This document shows, piece after piece, positions 1-64,000 of a DNA stretch of 64,000 nt; within the stretch, counting starts at the first letter, position 1, and each line of letters begins with the position of its first letter. This DNA comes from Candidatus Micropelagos thuwalensis (GTDB taxonomy: Bacteria; Pseudomonadota; Alphaproteobacteria; RS24): positions 558,001-622,000 of the forward strand of contig NZ_AWXE01000001.1 of assembly GCF_000469155.1 (NCBI RefSeq). Direction: 5' to 3'. The notes beneath the pieces were generated by a model, which worked only from the letters and a program-made list of their open reading frames with translations, made no database searches and was not told where the DNA came from. The position numbers and the translations under genes are program-made.

Positions 1-1106
1 ACATTTGTTCGCTCTCCAACATTCACAAAACGGATATCATCAGTCATGGTGAAAGGCTCCAGACCGGAGAGTCGCAGCCGCTTATCAATTTCTGGGATAG
101 GCCGTGGTTTGTTTTGCGCTGCTGCAGCGGAAATCGCAGAGATATGGTCAGGTGTTGTCCCGCAACAACCACCTAAAATATTTACAAAACCCAACTCAGC
201 GAATTCACCAACAATTTCAGCCATTTCTTCTGCAAGCTGATCATATTCACCAAATTCATTCGGCAAACCCGCATTGGGATAAATACAAATATTTGTGTCC
301 GCAATACGCGAAAATTCAGCAACATAAGGGCGCATCTCTTCGGCACCTAAAGCGCAGTTTAGCCCGACAGCGAAAGGCCTAGAGTGTTTAATTGAATTCC
401 AGAAAGCTTCCGTCGTCTGACCTGACAGAGTTCTACCAGAACGATCCGTAATACTACCTGATACCATCAAGGGCAATTCAACACCTGTCTCTTCAAATGC
501 AATGTGAACAGCGTGAAGAGCCGCTTTTGCATTCAACGTGTCAAAAACTGTTTCAACGAGGATGATATCAGAGCCGCCTTCAATAAGTCCGCGCGTCGCT
601 TCAACATAATTTTCAACCAATTCATCGTAATATATATTGCGCATACCGGGGTCATTTACATCCGGTGATATGGACGCCGTTCGGTTTGTCGGCCCAATAG
701 CACCCGCCACATATCTCGGGCGGGATGGGTCAGTCGCCTCGAATTTATCACATGCTTGGCGCGCAAGTTTTGCACCCTCAAAATTCATTTCGTAGGCGTA
801 GTCTTCTAGCGCGTAGTCAGCTTGCGCAATTCTGGTTGAAGAAAAAGTATTTGTTTCAATAATGTCGGAACCTGAGTCGAGATACACTTCATGAATCTCC
901 CGTATCATATCCGGCTGGGTCAGAGACAGAAGATCGTTATTACCTTGGAGGTCCATATTAAATTGAGAAAAGCGGCTGCCACGATACATTGCTTCATCAG
1001 GCTTGTGACGTTGAATCATTGTCCCCATCGCCCCATCGAGGGTTAGGATACGCTTTTCAGTTAGACGCGGCAGTTCCGCAATTCTTTTTGCGCGATCCCA
1101 ACTCAT
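1..1106 (-). CDS. metH: Methionine synthase MetH, cobalamin-dependent, N-terminal part
   Basis: Transfers the methyl group of methyltetrahydrofolate to homocysteine through cobalamin, the last step of methionine synthesis. About 368 N-terminal residues lie in the window; the gene runs off the left edge. The homocysteine-binding domain is complete: GLNCALG with Cys251 and GGCCGTTP with Cys314-Cys315 supply the three zinc ligands expected for MetH. The last visible residues ([10 protein letters not shown]) begin the pterin-binding domain, so this is the multi-domain MetH type and not a stand-alone homocysteine methyltransferase. The ATG overlaps the metF stop codon as ATGA, which implies translational coupling in an ArsR/methyltransferase-metF-metH operon. 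The cobalamin and activation domains are outside the window. Confidence 0.95.
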
Positions 1107-1954
1107 GAGTGACCTCCAACTTTTTCTAAACTTAGGGCATTACAAACGGCTTTTGTAACAGTTGCTTGATTGAGTGTGTAAAAATGTAAATTTTCAAAAC
1201 CGCTTTTAATTAAATCTCGGCATTGATCTGTCGCGATTTCGATGGCGAGCGCGCGGCGACTTTCGAGATCTTCATCCAGCCCGTCGAATTTATTTTTCAT
1301 CCACTCAGGCACAGATGCACCACAGGCTTCCGACATCCGCAACACACCTTTAAAATTTGTGGTTGGCATAATGCCTGGGATAACCGGAATGTTGATTTGG
1401 TTATCGACTAATAAGTCCCGAAAACGATAATATTTTTCAGTATCAAAAACAAATTGTGTAATAGCGCGCGTTGCACCCGCATCAATTTTTGCTTTCAGAA
1501 GGTCAATATCTGTTTGCATATTATCCGACTCGGGGTGCTTTTCAGGATAAGCGCTGACTGTAATATCAAAACCGCCACGCTTTGCTAGAGACTCGACCAA
1601 TTCAACAGAGCCGCTATACCCATCTGGATGAGGACTAAAAGCTGCCATATCTGGCATATCGCCGCGTAGAGCAACGATATGCTTAACGCCTGCATGTGCG
1701 TAATCCTCAATCACCTCATCTACTTCAGATTTGGATGCCGCAACACAAGTGAGATGTGCAGCCGGCTTTAAATCCGTTTTTGTAACAATGTGCTTTACGC
1801 ATTTATGCGTACGGTCGCGTGTCGATCCTCCAGCACCATAGGTAATTGACACGAAATCAGGCCCGATAACGGAGAGCTCATTAACAACATCCCAAAGTTT
1901 CGCTTCAGTCTCAGCAGATTTGGGCGGAAAAAATTCAAAAGACATAGAGGTCAT
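1103..1954 (-). CDS. metF: Methylenetetrahydrofolate reductase
   Basis: Reduces 5,10-methylene-THF to 5-methyl-THF with FAD, making the methyl donor used by MetH next door. At 283 residues it has the usual bacterial length. It opens with SFEFFPPKS, the family's N-terminal strand, followed by [14 protein letters not shown] and HLTCV, folate/FAD-binding motifs; PHPDGYSG and TQFVFD are also typical. The start overlaps the stop of the upstream regulator gene (ATGA), and its own stop overlaps the metH start (ATGA), so all three genes are read as one coupled message. A second Met at residue 4 is an alternative start. Confidence 0.95.
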
Positions 1955-2967
1955 ATGCTTCTTTTCTGTTTTTTGCTTAATTGTTTGCTTTGTGTGTCTG
2001 GGTTTAAGACTGCAATATTACTTTTAACACCAGACCAAATGGTAACGGTGAGGCTGTCAGAGGGGCCCAATTTAGTCCCTCGCTTATCCAAATGGACATA
2101 GTCTTGTGACATAATGTCAACATCATCGAAAATTCTTAGTATTTCATCTTGGGAAAATCCGAGACGTCTATGTTCATGATGCTCGCGCAAAGTTTCTATT
2201 TCATGGGGCGCAAAATCAACAACCATAAGCAAACCATTTGGTGCAAGGATTCTAGCAGCCTCGGAAATTGCCGCAGCAGGGTCATCTAAAAAGTGCAGAA
2301 GCTGATGGATAATAATAAGATCAGCCGAGGCGCTTTGTAATGGAAGCAAAGTAACATCTCCAAGGCGAACCTGACAGTTTGTGAGAGACAATTCTTCAAG
2401 CCGCATACGCGCAAGAGCCAGCATCTCCGCATTTAAGTCAAAACCAACAGCTTTTGTTGCGCGCGGGCCAAACAATTCAAGCATACGTCCTGACCCGGTG
2501 CCAAAATCGACAAACTCGTTTATTTCCCTATCACCAAGCATTTTCAGCATTTTGGATTCGATTTGACTATCGGCGATATGAAGATTTCTTAGGGTTTCCC
2601 AGTTTTCTGCATTTGAAGAAAAATAATTTTGTGCTTTTTCCGAACGATTGGATTGCACCTGAAGAAAACGGTCATAATCACGTTGCAGAATTAAATCATC
2701 ACCCGGCAACATGGAAACAACAGCAGAAACGATATCTGCCGAGTGTCCTTGATCTGACAGGCGATAAAATACCCAGCTCCCTTCCGGATAACGTAACACA
2801 AGTCCCGCTTCAGTCAGAAGTTTTAAGTGACGACTGATCCGCGGCTGGCTTTGCCCTAAAATATGGGTAAGCTCTGTAACGGTTAATTCACCATAATTTA
2901 GCACTGCGAGTAGTCTCAGACGCGTTTCTTCACCCGCGGCTTTAAGTGCTGACAGTAAGCTTTCCAT
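1951..2967 (-). CDS. ArsR-family regulator fused to a SAM-dependent methyltransferase
   Basis: 338-residue fusion. Residues 1-90 are an ArsR winged helix (LLAVLNYGELTVTELTHIL, QSQPRISRHLKLLTEAGLV is the recognition helix). Residues 140-300 are a class I methyltransferase with a Rossmann SAM motif (VDFGTGSGRMLELFG) and GDVTLLPLQSASADLIIIHQLLHFL. Such fusions heading metF-metH are a recurrent alphaproteobacterial arrangement and are related to SahR-type regulators that sense S-adenosylhomocysteine; that ligand is inferred here. First gene of the regulator-metF-metH operon, divergent from mlaA across an AT-rich gap holding a 20-bp dyad. No arsenic or metal-binding Cys pair is seen in the winged helix, which argues against metal sensing. 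Confidence 0.85.
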   Translation of the reverse strand: MESLLSALKAAGEETRLRLLAVLNYGELTVTELTHILGQSQPRISRHLKLLTEAGLVLRYPEGSWVFYRLSDQGHSADIVSAVVSMLPGDDLILQRDYDRFLQVQSNRSEKAQNYFSSNAENWETLRNLHIADSQIESKMLKMLGDREINEFVDFGTGSGRMLELFGPRATKAVGFDLNAEMLALARMRLEELSLTNCQVRLGDVTLLPLQSASADLIIIHQLLHFLDDPAAAISEAARILAPNGLLMVVDFAPHEIETLREHHEHRRLGFSQDEILRIFDDVDIMSQDYVHLDKRGTKLGPSDSLTVTIWSGVKSNIAVLNPDTQSKQLSKKQKRSI

Positions 2968-3019
2968 TTAAAACCCCTAAAAAACCTGTAATATGAAATT
3001 ATTAAAAAATTTACAAATC

Positions 3020-3039
3020 ATATAAAGATATGTTTATAT
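3020..3039. promoter_or_regulatory. 20-bp dyad in the regulator/mlaA intergenic region, candidate operator
   Basis: ATATAAA (3020-3026) and TTTATAT (3033-3039) are exact inverted repeats around GATATG. Two smaller palindromes lie in the same bases (CATAT/ATATG at 3019-3032, AGATAT/ATATCT at 3026-3041). It lies about 55 bp upstream of the ArsR-methyltransferase start, where an autoregulatory ArsR operator would be expected. Binding is inferred, not shown. Confidence 0.5.
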
Positions 3040-3123
3040 CTAAACATTAATTCTGTCCAGCTTTCTTGTCATTAATTTTTTATGTATACTCTGCGTAAAT
3101 TTAGATTCTTTATTGGTAATTCT

Positions 3124-3852
3124 ATGAATTCGAAAATCCCATATCTCTTAGCAGTTTTAATCTTGTTTAATGGATGTGCCAGTTCAAATTCGGATCAATC
3201 TGATCCGTTTGAATCTTTCAACAGATCCATGTTTGCCGTCAATCAAGGGCTGGACAAAGCTATTCTGAAACCAACGGCACAGGTCTATGGTGTTCTCCCC
3301 CAGCCGGTCAAGACGGGAGTTGGTAATGTACTATCAAATCTGTCCTTGCCAGTTACTTTCATAAACCAGACATTACAAGGCAACATAGACTCTGCAGGAA
3401 ATACTTTGGTAAGATTTTCTGTAAATTCTACTATTGGTCTCATCGGCATTTTTGATGTGGCGACCGGTTTAGGCGTCAAACAAGAGAAAGAAGATTTTGG
3501 TCAAACACTTGCCGTTTATGGTGTTGGTTCGGGTCCATACATATTTCTACCAATACTCGGCCCCGGCAATCCGCGTGACTTAATTGGTCGTGCGGGTGAC
3601 ACAGTTATGAATCCAGTTTACTGGGCTGGAAACAATGACAATGAAGATGACATAAGACTAGGGGTAACGATTATTTCAGGTATTCACGCACGCGAAGGTG
3701 CCTTAGAATTGCTAGAGGAGTTGGAAAATACATCTGTCGATTACTACGCAACCGTCAGAAGCCTATATATGCAAAACAGAGAGTCGGAAATTACAAATGG
3801 GGCAACGGATATTGACGCCTTGCCTGAAATTGACGATTTCGAAGATTTTTAA
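3124..3852 (+). CDS. mlaA: MlaA (VacJ) outer-membrane lipoprotein, phospholipid trafficking
   Basis: Outer-membrane part of the Mla system, which removes phospholipid from the outer leaflet and passes it to MlaC. The ATG at 3124 is chosen over an earlier in-frame one at 3082 because it starts directly at a lipoprotein signal, MNSKIPYLLAVLILFNGC, with lipobox LFNG-Cys. The mature protein keeps the MlaA core: DPFESFNRSMFAVNQ, PVKTGVGNVLSNL, GLIGIFDVATGLG, EDFGQTLAVYGVGSGPYIFLPILGP and NPRDLIGR. It ends in an acidic tail. mlaC follows 27 bp downstream on the same strand, as in other alphaproteobacteria; the inner-membrane MlaFEDB parts are not in the window. Confidence 0.93.
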   Translation: MNSKIPYLLAVLILFNGCASSNSDQSDPFESFNRSMFAVNQGLDKAILKPTAQVYGVLPQPVKTGVGNVLSNLSLPVTFINQTLQGNIDSAGNTLVRFSVNSTIGLIGIFDVATGLGVKQEKEDFGQTLAVYGVGSGPYIFLPILGPGNPRDLIGRAGDTVMNPVYWAGNNDNEDDIRLGVTIISGIHAREGALELLEELENTSVDYYATVRSLYMQNRESEITNGATDIDALPEIDDFEDF

Positions 3853-3879
3853 TTCTGAGTTCAAGTTCAGGTAACTATC

Positions 3880-4491
3880 ATGATTAGAAAAATTATAATC
3901 TTATGTTCGGTATTTTTCCTGTCCCTTTCTCCGGTAATGGCCGAGAAGTCGCCTGAAGCTGAAGCATTTGTTATGGATGTCTCCAATCGAGTAATCGATA
4001 TTCTCAGCTATACTTCAACCACAGAAAAAGAAGATGCATTCCGAACATTACTCAACGAAAAAGCCAATCTGAAGCGCATTGCGGCCTTTACACTCGGCAA
4101 ATATAGACGCCAACTTTCACCGGCAGAACTTCAAGAATTTCAATCGCTTTTTGAAACCATGATTACGAAAGTTTATGCCAACAGGCTGGGTACTTATGAG
4201 GACCAGCAGATTATTGTGCTTGGCAGTGAAAAGAAGAAAAAAGACTATCTTGTCGAAACTGAATTACGCTTCAAGGATGGTAGTGACCCAATTGCGATTG
4301 TATGGCGCTTGCGTCAAGAGAAAGACGGCAGAATTACACTCTTTGATCTACGTGTTTTAGGCATCTGGATGGCACTCGAACAGCGCGAGACATTCTTGTC
4401 TATCCTCAAAAACAATAATGAAGATTTTGATGTCTTGCTAGATAATCTGCGCCAACAAATAGCAACAGGGTCAACCAAAACTAGCGACTAA
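3880..4491 (+). CDS. mlaC: MlaC-type periplasmic phospholipid carrier
   Basis: 203 residues with a cleavable signal peptide ([17 protein letters not shown], cleavage after MA). The body matches the MlaC/Ttg2 family: [39 protein letters not shown], then Y-anchored helices and [26 protein letters not shown]. It shuttles phospholipid between MlaA in the outer membrane and an inner-membrane MCE complex. It is paired with mlaA immediately upstream. Its last 11 bp overlap the 3' end of ettA on the opposite strand. Confidence 0.9.
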
Positions 4492-6136
4492 ATTGTTTGT
4501 ATTTTATACGCTTGGGCACTTCAGCATCCGTCCCAAGACGGGCTTTTCTATCGACTTCATAGTCTGAGTAGCTACCTTCAAACCATTCCACATGGCTGTC
4601 GCCCTCAAAAGCCAAAATATGCGTAGCGAGCCTGTCCAAAAACCAGCGATCGTGAGAAATAATAACCGCACATCCCGGAAAATCCTCCAACCCCTCTTCA
4701 AGTGCGCGAAGGGTTTCAACATCAAGATCATTGGTTGGCTCATCGAGCAGTAGCAAATTTGCTCCTGAGCGAAGCATCTTTGCTAGATGCACACGATTTC
4801 TTTCTCCACCTGATAACAGACCCACTTTTTTCTGCTGGTCACCGCCTCGAAAGTTAAATGCCCCGACATAAGCGCGGGAATTAACCTCGCCATTACCCAG
4901 CTCAATGATATCATTCCCGTCAGAAATCTCTTCCCAGACAGTTTTGCCATCATCAAGATTATCCCGACTCTGGTCGACATACCCCATAACAACTGTTTCC
5001 CCGACTTTTAAATTTCCATCATCAGGGTTTTCAACGCCTGTCAGCATTTTAAATAATGTCGTCTTACCTGCACCGTTTGGCCCAATAACGCCAACAATTC
5101 CCCCCGGAGGAAGCTGAAACGACAAATTATCAATCAATAATTTTTCATCAAACCCTTTGGTCAAATTGTCGGCTTCAATAACAACACCGCCAAGGCGTGG
5201 GCCGGCAGGAATAGAAATTTGTGCGCGACCAACTTCTTCGCGTTCCTTCTGATTAACCAAATCCTCATAGGCCGAGATTCTAGCCTTGCTCTTGGCTTGC
5301 CGCGCTTTTGGTGAGGCTTGAATCCACTCAAGTTCTCTCGACAAGGTTCTCTGGCGACTTGCATCTTCTCTAGCCTCTTGCTCAAGTCTTTTATGTTTTT
5401 GCTCGAGCCAAGAGGAGTAATTTCCTTCATATGGGAAGCCGGAACCACGGTCCAACTCCAGTATCCAGCCTGTGACCTGATCCAGAAAATATCTATCGTG
5501 CGTTACAAGAACAACCGTGCCGGCGTAATCTGAAAGGTAATGCTGTAACCATGCAACGGTCTCAGCATCGAGGTGGTTGGTTGGCTCATCAAGCAGAAGC
5601 ATATCCGGTTTTGACAATAAAAGCTTACACAGTGCCACACGACGCTTTTCACCACCGGACAGATTATCCACCGAAGCATCAGATGGTGGACAGCGCAAGG
5701 CATCCATAGCTTGTTCAACCTGACTGTCTAAATCCCAGAGATTCTGGCTGTCCAACTCATCCTGCAAAGAAGCCATTTCATCGGCGGTCTCGTCCGAATA
5801 ATTCATAGCCAGTTCGTTGTAACGCTCAACTTTCTCGAGCTTTTCAGCAACACCTTCCATGACATTGCCCAAAACATCTTTGGATGGATTCAACTGAGGT
5901 TCTTGCTCAAGGTATCCAACCTTTGCGCCTTCAGCCGCCCATGCTTCGCCTGAATATTCAGAGTCTAAACCTGCCATGATTTTAAGCAGGGTAGATTTAC
6001 CTGAGCCATTGACCCCAACAACCCCGATTTTAGCACCTGGAAAGAAGGAAAGCCTGATGTCCTTTAAAACCTGTTTCCCACCGGGATAGGTTTTGGACAA
6101 CTGGTCCATAACATAGACATATTGGTATGAAGCCAT
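4481..6136 (-). CDS. ettA: Energy-dependent translational throttle protein EttA (ABC-F ATPase)
   Basis: 551-residue soluble ABC-F protein with two ATPase domains and no membrane segment. Domain 1 has Walker [10 protein letters not shown] and signature [13 protein letters not shown] with [18 protein letters not shown]; domain 2 has [23 protein letters not shown] and [19 protein letters not shown]. Between them (about residues 235-305) is the basic linker helical pair typical of EttA ([39 protein letters not shown]). The family binds the ribosomal E site and gates entry into elongation according to the ATP/ADP ratio. Length and linker fit EttA better than Uup or ABCF3-like members. Convergent with mlaC. 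Confidence 0.95.
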
Positions 6137-6137
6137 T

Positions 6138-6563
6138 TTAGATCCAGTTTAAAATTTCAATTGTCGCCATAGCACCGATAAGAATGCCAGAAATGAAAAA
6201 GACAATGAATCTGTGCATGACATTGTTATAGATGGATTGAATAAGACTGTGAATTATCCGCAGAATAACATAAGCCCAAGCCAATTGAACCTGAATACCC
6301 TCACCATGACCAGAAAGCGCTATGGCAATAGCAACAGCATAAAACACTGTGGGCTGCTCGTGCAGATGGTTATAATTATCACCAATTTGACGAATATTGC
6401 TCGGCAGTTTGGGAGCAACATCGGATGTATGCTTGGCTTCTTCCGGCGCAATATCCAGATTGGACATATACCTTACACGCGCAGAAATCGTGACGACCAT
6501 CATCACAACAGACCATAGGCCCAAAACAATAACAGGTTGAAGTAGTGCTGTACTGATTTCCAT
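6138..6563 (-). CDS. MAPEG-family membrane protein
   Basis: 141 residues with four hydrophobic segments (about 7-27, 72-92, 95-115, 118-138), the architecture of the MAPEG family (membrane-associated eicosanoid/glutathione metabolism). The family pattern is seen in [10 protein letters not shown] near residue 30, [21 protein letters not shown] in the middle and [29 protein letters not shown] at the end. Bacterial MAPEG proteins are mostly of unknown substrate, so no reaction is proposed. It is one base downstream of ettA's start on the same strand, so the two could be cotranscribed with this gene first. Confidence 0.85.
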
Positions 6564-6629
6564 ATTCCCCTCCGAAGTTACATCAATTTATGCGGTCAGC
6601 TTGGCTCATGAGACGCCTATTGAAAAGAG

Positions 6630-7220
6630 CTAAATACCAAAATTTTCAGCTATCAGCGGAACGCAGTCTTTAAAATATTCTTTTATCCCGATAATATCCT
6701 TGTCGAAATCACCAGTCATAGCAAATTCTTCTCCGATAAAAATAGTCCGTGTTTTAAAATTAACTTTACATAAAATCAGCGGAACCTTTGCCCCCCAGGC
6801 AATATGATAGAAGCCAGACTTCCATTCCTTACGATAAGAACGCGTTCCCTCTGGCGTAACAAGCATAATAGTTTTCTCGACAGAATTGAAATACTCAATG
6901 CCCTGCTCAACCACTCCCCCCTTTTTTGTTCGATCAATCGGGACAACTCCGAAGAAACTCATAAATGCACTCAAAGGCCACCAGAAAAGAGTGTGCTTTC
7001 CCATGACATTCGGCTGAATACGCTTAGTTAAAATCGCGTAAATAAACATCAGAAAATCCCAATTACTAGTGTGAGGCACGGCAGCCAGCATCATTTTAGG
7101 ATAATCAGGAAATTCACCTTCAATACTCCAACCCAGAAGAGACCCCAAGAAACGGCTGCCCCTGCTTAGAATGGGGATGAGAAATGGCACATCAAAAATT
7201 GTAAACTTTGAGACTTTCAC
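6630..7220 (-). CDS. PlsC-like 1-acylglycerol-phosphate acyltransferase family protein
   Basis: 196 residues, shorter than a typical PlsC (about 240). The acyltransferase catalytic box HxxxxD is seen as PHTSNWDFLMF, and the second and third blocks as GVVPIDRTKKGG and TPEGTRSYRKEWKSGFYHIAWGAKVPLI. It is therefore likely to transfer an acyl chain to a glycerophosphate or related lipid alcohol at the inner membrane. The specific acceptor is not readable from sequence. It stands between the MAPEG gene and the CAU tRNA, with no clear operon partner. Confidence 0.8.
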   Translation of the reverse strand: MKVSKFTIFDVPFLIPILSRGSRFLGSLLGWSIEGEFPDYPKMMLAAVPHTSNWDFLMFIYAILTKRIQPNVMGKHTLFWWPLSAFMSFFGVVPIDRTKKGGVVEQGIEYFNSVEKTIMLVTPEGTRSYRKEWKSGFYHIAWGAKVPLILCKVNFKTRTIFIGEEFAMTGDFDKDIIGIKEYFKDCVPLIAENFGI

Positions 7221-7252
7221 GCTTTAACCTACTTACACAATTTTAAGGAGAA

Positions 7253-7329
7253 TGGTGGGCCCGGCAGGACTCGAACCTGCGACCAAACCGTTATGAGCGG
7301 TTCGCTCTAACCAACTGAGCTACAGGCCC
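7253..7329 (-). tRNA. tRNA with CAU anticodon, probably tRNA-Ile2 (lysidine-modified)
   Basis: 77-nt cloverleaf with encoded CCA. Acceptor stem GGGCCTG pairs with CGGGCCC; D arm GCTC/GAGC; anticodon stem AACCG/CGGTT with loop CTCATAA (anticodon at 7293-7295); T arm around GGTTCGAGTCC; discriminator A. It lacks the initiator feature of a mismatched first pair. Between elongator Met and Ile2, the C4-G69 and C5-G68 pairs in the acceptor stem match the known TilS recognition pairs of Ile2, so Ile2 is preferred. An automatic caller may label it tRNA-Met. Confidence 0.9.
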
Positions 7330-7364
7330 TCCGAGAAATATCTAACACTTTGAAACAGAAAAAA

Positions 7365-7700
7365 CTAGCGCGGCGTGAGAGTCAAAACCCTTGGGTCATG
7401 ACTTTTTGCGTCTTCGGGAGCCAGTTGTATGTAGGAAATGATAATTACCAGATCATCCGGCTGCACTAGCCTCGCGGCAGCACCGTTAATACCAATGGTC
7501 TGAGACCCACGCGGAGCTTCAATAGCATAAGTGGTAAAACGTGCGCCGGTATTGATATTCAGAACATCAACCTGCTCATAAGGCAGAATGTCCACATCAT
7601 CCAGCCAGTCACGGTCAATTGTAATAGACCCCTCATAGTGCATGTCACATTGAGTAACCCGCGCACGGTGTATTTTAGATTTCATGAGTGTGAGCAGCAT
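7365..7700 (-). CDS. panD: Aspartate 1-decarboxylase, pyruvoyl enzyme
   Basis: Makes beta-alanine for pantothenate and coenzyme A. The 111-residue product has the self-cleavage site HYEGSITID with Gly24-Ser25; cleavage turns Ser25 into the pyruvoyl cofactor. [17 protein letters not shown] and [20 protein letters not shown] are family blocks. The start at 7700 ([13 protein letters not shown]) is chosen over an in-frame start 12 codons upstream because it matches PanD N-termini, which place the processed serine at residue 25, and because AGGTG lies seven bases before it. It stands alone here, between the tRNA and rpoD, and not beside panB/panC. Confidence 0.93.
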
Positions 7701-7777
7701 TTGCCAGCACCTAAATATCAATAAAGTTGTGGGCACTTTTGCGCCGATTGAGCTAAATTGTCAAGGCACCACTGGCC

Positions 7778-9733
7778 TTAGCTATCTAGAAAACTCCGTA
7801 ATTTTCTGGAACGTGATGGGTGCTTCAGCTTGCGCAATGCCTTTGCTTCAATCTGGCGAATACGTTCACGAGTTACGGAGAATTGTTGTCCAACTTCCTC
7901 CAAAGTGTGGTCTGTATTCATTCCGATACCGAAACGCATCCGAAGCACACGCTCTTCACGCGGCGTTAAAGAAGCAAGAACCCGTGTCGTCGTCTCTCGC
8001 AGATTATTTTGAATCGCTGCATCAATCGGCAATATGGCATTCTTGTCTTCGATAAAATCACCAAGATGGCTGTCATCTTCATCACCAATAGGTGTTTCAA
8101 GGCTAATCGGCTCTTTGGCAATTTTGAGAACCTTACGAACCTTTTCAAGAGGCATAGACAACTTATCTGATAATTCTTCAGGTGTTGGCTCCCGTCCTAT
8201 TTCATGAAGCATCTGACGTGATGTGCGAACAATTTTATTAATGGTTTCAATCATGTGGACAGGAATACGGATAGTCCGTGCCTGGTCGGCAATGGAACGC
8301 GTAATGGCCTGGCGGATCCACCATGTCGCATAAGTTGAAAACTTGTAACCACGACGATATTCAAATTTATCTACGGCTTTCATCAGGCCGATATTGCCTT
8401 CCTGAATCAAATCCAGGAATTGCAGACCTCGATTGGTGTATTTTTTGGCAATTGAGATAACGAGACGTAAATTGGCCTCGACCATTTCTTTTTTAGCGAT
8501 ACGCGCTTCGCGTTCACCTTTTTGAACTTTACGAACAATACGACGGAAATCTGCAATATCCAGCCCTGTCTCCCCTGCAAGTTGCTGAATTTCATCGCGA
8601 TGAGCATTAACTTCGACACGGTTATCGGTAATGAAATTTTTCCAACCTTTGCCGGTTAACCTTGAAACACGTCGTGTCCAACCAGATTCATATTCATTAC
8701 CTTGATAATGCTTAAGGAACTCTTCACGATCGACACCAGATTTGTCGGCCATGCGCCAGATTTGATTTTCAAGCATCAAAAGCCGTTTATTAATCATATA
8801 AAGTTGTTCAACAAGCGCCTCAACCCGACTGTTGTTGAGCGAAAGCACTTTTACATGCTGAATAACTTCGGAGGTCATTTCCTCCAGTTTTTTCAATTGT
8901 GCGTTAGTAAGTTCCTTATTACCGGATTTCAGTTCAACTTTGCGATCCTGAATTCGGCGTAATTTTTGATAGATACTGGCAATGACATCAAATGTCTCAA
9001 GTACTTGCGGCTTCAGTTCATTTTCCATTGCAGAGATTGACAGATTGCTTTCTTCATCGGACTCATCGTCGCTCGGCACACCTTCGGCCTCACCAGTCGG
9101 CGCTCCAGATGGCGGCGGCGCAGCACCTTCCGCACTTCGGTCAATTTTCTTAGCATCTGGCCCGGCAAAAGTAGCATCAAGATCGATAATATCGCGCAAA
9201 AGTACTTTGCCGTCATTCAACTCATCTCGCCAGATGATAATAGCTTGGAACGTCAGCGGACTTTCACACAGTCCAGCAATCATTGTTTCGCGTCCAGCTT
9301 CTATCCGTTTGGCAATAGCAATTTCACCTTCACGAGATAAAAGCTCTACGGAACCCATTTCGCGCAAATACATGCGCACAGGGTCATCCGTGCGGTCGCC
9401 GCCAGTTCCGGTTTTTGTAGATTTAACAACGGCTGTAGATTGACTTTCTACAAGACTGTCGGACTCTGAATCCTCATCCTCATCATCATGTTCATCATCA
9501 TTTTCAATGACATTTATGCCTAGCTCTGAAAGCTGAGACAGGATGTCCTCAATTTGTTCAGAGGTAAATTTATCCAATGTCAGCACTTTGTCTCGCTCAC
9601 TCGCAGTGATAAAGCCTCGCTGTGTTGCGGACTTAATCATTTTGCGAACAGCAACATCAGAGTCAATTAACGGGCTGTCAGAAGAGTCTTTTGTTTCAGC
9701 TTCTTCTGATTTTTTCTTAGCTTTCGCGCTCAT
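7778..9733 (-). CDS. rpoD: Primary sigma factor RpoD (sigma-70)
   Basis: 651 residues. Region 1.1 is at the N-terminus, followed by an acidic stretch ([13 protein letters not shown]). Region 1.2 is [30 protein letters not shown]; a long non-conserved region follows. Region 2 is [59 protein letters not shown], region 3 is [11 protein letters not shown], and region 4.2 ends [17 protein letters not shown]. It is the housekeeping sigma that recognises TTGACA/TATAAT-like promoters, several of which occur in this window (rpsD, the Fur-box gene). Follows dnaG on the same strand with a 30-bp gap, the classic dnaG-rpoD pair. Confidence 0.97.
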
Positions 9734-9763
9734 TTATATCGCTTCCCCACACATTTCCCAACC

Positions 9764-11632
9764 CTAGTTTAATGTTTTGCTTTCTAGGGTACTTATTTCG
9801 TTTTCAATAGCCATTAAGCGTTCAAAGTTTTCCTGAGTTGTATCGGCGGCCAGATCCGTTTCAGCTTCGCGTTTTTCTGCGGTTAATGTTATTAACCTAT
9901 GCTGCAGTTCAACCGCGTCAAGCCAGCCGGAAACAACGTCTTCAGGATCACTTTCGGGGCGGACAAAATCCAACATACGCGCATCGGGTAATTGCTCCAG
10001 CCGCGTCATGAGATTTTCAAATCCTATTCCTATCAAATGCCCCTTAAGACCGCCACTGTCAAGGGGGGCATTGTGAGAAATTGCGTCAACAATCGCATCA
10101 CGAAGAGATTTTAAATCATCCGTAACAAAATCAAGCTTTTCAAGTTGACTTAGATGCGCCAAAAGTTGGTTATAATGTCGGATAAAGCCGAGTATTATCA
10201 TTGCTTCTCGTGGGGGTAACATGACGGCCCCACTTACCAGAGCTGAACGGCGCGCCTCGGCAGATGCACCTGATTTAAATTTATAGAATGTGCCACTACT
10301 TTTTTGCCGGGCATAATTTGCACCATAAGAGTGCCCACCGTTTGCTTGCGTATTTCGATTGGCAGGATCAAATAGCGCATCCAGGCGTTTTTTTATCTCC
10401 TCACCATAGAATTTTCGAACATCCATATGCTCTATCTGCCTTACTGCTTTTCGTAACCTATTCGAGAAAGCCGCACGTCTTTCCGGTGTGTCATAAGGCG
10501 CATAAGCAAGTTCACGTTCCCAGAGCATGTCAATCAGACTATTGGCACGCTCAAGGACATTATTAAATGCCTCTGCCCCCCCTTCCCTGACCAAGTCATC
10601 CGGGTCTTTACCCTGTGGTAAAACAGCGAAACGCAGGGAATATCCGGGTTTTAAGAGTGGTAAGGCGCGGTCAATAACCCGATAAGCAGCACGTAACCCT
10701 GCCTCATCACCATCCAGACACAGAACAGGCTCCTCAACCAACCGCCAGAGTAATGATATTTGCTCTTCGGTGACCGCCGTACCCAGTGAAGCAACAGCAT
10801 TATTGAAGCCACCGCGTGCAAGGCCGATAACATCCATATACCCTTCAACAACAAGAAGCGTTTTGGTGTCAAAAGCTGACTGACGTGCCTTAGCGAAGTT
10901 GTATAACACCCGCCCTTTATGAAACAACGGTGTTTCGGGAGAATTCAGATATTTTGCAGGCACTGAAGCTTCCAAAGCGCGCCCGCCAAATGCAATAATT
11001 CGATCACGCGAGTCTTTTATCGGAAACATCACTCGATCGCGAAATCGGTCAATCAGATCGCTTCGCCCTTCAGGCTGAACTGCCAAACCTGCTTCGATGA
11101 TATCTTTATCAGCAATACCTTGATCTCTTAAATGCCGCGTAAGACCAACACGATCAGCCGGCGCATAACCTAAACCAAATGATTGAATAAGCTTGTCATC
11201 CAAACCTCTTTTGACAAGATATTCATATGCCTCACGACCTGTTGCCCCACCAAGCCGAGTTTTAAAATACACGGAAGCCATTTCACAAACATCAATCAGA
11301 GAGGCATTTTTCTCTTCTTTTTCCTGCATGCGCGGATCTTGAGCGGGGACCTGAATACCCGCCCGCGCGGCAAGGCGTTCCACCGCCTCAGGAAAACCCA
11401 AACCTTCTGTCTCCATCAGAAAATCAAAAACAGTCCCATGCTTACCCGTTGAAAAACAATGATAAAATTGCTTTTCATCATTCACAGTAAAAGACGGTGT
11501 GCGCTCATTTTTAAAGGGACTAAGGCCGACAAACTCTCGTCCGCGCCGGGTGAGCTTAACTTTCTGCCCGACGATATCCGAGACGGAAACGCGATTCTTG
11601 ATTTCCTCTATGAAGCTTCTCGGATAGGCCAT
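9764..11632 (-). CDS. dnaG: DNA primase DnaG
   Basis: Synthesises RNA primers at the replication fork. 622 residues: N-terminal zinc-binding-like domain (1-100), TOPRIM catalytic core (about 255-340; LLVVEGYMDVIGLARGG with the key Glu, and LCLDGDEAGLRAAYR with the acidic pair), and C-terminal helicase-binding region. In the first domain the usual CPFH...CFxC zinc ligands read SPFK...CFST, so only one of four remains. The TOPRIM residues are intact, so the enzyme should be active. Located between the GatB/YqeY gene and rpoD, all on the minus strand. Confidence 0.96.
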   Translation of the reverse strand: MAYPRSFIEEIKNRVSVSDIVGQKVKLTRRGREFVGLSPFKNERTPSFTVNDEKQFYHCFSTGKHGTVFDFLMETEGLGFPEAVERLAARAGIQVPAQDPRMQEKEEKNASLIDVCEMASVYFKTRLGGATGREAYEYLVKRGLDDKLIQSFGLGYAPADRVGLTRHLRDQGIADKDIIEAGLAVQPEGRSDLIDRFRDRVMFPIKDSRDRIIAFGGRALEASVPAKYLNSPETPLFHKGRVLYNFAKARQSAFDTKTLLVVEGYMDVIGLARGGFNNAVASLGTAVTEEQISLLWRLVEEPVLCLDGDEAGLRAAYRVIDRALPLLKPGYSLRFAVLPQGKDPDDLVREGGAEAFNNVLERANSLIDMLWERELAYAPYDTPERRAAFSNRLRKAVRQIEHMDVRKFYGEEIKKRLDALFDPANRNTQANGGHSYGANYARQKSSGTFYKFKSGASAEARRSALVSGAVMLPPREAMIILGFIRHYNQLLAHLSQLEKLDFVTDDLKSLRDAIVDAISHNAPLDSGGLKGHLIGIGFENLMTRLEQLPDARMLDFVRPESDPEDVVSGWLDAVELQHRLITLTAEKREAETDLAADTTQENFERLMAIENEISTLESKTLN

Positions 11633-11719
11633 TTTTCTATCTTACTGTCAGAGACCTGACACGTCAGTAGCAAATTCTCATTGAAATGGTTCTCCCGCAC
11701 ATGAACTGGGGAAAACTCT

Positions 11720-12172
11720 CTAGCCGAGCAAATCTTTCACAATGCTGCTAACTTTGCCAAAATCCATCTGGCCGGTATAACGCGCTTTTAACTCACCCAT
11801 AACACGACCCATATCTTTTAGACCGCTGGCTTGCAATTCATTGATAACACTCTCAACGGCGGCACGTGACTCGTCTTCGTCAAGTTGACGCGGTAAGAAA
11901 ATCTTAATGATTTCAATCTCTTCGAGTTCTTGATCTACAAGCTCCTGCCGGTTTGCTTGCTTATATGTTTCCGCAGACTCAACCCGCTGCTTAACCATTT
12001 TGGAGAGGATTTCAAGAATCTCATCATCCGAAACACCCTCTGTGTTATCGCTGCTCCGCGCTGCAATATCCCGGTCTTTAATCGCAGCATTGATAAGGCG
12101 GAGTGTTGAGCTTTTCCTGCTGTCTTTAGCCTTAACGGCCTCTTTTAAAGCTTCGTTGATTTGATCACGCAT
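11720..12172 (-). CDS. GatB/YqeY domain protein
   Basis: 150-residue protein of the stand-alone GatB/YqeY domain family, related to the tRNA-binding tail of the amidotransferase GatB. Recognisable blocks: LKEAVKAKDSRKSSTLRLI near the start, DEILEILSKMVKQRVESAE and IKIFLPRQLDEDE in the middle, and SGLKDMGRVMGELKARYTGQMDFGKVSSIVKDLL at the end. Its biochemical role is not established. Commonly found between carAB and dnaG-rpoD in alphaproteobacteria, as here; it is divergent from carA. Confidence 0.88.
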   Translation of the reverse strand: MRDQINEALKEAVKAKDSRKSSTLRLINAAIKDRDIAARSSDNTEGVSDDEILEILSKMVKQRVESAETYKQANRQELVDQELEEIEIIKIFLPRQLDEDESRAAVESVINELQASGLKDMGRVMGELKARYTGQMDFGKVSSIVKDLLG

Positions 12173-12321
12173 AAAACACCTTAATGGTTTTAAAAAACCT
12201 GCTCATGAGCATTATGCTTGTAAGCTGGCGGAAAATACTTCAAAGCGTGTGTTCATGCAACGATTATCCTCAAGCTTTTTTGTCGTATCGCTGGATGCCT
12301 TATGAACTGAAGGAGAGAATC

Positions 12322-12360
12322 GTGTCTAATGGCCACGTTCTTGAACTAATTTTTAGTTAA
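12322..12360 (+). CDS. Possible 12-residue leader peptide upstream of carA
   Basis: GTG start with AAGGAGAG ending five to six bases upstream, the strongest ribosome-binding site in the region, followed by MSNGHVLELIFS and a TAA stop. No arginine or other regulatory codon run is present, so any attenuation would not be a simple amino-acid-starvation mechanism. It could also be the relic of a longer gene. Confidence 0.25.
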   Translation: MSNGHVLELIFS

Positions 12361-12555
12361 AAAAAACATGCTTAGCGTACAACAGGAAATTTTAATTCAC
12401 ATTTGTTTTCTGTTACTTATGGTTTTGAAGATTTCCTCCTTGACCCGCCTTCATGTTTTAATTAATTTCCCGTCAATTTGGCTGATGTTCTATCAGTCAA
12501 AAGACAAAATTTTGAGCCCGCGTAAAACTCTATCCGAGGATAATATGCAAAATAT

Positions 12556-12601
12556 AAAAGCCGCCACAATAAAAACGAAAATCACATATCCCGGCTTTTT
12601 T
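12556..12601 (+). terminator. Possible terminator or attenuator hairpin before carA
   Basis: AAAAGCCG at 12556-12563 is exactly complementary to CGGCTTTT at 12592-12599, which runs into six T residues. The 28-nt loop is long for an intrinsic terminator, so strength is uncertain. It lies about 55 bp before the carA ATG. Confidence 0.35.
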
Positions 12602-12654
12602 ATTACTTCTCCTTTTCTTTTTTTACCTGTGTTATTAACTGGAGACACATACTG

Positions 12655-13812
12655 ATGGCGGGCTGGGAAACACGCAAACCCACCGGGGTTCTTGTTCTCC
12701 CAGACGGCACATCTATTTTTGGAGTCGGCATTGGTGCAGTGGGCTCAGTTGCAGGCGAGGTATGCTTCAACACGGCCATTACCGGCTATCAAGAAATTCT
12801 TACTGACCCCTCCTATTCTGGACAGATTGTGACTTACACTTTCCCTCATATTGGGAATGTCGGCACCAATCGCGACGACACTGAAATCACCAATAAAAAT
12901 AATGAAGATGCTGCTCTAGGGCTGATTATCCGAGAAGATATCACTTTGCCAGCAAATTATAGAAGTGCATCGCATCTTAATGACTGGCTAACCGCGCGGA
13001 ATCTTATCGGGTTAAGCGGAGTCGATACGCGGTCATTAACAAGTCACATCCGCGAAAACGGAATGTTCAATGCCGTTATCGCCCATGCCACTGATGGCAA
13101 TTTTGATATGGCAGCATTGCAGGCTCAGGCAAAAGAGTTCTGTGGTCTAGAAGGTCTGGATTTGGCTATCAATGTTTCCACAAAAACGAGCTATGAAAAT
13201 AATCAAGGCCGTTGGCGTTGGGGTGATGGTTTCGTCACAACCGACACATCAAAGCATGTTGTTGCTCTTGATTACGGTCTCAAGAAAAATATTTTGCGCT
13301 GCCTGTCATCTGCAGGCTGTCGGGTTACCGTATTACCCGGAAATAGCCCCGCCGAAGATGTACTAGCCCATAACCCTGACGGCATTTTTCTATCCAATGG
13401 CCCCGGCGACCCTGCCGCCACAGGCAACTATGCTGTACCGGAAATTCAGAAACTTGTCGCCAGCGGCAAACCGATATTTGGCATCTGCCTCGGACACCAA
13501 ATGCTTGCGCTCGCGCTAGGAGCCAAAACCGAGAAAATGCTGCAAGGTCATCATGGCGCCAATCACCCCGTCAAAGACCTCACCACGGACAAAGTTGAAA
13601 TCACCTCAATGAACCATGGCTTTACAGTCAATCGAGATAGCCTGCCTGACAATGTTGTTGAAACCCATATAAGCCTTTTTGACGGCACAAATTGCGGTAT
13701 CTCACTTAAGGATAAGCCGGTTTTCTCTGTTCAGTATCATCCTGAAGCTTCGCCAGGCCCACAGGATAGCCATTATATTTTTGACCGTTTCGTTACGGCT
13801 ATGGGGAATTGA
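12655..13812 (+). CDS. carA: Carbamoyl-phosphate synthase small (glutaminase) subunit
   Basis: Hydrolyses glutamine and channels ammonia to CarB, making carbamoyl phosphate for arginine and pyrimidines. 385 residues: N-terminal CarA-specific domain ([51 protein letters not shown]) and class I glutamine amidotransferase domain with catalytic Cys in [12 protein letters not shown] and the His-Glu pair in [18 protein letters not shown] ribosome site lies about ten bases before the ATG. The ATG overlaps an upstream TGA (TGATG). carB follows with a two-base gap. Confidence 0.97.
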
Positions 13813-13814
13813 GA

Positions 13815-16800
13815 ATGCCGAAACGGACCGACATAAAATCTATTCTCATGATAGGCGCAGGACCAATTGTCATCGGACAGGCATGCGAATTCGATTATTC
13901 TGGCACACAAGCCTGTAAGGCCCTCAAAGAAGAAGGCTATCGCGTCATTCTGATTAACTCTAATCCTGCCACCATTATGACCGACCCTGAGTTAGCGGAC
14001 GCAACTTACATAGAGCCCATCACACCCGATATGGTGACACGGATTATAGAAATTGAAAAACCGGATGCGCTTTTGCCGACAATGGGCGGTCAGACTGCTT
14101 TGAACACAGCCATTGCCCTCGCTGAGCTTGGCGTATTGGAAAAACATAATGTGCAACTTATCGGCGCGGATTTGGAAGCCATCAACAAAGCCGAGGATAG
14201 GCTTTTGTTCCGTGAGGCAATGGAAAAAATCGGGTTAGAAAGTCCGCGCTCAAAAGTTGTAAAGTCGGTTGAAGAAGCCCTTAAAAATATTGAATTTGTT
14301 GGCTTACCAACCATTATCCGTCCTTCTTTCACCATGGGTGGAACCGGCGGCGGAGTTGCTTATAACCGCGAAGAGTTTGTCCAAATTGTCGAACAAGGAC
14401 TTGAAGCCTCTCCCGTCACAGAAGTCTTAATTGAAGAAAGCATTATCGGCTGGAAAGAATATGAGATGGAAGTTGTGCGCGACAGGGCGGATAATTGCAT
14501 CATTATTTGTTCCATTGAAAATGTTGACCCGATGGGTGTTCATACTGGGGACAGCATCACAGTTGCGCCTGCCCTGACATTGACCGATAGAGAATACCAA
14601 ATCATGCGCAACGCCTCGATTGCCGTGTTGCGGGAAATCGGTGTTGAAACCGGTGGTTCAAATGTGCAATTTGCGGTTAATCCAGTAGATGGGCGATTAA
14701 TAATTATCGAAATGAACCCGCGCGTTTCGCGTTCATCAGCGCTCGCCTCTAAAGCCACGGGCTTTCCAATTGCAAAAGTCGCCGCAAAGCTCGCTGTTGG
14801 CTATACGCTGGATGAATTAAGAAATGACATTACCGGCGTTACCCCGGCAAGTTTTGAACCAACAATTGACTATGTCGTAACCAAAATTCCGCGCTTTGCA
14901 TTTGAGAAATTTCCTGGCTCCGAACCTGTTCTTACCACCGCCATGAAGTCAGTCGGTGAAAGCATGGCAATCGGAAGATGTTTCGAAGAATCCCTGCAAA
15001 AGGCCTTGCGCTCTCTTGAAACAGGTCTCACAGGATTAAACGAGAGGCTCATTGACGCGACAACCGACCAGTTGCATGCCGCCCTGAAAACACCAACACC
15101 GGATAGGTTACTTCATATTGCAGATGCTCTTCGCGCGGGTATGAGCGAGGAAGAAATCTGCACACTCTCCGGCTTTAACCCTTGGTTTGTGGCGCGACTT
15201 AAAAACATTATAGATATGGAAGCCAAAATCAGAGAATTCGGTCTCCCAGATGATATAGACAATTTCCGCGCCATCAAAAAGTTGGGATTGTCAGACCGCC
15301 GCCTAGCCGAACTGATTGGCAAAAGCGAAAGTGATGTTCGTCAAGCCAGACAAGCACTGGGTTTGAGACCAAACTTCAGACGTATTGACACTTGTGCGGC
15401 TGAATTTGCCGCCCAGACTCCCTATCTCTATTCAAGCTATGAAACCATCTCCCCATTCGGCAATCAGAATGAAGCCGAACCATCTTCGCGAGAGAAGGCG
15501 GTTATTCTGGGCGGTGGCCCAAACCGAATTGGTCAGGGCATCGAGTTTGACTATTGTTGTTGCCATGCGGCTTATGCCATGGGTGATATCGAGATTGAAA
15601 GCATCATGGTCAATTGCAACCCTGAGACAGTTTCCACCGATTATGACACCTCTGACCGTTTGTATTTCGAGCCACTCACTGAAGAGGATGTTTTGGAAAT
15701 TCTTCATTGTGAGCAATCTCAAGGTGAATTAGCAGGTGTCATTGTGCAATTTGGGGGGCAAACCCCACTAAAACTCTCGCAAGCACTTGAAGAAAACAAC
15801 ATCCCGATACTCGGTACATCGCCGGATGCGATTGATTTGGCGGAAGACCGAGACAGATTTAAAGATTTACTGGATCGCTTATCGCTTAAACAACCACCAA
15901 ACGGTATTGCCCGCAGCGCAACACAGGCGTATGAAATTGTGCAGCAAATTGGCTTCCCTGTCGTTATTCGCCCGTCTTATGTACTTGGTGGGCGGGCGAT
16001 GGAGATTGTTCATACCGAAGAACAACTCGAAAGATACATGCGCGAAGCCGTGGTTGTCTCTGGAGACAGCCCAGTGCTTATTGACGGTTATTTGCGTGAT
16101 GCTTCCGAAGTCGATGTTGACGTGCTGTGCGACGGTGGGGATGTCTATGTAGCAGGTATCCTTGAACATATCGAAGAAGCAGGGGTTCATTCAGGTGATA
16201 GCGCCTGCTCAATGCCACCACATTCTCTCCCAGCGGAAATTATTCAAGAATTGGGACGCCAAGCAACAGAAATGGCTTTGGCTCTGAACGTTATCGGCTT
16301 GATGAATGTTCAGTTTGCCGTCAAAGACAACGTAATTTATGTGATTGAGGTCAATCCGCGCGCCAGTCGGACGGTACCATTTGTGGCAAAAGTCTTGGGT
16401 CAGCCAATTGCCCGCATCGCCGCAAAAATCATGGCTGGTAAGAAACTCTCAGATTTTAGTCTGGCTGCCCCCAACTTTGAGCATATAGCTGTGAAAGAAG
16501 CGGTCTTCCCATTTGGACGTTTCCCTGGCGTTGATACAATACTTGGGCCGGAAATGCGCTCAACGGGTGAAGTAATGGGGCTGGATACGAATTTTGCTAC
16601 CGCTTTTGCCAAAAGCCAGATCGGTGGCGGTACAGTTCTCCCTGTTGAAGGAACAGCATTTATCTCGGTCAGAAATGACGATAAAAACAAAATTGTTTCT
16701 CTCGCCGCAGAACTACTTGAACTTGGGTTTAAGATACTGGCAACTTCCGGTACCTGTAAATTATTAGAAGAAAACGGCCTTAGTGTTACACAGGTGAACA

Positions 16801-17051
16801 AAGTGCTGGAAGGTCGACCGCATATTGTTGACGCCATGAAGGACGCCACTGTCGAGTTAGTCATCAACACCACGGAAGGTGAACAATCATTGGCGGATAG
16901 TAAATCTATCAGACGAACGGCACTTGAGATGAAAATTCCCTATTTCACAACTATTGCAGCCGCTGAAGCGGCAATTTCAGGGATTAAAGCTGTTCGCGCT
17001 GGCCCGCTTAATGTCCGAAGCTTGCAGGATTACACCGCCAATATCACATAA
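13815..17051 (+). CDS. carB: Carbamoyl-phosphate synthase large subunit
   Basis: 1078 residues, two homologous ATP-grasp halves plus an allosteric domain. Half 1 starts [20 protein letters not shown] and half 2 [21 protein letters not shown], each with ATP-grasp motifs ([27 protein letters not shown]). The MGS-like C-terminal domain ([24 protein letters not shown]) is where UMP and ornithine act in other bacteria. The ATG at 13815 is used because [11 protein letters not shown] matches CarB N-termini and GGGGA is correctly spaced; an in-frame TTG at 13809 is dismissed. Translation likely couples to carA. Confidence 0.97.
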
Positions 17052-17147
17052 AGAGTTGACCTAAACGGGCTTTATGTCCGAACATTAGGTTTAGAGTGTA
17101 TGCGGAAGGTATTTTGGCTTTCCGTTTTGATGAAAAGGGTCTGAGTC

Positions 17148-17621
17148 ATGGAAAAAGTGCCAATGACAGATGGAAGCTATCAAAAACTTGATGAGGAAAT
17201 TAAATTTCTCAAGGGTCCTGAACGCCAGCGCATCATCAAGGCCATAGCCGAAGCGCGTGAGCATGGTGATTTATCTGAAAATGCCGAATATCACGCTGCA
17301 AAGGAACAGCAAAGCCATAATGAAGGCCGTATTCTTGAACTGGAAGATATGCTGAACCGTGCCGAAATCATCGATATCAGTTCTCTGTCGGGGGATAACG
17401 TCAAATTTGGGGCCACAGTCAGCCTTGTCGATGAGGATACTGACGAGGAAATGACTTATCAGATTGTTGGAGATTATGAAGCAAATGTGGAAGAGGGCCG
17501 CATTTCAATTTCGTCACCAATTGCGCGCGGTCTCATTGGCAAGGAAGTCGGTGATAGCGTTGAAGTAAGAACACCCGGCGGAAGTAAATTCTACGAAATT
17601 CTCGACGTTAAATTTATCTAG
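17148..17621 (+). CDS. greA: Transcription elongation factor GreA
   Basis: Rescues backtracked RNA polymerase by stimulating transcript cleavage. 157 residues: N-terminal coiled coil ([51 protein letters not shown]) carries the acidic tip (DLSENAEYH), and a C-terminal FKBP-like domain follows ([52 protein letters not shown]). Length and motifs are those of GreA and not GreB. It lies 96 bp after carB; a weak hairpin with TTTT (17103-17128) sits in the gap. Confidence 0.96.
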
Positions 17622-17645
17622 CCCCTTTAAAGCGGTACTTAAGTT

Positions 17646-18110
17646 CTAGAGCGGCACGCCGGGCTGTTTTTTGGTCTGACGTATTGTCAAAGATGTTTTG
17701 ACATTTGCGACATTAGGCGCAGGCGTAAGTTTCTGGGTTAGAAACATCTGAAAAGAAGACAAATCTTCAGAGACACATTTGAGAATAAAATCAATATCCC
17801 CGTTTAACATGTGGCATTCGCGGACTTCTGGCCAACTCCGCACCAGTTCTTCGAAAGCTTGCAAATCCTTATCTGCCTGACTGTGAAGGCCAACCATGGC
17901 AAAAACTGTGACAGTAAAGCCCAGCTTGGCCGAGTCAACATCGGCATGATAGCCAGTGAGATAGCCAGCTTTTTCAAGTGCGCGTACCCTACGCAAGCAA
18001 GGTGGGGCAGAAATTCCGACCTTATCTGCCAAATCGACATTGGTCATCCGCCCATCAGTTTGTAAAGCGGAAATGATTTTAATATCTATTCTATCGAGTT
18101 CTTTTTTCAT
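17646..18110 (-). CDS. Lrp/AsnC-family transcriptional regulator
   Basis: 154 residues. The N-terminal helix-turn-helix is LDRIDIKIISALQTDGRMTNVDLADKVGISAPPCLRRVRALEKAGYL, and the C-terminal RAM ligand/oligomer domain contains VTVFAMVGLHSQADKDLQAFEELVRSWPEV and HMLNGDIDFILKC. Such proteins sense amino acids and form octamers on DNA. It is divergent from trxB across 159 bp, a common alphaproteobacterial arrangement, so trxB and itself are the likely targets. Effector unknown. Confidence 0.9.
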   Translation of the reverse strand: MKKELDRIDIKIISALQTDGRMTNVDLADKVGISAPPCLRRVRALEKAGYLTGYHADVDSAKLGFTVTVFAMVGLHSQADKDLQAFEELVRSWPEVRECHMLNGDIDFILKCVSEDLSSFQMFLTQKLTPAPNVANVKTSLTIRQTKKQPGVPL

Positions 18111-18269
18111 AATATCGAGAGGCCAGATTGGTTTATGAGCATTGTAATTTTATTACCTTTTAGCGCAATATTTTTTCTTAGTTAAGTTTTAAACACTTAA
18201 TTTCTTCAAAAAATTTGGGAGTCAATTTTTTATCTTGACCATATGTCGGGATTCTAAGCATAAGAAGAC

Positions 18270-19220
18270 ATGTCAGATTCTATTCATTCAAAAGTCTTAA
18301 TTATTGGTTCCGGCCCTGCCGGTTATACGGCTGCTGTTTATGCTGCCAGAGCTATGCTTTCACCTGTTTTGGTCCGCGGCCTTCAACCCGGCGGTCAACT
18401 TACTATTACAACAGATGTAGAAAACTACCCTGGATTTGCTGAAGCTATCCAAGGCCCATGGCTGATGGAACAAATGGAGGCGCAAGCAGCCCATGTTGGA
18501 ACTGAAATTATATCGGATATCATTACGGACGCGGATTTGAAAGCAACGCCCTTCTCCTTTAAAGGCGATAGCGGCGCAACCTATACAGCCGATACAGTGA
18601 TTATCGCCACCGGTGCACAGGCTAAATGGCTGGGCTTAGACTCTGAGGATAAGTTTCAGGGGTTTGGCGTATCTGCCTGTGCCACATGTGACGGGTTTTT
18701 CTACAGAGACAAAAAAGTTCTGGTCGTTGGGGGTGGTAATACAGCGGTTGAAGAAGCTTTGTTTCTAACCAATTTTGCCTCTGAAGTGACGCTGATTCAT
18801 AGGCGTGATGCTTTACGTTGTGAAAAAATCCTTGAACAACGTTTGTTGGCGCATGAAAAAATTAATGTGCTATGGGACACAGAAATTGATGAGATTATCG
18901 GCACTGAAGAGCCATTGGGCGTCACGGGAGCGCGGTTGAAAAATACCAAAACGGCAGCATTGTCTGAGATTGAGGCTGACGGGGTTTTTATCGCCATTGG
19001 TCATGCTCCGGCAACGGAGTTGTTCACGGATCAACTTGAGACCAAACAAGGCGGTTATCTCATCACTTCACCTGACAGTACAGCAACGTCAATCCCGGGC
19101 ATTTATGCCGCAGGTGATGTAACAGATGACATTTACCGTCAGGCAGTTACTGCTGCAGGCATGGGTTGCATGGCAGCCCTTGAAGCGGAAAAATATTTGG
19201 CTGAAAAAGAAGCTGTCTAG
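18270..19220 (+). CDS. trxB: Thioredoxin reductase
   Basis: NADPH-dependent reduction of thioredoxin. 316 residues: FAD-binding GSGPAGYTAAVYAARA at the N-terminus, redox-active disulfide CATCDG near residue 136, NADPH-binding VVGGGNTAVEEALFL, and the C-terminal FAD motif GIYAAGDVTDDIYRQAVTAAGMGCMAALEAEKYL. All catalytic residues are present, which distinguishes it from the CxxC-lacking ferredoxin reductase at 52.6-53.6 kb. Divergent from the Lrp-type regulator. Confidence 0.96.
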   Translation: MSDSIHSKVLIIGSGPAGYTAAVYAARAMLSPVLVRGLQPGGQLTITTDVENYPGFAEAIQGPWLMEQMEAQAAHVGTEIISDIITDADLKATPFSFKGDSGATYTADTVIIATGAQAKWLGLDSEDKFQGFGVSACATCDGFFYRDKKVLVVGGGNTAVEEALFLTNFASEVTLIHRRDALRCEKILEQRLLAHEKINVLWDTEIDEIIGTEEPLGVTGARLKNTKTAALSEIEADGVFIAIGHAPATELFTDQLETKQGGYLITSPDSTATSIPGIYAAGDVTDDIYRQAVTAAGMGCMAALEAEKYLAEKEAV

Positions 19221-19232
19221 AAACTTAGCGTG

Positions 19233-19607
19233 TCAGCTTATTTTCAGTTCGTCAAAAACTTCTGTCATGATGCGGCGTGCTTCAAGAGCTTTAGGCCAAC
19301 CAATATAAATGGAGATATGCATCATCATTTTTTCGGCTTCCAACCGGCTTACACCTTGATTTGCAAGACCTCTGAGATGAACTCTAAGCTCTTTCTCATG
19401 CTCTTGAACGGCCAGCACAATACAGGTTATTAGCGAACGATCGCGAAGGCCGAGGCCAGGCCTTGACCAGATATCAGCATAAGCCGTGGCCATAACCATA
19501 TCTGACAATAAACCATTCTCTTGGCCTTCAGGCGGTCTTTCACCGAATACACGCTCGGCGACCAGCCAACCTTTTTCGACGCGTTCTTTAAAACTGTCTT
19601 CACTCAT
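19233..19607 (-). CDS. Carboxymuconolactone decarboxylase (CMD)-like protein
   Basis: 124 residues, single CMD domain: GLLSDMVMATAYADIWSRPGLGLRDRSLITCIVLAVQEHEKELRVHLRGLANQGVSRLEAEKMMMHISIYIGWPKALEARRIM resembles the gamma-carboxymuconolactone decarboxylase helices. The peroxidatic CxxC of AhpD-type members is absent, so a decarboxylase-like or unassigned role is more likely than a peroxidase. The start at 19607 is used because an earlier in-frame start would overlap the aminotransferase gene. It lies just downstream of that gene on the same strand. Confidence 0.75.
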   Translation of the reverse strand: MSEDSFKERVEKGWLVAERVFGERPPEGQENGLLSDMVMATAYADIWSRPGLGLRDRSLITCIVLAVQEHEKELRVHLRGLANQGVSRLEAEKMMMHISIYIGWPKALEARRIMTEVFDELKIS

Positions 19608-19627
19608 ATTGAGAGCCTGTTTGAAGT

Positions 19628-20875
<1,248 letters not shown>

Positions 20876-20986
20876 TTAAGCCCACACAGCTCAAAACACA
20901 AGCGAACCTCTTTTAAATTAAAACTTCGTAACTTGATAATTCAAAAATTTTCTTATCGCCTGTGAAAATAACAAGGAGAAAAATTA

Positions 20987-21199
20987 ATGAATAAGAAATT
21001 CTTATGTACTGGGGCTTTCATAGTTCTGTTTTCAGGTATTTTATTACTTTTGTTTTTAAAAGGCGCCATACCAATACCTAGCTCAGTCGGTCTGGAATAC
21101 ACCGACGAAATTCAAATGGATGTTCAAAGCCTTGCTTACGCCAGTACTGCCGCTTCACAGTGTAAATCCCATGGTATAGATATGTATACAAGCAAATAA
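20987..21199 (+). CDS. Small membrane-anchored protein of unknown function, probably truncated
   Basis: 70 residues with a strong AAGGAG ribosome site. An N-terminal basic stretch and one hydrophobic helix (FLCTGAFIVLFSGILLLLFLKGA) suggest a signal anchor; the rest (GLEYTDEIQMDVQSLAYASTAASQCK) is outward-facing and vaguely pilin-like. The frame stops at a TAA, but the same frame continues in register for another 24 codons and, after loss of one base in an A7 run, another 30. The gene therefore looks like the surviving N-terminus of a roughly 125-residue protein. Not recognised as any family. Confidence 0.55.
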   Translation: MNKKFLCTGAFIVLFSGILLLLFLKGAIPIPSSVGLEYTDEIQMDVQSLAYASTAASQCKSHGIDMYTSK

Positions 21200-21359
21200 G
21201 ACTATGCCATTTCAAATCTAGCAAATGGTCAATATATCGTTTGTTTCCGCTCAAACTCGGATAAAAAAACTTGAGATAGAGATATCTAACAGTGAATGCA
21301 AAAGTCTCAAAAAAGATTTAGGCATAATGGCAGATAAAAAACTTGTGATTATTGATTAA
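21200..21359 (+). pseudogene. Disconnected C-terminal remnant of the small membrane protein gene
   Basis: Immediately after the TAA at 21197-21199 the frame reads DYAISNLANGQYIVCFRSNS. At the A7 run 21263-21269 it hits TGA, but removing one A gives LEIEISNSECKSLKKDLGIM and then DKKLVIID with a natural TAA at 21357-21359. The composition is protein-like throughout. Either a decayed gene with one nonsense and one homopolymer frameshift, or sequencing error in the A7 run plus a true stop. Confidence 0.45.
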
Positions 21360-21383
21360 GTTTATGAGGAGATTTTCTCACGT

Positions 21384-21695
21384 TTAATCAAAATCTTTTT
21401 CGTTTTCCAATAAACGCGGCAAGTGCCAGTGAAGTAACAATCCGAATATAATCATTCTAATGACGTCGCTAACGATTTCAGAATTTAGCGGACGCACTTC
21501 ACGTTGCAAAAAGGCATTTGCGCCTGCATCATCGTCAGATGCGATTTCTTTTAAACGCTCCATATCCGAGGCAATCAAGTCTGGAAATACTGTCGTAATG
21601 GCAAAACTTAACAGATCAACCGCTGTAACACCCACAACAATAATGCTGACTGTAGAAATAATCGCAAAGTATATTTTTCTAAAATTAAGAAGCAT
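21384..21695 (-). CDS. Small two-helix membrane protein, function unknown
   Basis: 103 residues. Hydrophobic segments at about 8-32 (YFAIISTVSIIVVGVTAVDLLSFAI) and 80-95 (VIRMIIFGLLLHWHLPRLL) flank a polar, acidic middle (DMERLKEIASDDDAGANAFLQRE). No family recognised. Divergent from uvrB, whose start is about 75 bp away. Confidence 0.6.
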   Translation of the reverse strand: MLLNFRKIYFAIISTVSIIVVGVTAVDLLSFAITTVFPDLIASDMERLKEIASDDDAGANAFLQREVRPLNSEIVSDVIRMIIFGLLLHWHLPRLLENEKDFD

Positions 21696-21771
21696 GATGA
21701 GTCCTTTTTCTTTTTGATTTTTAGAAGATGACCATACTAGTAAATTGTCGGACGATGTCTATATTATTTCT

Positions 21772-24018
21772 ATGTCTGAAGAGCAGCAAAGCCTTACCGG
21801 TCGAAAACCTCTCCCACCAATAGCTGAGCCGGGTTTGAACGAAGCTTCATTGGAAAGTTTTGTTCCGCACCGACCGATCCGCCCCATGAAAACCGAGGGA
21901 GGTCGGGTTTTTAACTTAAAATCCGACTTTGAGCCGGCAGGAGACCAACCTAAAGCTATTAACGAGCTTTTGGAGGGTATAAATAATGGTGAGAGTGACC
22001 AGGTATTGCTGGGCGTTACTGGGTCGGGCAAAACTTTTTCAATGGCACAAATTATAGCCCATACGGGCCGCCCTGCCCTAATACTCGCGCCAAACAAAAC
22101 ACTTGCGGCACAGCTTTACGGTGAGTTTAAGAGCTTTTTTCCAGATAATGCCGTCGAATATTTTGTCTCTTATTATGATTATTACCAGCCAGAGGCCTAT
22201 GTTCCCAGAACGGATACCTACATAGAAAAAGAAAGTAATATTAACGAGCAAATTGACCGCATGCGCCACGCAGCTACGCGTGGCCTTCTTGAACGTGATG
22301 ATGTCATTATCGTTGCTTCTGTTTCATGTATTTACGGCATCGGTTCAGTCGAAACTTACACGGAAATGAGTTTCGATCTAGAGGTCGGTAAACATATGCC
22401 CCGCGCTCAATTACTCGCCGATCTGGTCGCTCTGCAATATTCCAGAAACGAATTAGGCTTTGCGCGCGGAGACTTTAGGGTTCGTGGTGATACAATAGAG
22501 CTATTTCCTGCACACTGCGAAGACCGTGCCTGGCGTATTGAACTCTTTGGTGACGAAATTGATGCTTTGACCGAATTTGACCCACTTACGGGTAATAAAG
22601 TTGGATCACTTGATTTCGTTCGGGTCTATGCCAATAGCCATTATGTCACGCCGCGCCCGACACTCAATCAGGCTGTGCAACGCATCAAAAAAGACTTGCA
22701 AATCCGTTTGAAAGAATTTGAAGCCGCCGGGCGTTTGCTGGAAGCTCAGCGTCTTGAACAACGCACAGAGTTTGATATTGAAATGCTTGAAGCAACCGGC
22801 TCATGTGCTGGAATTGAAAACTACTCACGCTACCTAACCGGCAGAAAAGCCGGCGAACCGCCACCAACACTTTATGAATATCTACCTGATAATGCCATTC
22901 TGTTTACGGATGAAAGCCATGTTACCGTGCCTCAAATTGGCGGCATGTTTAAAGGTGACTTCAGACGAAAATCCACCCTCGCAGAATTCGGTTTTAGATT
23001 GCCTAGTTGTGTTGATAATCGCCCGATGAAATTTGAAGAATGGGATTTGATGCGCCCGCAAAGCATTCATGTTTCAGCGACCCCCGGCCCTTGGGAGATG
23101 AACCAGACCGGGGGCGTTTTTGTCGAGCAGGTAATCCGACCAACTGGGCTGGTTGATCCAGTTTGCGATATAAGACCAGCAAAATCTCAAGTCGATGATT
23201 TAATCTCCGAATGTCATGAGGCCGTAAAGAAAAATCACCGCGTCCTTGTCACCACGCTCACGAAGCGCATGGCGGAAGATTTGACCGAATATATGCATGA
23301 GCAAGGACTTCGCGTCCGCTACATGCACTCTGATATTGATACACTGGAACGGATCGAAATCGTTCGTGATTTGCGTATGGGCGCCTATGATATTTTGATT
23401 GGAATTAACCTTCTCAGAGAGGGGCTTGATATACCAGAATGTGCCTTGGTTGCTATACTTGATGCCGATAAAGAAGGTTTCTTGAGATCCGAGACCTCAC
23501 TCATCCAAACCATAGGCCGTGCCGCACGGAATATTGATGGGCGTGTTTTGCTTTACGCCGATAAAATCACAGGCTCAATGGAACGCGCGCTGGCGGAAAC
23601 CAAAAGACGGCGGGAAAAACAAAGCTCTTACAATGAAGCTAATAATATCACGCCTGCATCAGTGCAAAAAAATATCGGCGATTTGCTTGAAGGTATGGCA
23701 GAGGCGCAGGATAACATGGCTCCCGGGCCTTACCGCGTAAAAGAAGGTATGGCAGAAGCGCAAGCGCCTCTACTTGGCGATAATTTACGCACCCACATTG
23801 AGGAGCTTGAAAAGAAAATGCAAACCGCTGCATCAGATCTTGAGTTTGAAGAGGCGGCGCGTATACGCGATGAAATTAAGCGGTTACAACAAACTGAATT
23901 AGTGGTAGCGAATGATCCACTCGCTCGCCCAGCAGAAGTTGAAAAAAGAGTTTCAGAAGCCACGGGTACCAAAATTGGTAAAAAATGGAGCCCAAAAAAA
24001 CACCGTCGCTCCCGCTAG
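21772..24018 (+). CDS. uvrB: Excinuclease ABC subunit B
   Basis: Damage-verifying helicase-like subunit of nucleotide excision repair. 748 residues: Walker [12 protein letters not shown], the beta-hairpin [25 protein letters not shown] box [13 protein letters not shown], helicase motifs V/VI ([24 protein letters not shown]) and the UvrC-binding UVR domain near the C-terminus ([30 protein letters not shown]). The ATG at 21772 is preferred to an in-frame TTG nine codons earlier; no good ribosome site marks either. A short repeated block, KEGMAEAQ / LEGMAEAQ, lies before the UVR domain. Confidence 0.96.
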
Positions 24019-24042
24019 CATCATAATCGTTAAGGACAACCC

Positions 24043-24795
24043 ATGACTAAAACAGTTTTAATAACAGGCGCCGCACATCGTATTGGTCGCGCCGTTGCGC
24101 TGGGGCTGGCTGAGGATAGCTGGAAAGTGATTATTCACTACAGCAACTCTGGTCAGGCGGCTAATGAGCTGGCCCAAAATATTACTGAGAAAGGCGGCAA
24201 TGCGGTGACGCTGCAAGCGAATTTGGCTGATGCCTTAGAAACTGCAAGTCTCATTTCTCACGCTGTGGAAATTGCAGGTCCTTTATCTGCTTTAATTAAT
24301 AACGCGTCGGTTTTTGAGCGCGACGAGGTAACAACTCTATCAGATGATAGCTGGGATATGCATTTGAATGTGAATTTAAAAGCACCAGCAATATTAATGC
24401 GGGACTTTGCCAAACAGGCTCAGGCAGGAAGTAATATTATTAATATTATCGACCAACGAGTCTGGCGCTTAAATCCAGACTTTATTAGCTACACGGTCTC
24501 CAAAACAGGATTATGGACACTCACTCAGACATTCGCTCAAGCATTGGCAGAACAACAGATACGCGTCAATGGTATCGGCCCCGGCCCAACCCTGGCAAAC
24601 CAAAGACAAAACCCTGAGGAGTTTGAAAAACAAACACGACTAGTTCCGCTTGGTAAAGGTGCAAATCCACAAGACATTATTGATGGGGTGAGATATATAT
24701 TGTCTGCACAGGCCATGACAGGCCAAATGATTGCCCTTGATGGTGGACAACACCTCGCCTGGAAAACACCGGATGTAACTGAAGTTATTGAATAA
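24043..24795 (+). CDS. Short-chain dehydrogenase/reductase, pteridine-reductase-like
   Basis: 250 residues. N-terminal NADP motif TGAAHRIGRAVALGL, where the basic H-R after TGAA points to NADPH; NNAS box as LINNASVFERD; catalytic Tyr-Lys in SYTVSKTGL; GIGPGPTL after it. The TGAAxRIG start and a following dihydroneopterin aldolase gene are typical of FolM/PTR1-like SDRs, so reduction of a dihydropterin or dihydrofolate is plausible. The catalytic Ser position reads as D in IIDQRVW, as is common in pteridine reductases. Confidence 0.8.
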   Translation: MTKTVLITGAAHRIGRAVALGLAEDSWKVIIHYSNSGQAANELAQNITEKGGNAVTLQANLADALETASLISHAVEIAGPLSALINNASVFERDEVTTLSDDSWDMHLNVNLKAPAILMRDFAKQAQAGSNIINIIDQRVWRLNPDFISYTVSKTGLWTLTQTFAQALAEQQIRVNGIGPGPTLANQRQNPEEFEKQTRLVPLGKGANPQDIIDGVRYILSAQAMTGQMIALDGGQHLAWKTPDVTEVIE

Positions 24796-24852
24796 CCCTG
24801 ATAACCCTCATGACATTGCTTAATTGTTTCGTTTACAAAGAATTTTAATCTT

Positions 24853-25293
24853 ATGAATAAACCCTTAGCTTCCAAACTTACCGTCACACCGGAAACGAAT
24901 GTTTTTGCCAATGCGCCAGCAGGTCTGATGCATGTCTTTGTCCATGACTACAAACTAATGGCTTCGATTGGTATTCACCCTCATGAAAAAATAAATAAGC
25001 AAAACATTATTGTCTCTGTAGATTTGAGCATCGAGGATAATGCGGTTTCATCACCCGCCGATGTGCCTCAACAAATTTCTGATGTTGTGTGCTATGAAAA
25101 CATCACAAACCTGATTTCTGATTTGGTGGAGCACAAACACATTGATCTGGTCGAACAACTTGCCGAAGAAATTGCTCAGCTCTGTCTTAATTTACCGCGC
25201 GTAACGCTTGCCCGCGTAAAAGTTGCCAAACCAGATGCAATAGAGACGGCAGGTTCAGTCGGTGTAACAATTGAACGCTTTAAAACTTTCTAA
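24853..25293 (+). CDS. folB: Dihydroneopterin aldolase
   Basis: Cleaves 7,8-dihydroneopterin to 6-hydroxymethyl-dihydropterin in folate synthesis. 146 residues with a family fold: VFVHDYKLMASIGIHPHEKINKQNIIVSVDLSIED, then DVVCYENITNLISDLVEHKHIDLVEQLAEEIAQLCL (the catalytic/binding Tyr and Glu lie here) and VTLARVKVAKPDAIETAGSVGVTIER. Pairs with the pteridine-type SDR immediately upstream (57 bp). folK and folP are not nearby. Confidence 0.88.
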   Translation: MNKPLASKLTVTPETNVFANAPAGLMHVFVHDYKLMASIGIHPHEKINKQNIIVSVDLSIEDNAVSSPADVPQQISDVVCYENITNLISDLVEHKHIDLVEQLAEEIAQLCLNLPRVTLARVKVAKPDAIETAGSVGVTIERFKTF

Positions 25294-25663
25294 TTAATGA
25301 TTTTTTAGGATTTTTTTTAAATTGACCTAAGCAACGAGAACTAAAGCGAATTTTCTGATTATTGGGTAGTTAATCACATAGCTACTGCAACAGATTAAAA
25401 AAATTGTAAACCCCATTCTCATTAAGAAATTTTTTATTATTTTGTCTCTTGATTTTAATTTTTATAAATAAAACAATGAGTTATAAAAATGCCTAAAATT
25501 TATGCAAAGACGTGCCTCTTCAATAAATACAACAACTTGGCAGATATGATAGGGTTTTTTTCACAAACTTATCCACAGTTGTCGTGGATGCTTTTTTTGA
25601 CATTTTTATCTTGGGAAATCTCTCTAAAGATACAATTTTAAAACGCCAAGAGGTATATACTGC
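25294..25663. other. AT-rich spacer with a DnaA box and a T-tailed hairpin
   Basis: 370 bp without a supported gene between folB and uvrC. An exact TTATCCACA DnaA box is at 25569-25577. It overlaps an inverted repeat, ATCCAC (25571-25576) and GTGGAT (25584-25589), followed by CTTTTTTT, which looks like a weak intrinsic terminator. TTGACA lies just after, but no well-spaced -10 is seen. No other DnaA boxes were noticed, so an origin is not supported. Confidence 0.4.
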
Positions 25664-27535
25664 ATGAATATGCAGAACACATCAGAAACCGATCCACCGA
25701 TCGGCACAAATTTGATTAAAGCCAAGGTTAAAACTCTTCCAAACGGACCGGGGGTTTATCGTATGCTTGGGTCAAATGATGATGTTTTGTATGTTGGTAA
25801 GGCAAAAAATCTTAAAAATCGTGTCTCTTCCTATACGCGCATCAGCGGTCACTCCAACCGTATCGCAAATATGATACGCCTCACGCACAATATGGAATTT
25901 ATCCGCACCCAAACAGAAGCCGACGCTCTGCTTCTCGAAGCCAATCTTATCCAGAAATTTAAGCCCAGATTTAATGTCTTAATGCGGGATGATAAAAGCC
26001 TTCCTTATATTCTACTCGCAGATGATCATATTATTCCGCAAATCACCAAACATCGTGGAAGCCGAAAACGTAAAGGAGACTATTTTGGTCCCTTTGCATC
26101 TCCAGGAGCTGTAAACCGAACACTCAATACATTGCAAAAAGCTTTCCTGCTTAGATCTTGCTCTGACAGCGTTTATGATAGTCGGACACGCCCTTGCTTG
26201 CTCCATCAAATCAAGCGGTGCAGTGCGCCCTGTACGAATGAAATTTCGCCGCAAGATTATAGTCTGCTGGTTAAACAGGCACGACAATTCCTATCAGGAA
26301 GCAATCAGGATATTCAAGGTGAGCTTGCCCAGCAAATGCAAGCAGCAAGTGATGTTCAAGACTTTGAACTCGCAGCGGAATATCGAGATCGTATCCGCGC
26401 CCTAACATATATTCAATCCACCACGGATGTATTTGCACGCACTATTGAGGAAGCCGACATTATTTCGCTTGCTCAAGAAGGTGGGCAAAGCTGTATTCAG
26501 GTGTTTTTTTTCCGCGCAGGGCGCAACCTCGGCAATAAGGCTTATTTCCCCCGCCATGATAAAGACACACCATCAGAAGAAGTTTTAGAGTCATTTATTA
26601 TTCAGTTTTATGAGAATAGACAGGCACCAAGAAAAATTCTGCTTAACCTCACCTTGCCCAGCAAAAGCCTTTTAGAGGAAGCACTGAGTTTAAAACAAGA
26701 TTACAAAGTCAATCTGACCACACCAAAGCGAGGTGAAAAAGCTGATATTGTCGCGCATACGGAACAAAATGCGAGAGAGGCATTGGCGCGCAAATTGTCT
26801 GAAACAGCAAGCCAACAAAATCTCTTATCAGCAGTCGCTGAAACTTTCGATATTGAAGGCCCGATACGCCGCATTGAAGTTTTTGACAACAGTCACCTTG
26901 GCGGGACTAATCAGCTCGGGGGGATGATTGTCGCAACTGAGGACGGTTTTGTTAAAAATCAATATCGTAAATTCAACATCAAAAATGCAGATAGCGTCCC
27001 TGGCGATGATTATGCAATGATGCAAGAAGTTCTCACGCGGCGATATGAGCGCATGGTTCGCGAGGAAAATGCAGATAGTTCAAATCGTCCGGATCTGATT
27101 TTGATTGATGGGGGCAAGGGTCAGCTTGGCATTGCCAGAAAGGTAATGGCTGAACTTGGTCTTGATATCCCCTTAATCGGCATTGCCAAAGGGCCAGACA
27201 GAAATGCAGGCCGTGAACAATTTTTCATGCCGGGGCGTGATGTTTTTAACCTACCCCCCAATTCACCGGTATTATATTATCTCCAGCGATTGCGCGATGA
27301 GGCACATAGATTTGCTATTGGCGGACATCGCATCAAAAGAAAAAAAGATATTAGAGCGAATCCGTTAGATGATATTTCTGGTATTGGGGCAAAACGTAAA
27401 AAAGCCCTGTTGCATCATTTTGGTTCTGCTAAAGCTGTTATGCGAGCCTCATTAGCAGACCTCATCAGGGTTGAGGGTATTAGTGCTGGTATCGCACAAC
27501 ATATATATGATCATTTTAACGGCGAGGGTTCATAA
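25664..27535 (+). CDS. uvrC: Excinuclease ABC subunit C
   Basis: Makes the dual incisions in nucleotide excision repair. 623 residues: GIY-YIG nuclease domain at the N-terminus ([27 protein letters not shown]), UVR motif near 205-240 ([20 protein letters not shown]), the RNase H-like C-terminal nuclease ([39 protein letters not shown]) and helix-hairpin-helix pair ([41 protein letters not shown]). A second ATG follows two codons in; AAGAGG lies about ten bases upstream. Its stop abuts the pgsA start directly. Confidence 0.96.
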
Positions 27536-28102
27536 GTGCTGAAACTTCTTCCAAACTTTCTAACGCTGTTCAGAATTTTTATGATCCCGGCTCTCGTGAT
27601 TGTTTATCTCATCCCCGGGCCTTTGGGGCATTGGCTTGCCGTTTTGATATTCTACCTGGCAGCAATCACAGACTATCTTGATGGATGGCTCGCACGCAAA
27701 CTTGAAGCAACCTCAGAGTTTGGGCGTATGCTTGACCCAATTGCCGATAAATTAATGGTTGTTGCGGTTATTATCATTCTTATTGAATTCAGAGATATTA
27801 ACGGCATCCATACCCTCGCCGCCGGTCTCATAATTCTGAGAGAGATTTTAATCTCATGGTTTCGTGAATATTTAACAGATCGCGGTGTAACACTTGCCGT
27901 ATCTCATATTGCAAAATTTAAAACCACCATACAAATGATTGCTTTGGGCATTTTACTTTTGGGTGAGGCCGGAGAGATGATAAGCCCGTTTATTCAGGAA
28001 ATTGGGCTTGTGTTATTTTGGACGGCAACACTCTTTACTCTTTGGACAGCTATAGACTATCTATCCGAAGGCATGAGGCTTCTTAAAGAAAAAAATAGCT
28101 AG
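27536..28102 (+). CDS. pgsA: CDP-diacylglycerol-glycerol-3-phosphate phosphatidyltransferase
   Basis: Makes phosphatidylglycerol phosphate at the inner membrane. 188 residues with several membrane helices and the CDP-alcohol phosphotransferase signature DYLDGWLARKLEATSEFGRMLDPIADK, which holds DGxxAR, G and DxxxD in correct spacing. Starts with GTG immediately after the uvrC TAA. The uvrC-pgsA linkage is conserved widely in Proteobacteria. Confidence 0.95.
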   Translation: MLKLLPNFLTLFRIFMIPALVIVYLIPGPLGHWLAVLIFYLAAITDYLDGWLARKLEATSEFGRMLDPIADKLMVVAVIIILIEFRDINGIHTLAAGLIILREILISWFREYLTDRGVTLAVSHIAKFKTTIQMIALGILLLGEAGEMISPFIQEIGLVLFWTATLFTLWTAIDYLSEGMRLLKEKNS

Positions 28103-28107
28103 ATGAT

Positions 28108-28980
28108 TTATTGACCCCGGGTCAATGCCGCATAGCGTGTCATAAGGTCGAAACTAATCTCACTTGGCGTAAAACGATGTGGCCCAATCTCAGAAACAGG
28201 TGTCACCTCTGCAGCTGTACCGGTGATAAAACATTCCTCAAATCCATCAAGTTCATCAGGCATAATCACGCGCTCAATCACCTCAACGCCCTTCTCTTTC
28301 GCAAGGTCAATCACCGTTCGCCGCGTAATTCCATCAAGAAAGCAATCAGCTATCGGCGTATGAATCTTTCCGTCCTGAATGAAAAAAACGTTAGCTCCAG
28401 TCGCCTCAGCAACGTGCCCCCGATAATCATACATCAGGGCATCGGCATAACCTTTTTTTTCAGCGGCATGTTTGGAAAGCGTACAAATCATATACAGACC
28501 AGCCGCTTTGGCATGGCACGGTGCGGTTTCCGGTGAAGGCCGCTTATAGCTCGCAATATCCAGGCGGATGCCTTTTTTGATTTCGTCAGGGTTAAAATAA
28601 GAGGGCCACTCCCAGACAGCTATCGCTACATTAATTTTATTTTCCTGCGCGGATACACCCATCATTTCACTGCCACGCCAGGCAACTGGGCGGATATAGG
28701 CATTGGTGAGATTATTTATTTTTAGTGCTTCCTCACAAGCGGCATCAATGTCTTCAATGCTGTAAGGTATATCAAATCCGAGCTCCCGGGCAGAATAAAA
28801 AAGCCTTTCCGTATGCTCACGGAGTTTGAAAATTTTCCCCTCATAGGCACGCTCGCCCTCAAACACACAAGAGGCATAATGCAAACCATGTGATAAAACA
28901 TGTATGCGTGCATCAGCCCACGGTACAAATTCACCGTTAAACCAAATATGACCGTCCATTTGATCGAATGAGATACCCAA
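28108..28980 (-). CDS. ilvE: Branched-chain amino acid aminotransferase
   Basis: Last step of valine, leucine and isoleucine synthesis. 290 residues, fold type IV PLP enzyme: HIWFNGEFVPWADARIHVLSHGLHYASCVFEGERAY, the lysine region PSPETAPCHAKAAGLY, and EATGANVFFIQDGKIHTP plus GITRRTVIDLA. The TTG at 28980 is preferred because GGAGG lies five bases upstream and the resulting N-terminus matches the short lead before FDQMDG in relatives; a GTG at 28992 lies inside that ribosome site. Divergent from the MarR gene. Confidence 0.93.
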   Translation of the reverse strand: MGISFDQMDGHIWFNGEFVPWADARIHVLSHGLHYASCVFEGERAYEGKIFKLREHTERLFYSARELGFDIPYSIEDIDAACEEALKINNLTNAYIRPVAWRGSEMMGVSAQENKINVAIAVWEWPSYFNPDEIKKGIRLDIASYKRPSPETAPCHAKAAGLYMICTLSKHAAEKKGYADALMYDYRGHVAEATGANVFFIQDGKIHTPIADCFLDGITRRTVIDLAKEKGVEVIERVIMPDELDGFEECFITGTAAEVTPVSEIGPHRFTPSEISFDLMTRYAALTRGQ

Positions 28981-29111
28981 TCTACCCTCCACAGGTTATA
29001 ATAAACCGATTGAGAAGTTGATATGTGTATCTGTAAGGGTAAAATAAGTCAACATGGCTGACATATTCTTCTCAAAATGCGGCTATGTATGACGCTTAAT
29101 AAAAGGTAATT

Positions 29112-29645
29112 ATGTCTCAGGATAATTCAGAAACTTTAAGCAAAAAACATGAAACCCCTCAAATTGGTGACATGTCGTCACTTGGCCTTCCTCAGGAATT
29201 GGTAGAAGCCGTGGAATTAATGTTTTTCGCCTATAGGGATTTTGTTTCAGACCCGGACACTATTCTTGAAAGCCACGGATTCGGGCGCGCCCATCACCGC
29301 GTATTACATTTTGTCGGACGTCGTCCGGGTATGTCAGTATCTGAATTACTCCACATTTTGTCGATTACCAAACAAAGCCTGTCACGTGTTCTGAAAGATT
29401 TGATTGAAGAAAAATACATCATCCAAGAAACCGATGAACATGACCGCCGGATAAAAAGGCTTTTATTGTCTCCCAAGGGTCAGAAGTTACATCGTAATTT
29501 GATTGATCCTCAAATCCGGCGGTTTCAGGAGTCGCTTGCAAAAAGTGAGATTGGCACATTAGAAAAATGGCAGGAATTCATGCTCCATCTTATAAATATG
29601 GAGACTAAAATTGATTTTATGGATGATACAGGAATGGATAAGTAG
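29112..29645 (+). CDS. MarR-family transcriptional regulator, PetP type
   Basis: 177 residues. Winged helix from about 60 to 130: GFGRAHHRVLHFVGRRPGMSVSELLHILSITKQSLSRVLKDLIEEKYIIQETDEHDRRIKRLLLSPKG. The DERxxR-like wing (TDEHDRRIK) is typical of MarR. It heads a MarR-response regulator-histidine kinase string with gaps of 2 and 9 bp, so the three are likely one operon, as in petP-petR of Rhodobacter capsulatus, where PetP is the MarR-like partner. Signal and target are unknown. Confidence 0.85.
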   Translation: MSQDNSETLSKKHETPQIGDMSSLGLPQELVEAVELMFFAYRDFVSDPDTILESHGFGRAHHRVLHFVGRRPGMSVSELLHILSITKQSLSRVLKDLIEEKYIIQETDEHDRRIKRLLLSPKGQKLHRNLIDPQIRRFQESLAKSEIGTLEKWQEFMLHLINMETKIDFMDDTGMDK

Positions 29646-29647
29646 CC

Positions 29648-30349
29648 ATGAGCGAACCCACCGAAGCATCCCCGCATATTCTCGTCGTTGATGATGACCG
29701 ACGCATTCGCTCCCTTCTCCAGAAATTTCTCTCTGACCAAGGGTATAGAGCGAGTATTGCGGCAAATGCCGGCGAAGCTAGACGAAAACTCAGCCTCGAA
29801 ATTTTTGATTTGATTGTTCTTGATGTCATGATGCCAGGGGAAACCGGTCTCGAACTGACAACCGTGCTACGCAAGGAAGCTAATTATGTGCCTATTTTAA
29901 TGCTTACAGCGTTAGCGGAGGTGGATGACCGGATTGAAGGCTTACGCATTGGAGCGGATGATTATCTGCCAAAACCTTTTGAACCTACAGAGTTGCTTTT
30001 GCGTATCCGAAATATTTTACGGCGTCAGGAGTCAATGCCTAATATTGCTGATATGCCGGAAGAAATTACCTTCGGCGATTGTGTTTTCAAGCCTGAAAGA
30101 GGCGAATTGACAAAAAACGGTGAACGTGTCCCTCTCACCACACGCGAGATAGAATTAATGCGATGCTTTGCGTCTAGGGGTGGACGCATTATCCGGCGAG
30201 AAGAATTAACAGGTGATCATGAAAACATTTCTGAACGTGCCATTGATGTTCAAATCAATAGATTGCGTCGGAAAATTGAGGACACACCAAGAGACCCAAT
30301 CTTCTTGCAGACAGTCCGAGGCGCTGGATATATTTTACAAACCGATTAG
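29648..30349 (+). CDS. OmpR-family response regulator, PetR type
   Basis: 233 residues. Receiver domain (1-125): acidic pocket VDDDRRI, phosphoacceptor Asp in LIVLDVMMPGETGLEL, Thr in MLTALAEVDDR and Lys in LPKPFEPTELLLRI. C-terminal winged helix of OmpR/PhoB type (about 140-233): PLTTREIELMRCFASRGGRIIRREELTG and RAIDVQINRLRRKIEDTPRDPIFLQTVRGAGYIL. Paired with the downstream kinase; resembles PetR, which in Rhodobacter is needed for cytochrome bc1 expression, but that role is not shown here. Confidence 0.92.
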   Translation: MSEPTEASPHILVVDDDRRIRSLLQKFLSDQGYRASIAANAGEARRKLSLEIFDLIVLDVMMPGETGLELTTVLRKEANYVPILMLTALAEVDDRIEGLRIGADDYLPKPFEPTELLLRIRNILRRQESMPNIADMPEEITFGDCVFKPERGELTKNGERVPLTTREIELMRCFASRGGRIIRREELTGDHENISERAIDVQINRLRRKIEDTPRDPIFLQTVRGAGYILQTD

Positions 30350-30358
30350 AATGATCCC

Positions 30359-31702
30359 ATGATAAATTGGGCAAATTTAAGCAGCTATTTTCAGCTTAAG
30401 AACTACATGCCGTCAGGACTATATTCACGGTCACTGATGATTATCATCATCCCTATTGTTCTGATACAGATTGTTGCCGGTTATGTCTTCCTTGAGCGTC
30501 ATTGGAACACTGTTACCAAACGCCTATCCCATGCCGTAATAAGTGACTTGTCATTACTGGTGGATTTACGCATGGGGGATACCCAGACAGATGATGAGGA
30601 ACTTATCAGGCTTGCAGATGAAAGTTTTGAGATGAGCATCGCATTTTTGCCAGGCGAAACATTACCTGAACCTGTGCCGCGCCCATTTGTAGATCTTCTT
30701 GATGACTCTCTTTCTGATGAAATTGAAAATCTGGTTGGACGCCCTTTCTGGCTGGATACAGTTTCCGTCGGTAATTATGTGGATGTGCGCCTTCAACTTC
30801 CCGGTGAAGTGATGCGCGCACTGGTCCTTAAAAGTAAGGTATACGCAACAAATTCACATATATTTATTGTTTGGATGACGGGTACGTCTTTATTTCTACT
30901 CGCGGTTTCGATTATTTTTCTACGTAACCAAATCCGCCCGATTGAAAATCTGGCCGAGGCGGCTGAAAGCTTTGGTCGAGGCCGTGATATACAAGATTTC
31001 AAACCGTCCGGTGCCTCTGAAGTCCGGCAAGCGGCATCAGCTTTTTTGGACATGCGAGATCGTATCAAAGCACAAATTGAACAAAGAACCACGATGCTTG
31101 CCGGTGTGAGCCATGATTTAAGAACGCCACTGACACGATTAAAACTGCAACTCGCTATGCTGCCGCGCTCACCAGAAATTCTGGGGCTGGAAAAAGATAT
31201 CATTGAAATGGAAGACATGCTTGAGGATTATCTATCTTTCGCTAAGGGCTTTCAGGGCGAAAAAAGCCTTGAGATTAATATTCGCAATCTACTGGAAGAA
31301 ATTCGTGAAAGTGCGAAACTTCGCAAACCAGACACCGATATATTTCTTGCATGCCCGCCAACTTTACATTTCAAAGTAAAACGCCGTGCCTTTAAAAGGT
31401 GCCTCACGAACCTCGTCAATAATGCCTGTAACCATGCTGAAGAAGTCCGTATCATTGTAAAAATAGAAGATGAAAGCCTGAATATTATTATTTCAGATAA
31501 TGGCCCTGGTATTCCCGAAGAGTCCATGGATCAGGTTTTTAGACCATTCTTCCGTCTGGATCAGGCGCGGAATGCAGAGACTGGTGGTACAGGTCTTGGG
31601 CTTTCTGTTGCACGCGATGTAGCACGCGGACATGGCGGGGATATTTATCTGTCAAAAGGAACACAAGGCGGCCTAGAGGCCACTGTATCTGTGCCAGCTT
31701 GA
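30359..31702 (+). CDS. EnvZ-like sensor histidine kinase
   Basis: 447 residues. TM1 at about 25-45 (SLMIIIIPIVLIQIVAGYVFL), a periplasmic domain of some 120 residues, TM2 at about 165-187 (IFIVWMTGTSLFLLAVSIIFL), HAMP (NQIRPIENLAEAAESFGRG), HisKA with the phosphorylated His in AGVSHDLRTPLTRLKLQL, and HATPase boxes NLVNNACNHA, DNGPGIPEE and GGTGLGLSVAR. Partner of the preceding response regulator. Converges with proC, one base apart. Confidence 0.92.
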   Translation: MINWANLSSYFQLKNYMPSGLYSRSLMIIIIPIVLIQIVAGYVFLERHWNTVTKRLSHAVISDLSLLVDLRMGDTQTDDEELIRLADESFEMSIAFLPGETLPEPVPRPFVDLLDDSLSDEIENLVGRPFWLDTVSVGNYVDVRLQLPGEVMRALVLKSKVYATNSHIFIVWMTGTSLFLLAVSIIFLRNQIRPIENLAEAAESFGRGRDIQDFKPSGASEVRQAASAFLDMRDRIKAQIEQRTTMLAGVSHDLRTPLTRLKLQLAMLPRSPEILGLEKDIIEMEDMLEDYLSFAKGFQGEKSLEINIRNLLEEIRESAKLRKPDTDIFLACPPTLHFKVKRRAFKRCLTNLVNNACNHAEEVRIIVKIEDESLNIIISDNGPGIPEESMDQVFRPFFRLDQARNAETGGTGLGLSVARDVARGHGGDIYLSKGTQGGLEATVSVPA

Positions 31703-31703
31703 G

Positions 31704-32501
31704 CTAGATTTTGGATAATTCTTCTGATCGTTTTTTTGCCGCTTTAACAGCCTCCAGCATGATTGACTGCAACCCTGCGTCAGCCATCAGCACATCCAAT
31801 GCCGCTTGCGTTGTCCCACCTTTTGAGGTTACATTCTCGCGCAATTGAGCCGCATTTTCCGTAGAACTCTCCAATAATGCTGCTGAGCCTATAATCGTCT
31901 TTCGGGCAAATGTTTCTGCCATTTCGGGCGCAAAACCAATATCTATTGCCGCCGCTGTCAGTGCCTCAACAAAATGAAACAGATAGGCAGGACCACTACC
32001 GCTCACTGCTGTGACAGAGTCCATCATGGACTCATTCTCAACCCAGACAACCTCCCCGACAGCCTGCATCAGGCTTGTAGCGACGTTTTTATGGGCATCA
32101 GAAATATCATCAGCCGCACATAATGCCGTCAGTCCCTGACTGACGGTTGCCGGCGTATTAGGCATGGCACGAACAATACTCCGTTTGGGCAACGCATTTT
32201 GCAAGGCTTCAATCGAAATTCCCGCCAGAATGGAAATAACCATCGCTTCGGGATGAATATTGGCTTGGTGTTCGTCAAGAACCTCGCGGTAATTTTGCGG
32301 CTTTACGGCAAGAATAACGGTCTGACTTTCATTAATAGTTACCGTGGACGGATTCGGGTCAATTGGTAATGATCTGAGCGCATCTGAGGGGAAATTCTCC
32401 AGCACTTCAATTGAGGTAAAGTCTGAGGCGAGCCAGCCTTTAAGCATGGCCTGACCCATTTTGCCAGCACCGATAAGGAGTATTGGCGTGCTATTAGGCA
32501 T
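31704..32501 (-). CDS. proC: Pyrroline-5-carboxylate reductase
   Basis: Final step of proline synthesis, NAD(P)H-dependent. 265 residues: LLIGAGKMGQAMLKGWL is the Rossmann motif; AVKPQNYREVL, VRAMPNTPATVSQGLTALC, and the catalytic-dimer helix block VTAVSGSGPAYLFHFVEALTAAAIDIGF follow, with VTSKGGTTQAALDVL near the end. The ATG at 32501 is used instead of a much earlier in-frame start because it gives the family N-terminus directly; it overlaps the YbjN gene's end by 8 bp. Confidence 0.94.
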   Translation of the reverse strand: MPNSTPILLIGAGKMGQAMLKGWLASDFTSIEVLENFPSDALRSLPIDPNPSTVTINESQTVILAVKPQNYREVLDEHQANIHPEAMVISILAGISIEALQNALPKRSIVRAMPNTPATVSQGLTALCAADDISDAHKNVATSLMQAVGEVVWVENESMMDSVTAVSGSGPAYLFHFVEALTAAAIDIGFAPEMAETFARKTIIGSAALLESSTENAAQLRENVTSKGGTTQAALDVLMADAGLQSIMLEAVKAAKKRSEELSKI

Positions 32502-32994
32502 CGCCCTTGGTTTCAAACATGCAGACCTCAAGGGCTCTCTGAGCGTCATGTCCTGCCCAAATGAGATATTGGAAAGCGGGGAAGAATTGCTCACAAGTCG
32601 TCACAGCATGATTTAACAGCCCCTCACATTGCGTTTCACTGAGGCCTTCGCCGCTAACCATCAGTGTGTTTCGGAATAAAACCGCGCCGTCGCCAGACCA
32701 AATATCAAAATGTCCAAGCCATAATTGCTCATTAATTTGCGCAATCAGGTCGCAAACATCATTTCTTTTTGCTGTTGGTACTTTCGTGTCCAGAACACAG
32801 GCCAGATGCAGTCCACCTAAATCTGAACGCCAACTAATCGCCATATGCAAATCGCAATATTTACCTGAGACACAAATATTCATGTCATCTTCGGTCCCGC
32901 GCTCGCTCGGCCACTCATAGGCAGCCGCCAGCTTTTCCATAGCGTCTATGGGGTGTTCGGAGATTTGGATGTCTTGAGCTTCAGCTAGGATCAT
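32494..32994 (-). CDS. YbjN domain-containing protein
   Basis: 166 residues of the YbjN (type III secretion chaperone-fold) family. Family features include an N-terminal acidic helical lead (EHPIDAMEKLAAAYEWPSER), a beta sheet (MNICVSGKYCDLHMAISWRSDLGGLHLACVLDTKVP) and the helical end (EGLLNHAVTTCEQFFPAFQYLIWAGHDAQRALEVCMFET). Function unknown in the family, loosely tied to stress. It overlaps proC by 8 bp and is normally linked to it in alphaproteobacteria. Confidence 0.82.
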   Translation of the reverse strand: MILAEAQDIQISEHPIDAMEKLAAAYEWPSERGTEDDMNICVSGKYCDLHMAISWRSDLGGLHLACVLDTKVPTAKRNDVCDLIAQINEQLWLGHFDIWSGDGAVLFRNTLMVSGEGLSETQCEGLLNHAVTTCEQFFPAFQYLIWAGHDAQRALEVCMFETKGDA

Positions 32995-33140
32995 AATTAT
33001 CGCCTGTTATTTCTGTTGCACATAATGCCGGTTAGCTGGTTTTGCAGTTGAATTGTATGCTTCTACCAGATTTAGTGGGTCATTTAGACTTCACCCACAA
33101 GATGACAGTGCCTGATTCACAGTAACGATAAAAGGGGCAA

Positions 33141-33461
33141 TCACTCAGAAGATGACTTCTTTGCTGTTGACGGTTTTTTTCGAGTCACTTTTTTAACTGT
33201 TGAAGGGCTTTCTTTAGCCAAACCACGCTCAAGTTCTTCAAGACGCTTAGTCAAAGCTTCATTTTCTTGACGCGCTTGTTGCGCCATCTCGGCAACAACA
33301 TCAAATTCTTCACGAGATACCAAATCAAGCTTACGAATAGTGGTTTCCAGCCGCGAACGCATCAATGAAGCGGCTTCCTCTTGCATGCCTTGGGCAGTCC
33401 CCACAGCACCCATCATAAGTTTGACAAAATCATCAACAATTTTTTCACGTGCCTGACTCAT
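33141..33461 (-). CDS. ubiK: Ubiquinone biosynthesis accessory factor UbiK (BMFP domain)
   Basis: 106 residues. An N-terminal amphipathic helix and coiled coil (FVKLMMGAVGTAQGMQEEAASLMRSRLETTIRKLDLVSREEFDVVAEMAQQARQENEALTKRLEELE) match the BMFP/YqiC family, which trimerises and binds membranes and helps the soluble Ubi complex. The tail (STVKKVTRKKPSTAKK) is Lys-rich and low in complexity. Divergent from lgt. Confidence 0.85.
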   Translation of the reverse strand: MSQAREKIVDDFVKLMMGAVGTAQGMQEEAASLMRSRLETTIRKLDLVSREEFDVVAEMAQQARQENEALTKRLEELERGLAKESPSTVKKVTRKKPSTAKKSSSE

Positions 33462-33585
33462 TGGCTTGCCTATCCATTAGAGCTAAATATCTTATTTTCA
33501 TGATATAACAAATATTGATGTAAACCCCAAATAAAAGCCGGACTCAGACCCCTACCGCAGAAACTTGAACAAAAAGAGTGATAGA

Positions 33586-34407
33586 ATGCCATTTCCTGAT
33601 ATTGATCCGATAATTTTCCAAATAGGCCCATTTGCTTTACGCTGGTATGCATTGGCTTATATGATCGGTCTTATTGGAGGCTGGTATTACATGCTGTCTC
33701 TTGCGCCAAATACATCCATTTATGAACAATATGACAAAGACGAAGCTTCTCCGCTGGATGATTTACTCCTCTGGCTAACCATCGGCACCATTCTTGGGGG
33801 ACGGCTTGGATATGTCATATTTTATAACCCCGGCTATTACCTTGACAACCCCGGACAAATTCTTGCGGTCTGGGAGGGAGGCATGGCCTTTCATGGCGGT
33901 TTTCTCGGGGTGACTATTGCGGTACTGATCTACGCCTATAAGCACAACATCAACCCGTTATCGCTGGGTGACTTAATCGCTTCGGCTACACCCATAGGAT
34001 TATTCTTTGGACGGATTGCCAATTTTATCAATAGCGAATTATGGGGACGACAAACCGAATTTACCCTTGGTGTTATTTTTCCAAATGGTGGCCCCCTACC
34101 GCGACACCCTAGTCAACTTTACGAAGCATTTTTAGAGGGATTACTGCTTTTTATAGTGCTGGCTTTTCTTTGCCGGCGCACAAATGCCCCACAAAAGCCG
34201 GGCCTCATAATGGGTATATTTATCGCCGGTTATGGCCTGTCACGCATGATTGTCGAGCAATTTTTCCGCGAACCTGACGCGCATATAGGGTATCTCGTAG
34301 GCGGAACGACGATGGGTTTCTGGCTATCTCTGCCCATGCTGATTGCCGGATTATTTTTTGTTTATCTCGCAACCCGGAAAAGACAGCAAATCAAATCAGA
34401 TGAATGA
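33586..34407 (+). CDS. lgt: Prolipoprotein diacylglyceryl transferase
   Basis: Attaches diacylglycerol to the lipobox cysteine of prolipoproteins at the inner membrane (MlaA here is one client). 273 residues with about seven helices. Signature RWYALAYMIGLIGGWYYML, WEGGMAFHGGFLG with the essential His, and GRIANFINSELWGR; RHPSQLYEAFLEGLLLF near 190. The ATG at 33586 is chosen over a TTG seven codons earlier. First of a tight lgt-midA-pgeF run. Confidence 0.94.
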   Translation: MPFPDIDPIIFQIGPFALRWYALAYMIGLIGGWYYMLSLAPNTSIYEQYDKDEASPLDDLLLWLTIGTILGGRLGYVIFYNPGYYLDNPGQILAVWEGGMAFHGGFLGVTIAVLIYAYKHNINPLSLGDLIASATPIGLFFGRIANFINSELWGRQTEFTLGVIFPNGGPLPRHPSQLYEAFLEGLLLFIVLAFLCRRTNAPQKPGLIMGIFIAGYGLSRMIVEQFFREPDAHIGYLVGGTTMGFWLSLPMLIAGLFFVYLATRKRQQIKSDE

Positions 34408-35518
34408 GCTCAAACAAATTATCATTGAGGAAATTCGCGCAAACGGGCCGATGCCGCTTGAAGATTATATGGCGCGCGCACTCGGGGATAACACGCACGG
34501 TTATTACACAAAAAAAGATCCATTCGGCAAAAAAGGAGATTTTATCACTGCACCTGAAACCAGTCAGGTTTTCGGCGAGTTGATCGGCCTATGGGGGCTA
34601 GACTTCTGGATAAACTCTGGTTCATGGTCGAATTTCAATTTAGTAGAACTCGGCCCCGGGCGCGGCACGCTCATACGCGATATCACTAATGCAGTAAAGG
34701 GACACCCTACCTACCTGCAATCTGCCCGCCTACATCTGCTAGAAACCAGCCCTGTATTAAGAGACCTGCAAAACCGAACTCTCTCTCATATCACTCGTGA
34801 GAAATCCGCCTGTCAGTGGCATGAAAATATCGATGATTTAATTGAGGCCTGTCATGGCATGCCTGTGATTATTTATGCCAATGAATTTTTTGATGCTCTT
34901 CCTATTCGCCAATATGTACAAGAAAATGACTCATGGGCTCTGAGATGTGTTGATGTGGAAGACAATGAACTTGTTCCAATAACCTCCAAAGATAGATTGC
35001 TCACGGAACACCTACCGGCAGCGCAGAACTTTTCGCACGGAGATATTTTAGAAACGACGCCTTTAGCCGAGTCCATTGTGATGCAACTCGCCAACTATAT
35101 TACTAAATATGGTGGCGCACTTTTGATGATTGATTATGGCTACACAAAAAATCAACCAGGCGACACGTTCCAAGCATTGTCCGACCATCGGACTGTTTCA
35201 CCCTATAAAAGCCCAGGAGATGCAGACCTCACAGCCCATGTGAATTTTAAACGCCTTGCTGATATAGCAGAGGATACATCCTGCAAAAGTTTAGGCCCTG
35301 TCTCGCAAAGAAACTTTCTTTTATCCCTTGGACTGGAACAACGCTTTGAAAGCTTAAGCCTAAACGCCACTACCCAACAGAAAATTGATTTACTTGCGGC
35401 ACGTAATCGGCTTATTGGCGTCGATCAAATGGGTGTGCTTTTCAATGTACTTGCGGTTACAAAATCTGATGCGGCATTACCTGCAGGATTTGAAGAAATA
35501 TCAAGGGATGTTTTATGA
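34400..35518 (+). CDS. MidA/NDUFAF7-type SAM-dependent methyltransferase
   Basis: 372 residues, DUF185 family. MPLEDYMARALGDNTHGYYTKKDPFGKKGDFITAPETSQVFGELIGLW is the family N-terminus; SAM site LVELGPGRGTLIRDI; IIYANEFFDALPIRQYV; LLMIDYGYT. Mitochondrial NDUFAF7 methylates an arginine of complex I; the bacterial substrate is not fixed. The ATG at 34400 gives the expected N-terminus and overlaps lgt by 8 bp; it also overlaps pgeF (ATGA). Confidence 0.88.
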   Translation: MNELKQIIIEEIRANGPMPLEDYMARALGDNTHGYYTKKDPFGKKGDFITAPETSQVFGELIGLWGLDFWINSGSWSNFNLVELGPGRGTLIRDITNAVKGHPTYLQSARLHLLETSPVLRDLQNRTLSHITREKSACQWHENIDDLIEACHGMPVIIYANEFFDALPIRQYVQENDSWALRCVDVEDNELVPITSKDRLLTEHLPAAQNFSHGDILETTPLAESIVMQLANYITKYGGALLMIDYGYTKNQPGDTFQALSDHRTVSPYKSPGDADLTAHVNFKRLADIAEDTSCKSLGPVSQRNFLLSLGLEQRFESLSLNATTQQKIDLLAARNRLIGVDQMGVLFNVLAVTKSDAALPAGFEEISRDVL

Positions 35519-36282
35519 CAGCACCACCTTTTCTCACTGATGCGCTTTTAACACCAACAAGTCACGGATTCTTTGGACGCCAAGGCGGTGTTTCTAGCGG
35601 TTTATATGACAGCTTAAATGTCGGCCTCGGCTCCAATGATAGAAAAGAGAACATCACCATCAACCGCCAGAGGGTTGCAACAAGTCTTAATGCACAATGC
35701 CTGATTACAGGATATCAGACCCATAGCAATAAGGTCTCAGAGGTGTTGACTGCTGACGACAAGCCTGAAGCGGATGCCTTATTCACAAAAGAAAAAGGGA
35801 TAGCATTGGGTGTGTTATCCGCTGACTGCGTACCGGTTCTTATAAGCGGGAGTATAGGCGGTCATAAAACAGACATCATCGCCACAGCCCATGCAGGCTG
35901 GAAAGGGGCAATAGCCGGTATAATTGAAAACCTTGTAACCACTCTTAAAGCCGAGGAGGTTCATCCCGACAGCATGAAAGCCATTATTGGCCCTGCCATA
36001 TCCCAAGCGGCTTATCAGGTCGGTATTAATGTTTATGAAAAAGTCATTGCAGTGGATCCATCGGCGAGAGAGTTATTCTTGCCCGAAACGGAACATGAGA
36101 AGTTTTTGTTTAATCTCCCTGCTTTTGTTAAGACCAGAATAAAAGCCGCGGGCGTTATGCAAATTTCACATTTAGATATTTGTACTTATTTAAACCCAGA
36201 CACCTATTTTTCCTATCGTCGTGCAACGCATCAAAAAGAATCAGATTATGGGCGTCAAATATCAGCCATAGCCCTGACTTAG
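35515..36282 (+). CDS. pgeF: Peptidoglycan editing factor PgeF (laccase-domain, DUF152)
   Basis: 255 residues. HGFFGRQGGVSSGLYDSLNVG, VLSADCVPVLI, ATAHAGWKGAIAGI and GPAISQAAYQVG supply the His-Cys-His zinc site of the family. PgeF prevents misincorporation at the second residue of the peptidoglycan stem peptide; homologues also show purine nucleoside phosphorylase activity. Overlaps the MidA gene as ATGA. The linkage lgt-midA-pgeF is common in alphaproteobacteria. Confidence 0.92.
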   Translation: MTAPPFLTDALLTPTSHGFFGRQGGVSSGLYDSLNVGLGSNDRKENITINRQRVATSLNAQCLITGYQTHSNKVSEVLTADDKPEADALFTKEKGIALGVLSADCVPVLISGSIGGHKTDIIATAHAGWKGAIAGIIENLVTTLKAEEVHPDSMKAIIGPAISQAAYQVGINVYEKVIAVDPSARELFLPETEHEKFLFNLPAFVKTRIKAAGVMQISHLDICTYLNPDTYFSYRRATHQKESDYGRQISAIALT

Positions 36283-36384
36283 TTTTATTTTTAGAAAATT
36301 TTTTTGATTTTCAAAAAAATGGGGTTACACAGGTCGCTCTGCTTTGTTACAAAAACGTGTCAAAGGATTCTGTGGGAAGAAGCC

Positions 36385-37317
36385 ATGAAGTTAGTCGCCG
36401 GAAACAGTAATCGTCCACTCGCTGAAGCAATCGCGAAATATCTAAATATACCTCTAACAAAATCAGATATCAGGCGGTTTGCTGATGAAGAAGTTTTTGT
36501 AGAGATACAAGAAAATGTTCGCGGTGAAGATGTTTTCATCATTCAATCCACATCCTTTCCGGCTAATGACAATCTCATGGAATTATTAATTACCATAGAC
36601 GCTTTAAGACGCGCATCCGCCCGTCGTATAACAGCTGTCATTCCCTATTTTGGTTATGCGCGGCAAGATCGCAAGCCTGGCCCTCGGACACCTATTTCAG
36701 CTAAGCTGGTCGCCAATCTCATTGAAGCTGCAGGCGCGGATAGAGTCCTCACGCTTGATTTACATGCCGGACAGATTCAAGGGTTTTTTGATATTCCGAC
36801 AGACAATCTTTTCGGCGCGCCGGTTTTTGTTGAGGATATTCAATCCCGGTTTAATGGTGATGATTTAATGGTGGTTTCACCTGATGTCGGCGGTGTTGTT
36901 CGCACCCGCGCACTGGGCAAACGCATTAATGCCGATTTGGCGATTGTCGATAAGAGACGCGAAAGGGCCGGTGAGTCGGAAGTCATGAATATTATTGGTG
37001 ATGTAAATGGGCGTAAGTGTTTACTTGTTGATGATATCGTAGATAGTGCGGGCACTTTGTGTAATGCAGCCGCAGCTTTGATGGATAATGGTGCTTCGAG
37101 TGTTTCTGCTTATGTTACCCATGGGGTGCTATCAGGCGCAGCAACAGAACGTGTAAATAATTCCGTTATGGAAAAATTGCTCATCACTGACTCTATTCAG
37201 CCCTCAGAGGATGTGATTAATAGCGACAAGTTTTCTGTCATCACCATAGCCCCCCTTATTGGCGAAGCCATGCTCAGAACAACAGAAGAGCGCTCGGTTT
37301 CAAGCCTATTCGATTAA
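36385..37317 (+). CDS. prs: Ribose-phosphate pyrophosphokinase
   Basis: Makes PRPP from ribose 5-phosphate and ATP for nucleotide, His and Trp synthesis. 310 residues: flexible loop region [27 protein letters not shown] with the catalytic Arg; [22 protein letters not shown] loop [18 protein letters not shown]. The ATG at 36385 is preferred to a longer frame starting 27 codons upstream because [13 protein letters not shown] is the normal N-terminus and GGAAGAAG precedes it. Confidence 0.96.
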
Positions 37318-37319
37318 AA

Positions 37320-37337
37320 AACCCGCCGAAGCGGGTT
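37320..37337 (-). terminator. Intrinsic terminator shared by rpsD and prs 3' ends
   Basis: AACCCGC (37320-37326) pairs with GCGGGTT (37331-37337) around a CGAA tetraloop. On the minus strand it is followed by TTTTTAAT, a proper T tract for rpsD; on the plus strand the tract is weaker, so prs may be terminated less efficiently. Confidence 0.8.
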
Positions 37338-37349
37338 AATTAAAATAAT

Positions 37350-37970
37350 CTAATTTCTGGAATAATATTCAACCACAAGGTTCGGTTCCATCTGAACTGG
37401 ATATGGAACATCTGCGAGTTGTGGAACGCGGGTAATGCTGGCTGTCATTTTGTTATGATCCACATCCAGGTAATCGGGTGTGTCGCGCTCGGGGCTTTGA
37501 ATAGCTTCAAGGACAAGCGCAATATTGCGGGACTTATCACGCACCTGAACAACATCGCCAGGCTTCAGGCGTGCGCTAGGTATATTACAACGACGACCAT
37601 TTACCATCACGTGACCGTGATTAACAAATTGACGTGCAGCAAAAACCGTTGGGACGAATTTTGCACGATAAATGATTGCATCAAGACGTTGCTCAAGAAG
37701 ACCAACAAGATTTTCACTCGTATCGCCCTTTAAGCGTGAGGCCTCAGCATATATGCCGCGAAACTGTTTCTCAGTGATATTACCGTAATGGCCCTTGAGT
37801 TTTTGCTTTGCACGCAATTGCAGACCAAAGTCAGAAAGTTTACCACGACGATTTTGACCATGCTGTCCTGGACCATAATCACGTCTGTTCACAGGGCTTT
37901 TGGGGCGACCCCAGATATTCTCGCCCATACGGCGGTCAATTTTATATTTAGCACTAATCCGCTTGCTCAT
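37350..37970 (-). CDS. rpsD: 30S ribosomal protein S4 (uS4)
   Basis: 206 residues, the usual length. N-terminal 16S-binding domain ([58 protein letters not shown]) lacks the zinc Cys motif, as in the C-minus type. S4 RNA-binding domain [51 protein letters not shown]. Stand-alone gene with its own sigma-70 promoter (38047-38074) and terminator, as in other alphaproteobacteria. Confidence 0.97.
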
Positions 37971-38046
37971 GCGGGAAAATCCTTTGCGTCGTCAAACCAA
38001 TTTAAGAAAATAAGCTTAGAAGAAAACTCTTCTATAATGAGCGCGG

Positions 38047-38074
38047 AGTATAGCCAGCTTCACAGAACTGTCAA
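38047..38074 (-). promoter_or_regulatory. Sigma-70 promoter of rpsD
   Basis: On the minus strand, TTGACA (38069-38074) and TATACT (38047-38052) are 16 bp apart, close to consensus. The -35 hexamer lies inside the exact palindrome TCAAACC/GGTTTGA at 38071-38088. Confidence 0.75.
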
Positions 38075-38088
38075 ACCATAAGGTTTGA
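38071..38088. promoter_or_regulatory. 7-4-7 palindrome on the rpsD -35 element
   Basis: TCAAACC (38071-38077), ATAA, GGTTTGA (38082-38088). It overlaps the rpsD -35 hexamer, so a bound protein would block transcription. It has no T tract and is therefore unlikely to be a trmJ terminator. No known regulator consensus is recognised. Confidence 0.45.
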
Positions 38089-38110
38089 TTTATGTGAATT
38101 TTTTTATCCG

Positions 38111-38932
38111 TCATTTTTGGTCGCCCGGATCGGGGTCTCCGCGTGAAATTGCAAGCACCCGCGCTTTCATTTCACTGTCTTTTGCCCCCCTCGGCCAACG
38201 CAATAAAGCATTTATCATTCCCCTAAAAGTGCGAACATCCTGCTCCGTCATTTTTGTTCGCATCAGCATATTTCTTATATTACGGGCCATCGCAGGTTTT
38301 TTCTCAGGCGGCGCAAGAAACCCTGCCTCATCAAGAGCGTTTTCCAGATGTGTGAACATACCTGATAACTCACCCCGATTTGCAGGTCGTGTATCAGTCA
38401 TTAATAACACCTCCGCCGCCGTATCATCCTTATAATTGGACCAAACATAAGACATCAGCAAAACCGCTTGCGCAAGATTAAGAGATGAGAAGTCAGGATT
38501 AAGGGGCACAGTGCATATCGCATCGCATAGAGAGATATCATCATTATCAAGACCGGTTCTCTCGGGGCCGAACATCAAACCGCTTTTCACACCTTCTGCG
38601 GCATGAGAATACATCTCTTCAGCCGTTTTTTCAGGTGTCAAAACTGTCTTTACCATATCGCGGCTCCGGGCCGTCGTCGCCACAATATAACCAAGGTCTG
38701 CAATGGCTTCCGCGGTTGTCGTAAATGTTTTTCTGTTTTCAACCACCTTATCAGCTCCGGCAGAAGCTTTAATGGCTCTATCCACATCCCAACCATGACG
38801 TGGATTAACTAAACGCAAATCCTCAAGCCCGAAATTGAGCATTGCACGAGCAACAGTACCGATATTTTCCCCCAGCTGAGGACCGATTAAAATGACTGCA
38901 GGCTTCATAAAAACATCCGACTTTCCACTCAT
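38111..38932 (-). CDS. trmJ: TrmJ-type tRNA/rRNA 2'-O-methyltransferase (SpoU family)
   Basis: 273 residues. SpoU motifs: ILIGPQLGENIGTVARAMLNFGLEDLRLVNPR (motif 1), GLMFGPERTGLDNDDISLCD (motif 2), VPLNPDFSSLNLAQAVLLMSY (motif 3). Length and motif spacing fit TrmJ, which methylates the ribose at position 32 of tRNAs; other SpoU members cannot be ruled out. A helical C-terminal domain of about 100 residues follows the fold. The ATG used here adds eight residues before the alternative MKPAVILIG start. Confidence 0.85.
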   Translation of the reverse strand: MSGKSDVFMKPAVILIGPQLGENIGTVARAMLNFGLEDLRLVNPRHGWDVDRAIKASAGADKVVENRKTFTTTAEAIADLGYIVATTARSRDMVKTVLTPEKTAEEMYSHAAEGVKSGLMFGPERTGLDNDDISLCDAICTVPLNPDFSSLNLAQAVLLMSYVWSNYKDDTAAEVLLMTDTRPANRGELSGMFTHLENALDEAGFLAPPEKKPAMARNIRNMLMRTKMTEQDVRTFRGMINALLRWPRGAKDSEMKARVLAISRGDPDPGDQK

Positions 38933-39072
38933 TAAGGTAATTAAGCATCCGCAATGTATAATTTTTTATCACCTGAGACAAAATACCCATCAAATAAATC
39001 AATGCAGGTCTTTTATATAACCCAAACCTCTGCTATGCCTGAGCTTAATTCATAAGGCATTGAGGGTTAACT

Positions 39073-40287
39073 ATGTCAAAAATCAAGGTTGAAAATCCTG
39101 TCATTGAGATTGATGGGGATGAAATGACCAGAATTATCTGGCAACTCATAAAAGATAAGCTCATCTTACCATATCTCGACATAGACTTAAAATATTACGA
39201 CCTGTCAGTTCAGGTGCGTGATGACACTAAGGACCAAATTACAATTGATGCGGCAGAAGCCATCAAAGAGTACGGTGTCGGTGTCAAATGCGCGACCATC
39301 ACACCGGATGAAGCGCGTGTTGAAGAATTTAACCTCAAAGAAATGTGGCGGTCTCCTAACGGTACCATTAGAAACATTCTAGGCGGCACAGTATTCCGTG
39401 AACCAATAATTTGTAAAAATGTACCGCGCCTCGTGCCGGGTTGGACAGACCCAATTGTTATTGGACGTCACGCATTTGGCGATCAATACCGCGCAACAGA
39501 TTTTGTTGTCCCCGGCAAAGGTAAGCTCAAAATCAGTTGGGAATCCGAAGATGGCAGCGAAAAAATTGAAAGAGATGTTTTTGATTTCCCCGGCGGGGGT
39601 ATTGCTATGGCAATGTATAATCTTGATGAGTCTATACGGGATTTTGCACGCGCAAGCATGAATTATGGCTTAAACAGAAATTGGCCAGTCTATCTGTCTA
39701 CAAAAAACACTATCCTGAAAGCTTATGACGGACGTTTCAAAGATCTATTTCAGGAAGTTTTTGACGCAGAGTTTAAGGATAAATTTGAAGCCAATGGCAT
39801 CACCTATGAGCATCGCCTGATTGACGACATGGTCGCCGCAGCGCTCAAATGGAACGGTAAATTTGTCTGGGCGTGTAAAAACTATGATGGTGACGTTCAA
39901 TCCGACACTGTCGCCCAGGGATTTGGTTCTCTCGGTTTGATGACTTCAACCCTTCTAACGCCAAATGGTAAAACGATGGAAGCCGAAGCGGCACACGGAA
40001 CTGTGACACGTCACTTTAGGGCCCATGAACGCGGCGAAGAAACATCAACAAATTCAATTGCATCAATATTTGCTTGGACACGTGGCCTCATTAAGCGTGG
40101 TGAAATTGACGGCAATGAGGCGTTGATTAATTTCGCTCAGACGCTTGAAAAAGTGTGTGTTAGCACTGTTGAAAGCGGTCACATGACTAAAGATTTGGCG
40201 TTGCTTGTCGGGCCACAGCAAAATTGGCTCAGCACGACGGCATTTCTGGATAAAATTGACAGCAATTTGCAAAAAGCCCTCAGCTAA
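39073..40287 (+). CDS. icd: Isocitrate dehydrogenase, NADP-dependent
   Basis: 404-residue homodimer-type enzyme of the TCA cycle. [47 protein letters not shown] is characteristic of the mammalian-like NADP-IDH subclass common in alphaproteobacteria. Substrate site [19 protein letters not shown], metal site [28 protein letters not shown], and [32 protein letters not shown] are all present. Reasonable ribosome site TGAGGG is seven bases upstream. Stand-alone gene. Confidence 0.96.
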
Positions 40288-40317
40288 ATCTATTTGCTGA
40301 TTTCATACCGGCTTTAT

Positions 40318-42981
40318 TTAAAGACTTGCTTTGATGGCGTCCAAGGCTTCAGGGGCAGCAGCCGTGTATGATCCCCCTGCTTGAGCCATATCAGGGCGCC
40401 CACCGCCGCCCTTGCCGCCAAGTTTATCAGCACCAAGACGCACCAAAGATACCGCGTCAAACCTTTCCGTCAGGTCTTTAGTCACGCCTACAGCGATACC
40501 GACCTTTCCTTCATCTATGCCGATAAAGACAACCACCCCACTGTCTATTTGTTTTTTGCCTTCATCAACAAGGCCACGCAATTCTTTTGCGGGGAGACCC
40601 TGCACAATTTTACCGAGAAATTTTGTGCCATTAATTTCTGTAATATCGTCTTGCGTATCGGTATCTATCATTTGGCCGCCACCAAGCGCTAAAGTCTTTT
40701 TGGCTTCGGCTAATTCGCGTTCAAGACGTTTTTTCTCATCCAGCAAACCAGCAATGCGGTTCGGTAAATCTTTCTGACCGGCCTTTAAAATACCCGCAAT
40801 ATCACCCAGCACACCTTCCTGCTCTTTCAGATAATGCCGTGCAGCATGACCCGTCATAGCTTCAATACGTCTAACACCCGATGCAACCGCCATTTCCTGC
40901 GTAATGGCAAAAAGGCCAATATCACCCAGCCGATTGACATGTGTGCCCCCGCATAATTCTACTGAATAATGCCCACCGCGATTATCCGCATCACCATCCT
41001 CGCCCATTGCTAGAACGCGCACCTCATCGCCGTATTTTTCCCCGAACAACGCCAGCGCCCCAGCTTCGATTGCTTCCTCTGGTGTCATAAGACGGGTGCT
41101 GACTTGATGATTGGATAGAATGACAGCATTAACAATATCTTCAACTTGTTTAATGTCTTCATCAGTCATCGCCTTTGGATGGCTGAAATCAAATCGAAGA
41201 TAAGCAGCTTCAACCAATGATCCCTTTTGAGTAACGTGATCACCAAGAACCCGCCTTAAGGCTTCATGTAACAAATGCGTGGCGGAGTGATTAGAGCGTA
41301 TCTCAGTACGTCGGCTGTCATCAATTGCAAGATGTACCACATCACCAACAGCAAGCTCCCCAGACTGAACATCACCAATATGAACATGCATATCGCCAAG
41401 TTTCTTCAATGTATTGGTCACAGCCATCGACGCAGAGTTTTCAGACTTGATAATGCCTTGATCTCCCGCTTGCCCGCCGCTTTCAGCATAAAACGGGGTT
41501 TGATTAACGATGATGGAGGCTTCTTGCCCAGCATGTACGCGGTCAGTTGGCACACCGTCTAAGATGATAGCAGATATTTTAGCTTCGGCCTCTGCACCTT
41601 GGTAACCGACAAATTCTGTCATGCCTGTATCTTGTCGTATATCGTACCAAATTGTTTCGGTTGCCGTTTCACCCGAACCTGACCAGTTGGCGCGCGCTTC
41701 TGCCCGTTGTTTTTCCATGGCTGTCTCGAAGCCCGCTTCATCTACGCTAAGTCCGCGCTCGCGTAAGGCGTCTTGCGTTAAATCAAGTGGAAAGCCATAC
41801 GTATCGTAAAGTTTAAAAGCAATATCGCCGGGCAAAATCTTACCATTTAAATCTTCAAGCGCATCATCAAGCAATTTTAAACCGCGTGTCAGGGTTTCCC
41901 TAAAACGTTCTTCCTCATGTTTGAGCGTTTCCGTTATCAACGCACCGGCTCTTTCAAGTTCAGGATAGGCAGCCGCCATCTGGCTTTTAAGCGCAGGTAA
42001 TAATTTCCACATATGCGGTTCAGAAGTACCGAGCAACTGAGCATGGCGCATAGCTCGTCGCATAATTCGGCGTAATACATAACCGCGCCCTTCATTCGAC
42101 GGCAAAACACCGTCCGCGATTAAAAAAGCCGCACTGCGTAAATGGTCAGCAATAACCCTATGACTTACCTTATGCACACCATCTGCTGCCTGGTCGCTAA
42201 AATCTGCAGATGCGGCAATGAGATGCTGCATCAAATCAGTATCGTAATTGTCATGTTTGCCTTGAAGCAGCGCGCCAATACGCTCGAGCCCCATCCCCGT
42301 ATCAATAGACGGCTTGGGAAGATCGGTGCGCGTACCATCTACATGTTGCTCAAATTGCATGAAGACAAGATTCCAAATTTCTATAAATCTGTCCCCATCT
42401 TCATCGGGGCTACCTGGTGGCCCACCGGCTATTTCCGGTCCGTGATCGAAGAATATTTCAGAACACGGTCCACATGGTCCCGTATCCCCCATAGACCAAA
42501 AATTGTCAGATGTAGCGATGGGAATAATCCGATCATCACTTAGACCAGCAATTTTCTTCCAAAGCGTTTTAGCTTCTTCATCTTCGGCATATACCGTAAC
42601 CAACAGTTTTTCTTCAGCAATTTGAAGCTCTTTAGTCAAAAACTGCCAGGCGTAATTAATAGCATCTTCTTTGAAGTAATCCCCAAAGGAAAAGTTACCC
42701 AGCATTTCAAAGAAAGTATGATGGCGCGCAGTATAACCCACATTATCGAGGTCGTTATGCTTACCCCCTGCACGCACACATTTTTGAGATGTCACCACAC
42801 GTTGATACGGTGAGACTTCTTGGCCCGTGAAAAAATTCTTGAAAGGAACCATACCGGCATTGGTGAAGAGTAATGTCGGATCATTCAAAGGTACAAGCGG
42901 ACTGGATGCGAGAACCTTGTGGTCCTGCAGCTCAAAATATTCAAGAAATGATTTACGGATGTCCGCCAAGCCAAGTGACAT
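40318..42981 (-). CDS. alaS: Alanyl-tRNA synthetase
   Basis: 887 residues, full length. Aminoacylation domain ([51 protein letters not shown]), editing domain with [11 protein letters not shown] and [17 protein letters not shown], and C-Ala domain ending [18 protein letters not shown]. All motifs look intact. Follows recA on the same strand, a typical alphaproteobacterial order, though a strong terminator separates the two. Confidence 0.97.
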
Positions 42982-43070
42982 TTTATTCTCCCACTAGGTT
43001 TGTAACGAGCCTTCCCCAATATGCCAAGCCCTGTCCGTACGAAACAGATAAATTTACAATATAAATAAAG

Positions 43071-43099
43071 AAAACCCCGGATATGAAATCCGGGGTTTT
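43071..43099 (-). terminator. Intrinsic terminator of recA
   Basis: AAAACCCCGGAT (43071-43082) is exactly complementary to ATCCGGGGTTTT (43088-43099) with a five-base loop. Read on the minus strand it ends in TTTT followed by CTTTATTT. Located 30 bp after the recA stop codon. Confidence 0.85.
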
Positions 43100-43129
43100 A
43101 TAATTGGTACACACAATAAAGGAGCCAAA

Positions 43130-44221
43130 TTAGCTTGCTGCTTCCTCTAGCTCATCATCACCTGCATCATAATCATCTTCAGGTTTGAGAGGCTCTACAT
43201 CAACAAGACCAGCGTCAGCACGGACTTTTTCTTCAATTTCCGCAGCAATATCGGGGTTATCCTTAAGGAACTGACGGGCATTTTCTTTACCCTGACCGAT
43301 ACGCTGGTCACCATAACTGTACCAGCTACCAGATTTTTCAACGACTTCAGCTTTAACGCCAAGATCAATCAACTCACCAGTTTTTGAGATACCTTCACCA
43401 TACATGATGTCAAACTCAACGACACGGAAAGGCGGTGCCACTTTATTTTTAACAACTTTGACACGTGTCTGGTTGCCAACCACTTCCTCGCGATCTTTAA
43501 TCGCCCCGATACGACGGATATCCAGACGGCAAGAAGAATAGAATTTCAAGGCATTACCACCGGTTGTTGTTTCCGGACTACCAAACATCACCCCGATTTT
43601 CATCCGAATTTGATTGATGAAAATAACCATCGTATTTGACTTTGATATAGAGGCAGTCAGTTTACGCAAAGCCTGACTCATCAAACGGGCTTGAAGACCT
43701 GGCAAACTGTCGCCCATATCGCCTTCAAGTTCAGCGCGTGGGGTTAATGCCGCCACCGAATCAACAACCAACACATCAATCGCACCAGATCTGACCAGCG
43801 TATCCGCGATTTCAAGCGCCTGTTCGCCATTATCGGGCTGAGAAATCAACAATTCTTCCACATCCACGCCCAATTTACCCGCATATATGGGGTCGAGTGC
43901 GTGTTCAGCATCAATAAAAGCACAAATACCGCCGTTTTTCTGTGCTTCTGCAACTGTATGTAAGGCAAGAGTTGTTTTACCCGAGCTTTCCGGCCCGTAA
44001 ATCTCGATAATCCGGCCTTGTGGCAAGCCACCAATACCGAGTGCGATATCCAGACCCAAGGAGCCAGTTGGAATAGCTCCAATTTCTACAATATTTTCTG
44101 GGTCGCCCAGCTTCATCACCGAGCCTTTACCATAATTTCGTTCAATCTGGCCTAAAGCAGCTTCAAGAGCTTTTTTTCTGTCGCCTTTTTCATCCATGAG
44201 GTTCACCAAGTTAGAGGACAT
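43130..44221 (-). CDS. recA: Recombinase RecA
   Basis: 363 residues: Walker [17 protein letters not shown] motif, L1/L2 loop regions ([17 protein letters not shown]), [12 protein letters not shown], and an acidic C-terminal tail ([17 protein letters not shown]) that tunes DNA binding. Drives homologous recombination and LexA self-cleavage. The promoter carries an SOS-like box (44271-44285). AAGGAG precedes the ATG by six bases. Confidence 0.98.
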
Positions 44222-44267
44222 TGCTATCTCCTTATTTCACACCCCTATAAAAGGAGCAATTAACTTA

Positions 44268-44295
44268 TTTGTACCTATTTTGTTCTTTTTGGCAA
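44268..44295 (-). promoter_or_regulatory. recA promoter with overlapping LexA (SOS) box
   Basis: On the minus strand TTGCCA (44290-44295) and TACAAA (44268-44273) are 16 bp apart. Within the promoter lies GTAC-N7-GTTC (44271-44285 as read on plus), one mismatch from the alphaproteobacterial LexA box GTTC-N7-GTTC. A second near match, GTTC-N7-ATTC, is at 44339-44353. Confidence 0.65.
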
Positions 44296-44422
44296 GGAAA
44301 AAATTAACCCATTGATTTTATTTATATAATAAAATCATGTTCTCACTTTATTCACAGAAAGAGTGATTTTTTAAAAAAAATCACAAGCCAGGCAAGAGAA
44401 TCGGTAAGGCAGAAAAAAAGCT

Positions 44423-44839
44423 CTAGTCGTCGCGGAATACGCGCTCACGTTTTTCGTGTCTTTCCTGCGCTTCCACGCTTAATGTTGCAATTGGGCGCGC
44501 ATCGAGGCGTTTCAGACTAATCGGATCGCCTGTTTCCTCACAATAACCGTAAGTTTGGTCTTCCAGACGTCCAAGCGCGGCATCTATTTTATTTATGAGT
44601 TTACGTTGTCGGTCACGCGTTCTTAATTCCAATGTTTTTTCAGATTCAGAAGCTGCTCTGTCAGTCACGTCAGGAAGGTGAAGACTCCCTTCTTGCAATG
44701 AAGAGACAGTTTCGCGTGTTTCCCGAATGATATCCTCTTTCCAAGTCACAAGCTTGCGCCGGAAATATTCCCTTTGACGGGCATTCATAAAGGGTTCGCT
44801 ATCACTGGGCGCATAATCTTTTGGTAAACGCGTTGCCAT
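44423..44839 (-). CDS. dksA: RNA polymerase-binding transcription factor DksA
   Basis: 138 residues. Coiled coil with the DxxDxA tip as DVTDRA near residue 57; C-terminal TraR/DksA domain YGYCEETGDPISLKRLDARPIATLSVEAQERHEKRERVF. The usual four zinc Cys are reduced to one (CEET instead of CxxC, and no second pair), a form known in alphaproteobacteria such as Rhodobacter. Acts with ppGpp at the RNA polymerase secondary channel to adjust rRNA and amino acid promoters. Confidence 0.93.
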   Translation of the reverse strand: MATRLPKDYAPSDSEPFMNARQREYFRRKLVTWKEDIIRETRETVSSLQEGSLHLPDVTDRAASESEKTLELRTRDRQRKLINKIDAALGRLEDQTYGYCEETGDPISLKRLDARPIATLSVEAQERHEKRERVFRDD

Positions 44840-45050
44840 GAACGATATTCTCCTGCACCAAATTAAGACAGGCGAAATATATTCAGTTCTTGCTTAAATA
44901 CAAGTCCGACATTGCAAGCATTTTTGATTTTTTGGATTTTTTCCCATAAATAAGCATGCGTTAAAATGTCCGCAGCGGAGATTCTGTTCTTGCCTGCAGG
45001 CCGTAAATTGGTGTTTAAAAGGTTTTTCAAAACAAATAAGGAATTCTGTG

Positions 45051-45902
45051 ATGTCCGGAAAATTCGAAGGTACTCAAAATTACATTGCAACAGAGGATTT
45101 ACGGATTGCGGTAAATGCTGCGCTCACATTGGAAAGACCACTTCTGGTCAAAGGCGAACCCGGTACAGGTAAAACCGTATTGGCTGAGGAAGTCGCTAAA
45201 GCACTGGATCTGGAGCTTCTCACCTGGCACATCAAATCCACCACCAAAGCGCATCAAGGGCTATATGAGTATGACGCCATCACACGCCTGCGGGATAGCC
45301 AACTCGGGGATGAACGCGTCAAAGATATTAAAAACTATATTAATCGCGGCAAACTCTGGGAAGCCTTTGCCCATAAAGGGCGCGTCGTTCTGCTGATTGA
45401 TGAGATTGATAAGGCCGACATCGAGTTCCCAAATGACTTGCTCCAAGAACTCGACCGCATGGAATTTTTTGTTTACGAGACCGGCGAAACCATTAAGGCC
45501 GAGACACGCCCGCTGGTTATCATCACCTCCAATAATGAGAAAGAATTGCCGGACGCCTTCTTACGCCGCTGCTTCTTCCATTACATCGCTTTCCCAGACC
45601 ACGAGACAATGACAGAAATCGTCAAAGTTCACTTCCCGGATTTAAAACCGCGTCTGGTGAAAGAAGCGCTGTCTGTTTTTTATGAAGTGCGTGAGGTGCC
45701 GGGACTGAAAAAGAAACCCTCCACATCTGAATTGCTGGACTGGCTGAAGCTTCTGATGAATGAGGATATTGACGAAACCACCCTGCGCGAGCGTGACCCG
45801 AATAAGCTTATTCCACCATTACATGGGGCGTTGCTTAAAAACGAGCAAGATGTTCAGCTATTTGAAAAGCTGGCTTTTCTGGCCCGCCGCGAGAGAAATT
45901 AG
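45051..45902 (+). CDS. MoxR-family AAA+ ATPase (paired with CoxE-like protein)
   Basis: 283 residues: Walker A GEPGTGKTVLA, Walker B VVLLIDEIDKADIEFPNDLLQELD, sensor ITSNNEKELPDAFLRRCFFHYIAFP. MoxR ATPases are chaperone-like and act with a VWA protein on metal-cofactor or envelope enzymes. Here the partner is the VWA gene 10 bp downstream, the same pairing as CoxD-CoxE in CO dehydrogenase loci, but no CO dehydrogenase is present. The ATG at 45051 follows AAGGA by nine bases; the GTG one codon earlier is dismissed. Confidence 0.9.
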   Translation: MSGKFEGTQNYIATEDLRIAVNAALTLERPLLVKGEPGTGKTVLAEEVAKALDLELLTWHIKSTTKAHQGLYEYDAITRLRDSQLGDERVKDIKNYINRGKLWEAFAHKGRVVLLIDEIDKADIEFPNDLLQELDRMEFFVYETGETIKAETRPLVIITSNNEKELPDAFLRRCFFHYIAFPDHETMTEIVKVHFPDLKPRLVKEALSVFYEVREVPGLKKKPSTSELLDWLKLLMNEDIDETTLRERDPNKLIPPLHGALLKNEQDVQLFEKLAFLARRERN

Positions 45903-45912
45903 ACCCTAAACA

Positions 45913-47088
45913 ATGTTTGTTGATTTCTTCCATGATCTGAAAAGTAACGGCGTACCCGTCAGCCTGCGAGAATATCTGAGCCTGCTGGAAGCTCTGGATC
46001 GTGATGTCATCAACCGCGACATTCAAGAATTTTACTATCTCTCCCGCGCTGCTTTGGTGAAGGACGAGAAGAACCTCGATAAGTTTGATGTTGTATTCGG
46101 CAAAACCTTCAAAGGTCTGCAAGCATTATCGGAAACAGAAATCGCCGAAATCCCGACGGAGTGGTTGCAATCCCTCACCGAAAAGTTTTTGACTGAAGAA
46201 GAAAAAGCTGCGGTGGAAGCGCTAGGCGGCTGGGAAAAAATTATGGAAGAGCTGCAAAAGCGGCTTGAGGAACAAAAAGAACGCCATGAAGGGGGCAATA
46301 AATGGATTGGCACGGGCGGCACATCGCCTTTTGGTGCGGACGGCTATAACCCTGAAGGCATCCGCATTGGTCAGGAAAAAGGGCGTCATGGGCGCGCGGT
46401 GAAGGTCTGGGATAAGCGCGAATATAAAAATCTCGATGGTGACGTCGAGATTGGCACGCGCAATATAAAAGTTGCCCTGCGGCGCCTTCGCCGTTTTGCC
46501 CGCGACGGTGTGCCGGATAAGCTCGATCTGGATGGCACGATCAAATCCACCGCCAATGCCGGTTATCTTGATATTAAGCTGGAGGCCGAGCGGCGCAACA
46601 AAATCAACGTGCTGTTGTTTTTTGATGTTGGCGGCTCAATGGATCCGCATATCAAGCTTTGCGAGGAGTTGTTTTCTGCCGCGCGCGCTGAGTTTAAAAC
46701 CATGGAACATTTTTATTTCCACAACTGCCTTTATGAAGGCGTGTGGAAAGACAATGCCCGCCGCCATACGGACAAAATGCCGACATGGGATGTGCTGCAT
46801 AAATACCCGGCGGACTATAAGATTATTTTTGTCGGAGATGCGTCCATGTCGCCTTATGAGATTGTGCATGCAGGCGCGTCGGTGGAACATTGGAATGAAG
46901 AGGCCGGGGGCGTGTGGCTCCAACGTGTGGTGGATATTTATACCAGCGCGGTGTGGCTTAACCCGACGCCGGAACGCTTTTGGACGCATAGCGGCTCAAC
47001 CGACATCATCAAGCAGATTTTCAATGACCGCATGTTCCCCCTCACCCTCGATGGCCTCGACGCCGCCATGCGCGAATTGAGTCGGTAA
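45913..47088 (+). CDS. CoxE-like VWA domain protein
   Basis: 391 residues. The N-terminal half is helical, with FVDFFHDLKSNGVPVSLREYLSLLEAL and an Asp/Glu-rich segment; the middle has EGGNKWIGTGGTSPFGADGYNPEGIRIGQ. The C-terminal half is the VWA domain: LLFFDVGGSMDPHIKLCEELFSAA (MIDAS as DxGGS), FYFHNCLYEGVW and PAVKIIFVGDA-type strands. The DxSxS motif is altered to DVGGS, so metal coordination may be modified. Pairs with the upstream MoxR ATPase. Client unknown. Confidence 0.88.
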   Translation: MFVDFFHDLKSNGVPVSLREYLSLLEALDRDVINRDIQEFYYLSRAALVKDEKNLDKFDVVFGKTFKGLQALSETEIAEIPTEWLQSLTEKFLTEEEKAAVEALGGWEKIMEELQKRLEEQKERHEGGNKWIGTGGTSPFGADGYNPEGIRIGQEKGRHGRAVKVWDKREYKNLDGDVEIGTRNIKVALRRLRRFARDGVPDKLDLDGTIKSTANAGYLDIKLEAERRNKINVLLFFDVGGSMDPHIKLCEELFSAARAEFKTMEHFYFHNCLYEGVWKDNARRHTDKMPTWDVLHKYPADYKIIFVGDASMSPYEIVHAGASVEHWNEEAGGVWLQRVVDIYTSAVWLNPTPERFWTHSGSTDIIKQIFNDRMFPLTLDGLDAAMRELSR

Positions 47089-47095
47089 AAAAACT

Positions 47096-47218
47096 CTAAT
47101 CAATGTCTACACCTAGTCTCCTAACACGAAGTCTATTGATTACACTATTGTTTTCTTTCGCAATTTCTTTCAAAGCTAAAGCTGCATCTCTGAGAAAAAC
47201 TACCTTTGCGTGTAACAC
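47096..47218 (-). CDS. 40-residue open frame, unknown, possible gene remnant
   Basis: From a GTG start: MLHAKVVFLRDAALALKEIA followed by KENNSVINRLRVRRLGVDID and TAG. The charged helical composition looks like protein, but there is no ribosome-binding site and it may be the tail of a lost gene. Confidence 0.25.
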   Translation of the reverse strand: MLHAKVVFLRDAALALKEIAKENNSVINRLRVRRLGVDID

Positions 47219-47221
47219 TGT

Positions 47222-47238
47222 ATAACAGAATATGTTAT
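47222..47238. repeat. 6-5-6 palindrome ATAACA / TGTTAT
   Basis: ATAACA (47222-47227), GAATA, TGTTAT (47233-47238) is an exact inverted repeat. Its right arm overlaps the first GTTATGA repeat. Confidence 0.5.
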
Positions 47239-47282
47239 GATATTTTCATCCTTTGTTATGACAGGCAAAGGCTGGGTTATGA
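47234..47282 (+). repeat. Three GTTATGA direct repeats exactly 21 bp apart
   Basis: GTTATGA at 47234-47240, 47255-47261 and 47276-47282; start-to-start spacing is 21 bp both times, two turns of the helix, so all three face the same side of the DNA. The spacer sequences differ, which argues against recent duplication and for selection on spacing. It resembles tandem activator sites or iterons ahead of the structured segment that follows. Confidence 0.6.
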
Positions 47283-47309
47283 TAGCCCTGACACAAAGCG
47301 GTATAGGAT

Positions 47310-47530
47310 AAGCCGCCTGAAGACAGTGAGTGCGGCTTGCCGTTCTCTATAGTTTCAGTTTGGCTTAAATGCTTAAGCTTATTGAGTTTTTCTTAGTCTT
47401 GTCCCGATAACCGTCAACTCGACACCATGTCGGGGTGGCGGCGGAATACAACAGCTCCGGCGAATACGCCGTTGCCGACTTTGTGCGGTGCTATCAGACC
47501 CCGGCACCATTCAGATGAATGGTGCCGTTT
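47310..47530 (+). ncRNA. Candidate structured RNA, unassigned
   Basis: AAGCCGC (47310-47316) pairs with GCGGCTT (47332-47338). GCTTAA/TTAAGC follows near 47373-47388, and CGGCG/CGCCG near 47458-47471. The segment ends in the perfect 10-bp hairpin at 47503-47526. Directly downstream of the phased repeats. Not recognised as 6S, SRP, tmRNA or RNase P RNA. It could instead be coding (see 47427-47561). Confidence 0.3.
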
Positions 47531-47561
47531 TGGTATAACAATACAAAGAGACACCAAATGA
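47427..47561 (+). CDS. 44-residue open frame overlapping the hairpin, unknown
   Basis: MSGWRRNTTAPANTPLPTLC leads into CGAIRPRHHSDEWCRFGI and TIQRDTK. Its TGA overlaps the next ATG at 47558 as ATGA. Composition differs from neighbours (Arg, Pro and Thr-rich). The same bases form the perfect hairpin at 47503-47526 and are open in a second frame too, so coding status is uncertain; a phage-derived small gene is one possibility. No family is claimed. Confidence 0.25.
   Translation: MSGWRRNTTAPANTPLPTLCGAIRPRHHSDEWCRFGITIQRDTK
47503..47530 (+). terminator. Perfect 10-bp hairpin with GTTTT tail
   Basis: GGCACCATTC (47503-47512) pairs with GAATGGTGCC (47517-47526) around AGAT, followed by GTTTTGG. 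Very stable; the T tract is short (four), so termination may be partial. Confidence 0.55.
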
Positions 47562-47776
47562 AACATCTACAACAAATCCGGAAATTCCTTCGACATATTC
47601 TTCCCCTTTAAAAAACAGAGCTAATGCCCTTTATGGAGGGTGATACGTTAATTGCCATTCGTAGGCTGGAGACAGATCAAGTCATCACGATTGTTCGCGA
47701 AGATGTTCAGCTAAGTGAAGATGAAAAAATAAGCTTGGCGGATTTGTGCCGCACTCTGAGTTTTAAGCTGAAATAG
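47558..47776 (+). pseudogene. Small gene interrupted by one in-frame TAA
   Basis: ATG at 47558 follows AAAGAGA with proper spacing and reads MKHLQQIRKFLRHILPL, then TAA (47609-47611). The same frame continues KTELMPFMEGDTLIAIRRLE, then TDQVITIVREDVQLSEDEKI and SLADLCRTLSFKLK to TAG at 47774-47776. The downstream part could still start at ATG 47624 or 47633. Protein-like throughout; no family recognised. Confidence 0.45.
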
Positions 47777-47795
47777 AGGGTTTTGAAAACCTCTA
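47774..47795. terminator. Hairpin between two convergent broken genes
   Basis: TAGAGG (47774-47779) and CCTCTA (47790-47795) are exact inverses and contain the stop codons of both convergent frames. A pyrimidine-rich tract (ATCCTTCTTATTTCC) follows on the plus strand. Plausible bidirectional terminator, although T runs are short. Confidence 0.4.
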
Positions 47796-48125
47796 ATCCT
47801 TCTTATTTCCTTTATTAATCACTTCGACATTTGTGGTGTTGGTGGTGTGGGTGGCGCCTGCTTCAGCTTTGCGAATCTCGGCGCGCTCAATGATGATTTG
47901 TTCGTGCTGCCGCATCAGACATTCTCTGTCATTTGGTTAATTCAACTCTTCGCATCTGAATTTTGCCAGCTCGGCAGCAGGTACCAAGTCCGGCGCGACA
48001 ACTGAGGTAAAGCGTGAGGCTTCACATGCCGGTAGTGTCAGCACGACGGCAATAAGAAAAATTTGATTAAGTTTTTGTGTATTTAAGGCCAATGCAGATA
48101 GGTTATTTCTTTTAACTAAAGTCAT
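47793..48125 (-). pseudogene. Small lipoprotein gene interrupted by one in-frame TAA
   Basis: Intact 62-codon part (47937-48125): a signal with lipobox (NQIFLIAVVLTLPAC) then EASRFTSVVAPDLVPAAELA and KFRCEELN, stopped by TAA at 47937-47939. The frame then continues PNDRECLMRQHEQIIIERAE, IRKAEAGATHTTNTTNVEVI and NKGNKKD to TAG at 47793-47795. Short lipoprotein plus a polar helical tail recalls phage lysis (Rz1-like) proteins, but the resemblance is loose. The 62-residue lipoprotein may still be made. Confidence 0.45.
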
Positions 48126-48194
48126 TCATTACACCCGTTGGTTTTGCTGATTGATGTGGGTAACCATATGAGCATAAGATAGTTTATGAAACTG

Positions 48195-48237
48195 TTAAAC
48201 AAATTTTATATTAAAATTTACAATTAAATTTGTTTAA
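48195..48237. repeat. 12-bp perfect inverted repeat upstream of MoxR
   Basis: TTAAACAAATTT (48195-48206) and AAATTTGTTTAA (48226-48237) are exact inverses, 19 bp apart, in a very AT-rich stretch. It ends about 75 bp before the MoxR start. Possible two-site operator or cruciform. Confidence 0.5.
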
Positions 48238-48310
48238 TAAATATATTTCGCTTTTTGCATATATTAAGTTCATGTTAGGGTGTCGGAAATTATTTGATGA
48301 GTAGTTGCTT

Positions 48311-49237
48311 ATGTTGAAGCCTGTAGCCGTTGATAATAAACTATCCTTCGTCATTGACGCCGTTAATCACATCGTGCGTGACAAAAAAGACCAAATTGAA
48401 TGCGCGCTTGCGGCATTTCTATCCGGCGGGCATGTCCTGATAGAAGATACGCCCGGGACCGGTAAAACCTCCCTCGCGCAAGCCTTCGGCCATCACCTCA
48501 ATCTGGACTGGAAACGCCTCCAATGCACAAATGACACCATGCCGTCCGATATTATCGGGGTGAATGTTTTTGATCCACAAAGCGGGAATTTTACCTTCAG
48601 GCAAGGGCCACTTTTCACAGAGCTTATGCTTGTAGATGAACTGAACCGTGCACCCAGCAAAAGCCAAAGCGCCTTGCTGGAAGCCATGGCAGAAGGACAA
48701 GCAAGTATTGATGGACGTCGTTATACTTTGCCGGAGCCATTCTTGCTGATCGCCACACAGAACCCGACTGAGCAAATCGGTGTATCGCCTTTGCCGGAGT
48801 CACAACTTGACCGCTTTGCTGTTTCTTTCACACTTGGGCTTCCCTCAGCAGAGACCGAAGCAGAAATTATCGACGGTGCGGAAAGCGGCTTTTCCAGCGA
48901 CATTAGTGGTGAACCGGTTTTACCTGAGGGCGCATTTTTGGCCCTATGTGAGAGGCGAAAAGATATTATTTGTGATGCCAAAATCGTCACATATTTACAA
49001 GACATAGCAACAGCTGTTCGCGGCGCATTATTACCGCATCTCTCTGTGAGGGCGCTCATTCAAATTAAAGGGCTCGCTCAGGCACATGCACTCATTGCCG
49101 GACGCGATTATGTCGCGCCGGAGGATATTCAAAAAATGATACCCGGTGCTTTGCGGCATCGCTTTACACAAAACATCAGCAAAAATGATGCATTGGATAA
49201 ACTCCAAGATATTCTTAACAGTATAGCCGTGCCATAA
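48311..49237 (+). CDS. MoxR-family AAA+ ATPase (DUF58/transglutaminase cluster)
   Basis: 308 residues: Walker A EDTPGTGKTSLA, MoxR block LQCTNDTMPSDIIGVNVFD, Walker B ELMLVDELNRAPSKSQSALLEAMAEGQ, sensor ATQNPTEQIGVSPLPESQLDRF. Heads a three-gene run with a DUF58 gene and a TgpA-like membrane transglutaminase, a widespread bacterial module of unclear client. The ATG at 48311 is used instead of TTG two codons earlier. Only 35-40% alike by eye to the MoxR at 45 kb, so not a recent duplicate. Confidence 0.92.
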   Translation: MLKPVAVDNKLSFVIDAVNHIVRDKKDQIECALAAFLSGGHVLIEDTPGTGKTSLAQAFGHHLNLDWKRLQCTNDTMPSDIIGVNVFDPQSGNFTFRQGPLFTELMLVDELNRAPSKSQSALLEAMAEGQASIDGRRYTLPEPFLLIATQNPTEQIGVSPLPESQLDRFAVSFTLGLPSAETEAEIIDGAESGFSSDISGEPVLPEGAFLALCERRKDIICDAKIVTYLQDIATAVRGALLPHLSVRALIQIKGLAQAHALIAGRDYVAPEDIQKMIPGALRHRFTQNISKNDALDKLQDILNSIAVP

Positions 49238-49241
49238 TCTC

Positions 49242-50192
49242 ATGTTGGCGCCTGTTCAAGCCTTTGTGGATCGCCTGACCGGTAAACGCTTATGGGCGGG
49301 ACACGAAAAGATACTCAGACAAAAAGATTTATTTATTCTGCCCAATCGATATGGGGTCTATGTCGCCTTTTTGGTGTTTGCCAGCTTTGCCATGGGCTAC
49401 CGTGTGCAGAATAACTTCATCCTACTTGGCGTTATTTTTCTATTTCTTATTTATATGCTGTCGCTTATCGCCTCTGTTCGTAACCTTCAGGGATTGTCTT
49501 TCTCGTTCAGAACCGCACCCTATTACATGGCCTCTGAAACCCAGCAAGTCATGCTGTCATTACAACGCACAGATCCGGTTTATAATCTGGAACTCCACCT
49601 TCCCACATCTGAAAGACTTGTTCTCAACCTACCCAAAGGTCAGGCCGAAATCCGTCCAATCGTCGGCAATCTGCCCCGCGGTATTCACACTGTACCTGCG
49701 CTTAAAGTTCAAACCCGTTTTCCTTTTGGCATCGTTAGATGCTGGAGTTGGCTATCTCCGTCAATAACAATGACTGTCTGCCCAACGCCAGACATGAGAC
49801 CCCTGACAGAGTATCCACGCACCACCCAAACACCCGTCACGGAGGGTTCAGATGATTTATTCGCCACCGCAACAGCACAATCAGAAGACGGGCTTTTGCA
49901 GGATCCGCGAACATTTGAGGATGGTGATTTGCCGTCACGCATTGATTGGAAACGCTTTGCGGCAACCCGGGAATTATTGACCCGGGACTTCAGCGCGCCA
50001 AATAACGGCGATGTGGTGTTGCAAGCTTCTACAGAAATGGAGAAAGAGGCGGCATTATCTTATCTATGTGGCGGGGTGTTGGTTTGTGCCAATCATCAGG
50101 AAAATGCCATTATGATTTTGAACAATCAGCGCTTTACCATTCAAAATGACTCCCAAAGACTTGAGGCTTTACATGCGCTTGCTTCAGCTTAA
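49242..50192 (+). CDS. DUF58 domain membrane protein
   Basis: 316 residues. Two membrane helices at about 37-75 (GVYVAFLVFASFAMGYRV, FILLGVIFLFLIYMLSLIA), then a beta-rich outer part and the DUF58 motif GLLQDPRTFEDGDLPSRIDWKRFAATRELLTRDF, the typical signature (RxYxxGDxxRxIDWK-like). DUF58 proteins partner MoxR ATPases and may be VWA-like. Translationally coupled: the next gene begins inside its 3' end. Confidence 0.87.
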   Translation: MLAPVQAFVDRLTGKRLWAGHEKILRQKDLFILPNRYGVYVAFLVFASFAMGYRVQNNFILLGVIFLFLIYMLSLIASVRNLQGLSFSFRTAPYYMASETQQVMLSLQRTDPVYNLELHLPTSERLVLNLPKGQAEIRPIVGNLPRGIHTVPALKVQTRFPFGIVRCWSWLSPSITMTVCPTPDMRPLTEYPRTTQTPVTEGSDDLFATATAQSEDGLLQDPRTFEDGDLPSRIDWKRFAATRELLTRDFSAPNNGDVVLQASTEMEKEAALSYLCGGVLVCANHQENAIMILNNQRFTIQNDSQRLEALHALASA

Positions 50193-52149
50193 TAAAAAGC
50201 CCAAGCGCACTCCAAAGCGCTTACCGGAATCCGATATTCGCCTAACAGCTTTGTTAATGGCTGCAACATCTGCCCCCATTGCCATGACCATGGCAACACT
50301 GAGCCATGTGCTTGTTTTTCCGATATGGGTTGCATTATGGGGACTTGCCCTGATGCCACGCTCAACCCTACGGCATGTTCTGGTCATCACCTCTATTATC
50401 GGAGTCTTTATTGCAATCCGGTTTCTGGCACCGCCACCTGACGAACGATTTTTCATGTTATTGGTCATGATGTTTGGTGTTATCGCGCAACTTGACCAAA
50501 GCGGGCGACCAAACCCCTTTGCTGTGCTGGGGGTCGTGTTCCCCGCTTTATGCGCGATAGCCCTTTCTTCCAGTCTCATGCTGTTTGTTTTGATGTTGGT
50601 GAGCGTTGGGCTTTATCTCGGCCTGTTTGTTCTGCGATATAATAACATGCCTCTATCTGGCTTACGGGTAAGAATTCTTCGTGTGGTCGGCATTCTTGGC
50701 GGTGCATTTCTGGCAACGTTGATGATTTTTATTCTCCTCCCCCGCATTGATTTATCTGATATTCCAAAACTTGTATCCGAAAGAGCCTTAACCGGCGTTA
50801 CGGATAGGTTGGAAATTGGTCGGTTTTCTGAGGTCATTCAAAGCGGAGAAACCGCCTTTAGAGCTTTTCTCCCAACTGGAACAAATGTGAAAGAATTTTA
50901 CTGGCGTGTCTATGTCCTCACACACGCCAAAAACGGCAAATGGGAGCGAGGGCTATCGGCAGCACCTGCTTTTCAAAGGCTGAAAGCGTCTATTGGCAAT
51001 GATGACCCAAATCTGACCTATACGGTAAGACATGCCAATCCCGCAGAGCCATGGCTGCCGGTTTTGGGTTCTCCGTCAAACCTACCTCCCCCCAATTTAA
51101 CGCAAATCAGCCTGAGCGGAGAAATCACTATTCCAGCCAAAACGGACAGGATTCCGCGTATCTGGAAACTCAGCACTGTGACAGACGGCAATAGTAATGC
51201 CACGCTACCGGAGAGTACCAACCTCCAAGGTCACCCACGCCTAACAGCCTGGGCTCAAAAACAACGCCGTGAAACTGATAGCGATGCTGCCTTTGCCGAA
51301 ATGCTTCTTGGGTATTTCCAAAGTCAGGGGTTCAGCTATTCTTTGTCACCGCCGCCGCTACGCGGAGACAAAATGGATGATTTCTTTTTTGAAACAAAAC
51401 AAGGCTATTGCGGGCATTACGCCATGGCTTTTGCCTCCGCTTTACGTGCCGCAGGCATTCCTGCAAATGTCGTCGTCGGTTATTCGGGTGGGGCTTGGAA
51501 TGAATTTGGTAATTATGTGCTGGTTCGTCAATCCGACGCGCATGCCTGGGTCGAGGCGAAAATTGACGGTTCAAATTGGCAACGCTATGACCCGACAAAA
51601 GTCGTTCCCCTAATCGAAGAAACAACCAATACACCTCAGGAAACAGGTGCAACCACGCCATTGCTAAAGCAACCTGGTAATAGTTTCACCGTACCAGACA
51701 GATTAAACCGTTTGGCGAGATGGGCAGACCATCAAATTGTGCGCTTGAACAACGAAATTTTGACTTTTGATGCTCAATCAAGGAAGAACTTTTTGAGCGA
51801 ATTAAGCTTGGGACGTGTACTGACATATCTGGCAATCTGGGGGCTAACTGTTTCAGCGTTACTCATCCCGCTTTTGTTATTTAAGTTTTTCACCGGCAGA
51901 GACCCGCTTACTCTTCTGGATTCAAAATTCAGCATCCTTGCCGGTAAAATCGGTTTTCATCGCGCACCAGCAGAAGGCAGACTAGATTTTTCAGAACGCA
52001 TCGCGCAAGCCAGACCAGACATTGCCGACGGGATAAGGAATTATACTCAGCATTGGAGTCGTTGCTATTTCACTGATAATGTAACACCAGACGATGTAGC
52101 TCATCTCAAAAAAATACTAATGGGGATAAGGCAGTCTGTAAGTAGTTGA
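50173..52149 (+). CDS. TgpA-like membrane transglutaminase (DUF3488 + transglutaminase core)
   Basis: 658 residues. Five to six N-terminal helices (about 20-190; DUF3488), a periplasmic transglutaminase domain with triad Cys in KQGYCGHYAMAFASALRAAGIPA, His in SDAHAWVEAK and Asp in WQRYDPTKV, then a C-terminal helix (VLTYLAIWGLTVSALLIPLLLF) and cytoplasmic tail. The ATG at 50173 is preferred because GAGG sits six bases upstream; an in-frame ATG at 50146 is the alternative. Overlaps the DUF58 gene, third of the MoxR-DUF58-TgpA module. Substrate unknown; the Pseudomonas relative is essential. Confidence 0.9.
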   Translation: MRLLQLNKKPKRTPKRLPESDIRLTALLMAATSAPIAMTMATLSHVLVFPIWVALWGLALMPRSTLRHVLVITSIIGVFIAIRFLAPPPDERFFMLLVMMFGVIAQLDQSGRPNPFAVLGVVFPALCAIALSSSLMLFVLMLVSVGLYLGLFVLRYNNMPLSGLRVRILRVVGILGGAFLATLMIFILLPRIDLSDIPKLVSERALTGVTDRLEIGRFSEVIQSGETAFRAFLPTGTNVKEFYWRVYVLTHAKNGKWERGLSAAPAFQRLKASIGNDDPNLTYTVRHANPAEPWLPVLGSPSNLPPPNLTQISLSGEITIPAKTDRIPRIWKLSTVTDGNSNATLPESTNLQGHPRLTAWAQKQRRETDSDAAFAEMLLGYFQSQGFSYSLSPPPLRGDKMDDFFFETKQGYCGHYAMAFASALRAAGIPANVVVGYSGGAWNEFGNYVLVRQSDAHAWVEAKIDGSNWQRYDPTKVVPLIEETTNTPQETGATTPLLKQPGNSFTVPDRLNRLARWADHQIVRLNNEILTFDAQSRKNFLSELSLGRVLTYLAIWGLTVSALLIPLLLFKFFTGRDPLTLLDSKFSILAGKIGFHRAPAEGRLDFSERIAQARPDIADGIRNYTQHWSRCYFTDNVTPDDVAHLKKILMGIRQSVSS

Positions 52150-52154
52150 CTGAA

Positions 52155-52436
52155 TTAATCGGTGGTCGGCGTATCGACTGCCTTTTCTTTATCTGACTTA
52201 CCACTCTTGCCAATCAACTCGCGAGAAATTTGAACTTGCTCCTGCATTAACCCTTCCATCCGGGACAGAAGCATAACAATCACATTAATATCGGCTTTAA
52301 GATTAACCACAGCTTTGTTCAGATTACTGACAATGTCATTGAGATTTTTAATGGCGTAGTTAATCGTTTCGACATCAACGGGAAGCTGGTCGTAACGACT
52401 CTGGGTGTTATTCCAGTTGTTTAAATTATCCGTCAT
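52155..52436 (-). CDS. Small coiled-coil protein, unknown
   Basis: 93 residues. A long helix (VETINYAIKNLNDIVSNLNKAVVNLKADINVIVMLLSRMEGLMQEQVQISRELIG) with heptad hydrophobics suggests an oligomeric coiled coil; the C-terminus is a Lys/Asp-rich tail. No signal peptide or membrane segment. Not recognised. Convergent with the transglutaminase gene, six bases apart. Confidence 0.6.
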   Translation of the reverse strand: MTDNLNNWNNTQSRYDQLPVDVETINYAIKNLNDIVSNLNKAVVNLKADINVIVMLLSRMEGLMQEQVQISRELIGKSGKSDKEKAVDTPTTD

Positions 52437-52571
52437 ACGTCACCCATCACATTTTATATTTTACTGGATATAACAAAACGCGGTTGAGCTAAAGATAATT
52501 CAGACCGTATACTTCGGTTATTCAGACATGTGACAAAGTTACAAGGCGAACCTAATTACTGCTTTTAACCC

Positions 52572-53621
<1,050 letters not shown>

Positions 53622-53645
53622 TTAACCTTTCAGAGTGCGTGTAAT

Positions 53646-53678
53646 TTACATAATTTTTATGTAATTAATTTTAATTAC
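53646..53678. promoter_or_regulatory. Overlapping palindromes upstream of the ferredoxin reductase
   Basis: TTACATAA (53646-53653) / TTATGTAA (53657-53664) around TTT; and GTAATTA (53661-53667) / TAATTAC (53672-53678) around ATTT. A third TAATTAC is at 53710-53716. They sit 30-100 bp upstream of the reductase start in the divergent region shared with chorismate mutase. Operator function is inferred. Confidence 0.45.
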
Positions 53679-53811
53679 CGAATAATTTTGTTTATATTAT
53701 GCTTTTCATTAATTACAAGTTGTTATTGCAGAGACATTTTGTCCTTGTGAATTCATATATATGATGATTGGTCAGACTTTCAATTCAATCCTGTAATGGA
53801 TATAAGAAACT

Positions 53812-54123
53812 ATGTCAGAAAACAACACACGCGCGCCGCTACCTTGCCCTGAAATGGGTAAAATAAGAGAAGATATCGACAATCTTGATAAGGACATTCT
53901 TCAGCTTCTCAAAAAGCGGCTCAATTTAATCGAGCAAGCCGCCTTGGTGAAACCAGAGCGTAATCAAGTCCGCGACATTGCCCGCATTGATGAAGTTATC
54001 GCCCTGATTAGACAAGAAGCCAAGATAGCAAATTATCCGGAGGATATGGCTGAGGCGATATGGAAAAATATCATTGAGCTGAGCATCAATTACGAATATG
54101 ACGCTTACGATAAAAAGGGCTGA
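53812..54123 (+). CDS. Chorismate mutase type II (AroQ family)
   Basis: 103 residues. One AroQ-fold helical bundle: MGKIREDIDNLDKDILQLLKKRLNLIEQAALVKPERNQVRDIARIDEVIALIRQEAKIANYPEDMAEAIWKNIIELSINYE; the R-K-R-E positions of the active site can be placed. Converts chorismate to prephenate for Phe/Tyr; related isochorismate-pyruvate lyases (PchB) are an alternative. Convergent with the ferredoxin gene, three bases apart. Confidence 0.85.
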   Translation: MSENNTRAPLPCPEMGKIREDIDNLDKDILQLLKKRLNLIEQAALVKPERNQVRDIARIDEVIALIRQEAKIANYPEDMAEAIWKNIIELSINYEYDAYDKKG

Positions 54124-54126
54124 GAC

Positions 54127-54447
54127 CTAGTACTGGTTCTCGGGCATATCTAAGACAATACCGTCCAGGTCATCTGTCACCTTAATCTGACACGAAAGAC
54201 GGCTGTTATCCTTCACATGAACAGCAAAATCCAGCATATCTTCTTCCAGATCATTGGCCTGACCCGTCTTGTCCTGCCAGTCTTGGCGCACATAAACATG
54301 GCAAGTGGCACACGCACATGCTCCACCGCAATCCGCACTGATGGCTTTGATATCATTCTTGATGGCAACTTCCATCAAAGTCATTCCAACTTCACCCTCG
54401 CAAGGATGTTCGGTTCCGTTACTTTCAACAAATGTTATTTTCACCAT
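54127..54447 (-). CDS. [2Fe-2S] ferredoxin, adrenodoxin type
   Basis: 106 residues. Cluster ligands in ISADCGGACACATCHVYV (Cys-x5-Cys-x2-Cys) and the distant Cys in RLSCQI. FVESNGTEHPCEGEVGMTLMEVAIKNDIKAI is the N-terminal half. Electron carrier, likely partner of the ferredoxin reductase on the same strand downstream. Adrenodoxin-like ferredoxins also serve P450s or Fe-S assembly; none is seen here. Confidence 0.92.
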   Translation of the reverse strand: MVKITFVESNGTEHPCEGEVGMTLMEVAIKNDIKAISADCGGACACATCHVYVRQDWQDKTGQANDLEEDMLDFAVHVKDNSRLSCQIKVTDDLDGIVLDMPENQY

Positions 54448-54565
54448 ATGCTAATACCCATATACTGATGAGAAAGTGATATACAATCTCTTAGAATTTC
54501 GGCTCTCGTTATCATAAATATATGGGGTCGTCTAGCTTGCAATCCACCATTAGCATAGAAATAGT

Positions 54566-55603
54566 ATGACCCAGACGCAGAGAAAAATTAGAATACGCGC
54601 CGAAAGCCATAGGCTAACTAAGCCTTTCACCATTTCTCGAGGTCATAAAAACACCGCAGATGTGGTGGTTGTCGAGATAAATGATGGATCACGGATCGGG
54701 CGCGGGGAATGCGTTCCATATGGGCGATACGGTGAGACCCTTGAAAGTGTCACAGCGGAAATTGAGAGTATCAAACCAATCCTTGAAGGTAGCTCAAACA
54801 AGCTGAGTCACACTTTTACCCGTGACGACCTTCAAACCGCGATGCACCCCGGCGCGGCAAGAAATGCCATAGATTGCGCCCTTTGGGATCTTGAAGCTAA
54901 ACAAATCGGTCTGACCGTACCAGACCGGCTTGGTTTGCGCCCGCGCCCTCTCCCTTCAGCTGTGACAATCACATTAGATACCCCTGCCAGAATGGCTCAG
55001 GCTGCTAAGCAGCTTTTGAACAAAAACTCTGAAAAGAAACAATTAGTTAAAGTTAAGCTGGGTGGTGAGGACGGCTTTGCAGCCGATATTGGTCGCCTCA
55101 GTGCTATTCGAGATACCGCAGCTGAAGCAACGCTCATCGTTGATGTAAATGAAGGCTGGCACCCGCATGATATTATCTCTCATGTTGATGCCCTTAAATC
55201 CTTTAATATTGACCTAATTGAGCAGCCATTACCCGCCGACAATGATGATATCCTCAAGGATATTGATCTCCCCTTTTGCGCTGATGAGTCGGTTCATGAC
55301 AGCGATGACCTCAATCACCTTAATCCGGGCTATGACTGTGTGAATATTAAACTCGATAAAACGGGTGGGCTTACAGAAGCATTAAAAATGCTTCAACTTG
55401 CCCGTAAAAAAAATCTTAAAGTGATGGTTGGGTGTATGGTTGCGTCTTCGCTATCAATGATGCCTGCTTATTTTCTGGGATTACAGGCAGATTATGTTGA
55501 CCTAGACGGCCCGATATGGCTGGAAAAAGACCGCGAAAACGGTCTGCATTTTGTCCATGACCAAATATCATTACCCACAAAACCCCTCTGGGGTTGGAAC
55601 TGA
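54566..55603 (+). CDS. L-Ala-D/L-Glu (dipeptide) epimerase, enolase superfamily
   Basis: 345 residues. Capping domain then TIM barrel with acid/base Lys in LVKVKLGGE (K-x-K) and VNIKLDKTGGLTEAL (second Lys), and metal ligands in LIVDVNEGW, DLIEQPL and FCADESVHDSDD. MLE/dipeptide-epimerase subclass; it probably recycles murein peptides. Reads alone on the plus strand. Substrate specificity rests on subclass resemblance only. Confidence 0.85.
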   Translation: MTQTQRKIRIRAESHRLTKPFTISRGHKNTADVVVVEINDGSRIGRGECVPYGRYGETLESVTAEIESIKPILEGSSNKLSHTFTRDDLQTAMHPGAARNAIDCALWDLEAKQIGLTVPDRLGLRPRPLPSAVTITLDTPARMAQAAKQLLNKNSEKKQLVKVKLGGEDGFAADIGRLSAIRDTAAEATLIVDVNEGWHPHDIISHVDALKSFNIDLIEQPLPADNDDILKDIDLPFCADESVHDSDDLNHLNPGYDCVNIKLDKTGGLTEALKMLQLARKKNLKVMVGCMVASSLSMMPAYFLGLQADYVDLDGPIWLEKDRENGLHFVHDQISLPTKPLWGWN

Positions 55604-55651
55604 GGGAATAGAATTCCTACTTAGATGATTTCAAATAGAGGCGCTTAAAGC

Positions 55652-55689
55652 TTGACTAACATCCTTTCTTATTGATAATGATTATCAAT
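55652..55689 (+). promoter_or_regulatory. Promoter with Fur-type box
   Basis: TTGACT (55652-55657) and GATAAT (55674-55679) are 16 bp apart. The -10 lies inside the 19-bp palindrome ATTGATAAT-G-ATTATCAAT (55671-55689), an exact match to the TGATAATnATTATCA Fur 7-1-7 consensus. The position would block transcription when Fur (or a Fur-family Mur) is metal-loaded. Confidence 0.75.
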
Positions 55690-55723
55690 AGCATTTAATT
55701 GATGGATGATAGAGGTAGATGGC

Positions 55724-55921
55724 ATGACACGGGTTCATATCCCTTCACACAAATTAAAAGCACTCTTGTCAAAAAAAATTCAGGCATACGACACGAAGGA
55801 GAGTGACGACAATATTGTGATATTTAAACCGTCACCCCACACCCCCAATCATCAAGATAGATATAGAAAATCTCCGGCAAAAATCATTCCCTTTGACAGC
55901 TATAAAGCTTCCAAGCTCTGA
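55724..55921 (+). CDS. 65-residue basic protein of unknown function, Fur-box controlled
   Basis: MTRVHIPSHKLKALLSKKIQ then AYDTKESDDNIVIFKPSPHT and PNHQDRYRKSPAKIIPFDSY plus KASKL. Basic and His-rich, no signal peptide or membrane segment. The ATG at 55724 is chosen over one six codons upstream because AGAGG is eight to nine bases before it. Directly behind the Fur-type promoter. Too little resemblance to HemP or bacterioferritin-associated ferredoxin to name it. Confidence 0.6.
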   Translation: MTRVHIPSHKLKALLSKKIQAYDTKESDDNIVIFKPSPHTPNHQDRYRKSPAKIIPFDSYKASKL

Positions 55922-55923
55922 CT

Positions 55924-55969
55924 TGCACAATGTGCAGATTCCAAAGTAGGCTTTCTTTAACTACTTTGG
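55924..55969 (+). repeat. Two inverted repeats in the leader of the hydrolase gene
   Basis: TGCACA-A-TGTGCA (55924-55936) and CCAAAGTAG (55941-55949) / CTACTTTGG (55961-55969), nine perfect base pairs with an 11-base loop. The second lies eight bases before the hydrolase ATG, so it could hide the ribosome site or partly stop read-through from the Fur-box gene. Confidence 0.5.
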
Positions 55970-55977
55970 ATACAAAA

Positions 55978-56982
55978 ATGACCAATATCGACTGGACGAC
56001 CCCCCGTTTCATTGACCTACCAGATTTACGCATGGCAGTGTTTGAAACTGGGCAAAGGTCATCGACCACCCCGACAATTATCCTGTGTCACGGGTTCCCT
56101 GAAATTGCCTATAGCTGGCGGCATATCATGACCCCACTTGCAAATTTGGGCTTTCATGTGGTTGCGCCGGATTTAAGAGGCTTTGGGGCGACGGGAAATC
56201 CATTAAGTGACACAGGCGATGACACGAGCGTAAACTTATTCGACATGCAACATTTATGCGATGACATGGCACATCTACTGGATGCTCTAGGTCTGGAAGA
56301 AGCAATTTTCACCGGACACGATTGGGGCGGTTTTGTTGTTTGGCAAATGCCATTTTACCACCCAAATCGCACAAAGGCTGTCATCGGTATCAACACCCCT
56401 TTTATACCGCGTCAGGAAATAGACCCCATAGAAATTTTCAAAGCCATATGGGGAAAGGATTCTTACCTGGTAAGATTTCAAGAATACGGTGTTGCTGAAA
56501 AAATACTGGATGAAAATCCGCGTAAAACCCTTCTAGCATCCTATCGCTCACCGACGGGAAGTAATTTTAATGGCGATGAAGCAACTCAAAAAATGTGGAA
56601 AAACTTTGAGTTATTAAACATTCTGAAATCTGATGAAACGCAATGGCCCGGTCATCAGCTTTTACCGGATGCAGAGTTTCAACCCTATATTGATGCCTTC
56701 TCCAAGACTGGGTTTCGTGGCGGCGTGAATTGGTATCGGAATTTCACACGCAACTGGGAACTAAGTGAAAATTTCCCCGACAAAATTGACCTGCCTTGTC
56801 TGATGATTTGCGCTGAGAAAGACCCTGTTCTCCCCCCTGCCATGGCAGATGTCATGCCAGAACATATTGCAGATCTAGAAACCAAACTCATAAAAAACTG
56901 CGGACACTGGACTCAATCGGAAAAACCAGATGAACTTTTTGGCTTCATGAAAGACTGGCTCGAAAAAAGATTCCCTGTATAA
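55978..56982 (+). CDS. Alpha/beta hydrolase, epoxide-hydrolase-like
   Basis: 334 residues. Oxyanion motif HGFPE, nucleophile elbow GHDWGGFVVW with catalytic Asp, and the acid/His end NCGHWTQSEKPDELF. HGxPxx plus Asp nucleophile and lid Tyr residues (SWRHI, WYRNF) place it with soluble epoxide hydrolases or haloalkane dehalogenases, with epoxide hydrolase favoured. The ATG at 55978 is chosen over one 16 codons earlier. May be cotranscribed from the Fur-type promoter. Confidence 0.85.
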   Translation: MTNIDWTTPRFIDLPDLRMAVFETGQRSSTTPTIILCHGFPEIAYSWRHIMTPLANLGFHVVAPDLRGFGATGNPLSDTGDDTSVNLFDMQHLCDDMAHLLDALGLEEAIFTGHDWGGFVVWQMPFYHPNRTKAVIGINTPFIPRQEIDPIEIFKAIWGKDSYLVRFQEYGVAEKILDENPRKTLLASYRSPTGSNFNGDEATQKMWKNFELLNILKSDETQWPGHQLLPDAEFQPYIDAFSKTGFRGGVNWYRNFTRNWELSENFPDKIDLPCLMICAEKDPVLPPAMADVMPEHIADLETKLIKNCGHWTQSEKPDELFGFMKDWLEKRFPV

Positions 56983-57059
56983 GAAAACAGGATAAATCAA
57001 CAGACAGACCCTACTTGTCTATTATCCAAGTTTATATATTAACCAAACCAGCGTTCCTC

Positions 57060-58388
57060 ATGAAAACACCCTCTAACATTAATGGCACGTCCAAAGATTT
57101 GATATCAGCAATCAATGGTGACAGGCCTCTCAAAATTTTACTTCCCAGTTATAGAAGCAAACCCCACACTGGAGGTCAGGGTATTTATATGCGCCTCATC
57201 TCAAAAGCCATTGTAGATTTGGGACATGAGGTTGACGTCATTTCTGGCCCACCCTATCCATATCTAGATCAACGTGTCGGCTTGATTGAATTGCCTTCGC
57301 TTGACATGTATGCCCGCGACAACCCTCTCACCTGTCTCAATAAAGATATTATGAGCAACCGTATCGATTTATTCGAATGGTGGTCACATAATTGGGGCGG
57401 CTTTCCAGAGCCTTATACATTCGGCGAACGGTTAAAAAATTATATGAAAACACGGATTTCAGATTACGACATCATGCATGACAATCAGACACTTTGTTAT
57501 GGCATGCTCGAAGTTCGCAATATGGGTTTGCCTGTTGTTGGCACAATTCATCATCCAATTACCAAAGATCGTCATATCGAAATTACACATGCAAAATCAC
57601 TTTTTCTTAAACTGTTGAAATGGCGTTGGTATAGTTTTCTCAATATGCAAATCCGGGTGGCGCGGCAGCTTGACCCGCTTATAGTTGTCTCTGACAGCAC
57701 CAAGCGTGATGTTCATAAAGATTTCGGCGTACCAATGGAGCGCATGCAACGCATACATCATGGTATTAATCATGAGGCATTCAGTCCGATGCCTGAAATT
57801 AAACGTAAGCCCAATCGCTTAATGGCAACCGCCAGCGCGGATGTCCCGCTTAAAGGGCTGATTTACCTCATCCGAGCCTATGCGGAGCTTTTAAAAGAGT
57901 TTCCTGATCTGGAGTTGGTTGTGGTGGGCAGCCTTCGGGAGGGGCCCACAATGCAAGAACTTGAAAAACGCGGCATTCATGACCGTGTTCAATTCATCTC
58001 TGGCCTTGATGAGGAAGACATAAGAAAGCTCTATGCCGAGGCAACCATTGCTGTCTCTCCGTCTGTTTATGAGGGCTTCGGCTTTCCTGCGGGCGAAGCT
58101 TTATCATGCGGTGTTCCGCTGGTCTCAACAGATGGTGGGTCGCTGCCGGAAGTCGTCGGCGATGCAGGGATTATAGTACCACATTCAAATCCGCCTGCAC
58201 TTGCCCAAGCAATTGCAGATTTGCTGAATAATCCAGATAAGCGAGACGCGCTTTCAGTCAAAGGGCGTAAACATATTTTAGAAAATTTTACTTGGTCGCG
58301 TTGCGCACAAGAGGTCGTCGATATGTATCGGGCCACTATCGCCAAAAATGCCAATATACAGTTAACCAATGCAGACAATTCAACTTGA
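57060..58388 (+). CDS. Family-4-like glycosyltransferase
   Basis: 442 residues, GT-B fold: ILLPSYRSKPHTGGQGIYMRLISKAI (N-terminal Gly-rich), VVGTIHHPITKDRH, and the C-terminal donor-binding E-x7-E (SVYEGFGFPAGEALSCGVPLVSTDGGSLPEVVGDAG). A sugar-transfer role in a glycolipid or polysaccharide is inferred. The ATG at 57060 is used over an in-frame TTG upstream. Its last 20 bp overlap the methyltransferase start, and a six-hairpin-type gene follows, so the three are likely coupled. Confidence 0.88.
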   Translation: MKTPSNINGTSKDLISAINGDRPLKILLPSYRSKPHTGGQGIYMRLISKAIVDLGHEVDVISGPPYPYLDQRVGLIELPSLDMYARDNPLTCLNKDIMSNRIDLFEWWSHNWGGFPEPYTFGERLKNYMKTRISDYDIMHDNQTLCYGMLEVRNMGLPVVGTIHHPITKDRHIEITHAKSLFLKLLKWRWYSFLNMQIRVARQLDPLIVVSDSTKRDVHKDFGVPMERMQRIHHGINHEAFSPMPEIKRKPNRLMATASADVPLKGLIYLIRAYAELLKEFPDLELVVVGSLREGPTMQELEKRGIHDRVQFISGLDEEDIRKLYAEATIAVSPSVYEGFGFPAGEALSCGVPLVSTDGGSLPEVVGDAGIIVPHSNPPALAQAIADLLNNPDKRDALSVKGRKHILENFTWSRCAQEVVDMYRATIAKNANIQLTNADNST

Positions 58389-59079
58389 AAAACTTAACGT
58401 TAAAGAAGGTCATAAAGTACTAGACCTTGGTTGTGGACACGGACGGCATTGTCACGCCGTTTATTATCACAATGACTGCCAGATAATCGGGGTAGATCTT
58501 GGCTTTGAAGATATTCTTATTGCACGAGATGGATTTGCAGCCTATCCAGATTTAGCAGGTCAATCAAAAAGCCGTTTCGGACTAAGTGTAGCTGATGCGC
58601 TTCACCTCCCCTTCGCTGATGACACATTTGACAGAGTTATCTGTTCTGAAGTTCTGGAACATATTCCTGATTATCTTGCCGCAATTGAAGAAATATTGCG
58701 TGTCACCAAACCTGGTGGGCGCATTGGTGTTTCAGTGCCACGCTACTGGCCCGAAAAAATATGCTGGCTTCTATCGGCAGATTATCACAATGAGCCAGGC
58801 GGCCACATCCGCATTTTCCGTGCCAACGAGTTGGAAGATGATTTCACTTCACGCGGATTTAAAAAAATTTGTCATCACTGGGCGCATGGTCTGCATTCCC
58901 CATATTGGTGGTTAAGATGCTTACTCGGCGTGAAAAAAGATAAAGTTTTCGGGGTACGCCATTATCATAAATTGCTGGTTGCAGAAATGATGAACCCAAA
59001 TGGTCTCGTGGCTGCATTCGGCAAACTTCTCGACCCGATTATGGGAAAGTCAGTCGTGTATTATTTCGACAAAAAATAA
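58369..59079 (+). CDS. Class I SAM-dependent methyltransferase (Methyltransf_11 type)
   Basis: 236 residues. SAM motif VLDLGCGHGRHCHAVY, GVDLGFEDILIARDGF, motif post-I ADALHLPFADDTFDRVICSEVLEHIPDYLAAIEEILRVTKPGG, and a Trp-rich C-terminus (HHWAHGLHSPYWWLRCLLG). Resembles O-methyltransferases acting on glycans or lipids. Begins inside the glycosyltransferase 3' end. Confidence 0.87.
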   Translation: MQTIQLEKLNVKEGHKVLDLGCGHGRHCHAVYYHNDCQIIGVDLGFEDILIARDGFAAYPDLAGQSKSRFGLSVADALHLPFADDTFDRVICSEVLEHIPDYLAAIEEILRVTKPGGRIGVSVPRYWPEKICWLLSADYHNEPGGHIRIFRANELEDDFTSRGFKKICHHWAHGLHSPYWWLRCLLGVKKDKVFGVRHYHKLLVAEMMNPNGLVAAFGKLLDPIMGKSVVYYFDKK

Positions 59080-59081
59080 AT

Positions 59082-60149
59082 ATGAATAACATAAAATCTT
59101 TCAGCCCTTATTTTGACGGCACCGTAGAAAAAATCATATCTATACAAATAGAGGATGGTGGCATTCCATGGTTCAAGAATGGCGTACTGGATCCTTGGAA
59201 TCATCTCGAAGCAGTCATGGCGCTCAACCTTTGCGGTAAGAAAGAAAACGTCAAACGCGGTTTTGATTATCTTTTTAACACCCAACTCAATGACGGCGCG
59301 TGGTGGGGACAACTTGGAAGCGCTGTTCCATTGGATGAAGGTCTGATGCACTTTTCATCCGAGGATATGGACTCAGGTAACCGGACAAAAGACACAAACT
59401 TCGCGGCTTATATCGCTACGGCTGTTTGGCATGATTATCTTCTTAATAATAATCTGGATTTTGTTAAAACGGCTTGGCCTCATGTGAAAAAGGCTATTGA
59501 GTTTTCACTCTCACTCCAAACAGAAGATGGTGATATACGCTGGGCAGCAGAGACGGATACCACGCGTGTCGATGACGCATTGGTCACAGGTTGCTGTTCA
59601 ATTTTTAAAAGTCTTAACTCATCTTTAAAACTCGCAGAGTTAGCCATTTTTGATACTGACGCCAACAGGTATATTCATAAGTGGACAGCGGCACGAGATA
59701 AATTGCGTGATGCTCTCATTAACAAGCCATATCGCTTTGATCGAAATTGGCAGCCCAAAGATAATTTCTCAATGGATTGGTACTATCCCGTTTTGACTGG
59801 TGTCCTAGAAGGTGAAGCCGCGCAAAAACGGTTGGACGAAAAATGGGATGTTTTCGTTGTCGACAAGTTCGGTTGCAAATGTGTCAGCGACGAACCCTGG
59901 GTCACGGTTGCCGAAACAGCTGAACTGGTCATGGCGCTAGTAAAAGCTGGGAGAAAAAACCAAGCAAAGGAAATTTTGTCATGGCTAGATAAATATCGCG
60001 ATAAGGATGGCGGCTACTGGATGGGCTACCAGACAGAGCGTAAGATGAACTGGCCTCTAGAAAAACCGCCATGGACTTCCGGTGCTGTTATACTCGCAAC
60101 GGATGCGGTTTTTGATATCACCCCTGCCAGCAAACTATTTAGCCAATAG
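59082..60149 (+). CDS. Alpha-alpha toroid (prenyltransferase/six-hairpin-like) protein
   Basis: 355 residues of repeated helix pairs with toroid-type motifs: SIQIEDGGIPWFKNGVLDPWNHLEAVMALNLCG, NTQLNDGAWW, SLQTEDGDIRWAAETDTTRVDDALVTGCCSIFKSL, KYRDKDGGYWMGYQTERKMNWPLEKPPWTSGAVILATDA. The repeated Q-x-x-D-G-x-W signature resembles prenyltransferase/squalene cyclase repeats, but a sugar-binding or glycosidase-like toroid is equally possible and fits the neighbours better. No signal peptide. Three bases after the methyltransferase; convergent with the second methyltransferase. Confidence 0.65.
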   Translation: MNNIKSFSPYFDGTVEKIISIQIEDGGIPWFKNGVLDPWNHLEAVMALNLCGKKENVKRGFDYLFNTQLNDGAWWGQLGSAVPLDEGLMHFSSEDMDSGNRTKDTNFAAYIATAVWHDYLLNNNLDFVKTAWPHVKKAIEFSLSLQTEDGDIRWAAETDTTRVDDALVTGCCSIFKSLNSSLKLAELAIFDTDANRYIHKWTAARDKLRDALINKPYRFDRNWQPKDNFSMDWYYPVLTGVLEGEAAQKRLDEKWDVFVVDKFGCKCVSDEPWVTVAETAELVMALVKAGRKNQAKEILSWLDKYRDKDGGYWMGYQTERKMNWPLEKPPWTSGAVILATDAVFDITPASKLFSQ

Positions 60150-60151
60150 GC

Positions 60152-60784
60152 CTAAAGACGCCGCAAAAAGCGAAGTGATTTCACCGCTTTCACTTCCTCA
60201 AAAAGGCCTGAGGCTATAGCCAGCAAATAGATTTCATAGGGCGAGCGTCCACCGTCCTCAGGATTTGGGAAGACATCATGTATTGCCAATATTCCGCCAG
60301 TCTTGACCCTTGTCGCCCAAAGGCGATAATCATCAAGCGCCGCCGGCATAGAATGACCGCCATCAATAAATAAAAAACAAATATCGCCGTGCACGATATG
60401 GGATGCCATGCGCGAGGGCGCGATGACTGGAATCACGACATCTTCCAAATCAGCGCCTCGTATCGTGCGGCGAAAAGCAGCTAATGATGACATGCCCCCC
60501 GTTTCGATATCCGCAAGGTCGGGATCAAAATACGCCTCTCCCGGTTGGTTCTCTTCAGAGCCATAATGGTGATCAACTGAAACCATAAGACCGCCTCTCT
60601 GGCGAACTGCATTGCCGATATAGACAGTGGATTTGCCGCAATAACTGCCGATTTCAACTGTTAGAGAGTTTGGAAAATCAGATATAACCTCGAGCGCCAT
60701 ATCGTGCAAAGCGCTTCCTTCATCTGGATCCATAAAACCTTTAATGGTTTCAATATAATCAAGCGTAGCGTCTGAAAGGCTCAT
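60152..60784 (-). CDS. Class I SAM-dependent methyltransferase (Methyltransf_24/CmcI-like)
   Basis: 210 residues. LTVEIGSYCGKSTVYIGNAVRQRGGLMVSVDHHYGSEE, then DICFLFIDGGHSMPAALDDYRLWATRVKTGGILAIHDVFPNPEDGG, the pattern of small O-methyltransferases of the CmcI/TylF group. Overlaps the start of the GPH transporter's stop (60781-60784), coupling the two. Converges with the toroid gene, two bases apart. Confidence 0.85.
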   Translation of the reverse strand: MSLSDATLDYIETIKGFMDPDEGSALHDMALEVISDFPNSLTVEIGSYCGKSTVYIGNAVRQRGGLMVSVDHHYGSEENQPGEAYFDPDLADIETGGMSSLAAFRRTIRGADLEDVVIPVIAPSRMASHIVHGDICFLFIDGGHSMPAALDDYRLWATRVKTGGILAIHDVFPNPEDGGRSPYEIYLLAIASGLFEEVKAVKSLRFLRRL

Positions 60785-62151
60785 AATTGAGTGGCTTCGC
60801 GGTTCGTATCGAGTTCGGTTCGAATGTTATTATAAGTTTCTTCATTGAGTTTAAAAAAGCTGAACATAAACGCCGCCAGTATATAAAACATACAAGGCAA
60901 TAAGGTGAACATAAATTTCATCGTATCAATGACCAAATCTGTTTGTGGCACATTCGGTTCAAATCCGACAAAACTCAAGACCATGCCGAGAATAAATAAA
61001 ACGATTGCTGTGGAACTTTTCCATACAAGACTCCAAACAGCAAAATAAGCCCCCTCTTTACGGTCACCTGTTTGCAGTTCGTCATAATCAATAATGTCGC
61101 TAAAAATAGACGGGCCAATAACATTATTACAGCCATTCGCAGTACCGGCCATTATGCCAGCAATGTAGAGATGCGCTAAATTATTGTAATCGGCAAAAAA
61201 CAAAGACCCGAAAGCAGTCCCGGAAAGCAACATTGAGAAAGTATAAAGATTTTTCTTGCCGAATTTGCGCGCCAGCGGCATCCAGATTGGAACAAGCAAC
61301 AAAGAAGGGAGCATAAAGAATAAAATAAATACCGAAGCAATATTCGCATCATTGAGAATATATGTACAAACATAGATAACGAGCGTGGATGTCAGCGCAA
61401 AACTTACATTATCCATAAAATTCACAATCAGAATGCGCCGAGCATACATGTTTTTAAATACATCTTTGATAACCGGTAATACCGAGGTTGAACGGCGTTC
61501 GGCAAATCCCGGCTTTTCCCGCATTCCATAAGCACAAATCAGGACACTAATAGCTGTCAAAGAACCAATAAATGTTGCTTGTTTACCGGCAAAATCAATG
61601 ACCTTCTCTGCTCCCTCACTGTGCAACATGGTCAGAGAATAAATCCCGCCAAGGCTCATCACATAGCCGGCTAACCATCCGGCATGGCGACAACCAAAAA
61701 CAATATTTCGTTGGTGATAATCTTCAGTTAGCTCAGCCGCGATGGCAAAATGCGGCACATAAAAGAGCGTTGAGGCGGTATAAAAAAGGATAACGGCTGC
61801 ACCGAACCACAAAATCGTAATCAACTCCTCAGAGCCAGAAGCGGGATTAAACAACATATAAAAAGCAAATCCGAGGGGCACAGCAGCTATTACCAGCCAC
61901 GGGCGTCGTCGTCCAAAACGCGTTCGGGTGTTATCAGAGAGATGACCAATAAGCGGATCAGAAATTGCATCCCAAAGACGCGATATTCCGAATATAAAAC
62001 CGACAGTTGCGGGAGCAATCGCCAAAAAATCGGTCGCAAAAATCATAAGGTAAAGATTGATGAGACCATACATATAGCCAAAGCCAATCGTTGGAAGCGT
62101 AAAATATACCAACGAGCTTCCGAAACTTTTGCTCATACCAAATCCATGCAA
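60781..62151 (-). CDS. GPH-family (MelB-like) sodium/sugar symporter
   Basis: 456 residues with about 12 membrane helices. Family motifs: FGYMYGLINLYLMIFATDFLAIAPATVGFIFGISRLWDAISDPLIGHLSDNTRTRFGRRRPWLVIAAVP (GPH N-terminal signature with DxxxDPxxGxxxDxTxxRxGRRRP). Later GIMAGTANGCNNVIGPSIFSDIIDYDELQTGDRKEGAYF. GPH members move sugars or glycosides with Na+ or H+; the substrate may be a precursor or product of the neighbouring glycan genes, an inference from location. Confidence 0.9.
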   Translation of the reverse strand: MHGFGMSKSFGSSLVYFTLPTIGFGYMYGLINLYLMIFATDFLAIAPATVGFIFGISRLWDAISDPLIGHLSDNTRTRFGRRRPWLVIAAVPLGFAFYMLFNPASGSEELITILWFGAAVILFYTASTLFYVPHFAIAAELTEDYHQRNIVFGCRHAGWLAGYVMSLGGIYSLTMLHSEGAEKVIDFAGKQATFIGSLTAISVLICAYGMREKPGFAERRSTSVLPVIKDVFKNMYARRILIVNFMDNVSFALTSTLVIYVCTYILNDANIASVFILFFMLPSLLLVPIWMPLARKFGKKNLYTFSMLLSGTAFGSLFFADYNNLAHLYIAGIMAGTANGCNNVIGPSIFSDIIDYDELQTGDRKEGAYFAVWSLVWKSSTAIVLFILGMVLSFVGFEPNVPQTDLVIDTMKFMFTLLPCMFYILAAFMFSFFKLNEETYNNIRTELDTNREATQL

Positions 62152-62267
62152 AATCCTAGACTGGCCTCATCATTCAATTAATTACCTATATGTGCAAGGT
62201 GAAAATGCTGATAGCTTAGGGCCACTTACCTGTCAGGTTAAAAATTAAAAATAATAAAAACCGAGAC

Positions 62268-62762
62268 ATGCAAGCCAAAAGAATAATGCATGTGATATTT
62301 TCTAGGAAATATCACAATCAAGAGCACATGGCTGCTGTCTTAATAAATCGACAAATCAATAATCATCCCGTTGCGGTATGTGTTAGAAGCGATTGTGACG
62401 CATATCGCATTAGGTCGCTTCTCAATTACCTTGATCCTCGTGTGGAAATTTTCAGAATCCCAGTTAGTTTCAGCTTTGCCTATTTACTCTCCGCTCTGAT
62501 GATATGGCACCCCACACTATTACATTGGCATAATCTAAGGACTCGCAAAACGCTCAGCTTGGTGTTTTGGCGATTACCCCAGATATCTACCCAGCATGCC
62601 TCTCACAACCGCCCGAACAGGCGGATACATAGAAAAACGCTAAAGACACCCAAATCAGAGCCAATTTTTAATCCAACCACAGATAAAAGGAAAAAAGTTC
62701 CAGAAGATGGACGATATGAGTGGTCGACAAGCCTAATTAGACGTATGTTGTTTTTCTTCTAA
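62268..62762 (+). CDS. Short glycosyltransferase-like open frame, possibly truncated
   Basis: 164 residues. N-terminal two thirds (KRIMHVIFSRKYHNQEHMAAVLINRQ, then VCVRSDCDAYRIRSLLNYLD and LLHWHNLRTRKTLSLVFWRL) looks like the first half of a GT-B glycosyltransferase. The remaining third (PNRRIHRKTLKTPKSEP and on) is basic and low in family character, and the donor-binding half is absent. Either a decayed gene or a novel short protein. Upstream of the PCuAC gene by 48 bp. Confidence 0.4.
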   Translation: MQAKRIMHVIFSRKYHNQEHMAAVLINRQINNHPVAVCVRSDCDAYRIRSLLNYLDPRVEIFRIPVSFSFAYLLSALMIWHPTLLHWHNLRTRKTLSLVFWRLPQISTQHASHNRPNRRIHRKTLKTPKSEPIFNPTTDKRKKVPEDGRYEWSTSLIRRMLFFF

Positions 62763-62810
62763 GATATTTAACTAAAAAATTTTTTAATCTACCGAAGAGG
62801 TTTTCGCCCC

Positions 62811-63254
62811 ATGTACAGAATCTTACCGCTTATTTTAGTCTTTTTTCTTTCCTTATCTGGAGCGACAATCGTCTCAAAGGCAAATGCGGATGCCAACTCA
62901 TTTAGCATTGAAGATGCTGTTTTCCGTCCCGGTATCAGTGATCGCCCGGGTGTGGTGTTTTTCAAACTCTCTAACATCTCCGACAAGGATAAGACCTTAA
63001 TATCTGCCCAGAGCACGTCTGCTAAAAAAATAGAAATCCACACGCATGACATGAAAAATGGAGTTATGCGGATGCGCCGACTTGATGCCTTAACCATTGA
63101 TGCCAATACAAGCGTTCACCTAAAACCTCACGGGCTTCATTTAATGGTTTTTGGCTATACCGCCTCCGAAGACGAGATGAGCATTACGCTTCATTTTGAA
63201 ACCGAAGAACAAATCACTTTTACTCCCGAAATTGTCTCTTATGGCGCAAAATAA
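62811..63254 (+). CDS. Periplasmic copper chaperone PCu(A)C
   Basis: 147 residues with a signal peptide (ILPLILVFFLSLSGATIVSKANA). Copper motif: EIHTHDMKNGVMRMRRL with His-Met positions, and HLKPHGLHLMVFGY supplies the second His-x-Met; this fits H(M)x10Mx21HxM. Delivers Cu(I) toward the CuA site of cytochrome oxidase. Directly upstream of a zinc ABC ATPase gene, which is unusual company. Confidence 0.9.
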   Translation: MYRILPLILVFFLSLSGATIVSKANADANSFSIEDAVFRPGISDRPGVVFFKLSNISDKDKTLISAQSTSAKKIEIHTHDMKNGVMRMRRLDALTIDANTSVHLKPHGLHLMVFGYTASEDEMSITLHFETEEQITFTPEIVSYGAK

Positions 63255-63271
63255 ATAGGCCAACATTGCAA

Positions 63272-63994
63272 ATGCTAATTGAGGGTCAAAACATTACGGT
63301 TAAGAAAGAGACAGGACTTATTCTTGACAACGTATCTCTTCAGATTGACGAAAAAGACTTTCTGACAATTGTCGGCCCGAATGGTGCCGGAAAAACTATG
63401 TTGTTGAAGTGTCTTGTTGGTGTGCTTACACCCGGTTCAGGGCGCGTAACCCATAAACCAGGTCTCACCATCGGCTATATGCCACAAAACTTGCTCATAG
63501 ACCCTGTATTGCCTTTGTCAGTCAGACGTTTTTTATCCTTAAATTTGGCGATAGAGGCGGATTTTCTCACAGAAATTATTGACGAGACAAACATCCCACA
63601 TCTTCTGGACAGGCAAATGCATAACTTATCAAGTGGTGAAATCCAGCGGGTTATGCTGGCTCGCGCCCTTGCTAGAGATCCGGATTTATTGATATTGGAC
63701 GAGCCTGCCCAAAATCTGGATATTTCGGGTCAGCTCGAATTCTATAAATTACTCGAAAAAATTTATCACAACCGTCAGAAAGCGATACTTATGGTATCAC
63801 ACGATCTTCATCTGGTGATGGCATCCACAAAAAAAGTGGTTTGCCTTTATCACCATGTTTGCTGTTCGGGTGCACCACAAGCGATTACACGTGATCCGGA
63901 ATTCATTTCAATATTTGGGGATGATTTGTCGAAAATGATGGCTGTTTATCCGCATGAACATGATCATGACCATTTTAATGGAGACAGTCACTGA
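63272..63994 (+). CDS. znuC: Zinc ABC transporter ATP-binding protein ZnuC
   Basis: 240 residues. Walker [17 protein letters not shown], signature NLSSGEIQRVMLARALARDPDLLILDEPAQNLD, H-loop SHDLHLVMAST. The C-terminus is His-rich (PHEHDHDHFNGDSH), typical of ZnuC. The ATG at 63272 is preferred to the TTG two codons upstream. The stop overlaps the next ATG (TGATG). Confidence 0.9.
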   Translation: MLIEGQNITVKKETGLILDNVSLQIDEKDFLTIVGPNGAGKTMLLKCLVGVLTPGSGRVTHKPGLTIGYMPQNLLIDPVLPLSVRRFLSLNLAIEADFLTEIIDETNIPHLLDRQMHNLSSGEIQRVMLARALARDPDLLILDEPAQNLDISGQLEFYKLLEKIYHNRQKAILMVSHDLHLVMASTKKVVCLYHHVCCSGAPQAITRDPEFISIFGDDLSKMMAVYPHEHDHDHFNGDSH

Positions 63995-64000
63995 TGACCC
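63994..64000 (+). CDS. Start of the next gene, probably znuB permease (partial)
   Basis: ATG at 63994 overlaps the znuC stop (TGATG). Only two codons and one base are in the window. Identity as the ZnuB permease is inferred from operon order alone. Confidence 0.45.

Follow-up and report, generated by a model that had tools for sequence, protein, structure and literature searches.

A group of four genes (57060–60784) in the 64,000-nucleotide stretch of DNA analysed here, referred to as the window, is in all likelihood a chromosomal cluster for the biosynthesis and recycling of methylmannose polysaccharide (MMP), a 3-O-methylmannose polymer, or of something very closely related to it, and by its sequence relationships it would be orthologous to the mycobacterial cluster. 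Homology, gene order, catalytic residues, fold and GDP-mannose supply genes have been demonstrated for this cluster. For three of the four proteins (ManT, MmpH, and MeT1) the best solved relative is, by a large margin, a characterised MMP enzyme. The pathway itself is already known; what is new here is the host range of its gene set, this copy belonging to a marine alphaproteobacterium. A preliminary description of this DNA had proposed a coherent pathway in which a glycosyltransferase, two O-methyltransferases and an alpha-toroid lead to a methylated glycan, and this is borne out. It had also stated that the combination fitted no pathway that could be named; the set corresponds, each gene to its counterpart, to the MMP cluster of mycobacteria and was thus, when searched, a known pathway.

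Organization of the Locus

The five open reading frames previously described, three on the plus strand and two on the minus strand, are all present at their coordinates and strands. Gene 1 (57060..58388, plus strand) codes for a ManT-like GT4 alpha-(1->4)-mannosyltransferase and is followed on the same strand by gene 2 (58369..59079), coding for a pMeT3-like SAM methyltransferase (a putative mannose-unit 3-O-methyltransferase), whose start overlaps the ManT gene by 20 nt. Gene 3 (59082..60149, plus strand), located 2 nt after the pMeT3 gene, encodes the “toroid,” an (alpha/alpha)6 barrel resembling the endo-alpha-(1->4)-mannosidase MmpH. Gene 4 (60152..60784, minus strand), for a MeT1-like 1-O-methyltransferase, converges on the MmpH gene with the stops 2 nt apart, and its start is overlapped by 4 nt by gene 5 (60781..62151, minus strand), coding for a neighbouring GPH (MelB-type) symporter. 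Pfam and NCBIfam searches with the five reading frames supported GT4, Methyltransf_11/23/25 (gene 2), Methyltransf_24 and MFS_2/TIGR00792 GPH assignments. A repeat scan and a promoter/terminator scan gave no signal above chance.

Relatives and Conserved Residues of the Four Proteins

In phmmer searches against the PDB, the product of gene 1 matched ManT of M. hassiacum (7qsg) with an E-value of 7.7e-94, the next PDB sequence scoring 2.5e-18. The equivalents of the catalytic residues His142, Lys240, Glu313, and Glu321 do not vary across 85 homologues, the window protein among them. Asp293, thought to touch guanine (PMC9883506), is replaced by Glu318 in the window; since this column is variable among the ManTs of the clusters, the residue is not family-defining. 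As for MeT1, the sole PDB match of gene 4 was the M. hassiacum enzyme (6g7d; E 6.4e-54). Residues D71-H72-H73, E78, D141, H144, D152, and H169-D170 are invariant in 86 sequences, and 6g7d is identical to the window protein in 38 of the 39 near-invariant columns listed.

The pMeT3 protein is putative in mycobacteria too (PMC9883506), and its orthology was assessed with a Nonomuraea protein as the reference, standing in for the mycobacterial one. The window gene, located between manT and mmpH, encodes a protein 44% identical to the one encoded at the corresponding position of the Nonomuraea cluster. Its AlphaFold model (pLDDT 91.6) has a class I methyltransferase fold, with matches including RebM (Z 21.9) and AtmM (Z 20.4), tied scores that reflect the common class I fold only.

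For the toroid, phmmer gave MmpH of M. hassiacum (7qsj; E 7.8e-71), followed by a match at 0.012. Structural prediction, which the preliminary description had advised, led to the same enzyme: the AlphaFold model (pLDDT 93.0) superimposes on 7qsj over 328 residues with Z 47.3, an rmsd of 2.1 A and 39% identity, the next match having a Z of 32.6. The window residues D37 (Asp47, the acid), W39, E278 (Glu262, the base), E281, M231, and Y235 are invariant in 96 homologues. The position of Asp50, whose alanine variant is almost inactive (PMC9883506), is occupied by Asn40 in the window and by Asn in 60 of the 96 homologues, including the actinobacterial Nonomuraea one; it is thus not family-defining. 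Since Asp47 is invariant, this pattern of conservation favours Asp47 over Asp50 as the catalytic acid. Alphaproteobacterial MmpH proteins also carry an insertion of 10–14 residues adjoining the substrate-binding Asn/Phe. The Pfam models for DUF608/GH116 and for squalene-hopene cyclase gave weak scores. For this protein, chemistry of the squalene cyclase or terpene kind was rejected, the PF13243 match (E 1.9e-5) being sub-threshold and covering about 40 residues, whereas the whole protein matches MmpH.

Synteny, Distribution, and the GPH Transporter

A contig scan, from which the best 80 loci were taken, did not include mycobacteria among these, and Nonomuraea was used instead. Among the matches listed, the order and orientation ManT>pMeT3>MmpH> <MeT1 are the same in 65 of 81 loci (39 alphaproteobacterial and 42 others) from alpha- and gammaproteobacteria and Nonomuraea, an arrangement of genes 1–4 far above chance. 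The gene order in Nonomuraea is identical to that of the window, and the M. hassiacum locus tags MHAS_04402-04405 are compatible with it. MeT1 was missing from the fetched cluster in six genomes; each of these has the gene at another location, and so do two controls. The cluster is present in 24 of the 28 genomes of the window's family, the window genome included, and its tree tracks bacterial groups, with actinobacteria separate. The organism is a relative of the marine PS1 clade. In the literature searched, no mention of proteobacterial MMP genes was found. Given the wide occurrence of the gene set in marine alpha- and gammaproteobacteria, the polymer is probably not a speciality of mycobacteria. 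A recurrent neighbour in alphaproteobacterial clusters is an alpha/beta hydrolase gene directly upstream of ManT (55930..56982, plus strand in the window), with homologues in 27 of the 39 alphaproteobacterial loci and in none of the 42 others among the matches listed.

The symporter behaves differently. It is a well-supported GPH protein (MFS_2, E 5e-88; TIGR00792, 246.3 bits, above the curated cut-off of 231.35), and its grouping with the other four genes in a single pathway, for the import or export of methylmannosides, would agree with the 4-nt overlap with MeT1 and with the adjacency being preserved in each of the four genomes of the window's genus where the cluster was found. On the other hand, this adjacency is confined to that genus: elsewhere in the family MeT1 and GPH are separated by DUF1329 and amidohydrolase genes, outside the family GPH was not found next to the cluster, and among the matches listed it is absent from the fetched flanks of 28 of 39 alphaproteobacterial and all 42 other loci. 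In addition, DUF1329 was not found in the window genome, consistent with a deletion that put GPH beside MeT1. Participation of the transporter is thus highly improbable; it was rejected as a fifth pathway gene on the grounds of synteny, and we judge it to be an accidental genomic neighbour, contrary to the five-gene grouping first suggested.

Proposed Working and Alternative Readings

The activities, product and physiological role of the cluster are inferred, and the proposed working is transferred from experiments with M. hassiacum and M. smegmatis. By analogy, ManT would add alpha-(1->4)-mannose from GDP-mannose onto oligomannosides, and pMeT3 would place a methyl group on O3 of the newly added units. 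MeT1 would add a 1-O-methyl cap to free reducing ends. Finally, MmpH would cleave mature chains into defined short oligomannosides, which would serve as primers for the next chains in a partially conservative mode of replication. The expected product would be a linear alpha-(1->4)-3-O-methylmannan carrying the 1-O-methyl cap. A cytoplasmic location is probable for all four proteins. Regarding the supply of GDP-mannose, the genome encodes ManC-type GMP and PMI domains in adjacent reading frames (C1:734141-735546) and two PGM/PMM-family proteins, on contigs C4 and C1. FAS-I, which MMP has been proposed to serve in mycobacteria (PMC9883506), was not found in the window genome; the function of the cluster may therefore differ from the mycobacterial one, and its role here may be other than serving FAS-I.

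The absence of FAS-I also speaks for a rather unlikely alternative, in which the four enzymes, homologous to the MMP set, make a related but different methylated alpha-mannan oligosaccharide (of other length, acylated or with another aglycon) that serves some purpose besides the sequestration of acyl-CoA, for example protection against cold or salt. The Asp50 to Asn change and the insertion beside the substrate cleft of alphaproteobacterial MmpH point in the same direction, as do the alpha/beta hydrolase accompanying the cluster in many alphaproteobacteria and the acetylated MMP reported from Streptomyces griseus (PMC9883506). However, the four-enzyme set, its order and its catalytic residues are unaltered, and the actinobacterium Nonomuraea likewise has Asn in place of Asp50. 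A catabolic set degrading environmental methylated mannans has an almost negligible probability: MmpH is a hydrolase and a sugar symporter adjoins the cluster, but ManT and the two methyltransferases are synthetic enzymes, MmpH has no obvious signal peptide by inspection, and the orthologous MmpH is required for MMP production in M. smegmatis (PMC9883506). The preliminary description had suggested a compatible solute as one possible product. Compatible-solute synthesis of the mannosylglycerate type was rejected, MMP enzymes being by far the closest relatives and mannosylglycerate hydrolase appearing only as a fold match (Z 26).

Significance and Comparison with Known Systems

MMP has so far been regarded as belonging to mycobacteria and some of their relatives and explained by their fatty acid synthesis and lipid-rich envelope. 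A complete cluster in many Gram-negatives, its order and catalytic residues intact, weakens this explanation as a general one, as does the lack of FAS-I in the one genome examined for it. It seems somewhat more probable than the contrary that marine alpha- and gammaproteobacteria (the PS1 clade, Parvibaculaceae, Halieaceae/Luminiphilus, Endozoicomonas, and others) widely produce MMP-type polysaccharides inside the cell. These would act independently of FAS-I, possibly in adaptation to cold or in the handling of acyl-CoA, and would be a candidate biological source of marine methyl sugars; the mycobacterial polymer would then represent a single branch of a pathway that is older or widely shared. 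Gram-negative carriers offer non-pathogenic hosts for testing MMP function by simple deletions, the comparison bears on the open mechanistic point of the catalytic acid of MmpH (Asp47 vs Asp50), and database entries of these genes could be renamed.

Among known systems, the closest is the manT-pmeT3-mmpH-meT1 cluster of nontuberculous mycobacteria (PMC9883506 and the 2019 PNAS paper cited there), which has in common with the window all four genes, the catalytic residues and the MmpH fold, with a locus-tag order compatible with the arrangement here. The window differs from it in its alphaproteobacterial host, the Asn at Asp50 and the 10–14 residue insertion of MmpH, the lack of FAS-I, and the GPH transporter and alpha/beta hydrolase as neighbours. 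Squalene-hopene cyclase and prenyltransferase-like toroids are helical toroids likewise, but the PF13243 match is short, weak and below the Pfam cut-off. The (alpha/alpha)6-barrel of the window MmpH is also found in GH15 glucodextranase, in GH63 enzymes including mannosylglycerate hydrolase, and in the M. hassiacum glucosylglycerate hydrolase, and MmpH is held to retain the general base of these inverting enzymes. They match the window model with Z of about 26–29 and 11–13% identity, whereas MmpH does so with Z 47 and 39%.

Identity of the gene cluster

The five ORFs listed in the preliminary description between 57060 and 62151 have all been confirmed. Its remark that the combination matched no pathway it could name has been superseded, since comparison with solved structures identifies four of them as the methylmannose polysaccharide (MMP) cluster. 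The alpha-toroid (59082-60149, plus strand), formerly of unclear activity, matches MmpH of Mycolicibacterium hassiacum (7qsj, E 7.8e-71; runner-up 0.012), the GT4 glycosyltransferase (57060-58388, plus strand) matches 7qsg (E 7.7e-94; runner-up 2.5e-18), and the CmcI-like methyltransferase (60152-60784, minus strand) has 6g7d as its sole match (E 6.4e-54). The last two entries, entitled "D-inositol 3-phosphate glycosyltransferase" and "Methyltransferase domain protein" in the PDB, are taken by us to be ManT and MeT1 of M. hassiacum, respectively. Support for the first assignment comes from the published ManT residue numbers (Gly15, Lys240, Glu313, and Glu321; PMC9883506), which correspond exactly to the 7qsg chain. 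For the plus-strand methyltransferase (58369-59079) no close relative was found among solved structures; it occupies the position of pMeT3 and shares 44% identity with its counterpart in the cluster of the actinobacterium Nonomuraea.

The AlphaFold model of MmpH (pLDDT 93.0) superimposes on 7qsj with a Z of 47.3 (2.1 A, 328 residues; runner-up entry 32.6), and that of pMeT3 (pLDDT 91.6) is a class I methyltransferase. The sugar O-methyltransferases RebM and AtmM appear among many matches with tied scores, so this likeness is barely informative about the pMeT3 substrate.

Gene order and distribution

The plus-strand trio is tightly coupled (a 20-nt overlap, then a 2-nt gap) and converges with two minus-strand genes, MeT1 and a GPH symporter (60781-62151), which overlap by 4 nt. 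The host genome is 1.96 Mb long and nearly complete (99.4%). MmpH is present in 24 of the 28 genomes of the family, this one included, and was not found in G004, G005, and G009 (56-77% complete) or in G023 (94% complete). Of 385 alphaproteobacterial genomes sampled from 276 genera, 34 have it, spread over 22 genera; among 398 sampled Pseudomonadota, 5 do. A genome-wide scan confirmed at least 564 relatives, the best 80 of which were retained. Among these 80, the closest named relatives by cluster are UBA6963 and alpha proteobacterium IMCC14465 of the marine PS1 clade; Halieaceae, Luminiphilus, Endozoicomonas, Aestuariicella, and Cellvibrionaceae are also represented, as are metagenome-assembled genomes labelled SAR324 (L074) and Desulfohalobiaceae (L092), labels outside the alpha- and gammaproteobacteria. 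In these two, gene transfer or a binning error may account for the cluster.

In the 81 loci formed by these 80 and Nonomuraea, the order ManT, pMeT3, MmpH, and convergent MeT1 is found in 65. One locus has MeT1 on the opposite side, and the others lack at least one gene in the stretch examined, several ending at contig ends. Six genomes without MeT1 at the locus (L081, L082, L088, L095, L097, and L099) all encode it elsewhere (53-56% identity); two controls with MeT1 near the cluster (L083 and L098) were positive. Among these six are several Cellvibrio-like gammaproteobacteria, in which MeT1 has moved out of the cluster without being lost from the genome. A concatenated cluster tree places alphaproteobacteria, most gammaproteobacteria, and two actinobacteria apart, although it is unrooted, with several long branches and unsafe deep forks.

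Neighboring genes

The proposed five-gene set holds for its first four members and fails for GPH, which adjoins MeT1 in the window's genus only. In the remaining genomes of the family that were examined, DUF1329 comes after MeT1 and before GPH, in most cases with an amidohydrolase between DUF1329 and GPH (Pfam assignments for L024 and L032; size and order of the ORFs for the other loci). The window's genome lacks DUF1329, and no GPH homologue was found in the flanks examined at loci outside the family. The simplest reading is that the intervening genes were deleted in this genus, which would have brought GPH next to MeT1.

Upstream, 77 nt before ManT, lies an alpha/beta hydrolase similar to haloalkane dehalogenases and epoxide hydrolases (55930-56982, plus strand). 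Of the 39 alphaproteobacterial loci, 27 have a homologue of it upstream of ManT; none of the other 42 loci does. It may serve the polymer as an accessory esterase, or its position may simply reflect old synteny. On the other side, a 164-aa ORF (62268-62762, plus strand), 57-61% conserved in the genus, gave no Pfam match; by eye its sequence is similar to that of the N-terminal half of GT-B glycosyltransferases, and it is perhaps a truncated gene.

Active sites

Residues were mapped on alignments of about 85-97 homologues (97 for MmpH). His142, Lys240, Glu313, and Glu321 of ManT are invariant, as are Asp47, Trp49, Met215, Tyr219, Glu262, and Glu265 of MmpH. Asp50 of MmpH, sensitive to mutagenesis, and Asp47 were left undecided as candidates for the catalytic acid (PMC9883506). 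Of 96 homologues, 60 have Asn at position 50 (N40 in the window, 59199-59201), including those of a Halieaceae subgroup, of Nonomuraea, and of all the alphaproteobacteria but L030. Since Asp47 never varies and Asn at 50 is unable to donate a proton, the alignment favors Asp47. In alphaproteobacterial MmpH, moreover, some 10-14 residues are inserted directly ahead of the substrate-binding Asn101/Phe102, and product size may differ as a result.

Physiology and comparison with known systems

The MMP pathway itself is already known: Maranha et al. (2023; PMC9883506) described its four-gene cluster, what ManT, MmpH, and MeT1 each catalyze, and a mechanism by which the system recycles itself. The survey in that work covers mycobacteria and related actinobacteria, and no word beginning with "proteobacteria" occurs in its text. 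No report of MMP genes in Gram-negative bacteria was found in the open-access literature searched; earlier notice elsewhere is possible. The proposed role of MMP is the protection of freshly synthesized cytoplasmic fatty acyl-CoA, and mycobacteria that lost it grew more slowly at 15 C (PMC9883506). FAS-I was not found in the window's genome (PF08354; positive control Corynebacterium glutamicum), so MMP must serve some other purpose in such a bacterium. For a marine host, adaptation to cold is an appealing guess. Any connection with the methyl sugars found in marine dissolved organic matter is speculative, and a literature search gave no direct support for it.

Genes for GDP-mannose supply are present in the genome. 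The mannose-1-phosphate guanylyltransferase (GMP) and mannose-6-phosphate isomerase (PMI) parts occupy two overlapping frames (G000:C1:734141-735546, locus L117 of the window's own genome), adjoined by a GDP-fucose synthase-like gene. An AGGAGG-like site ahead of an ATG suggests two genes and not a frameshift; in contrast to the TIGR01479 model, where both parts are fused, they stand here in separate frames.
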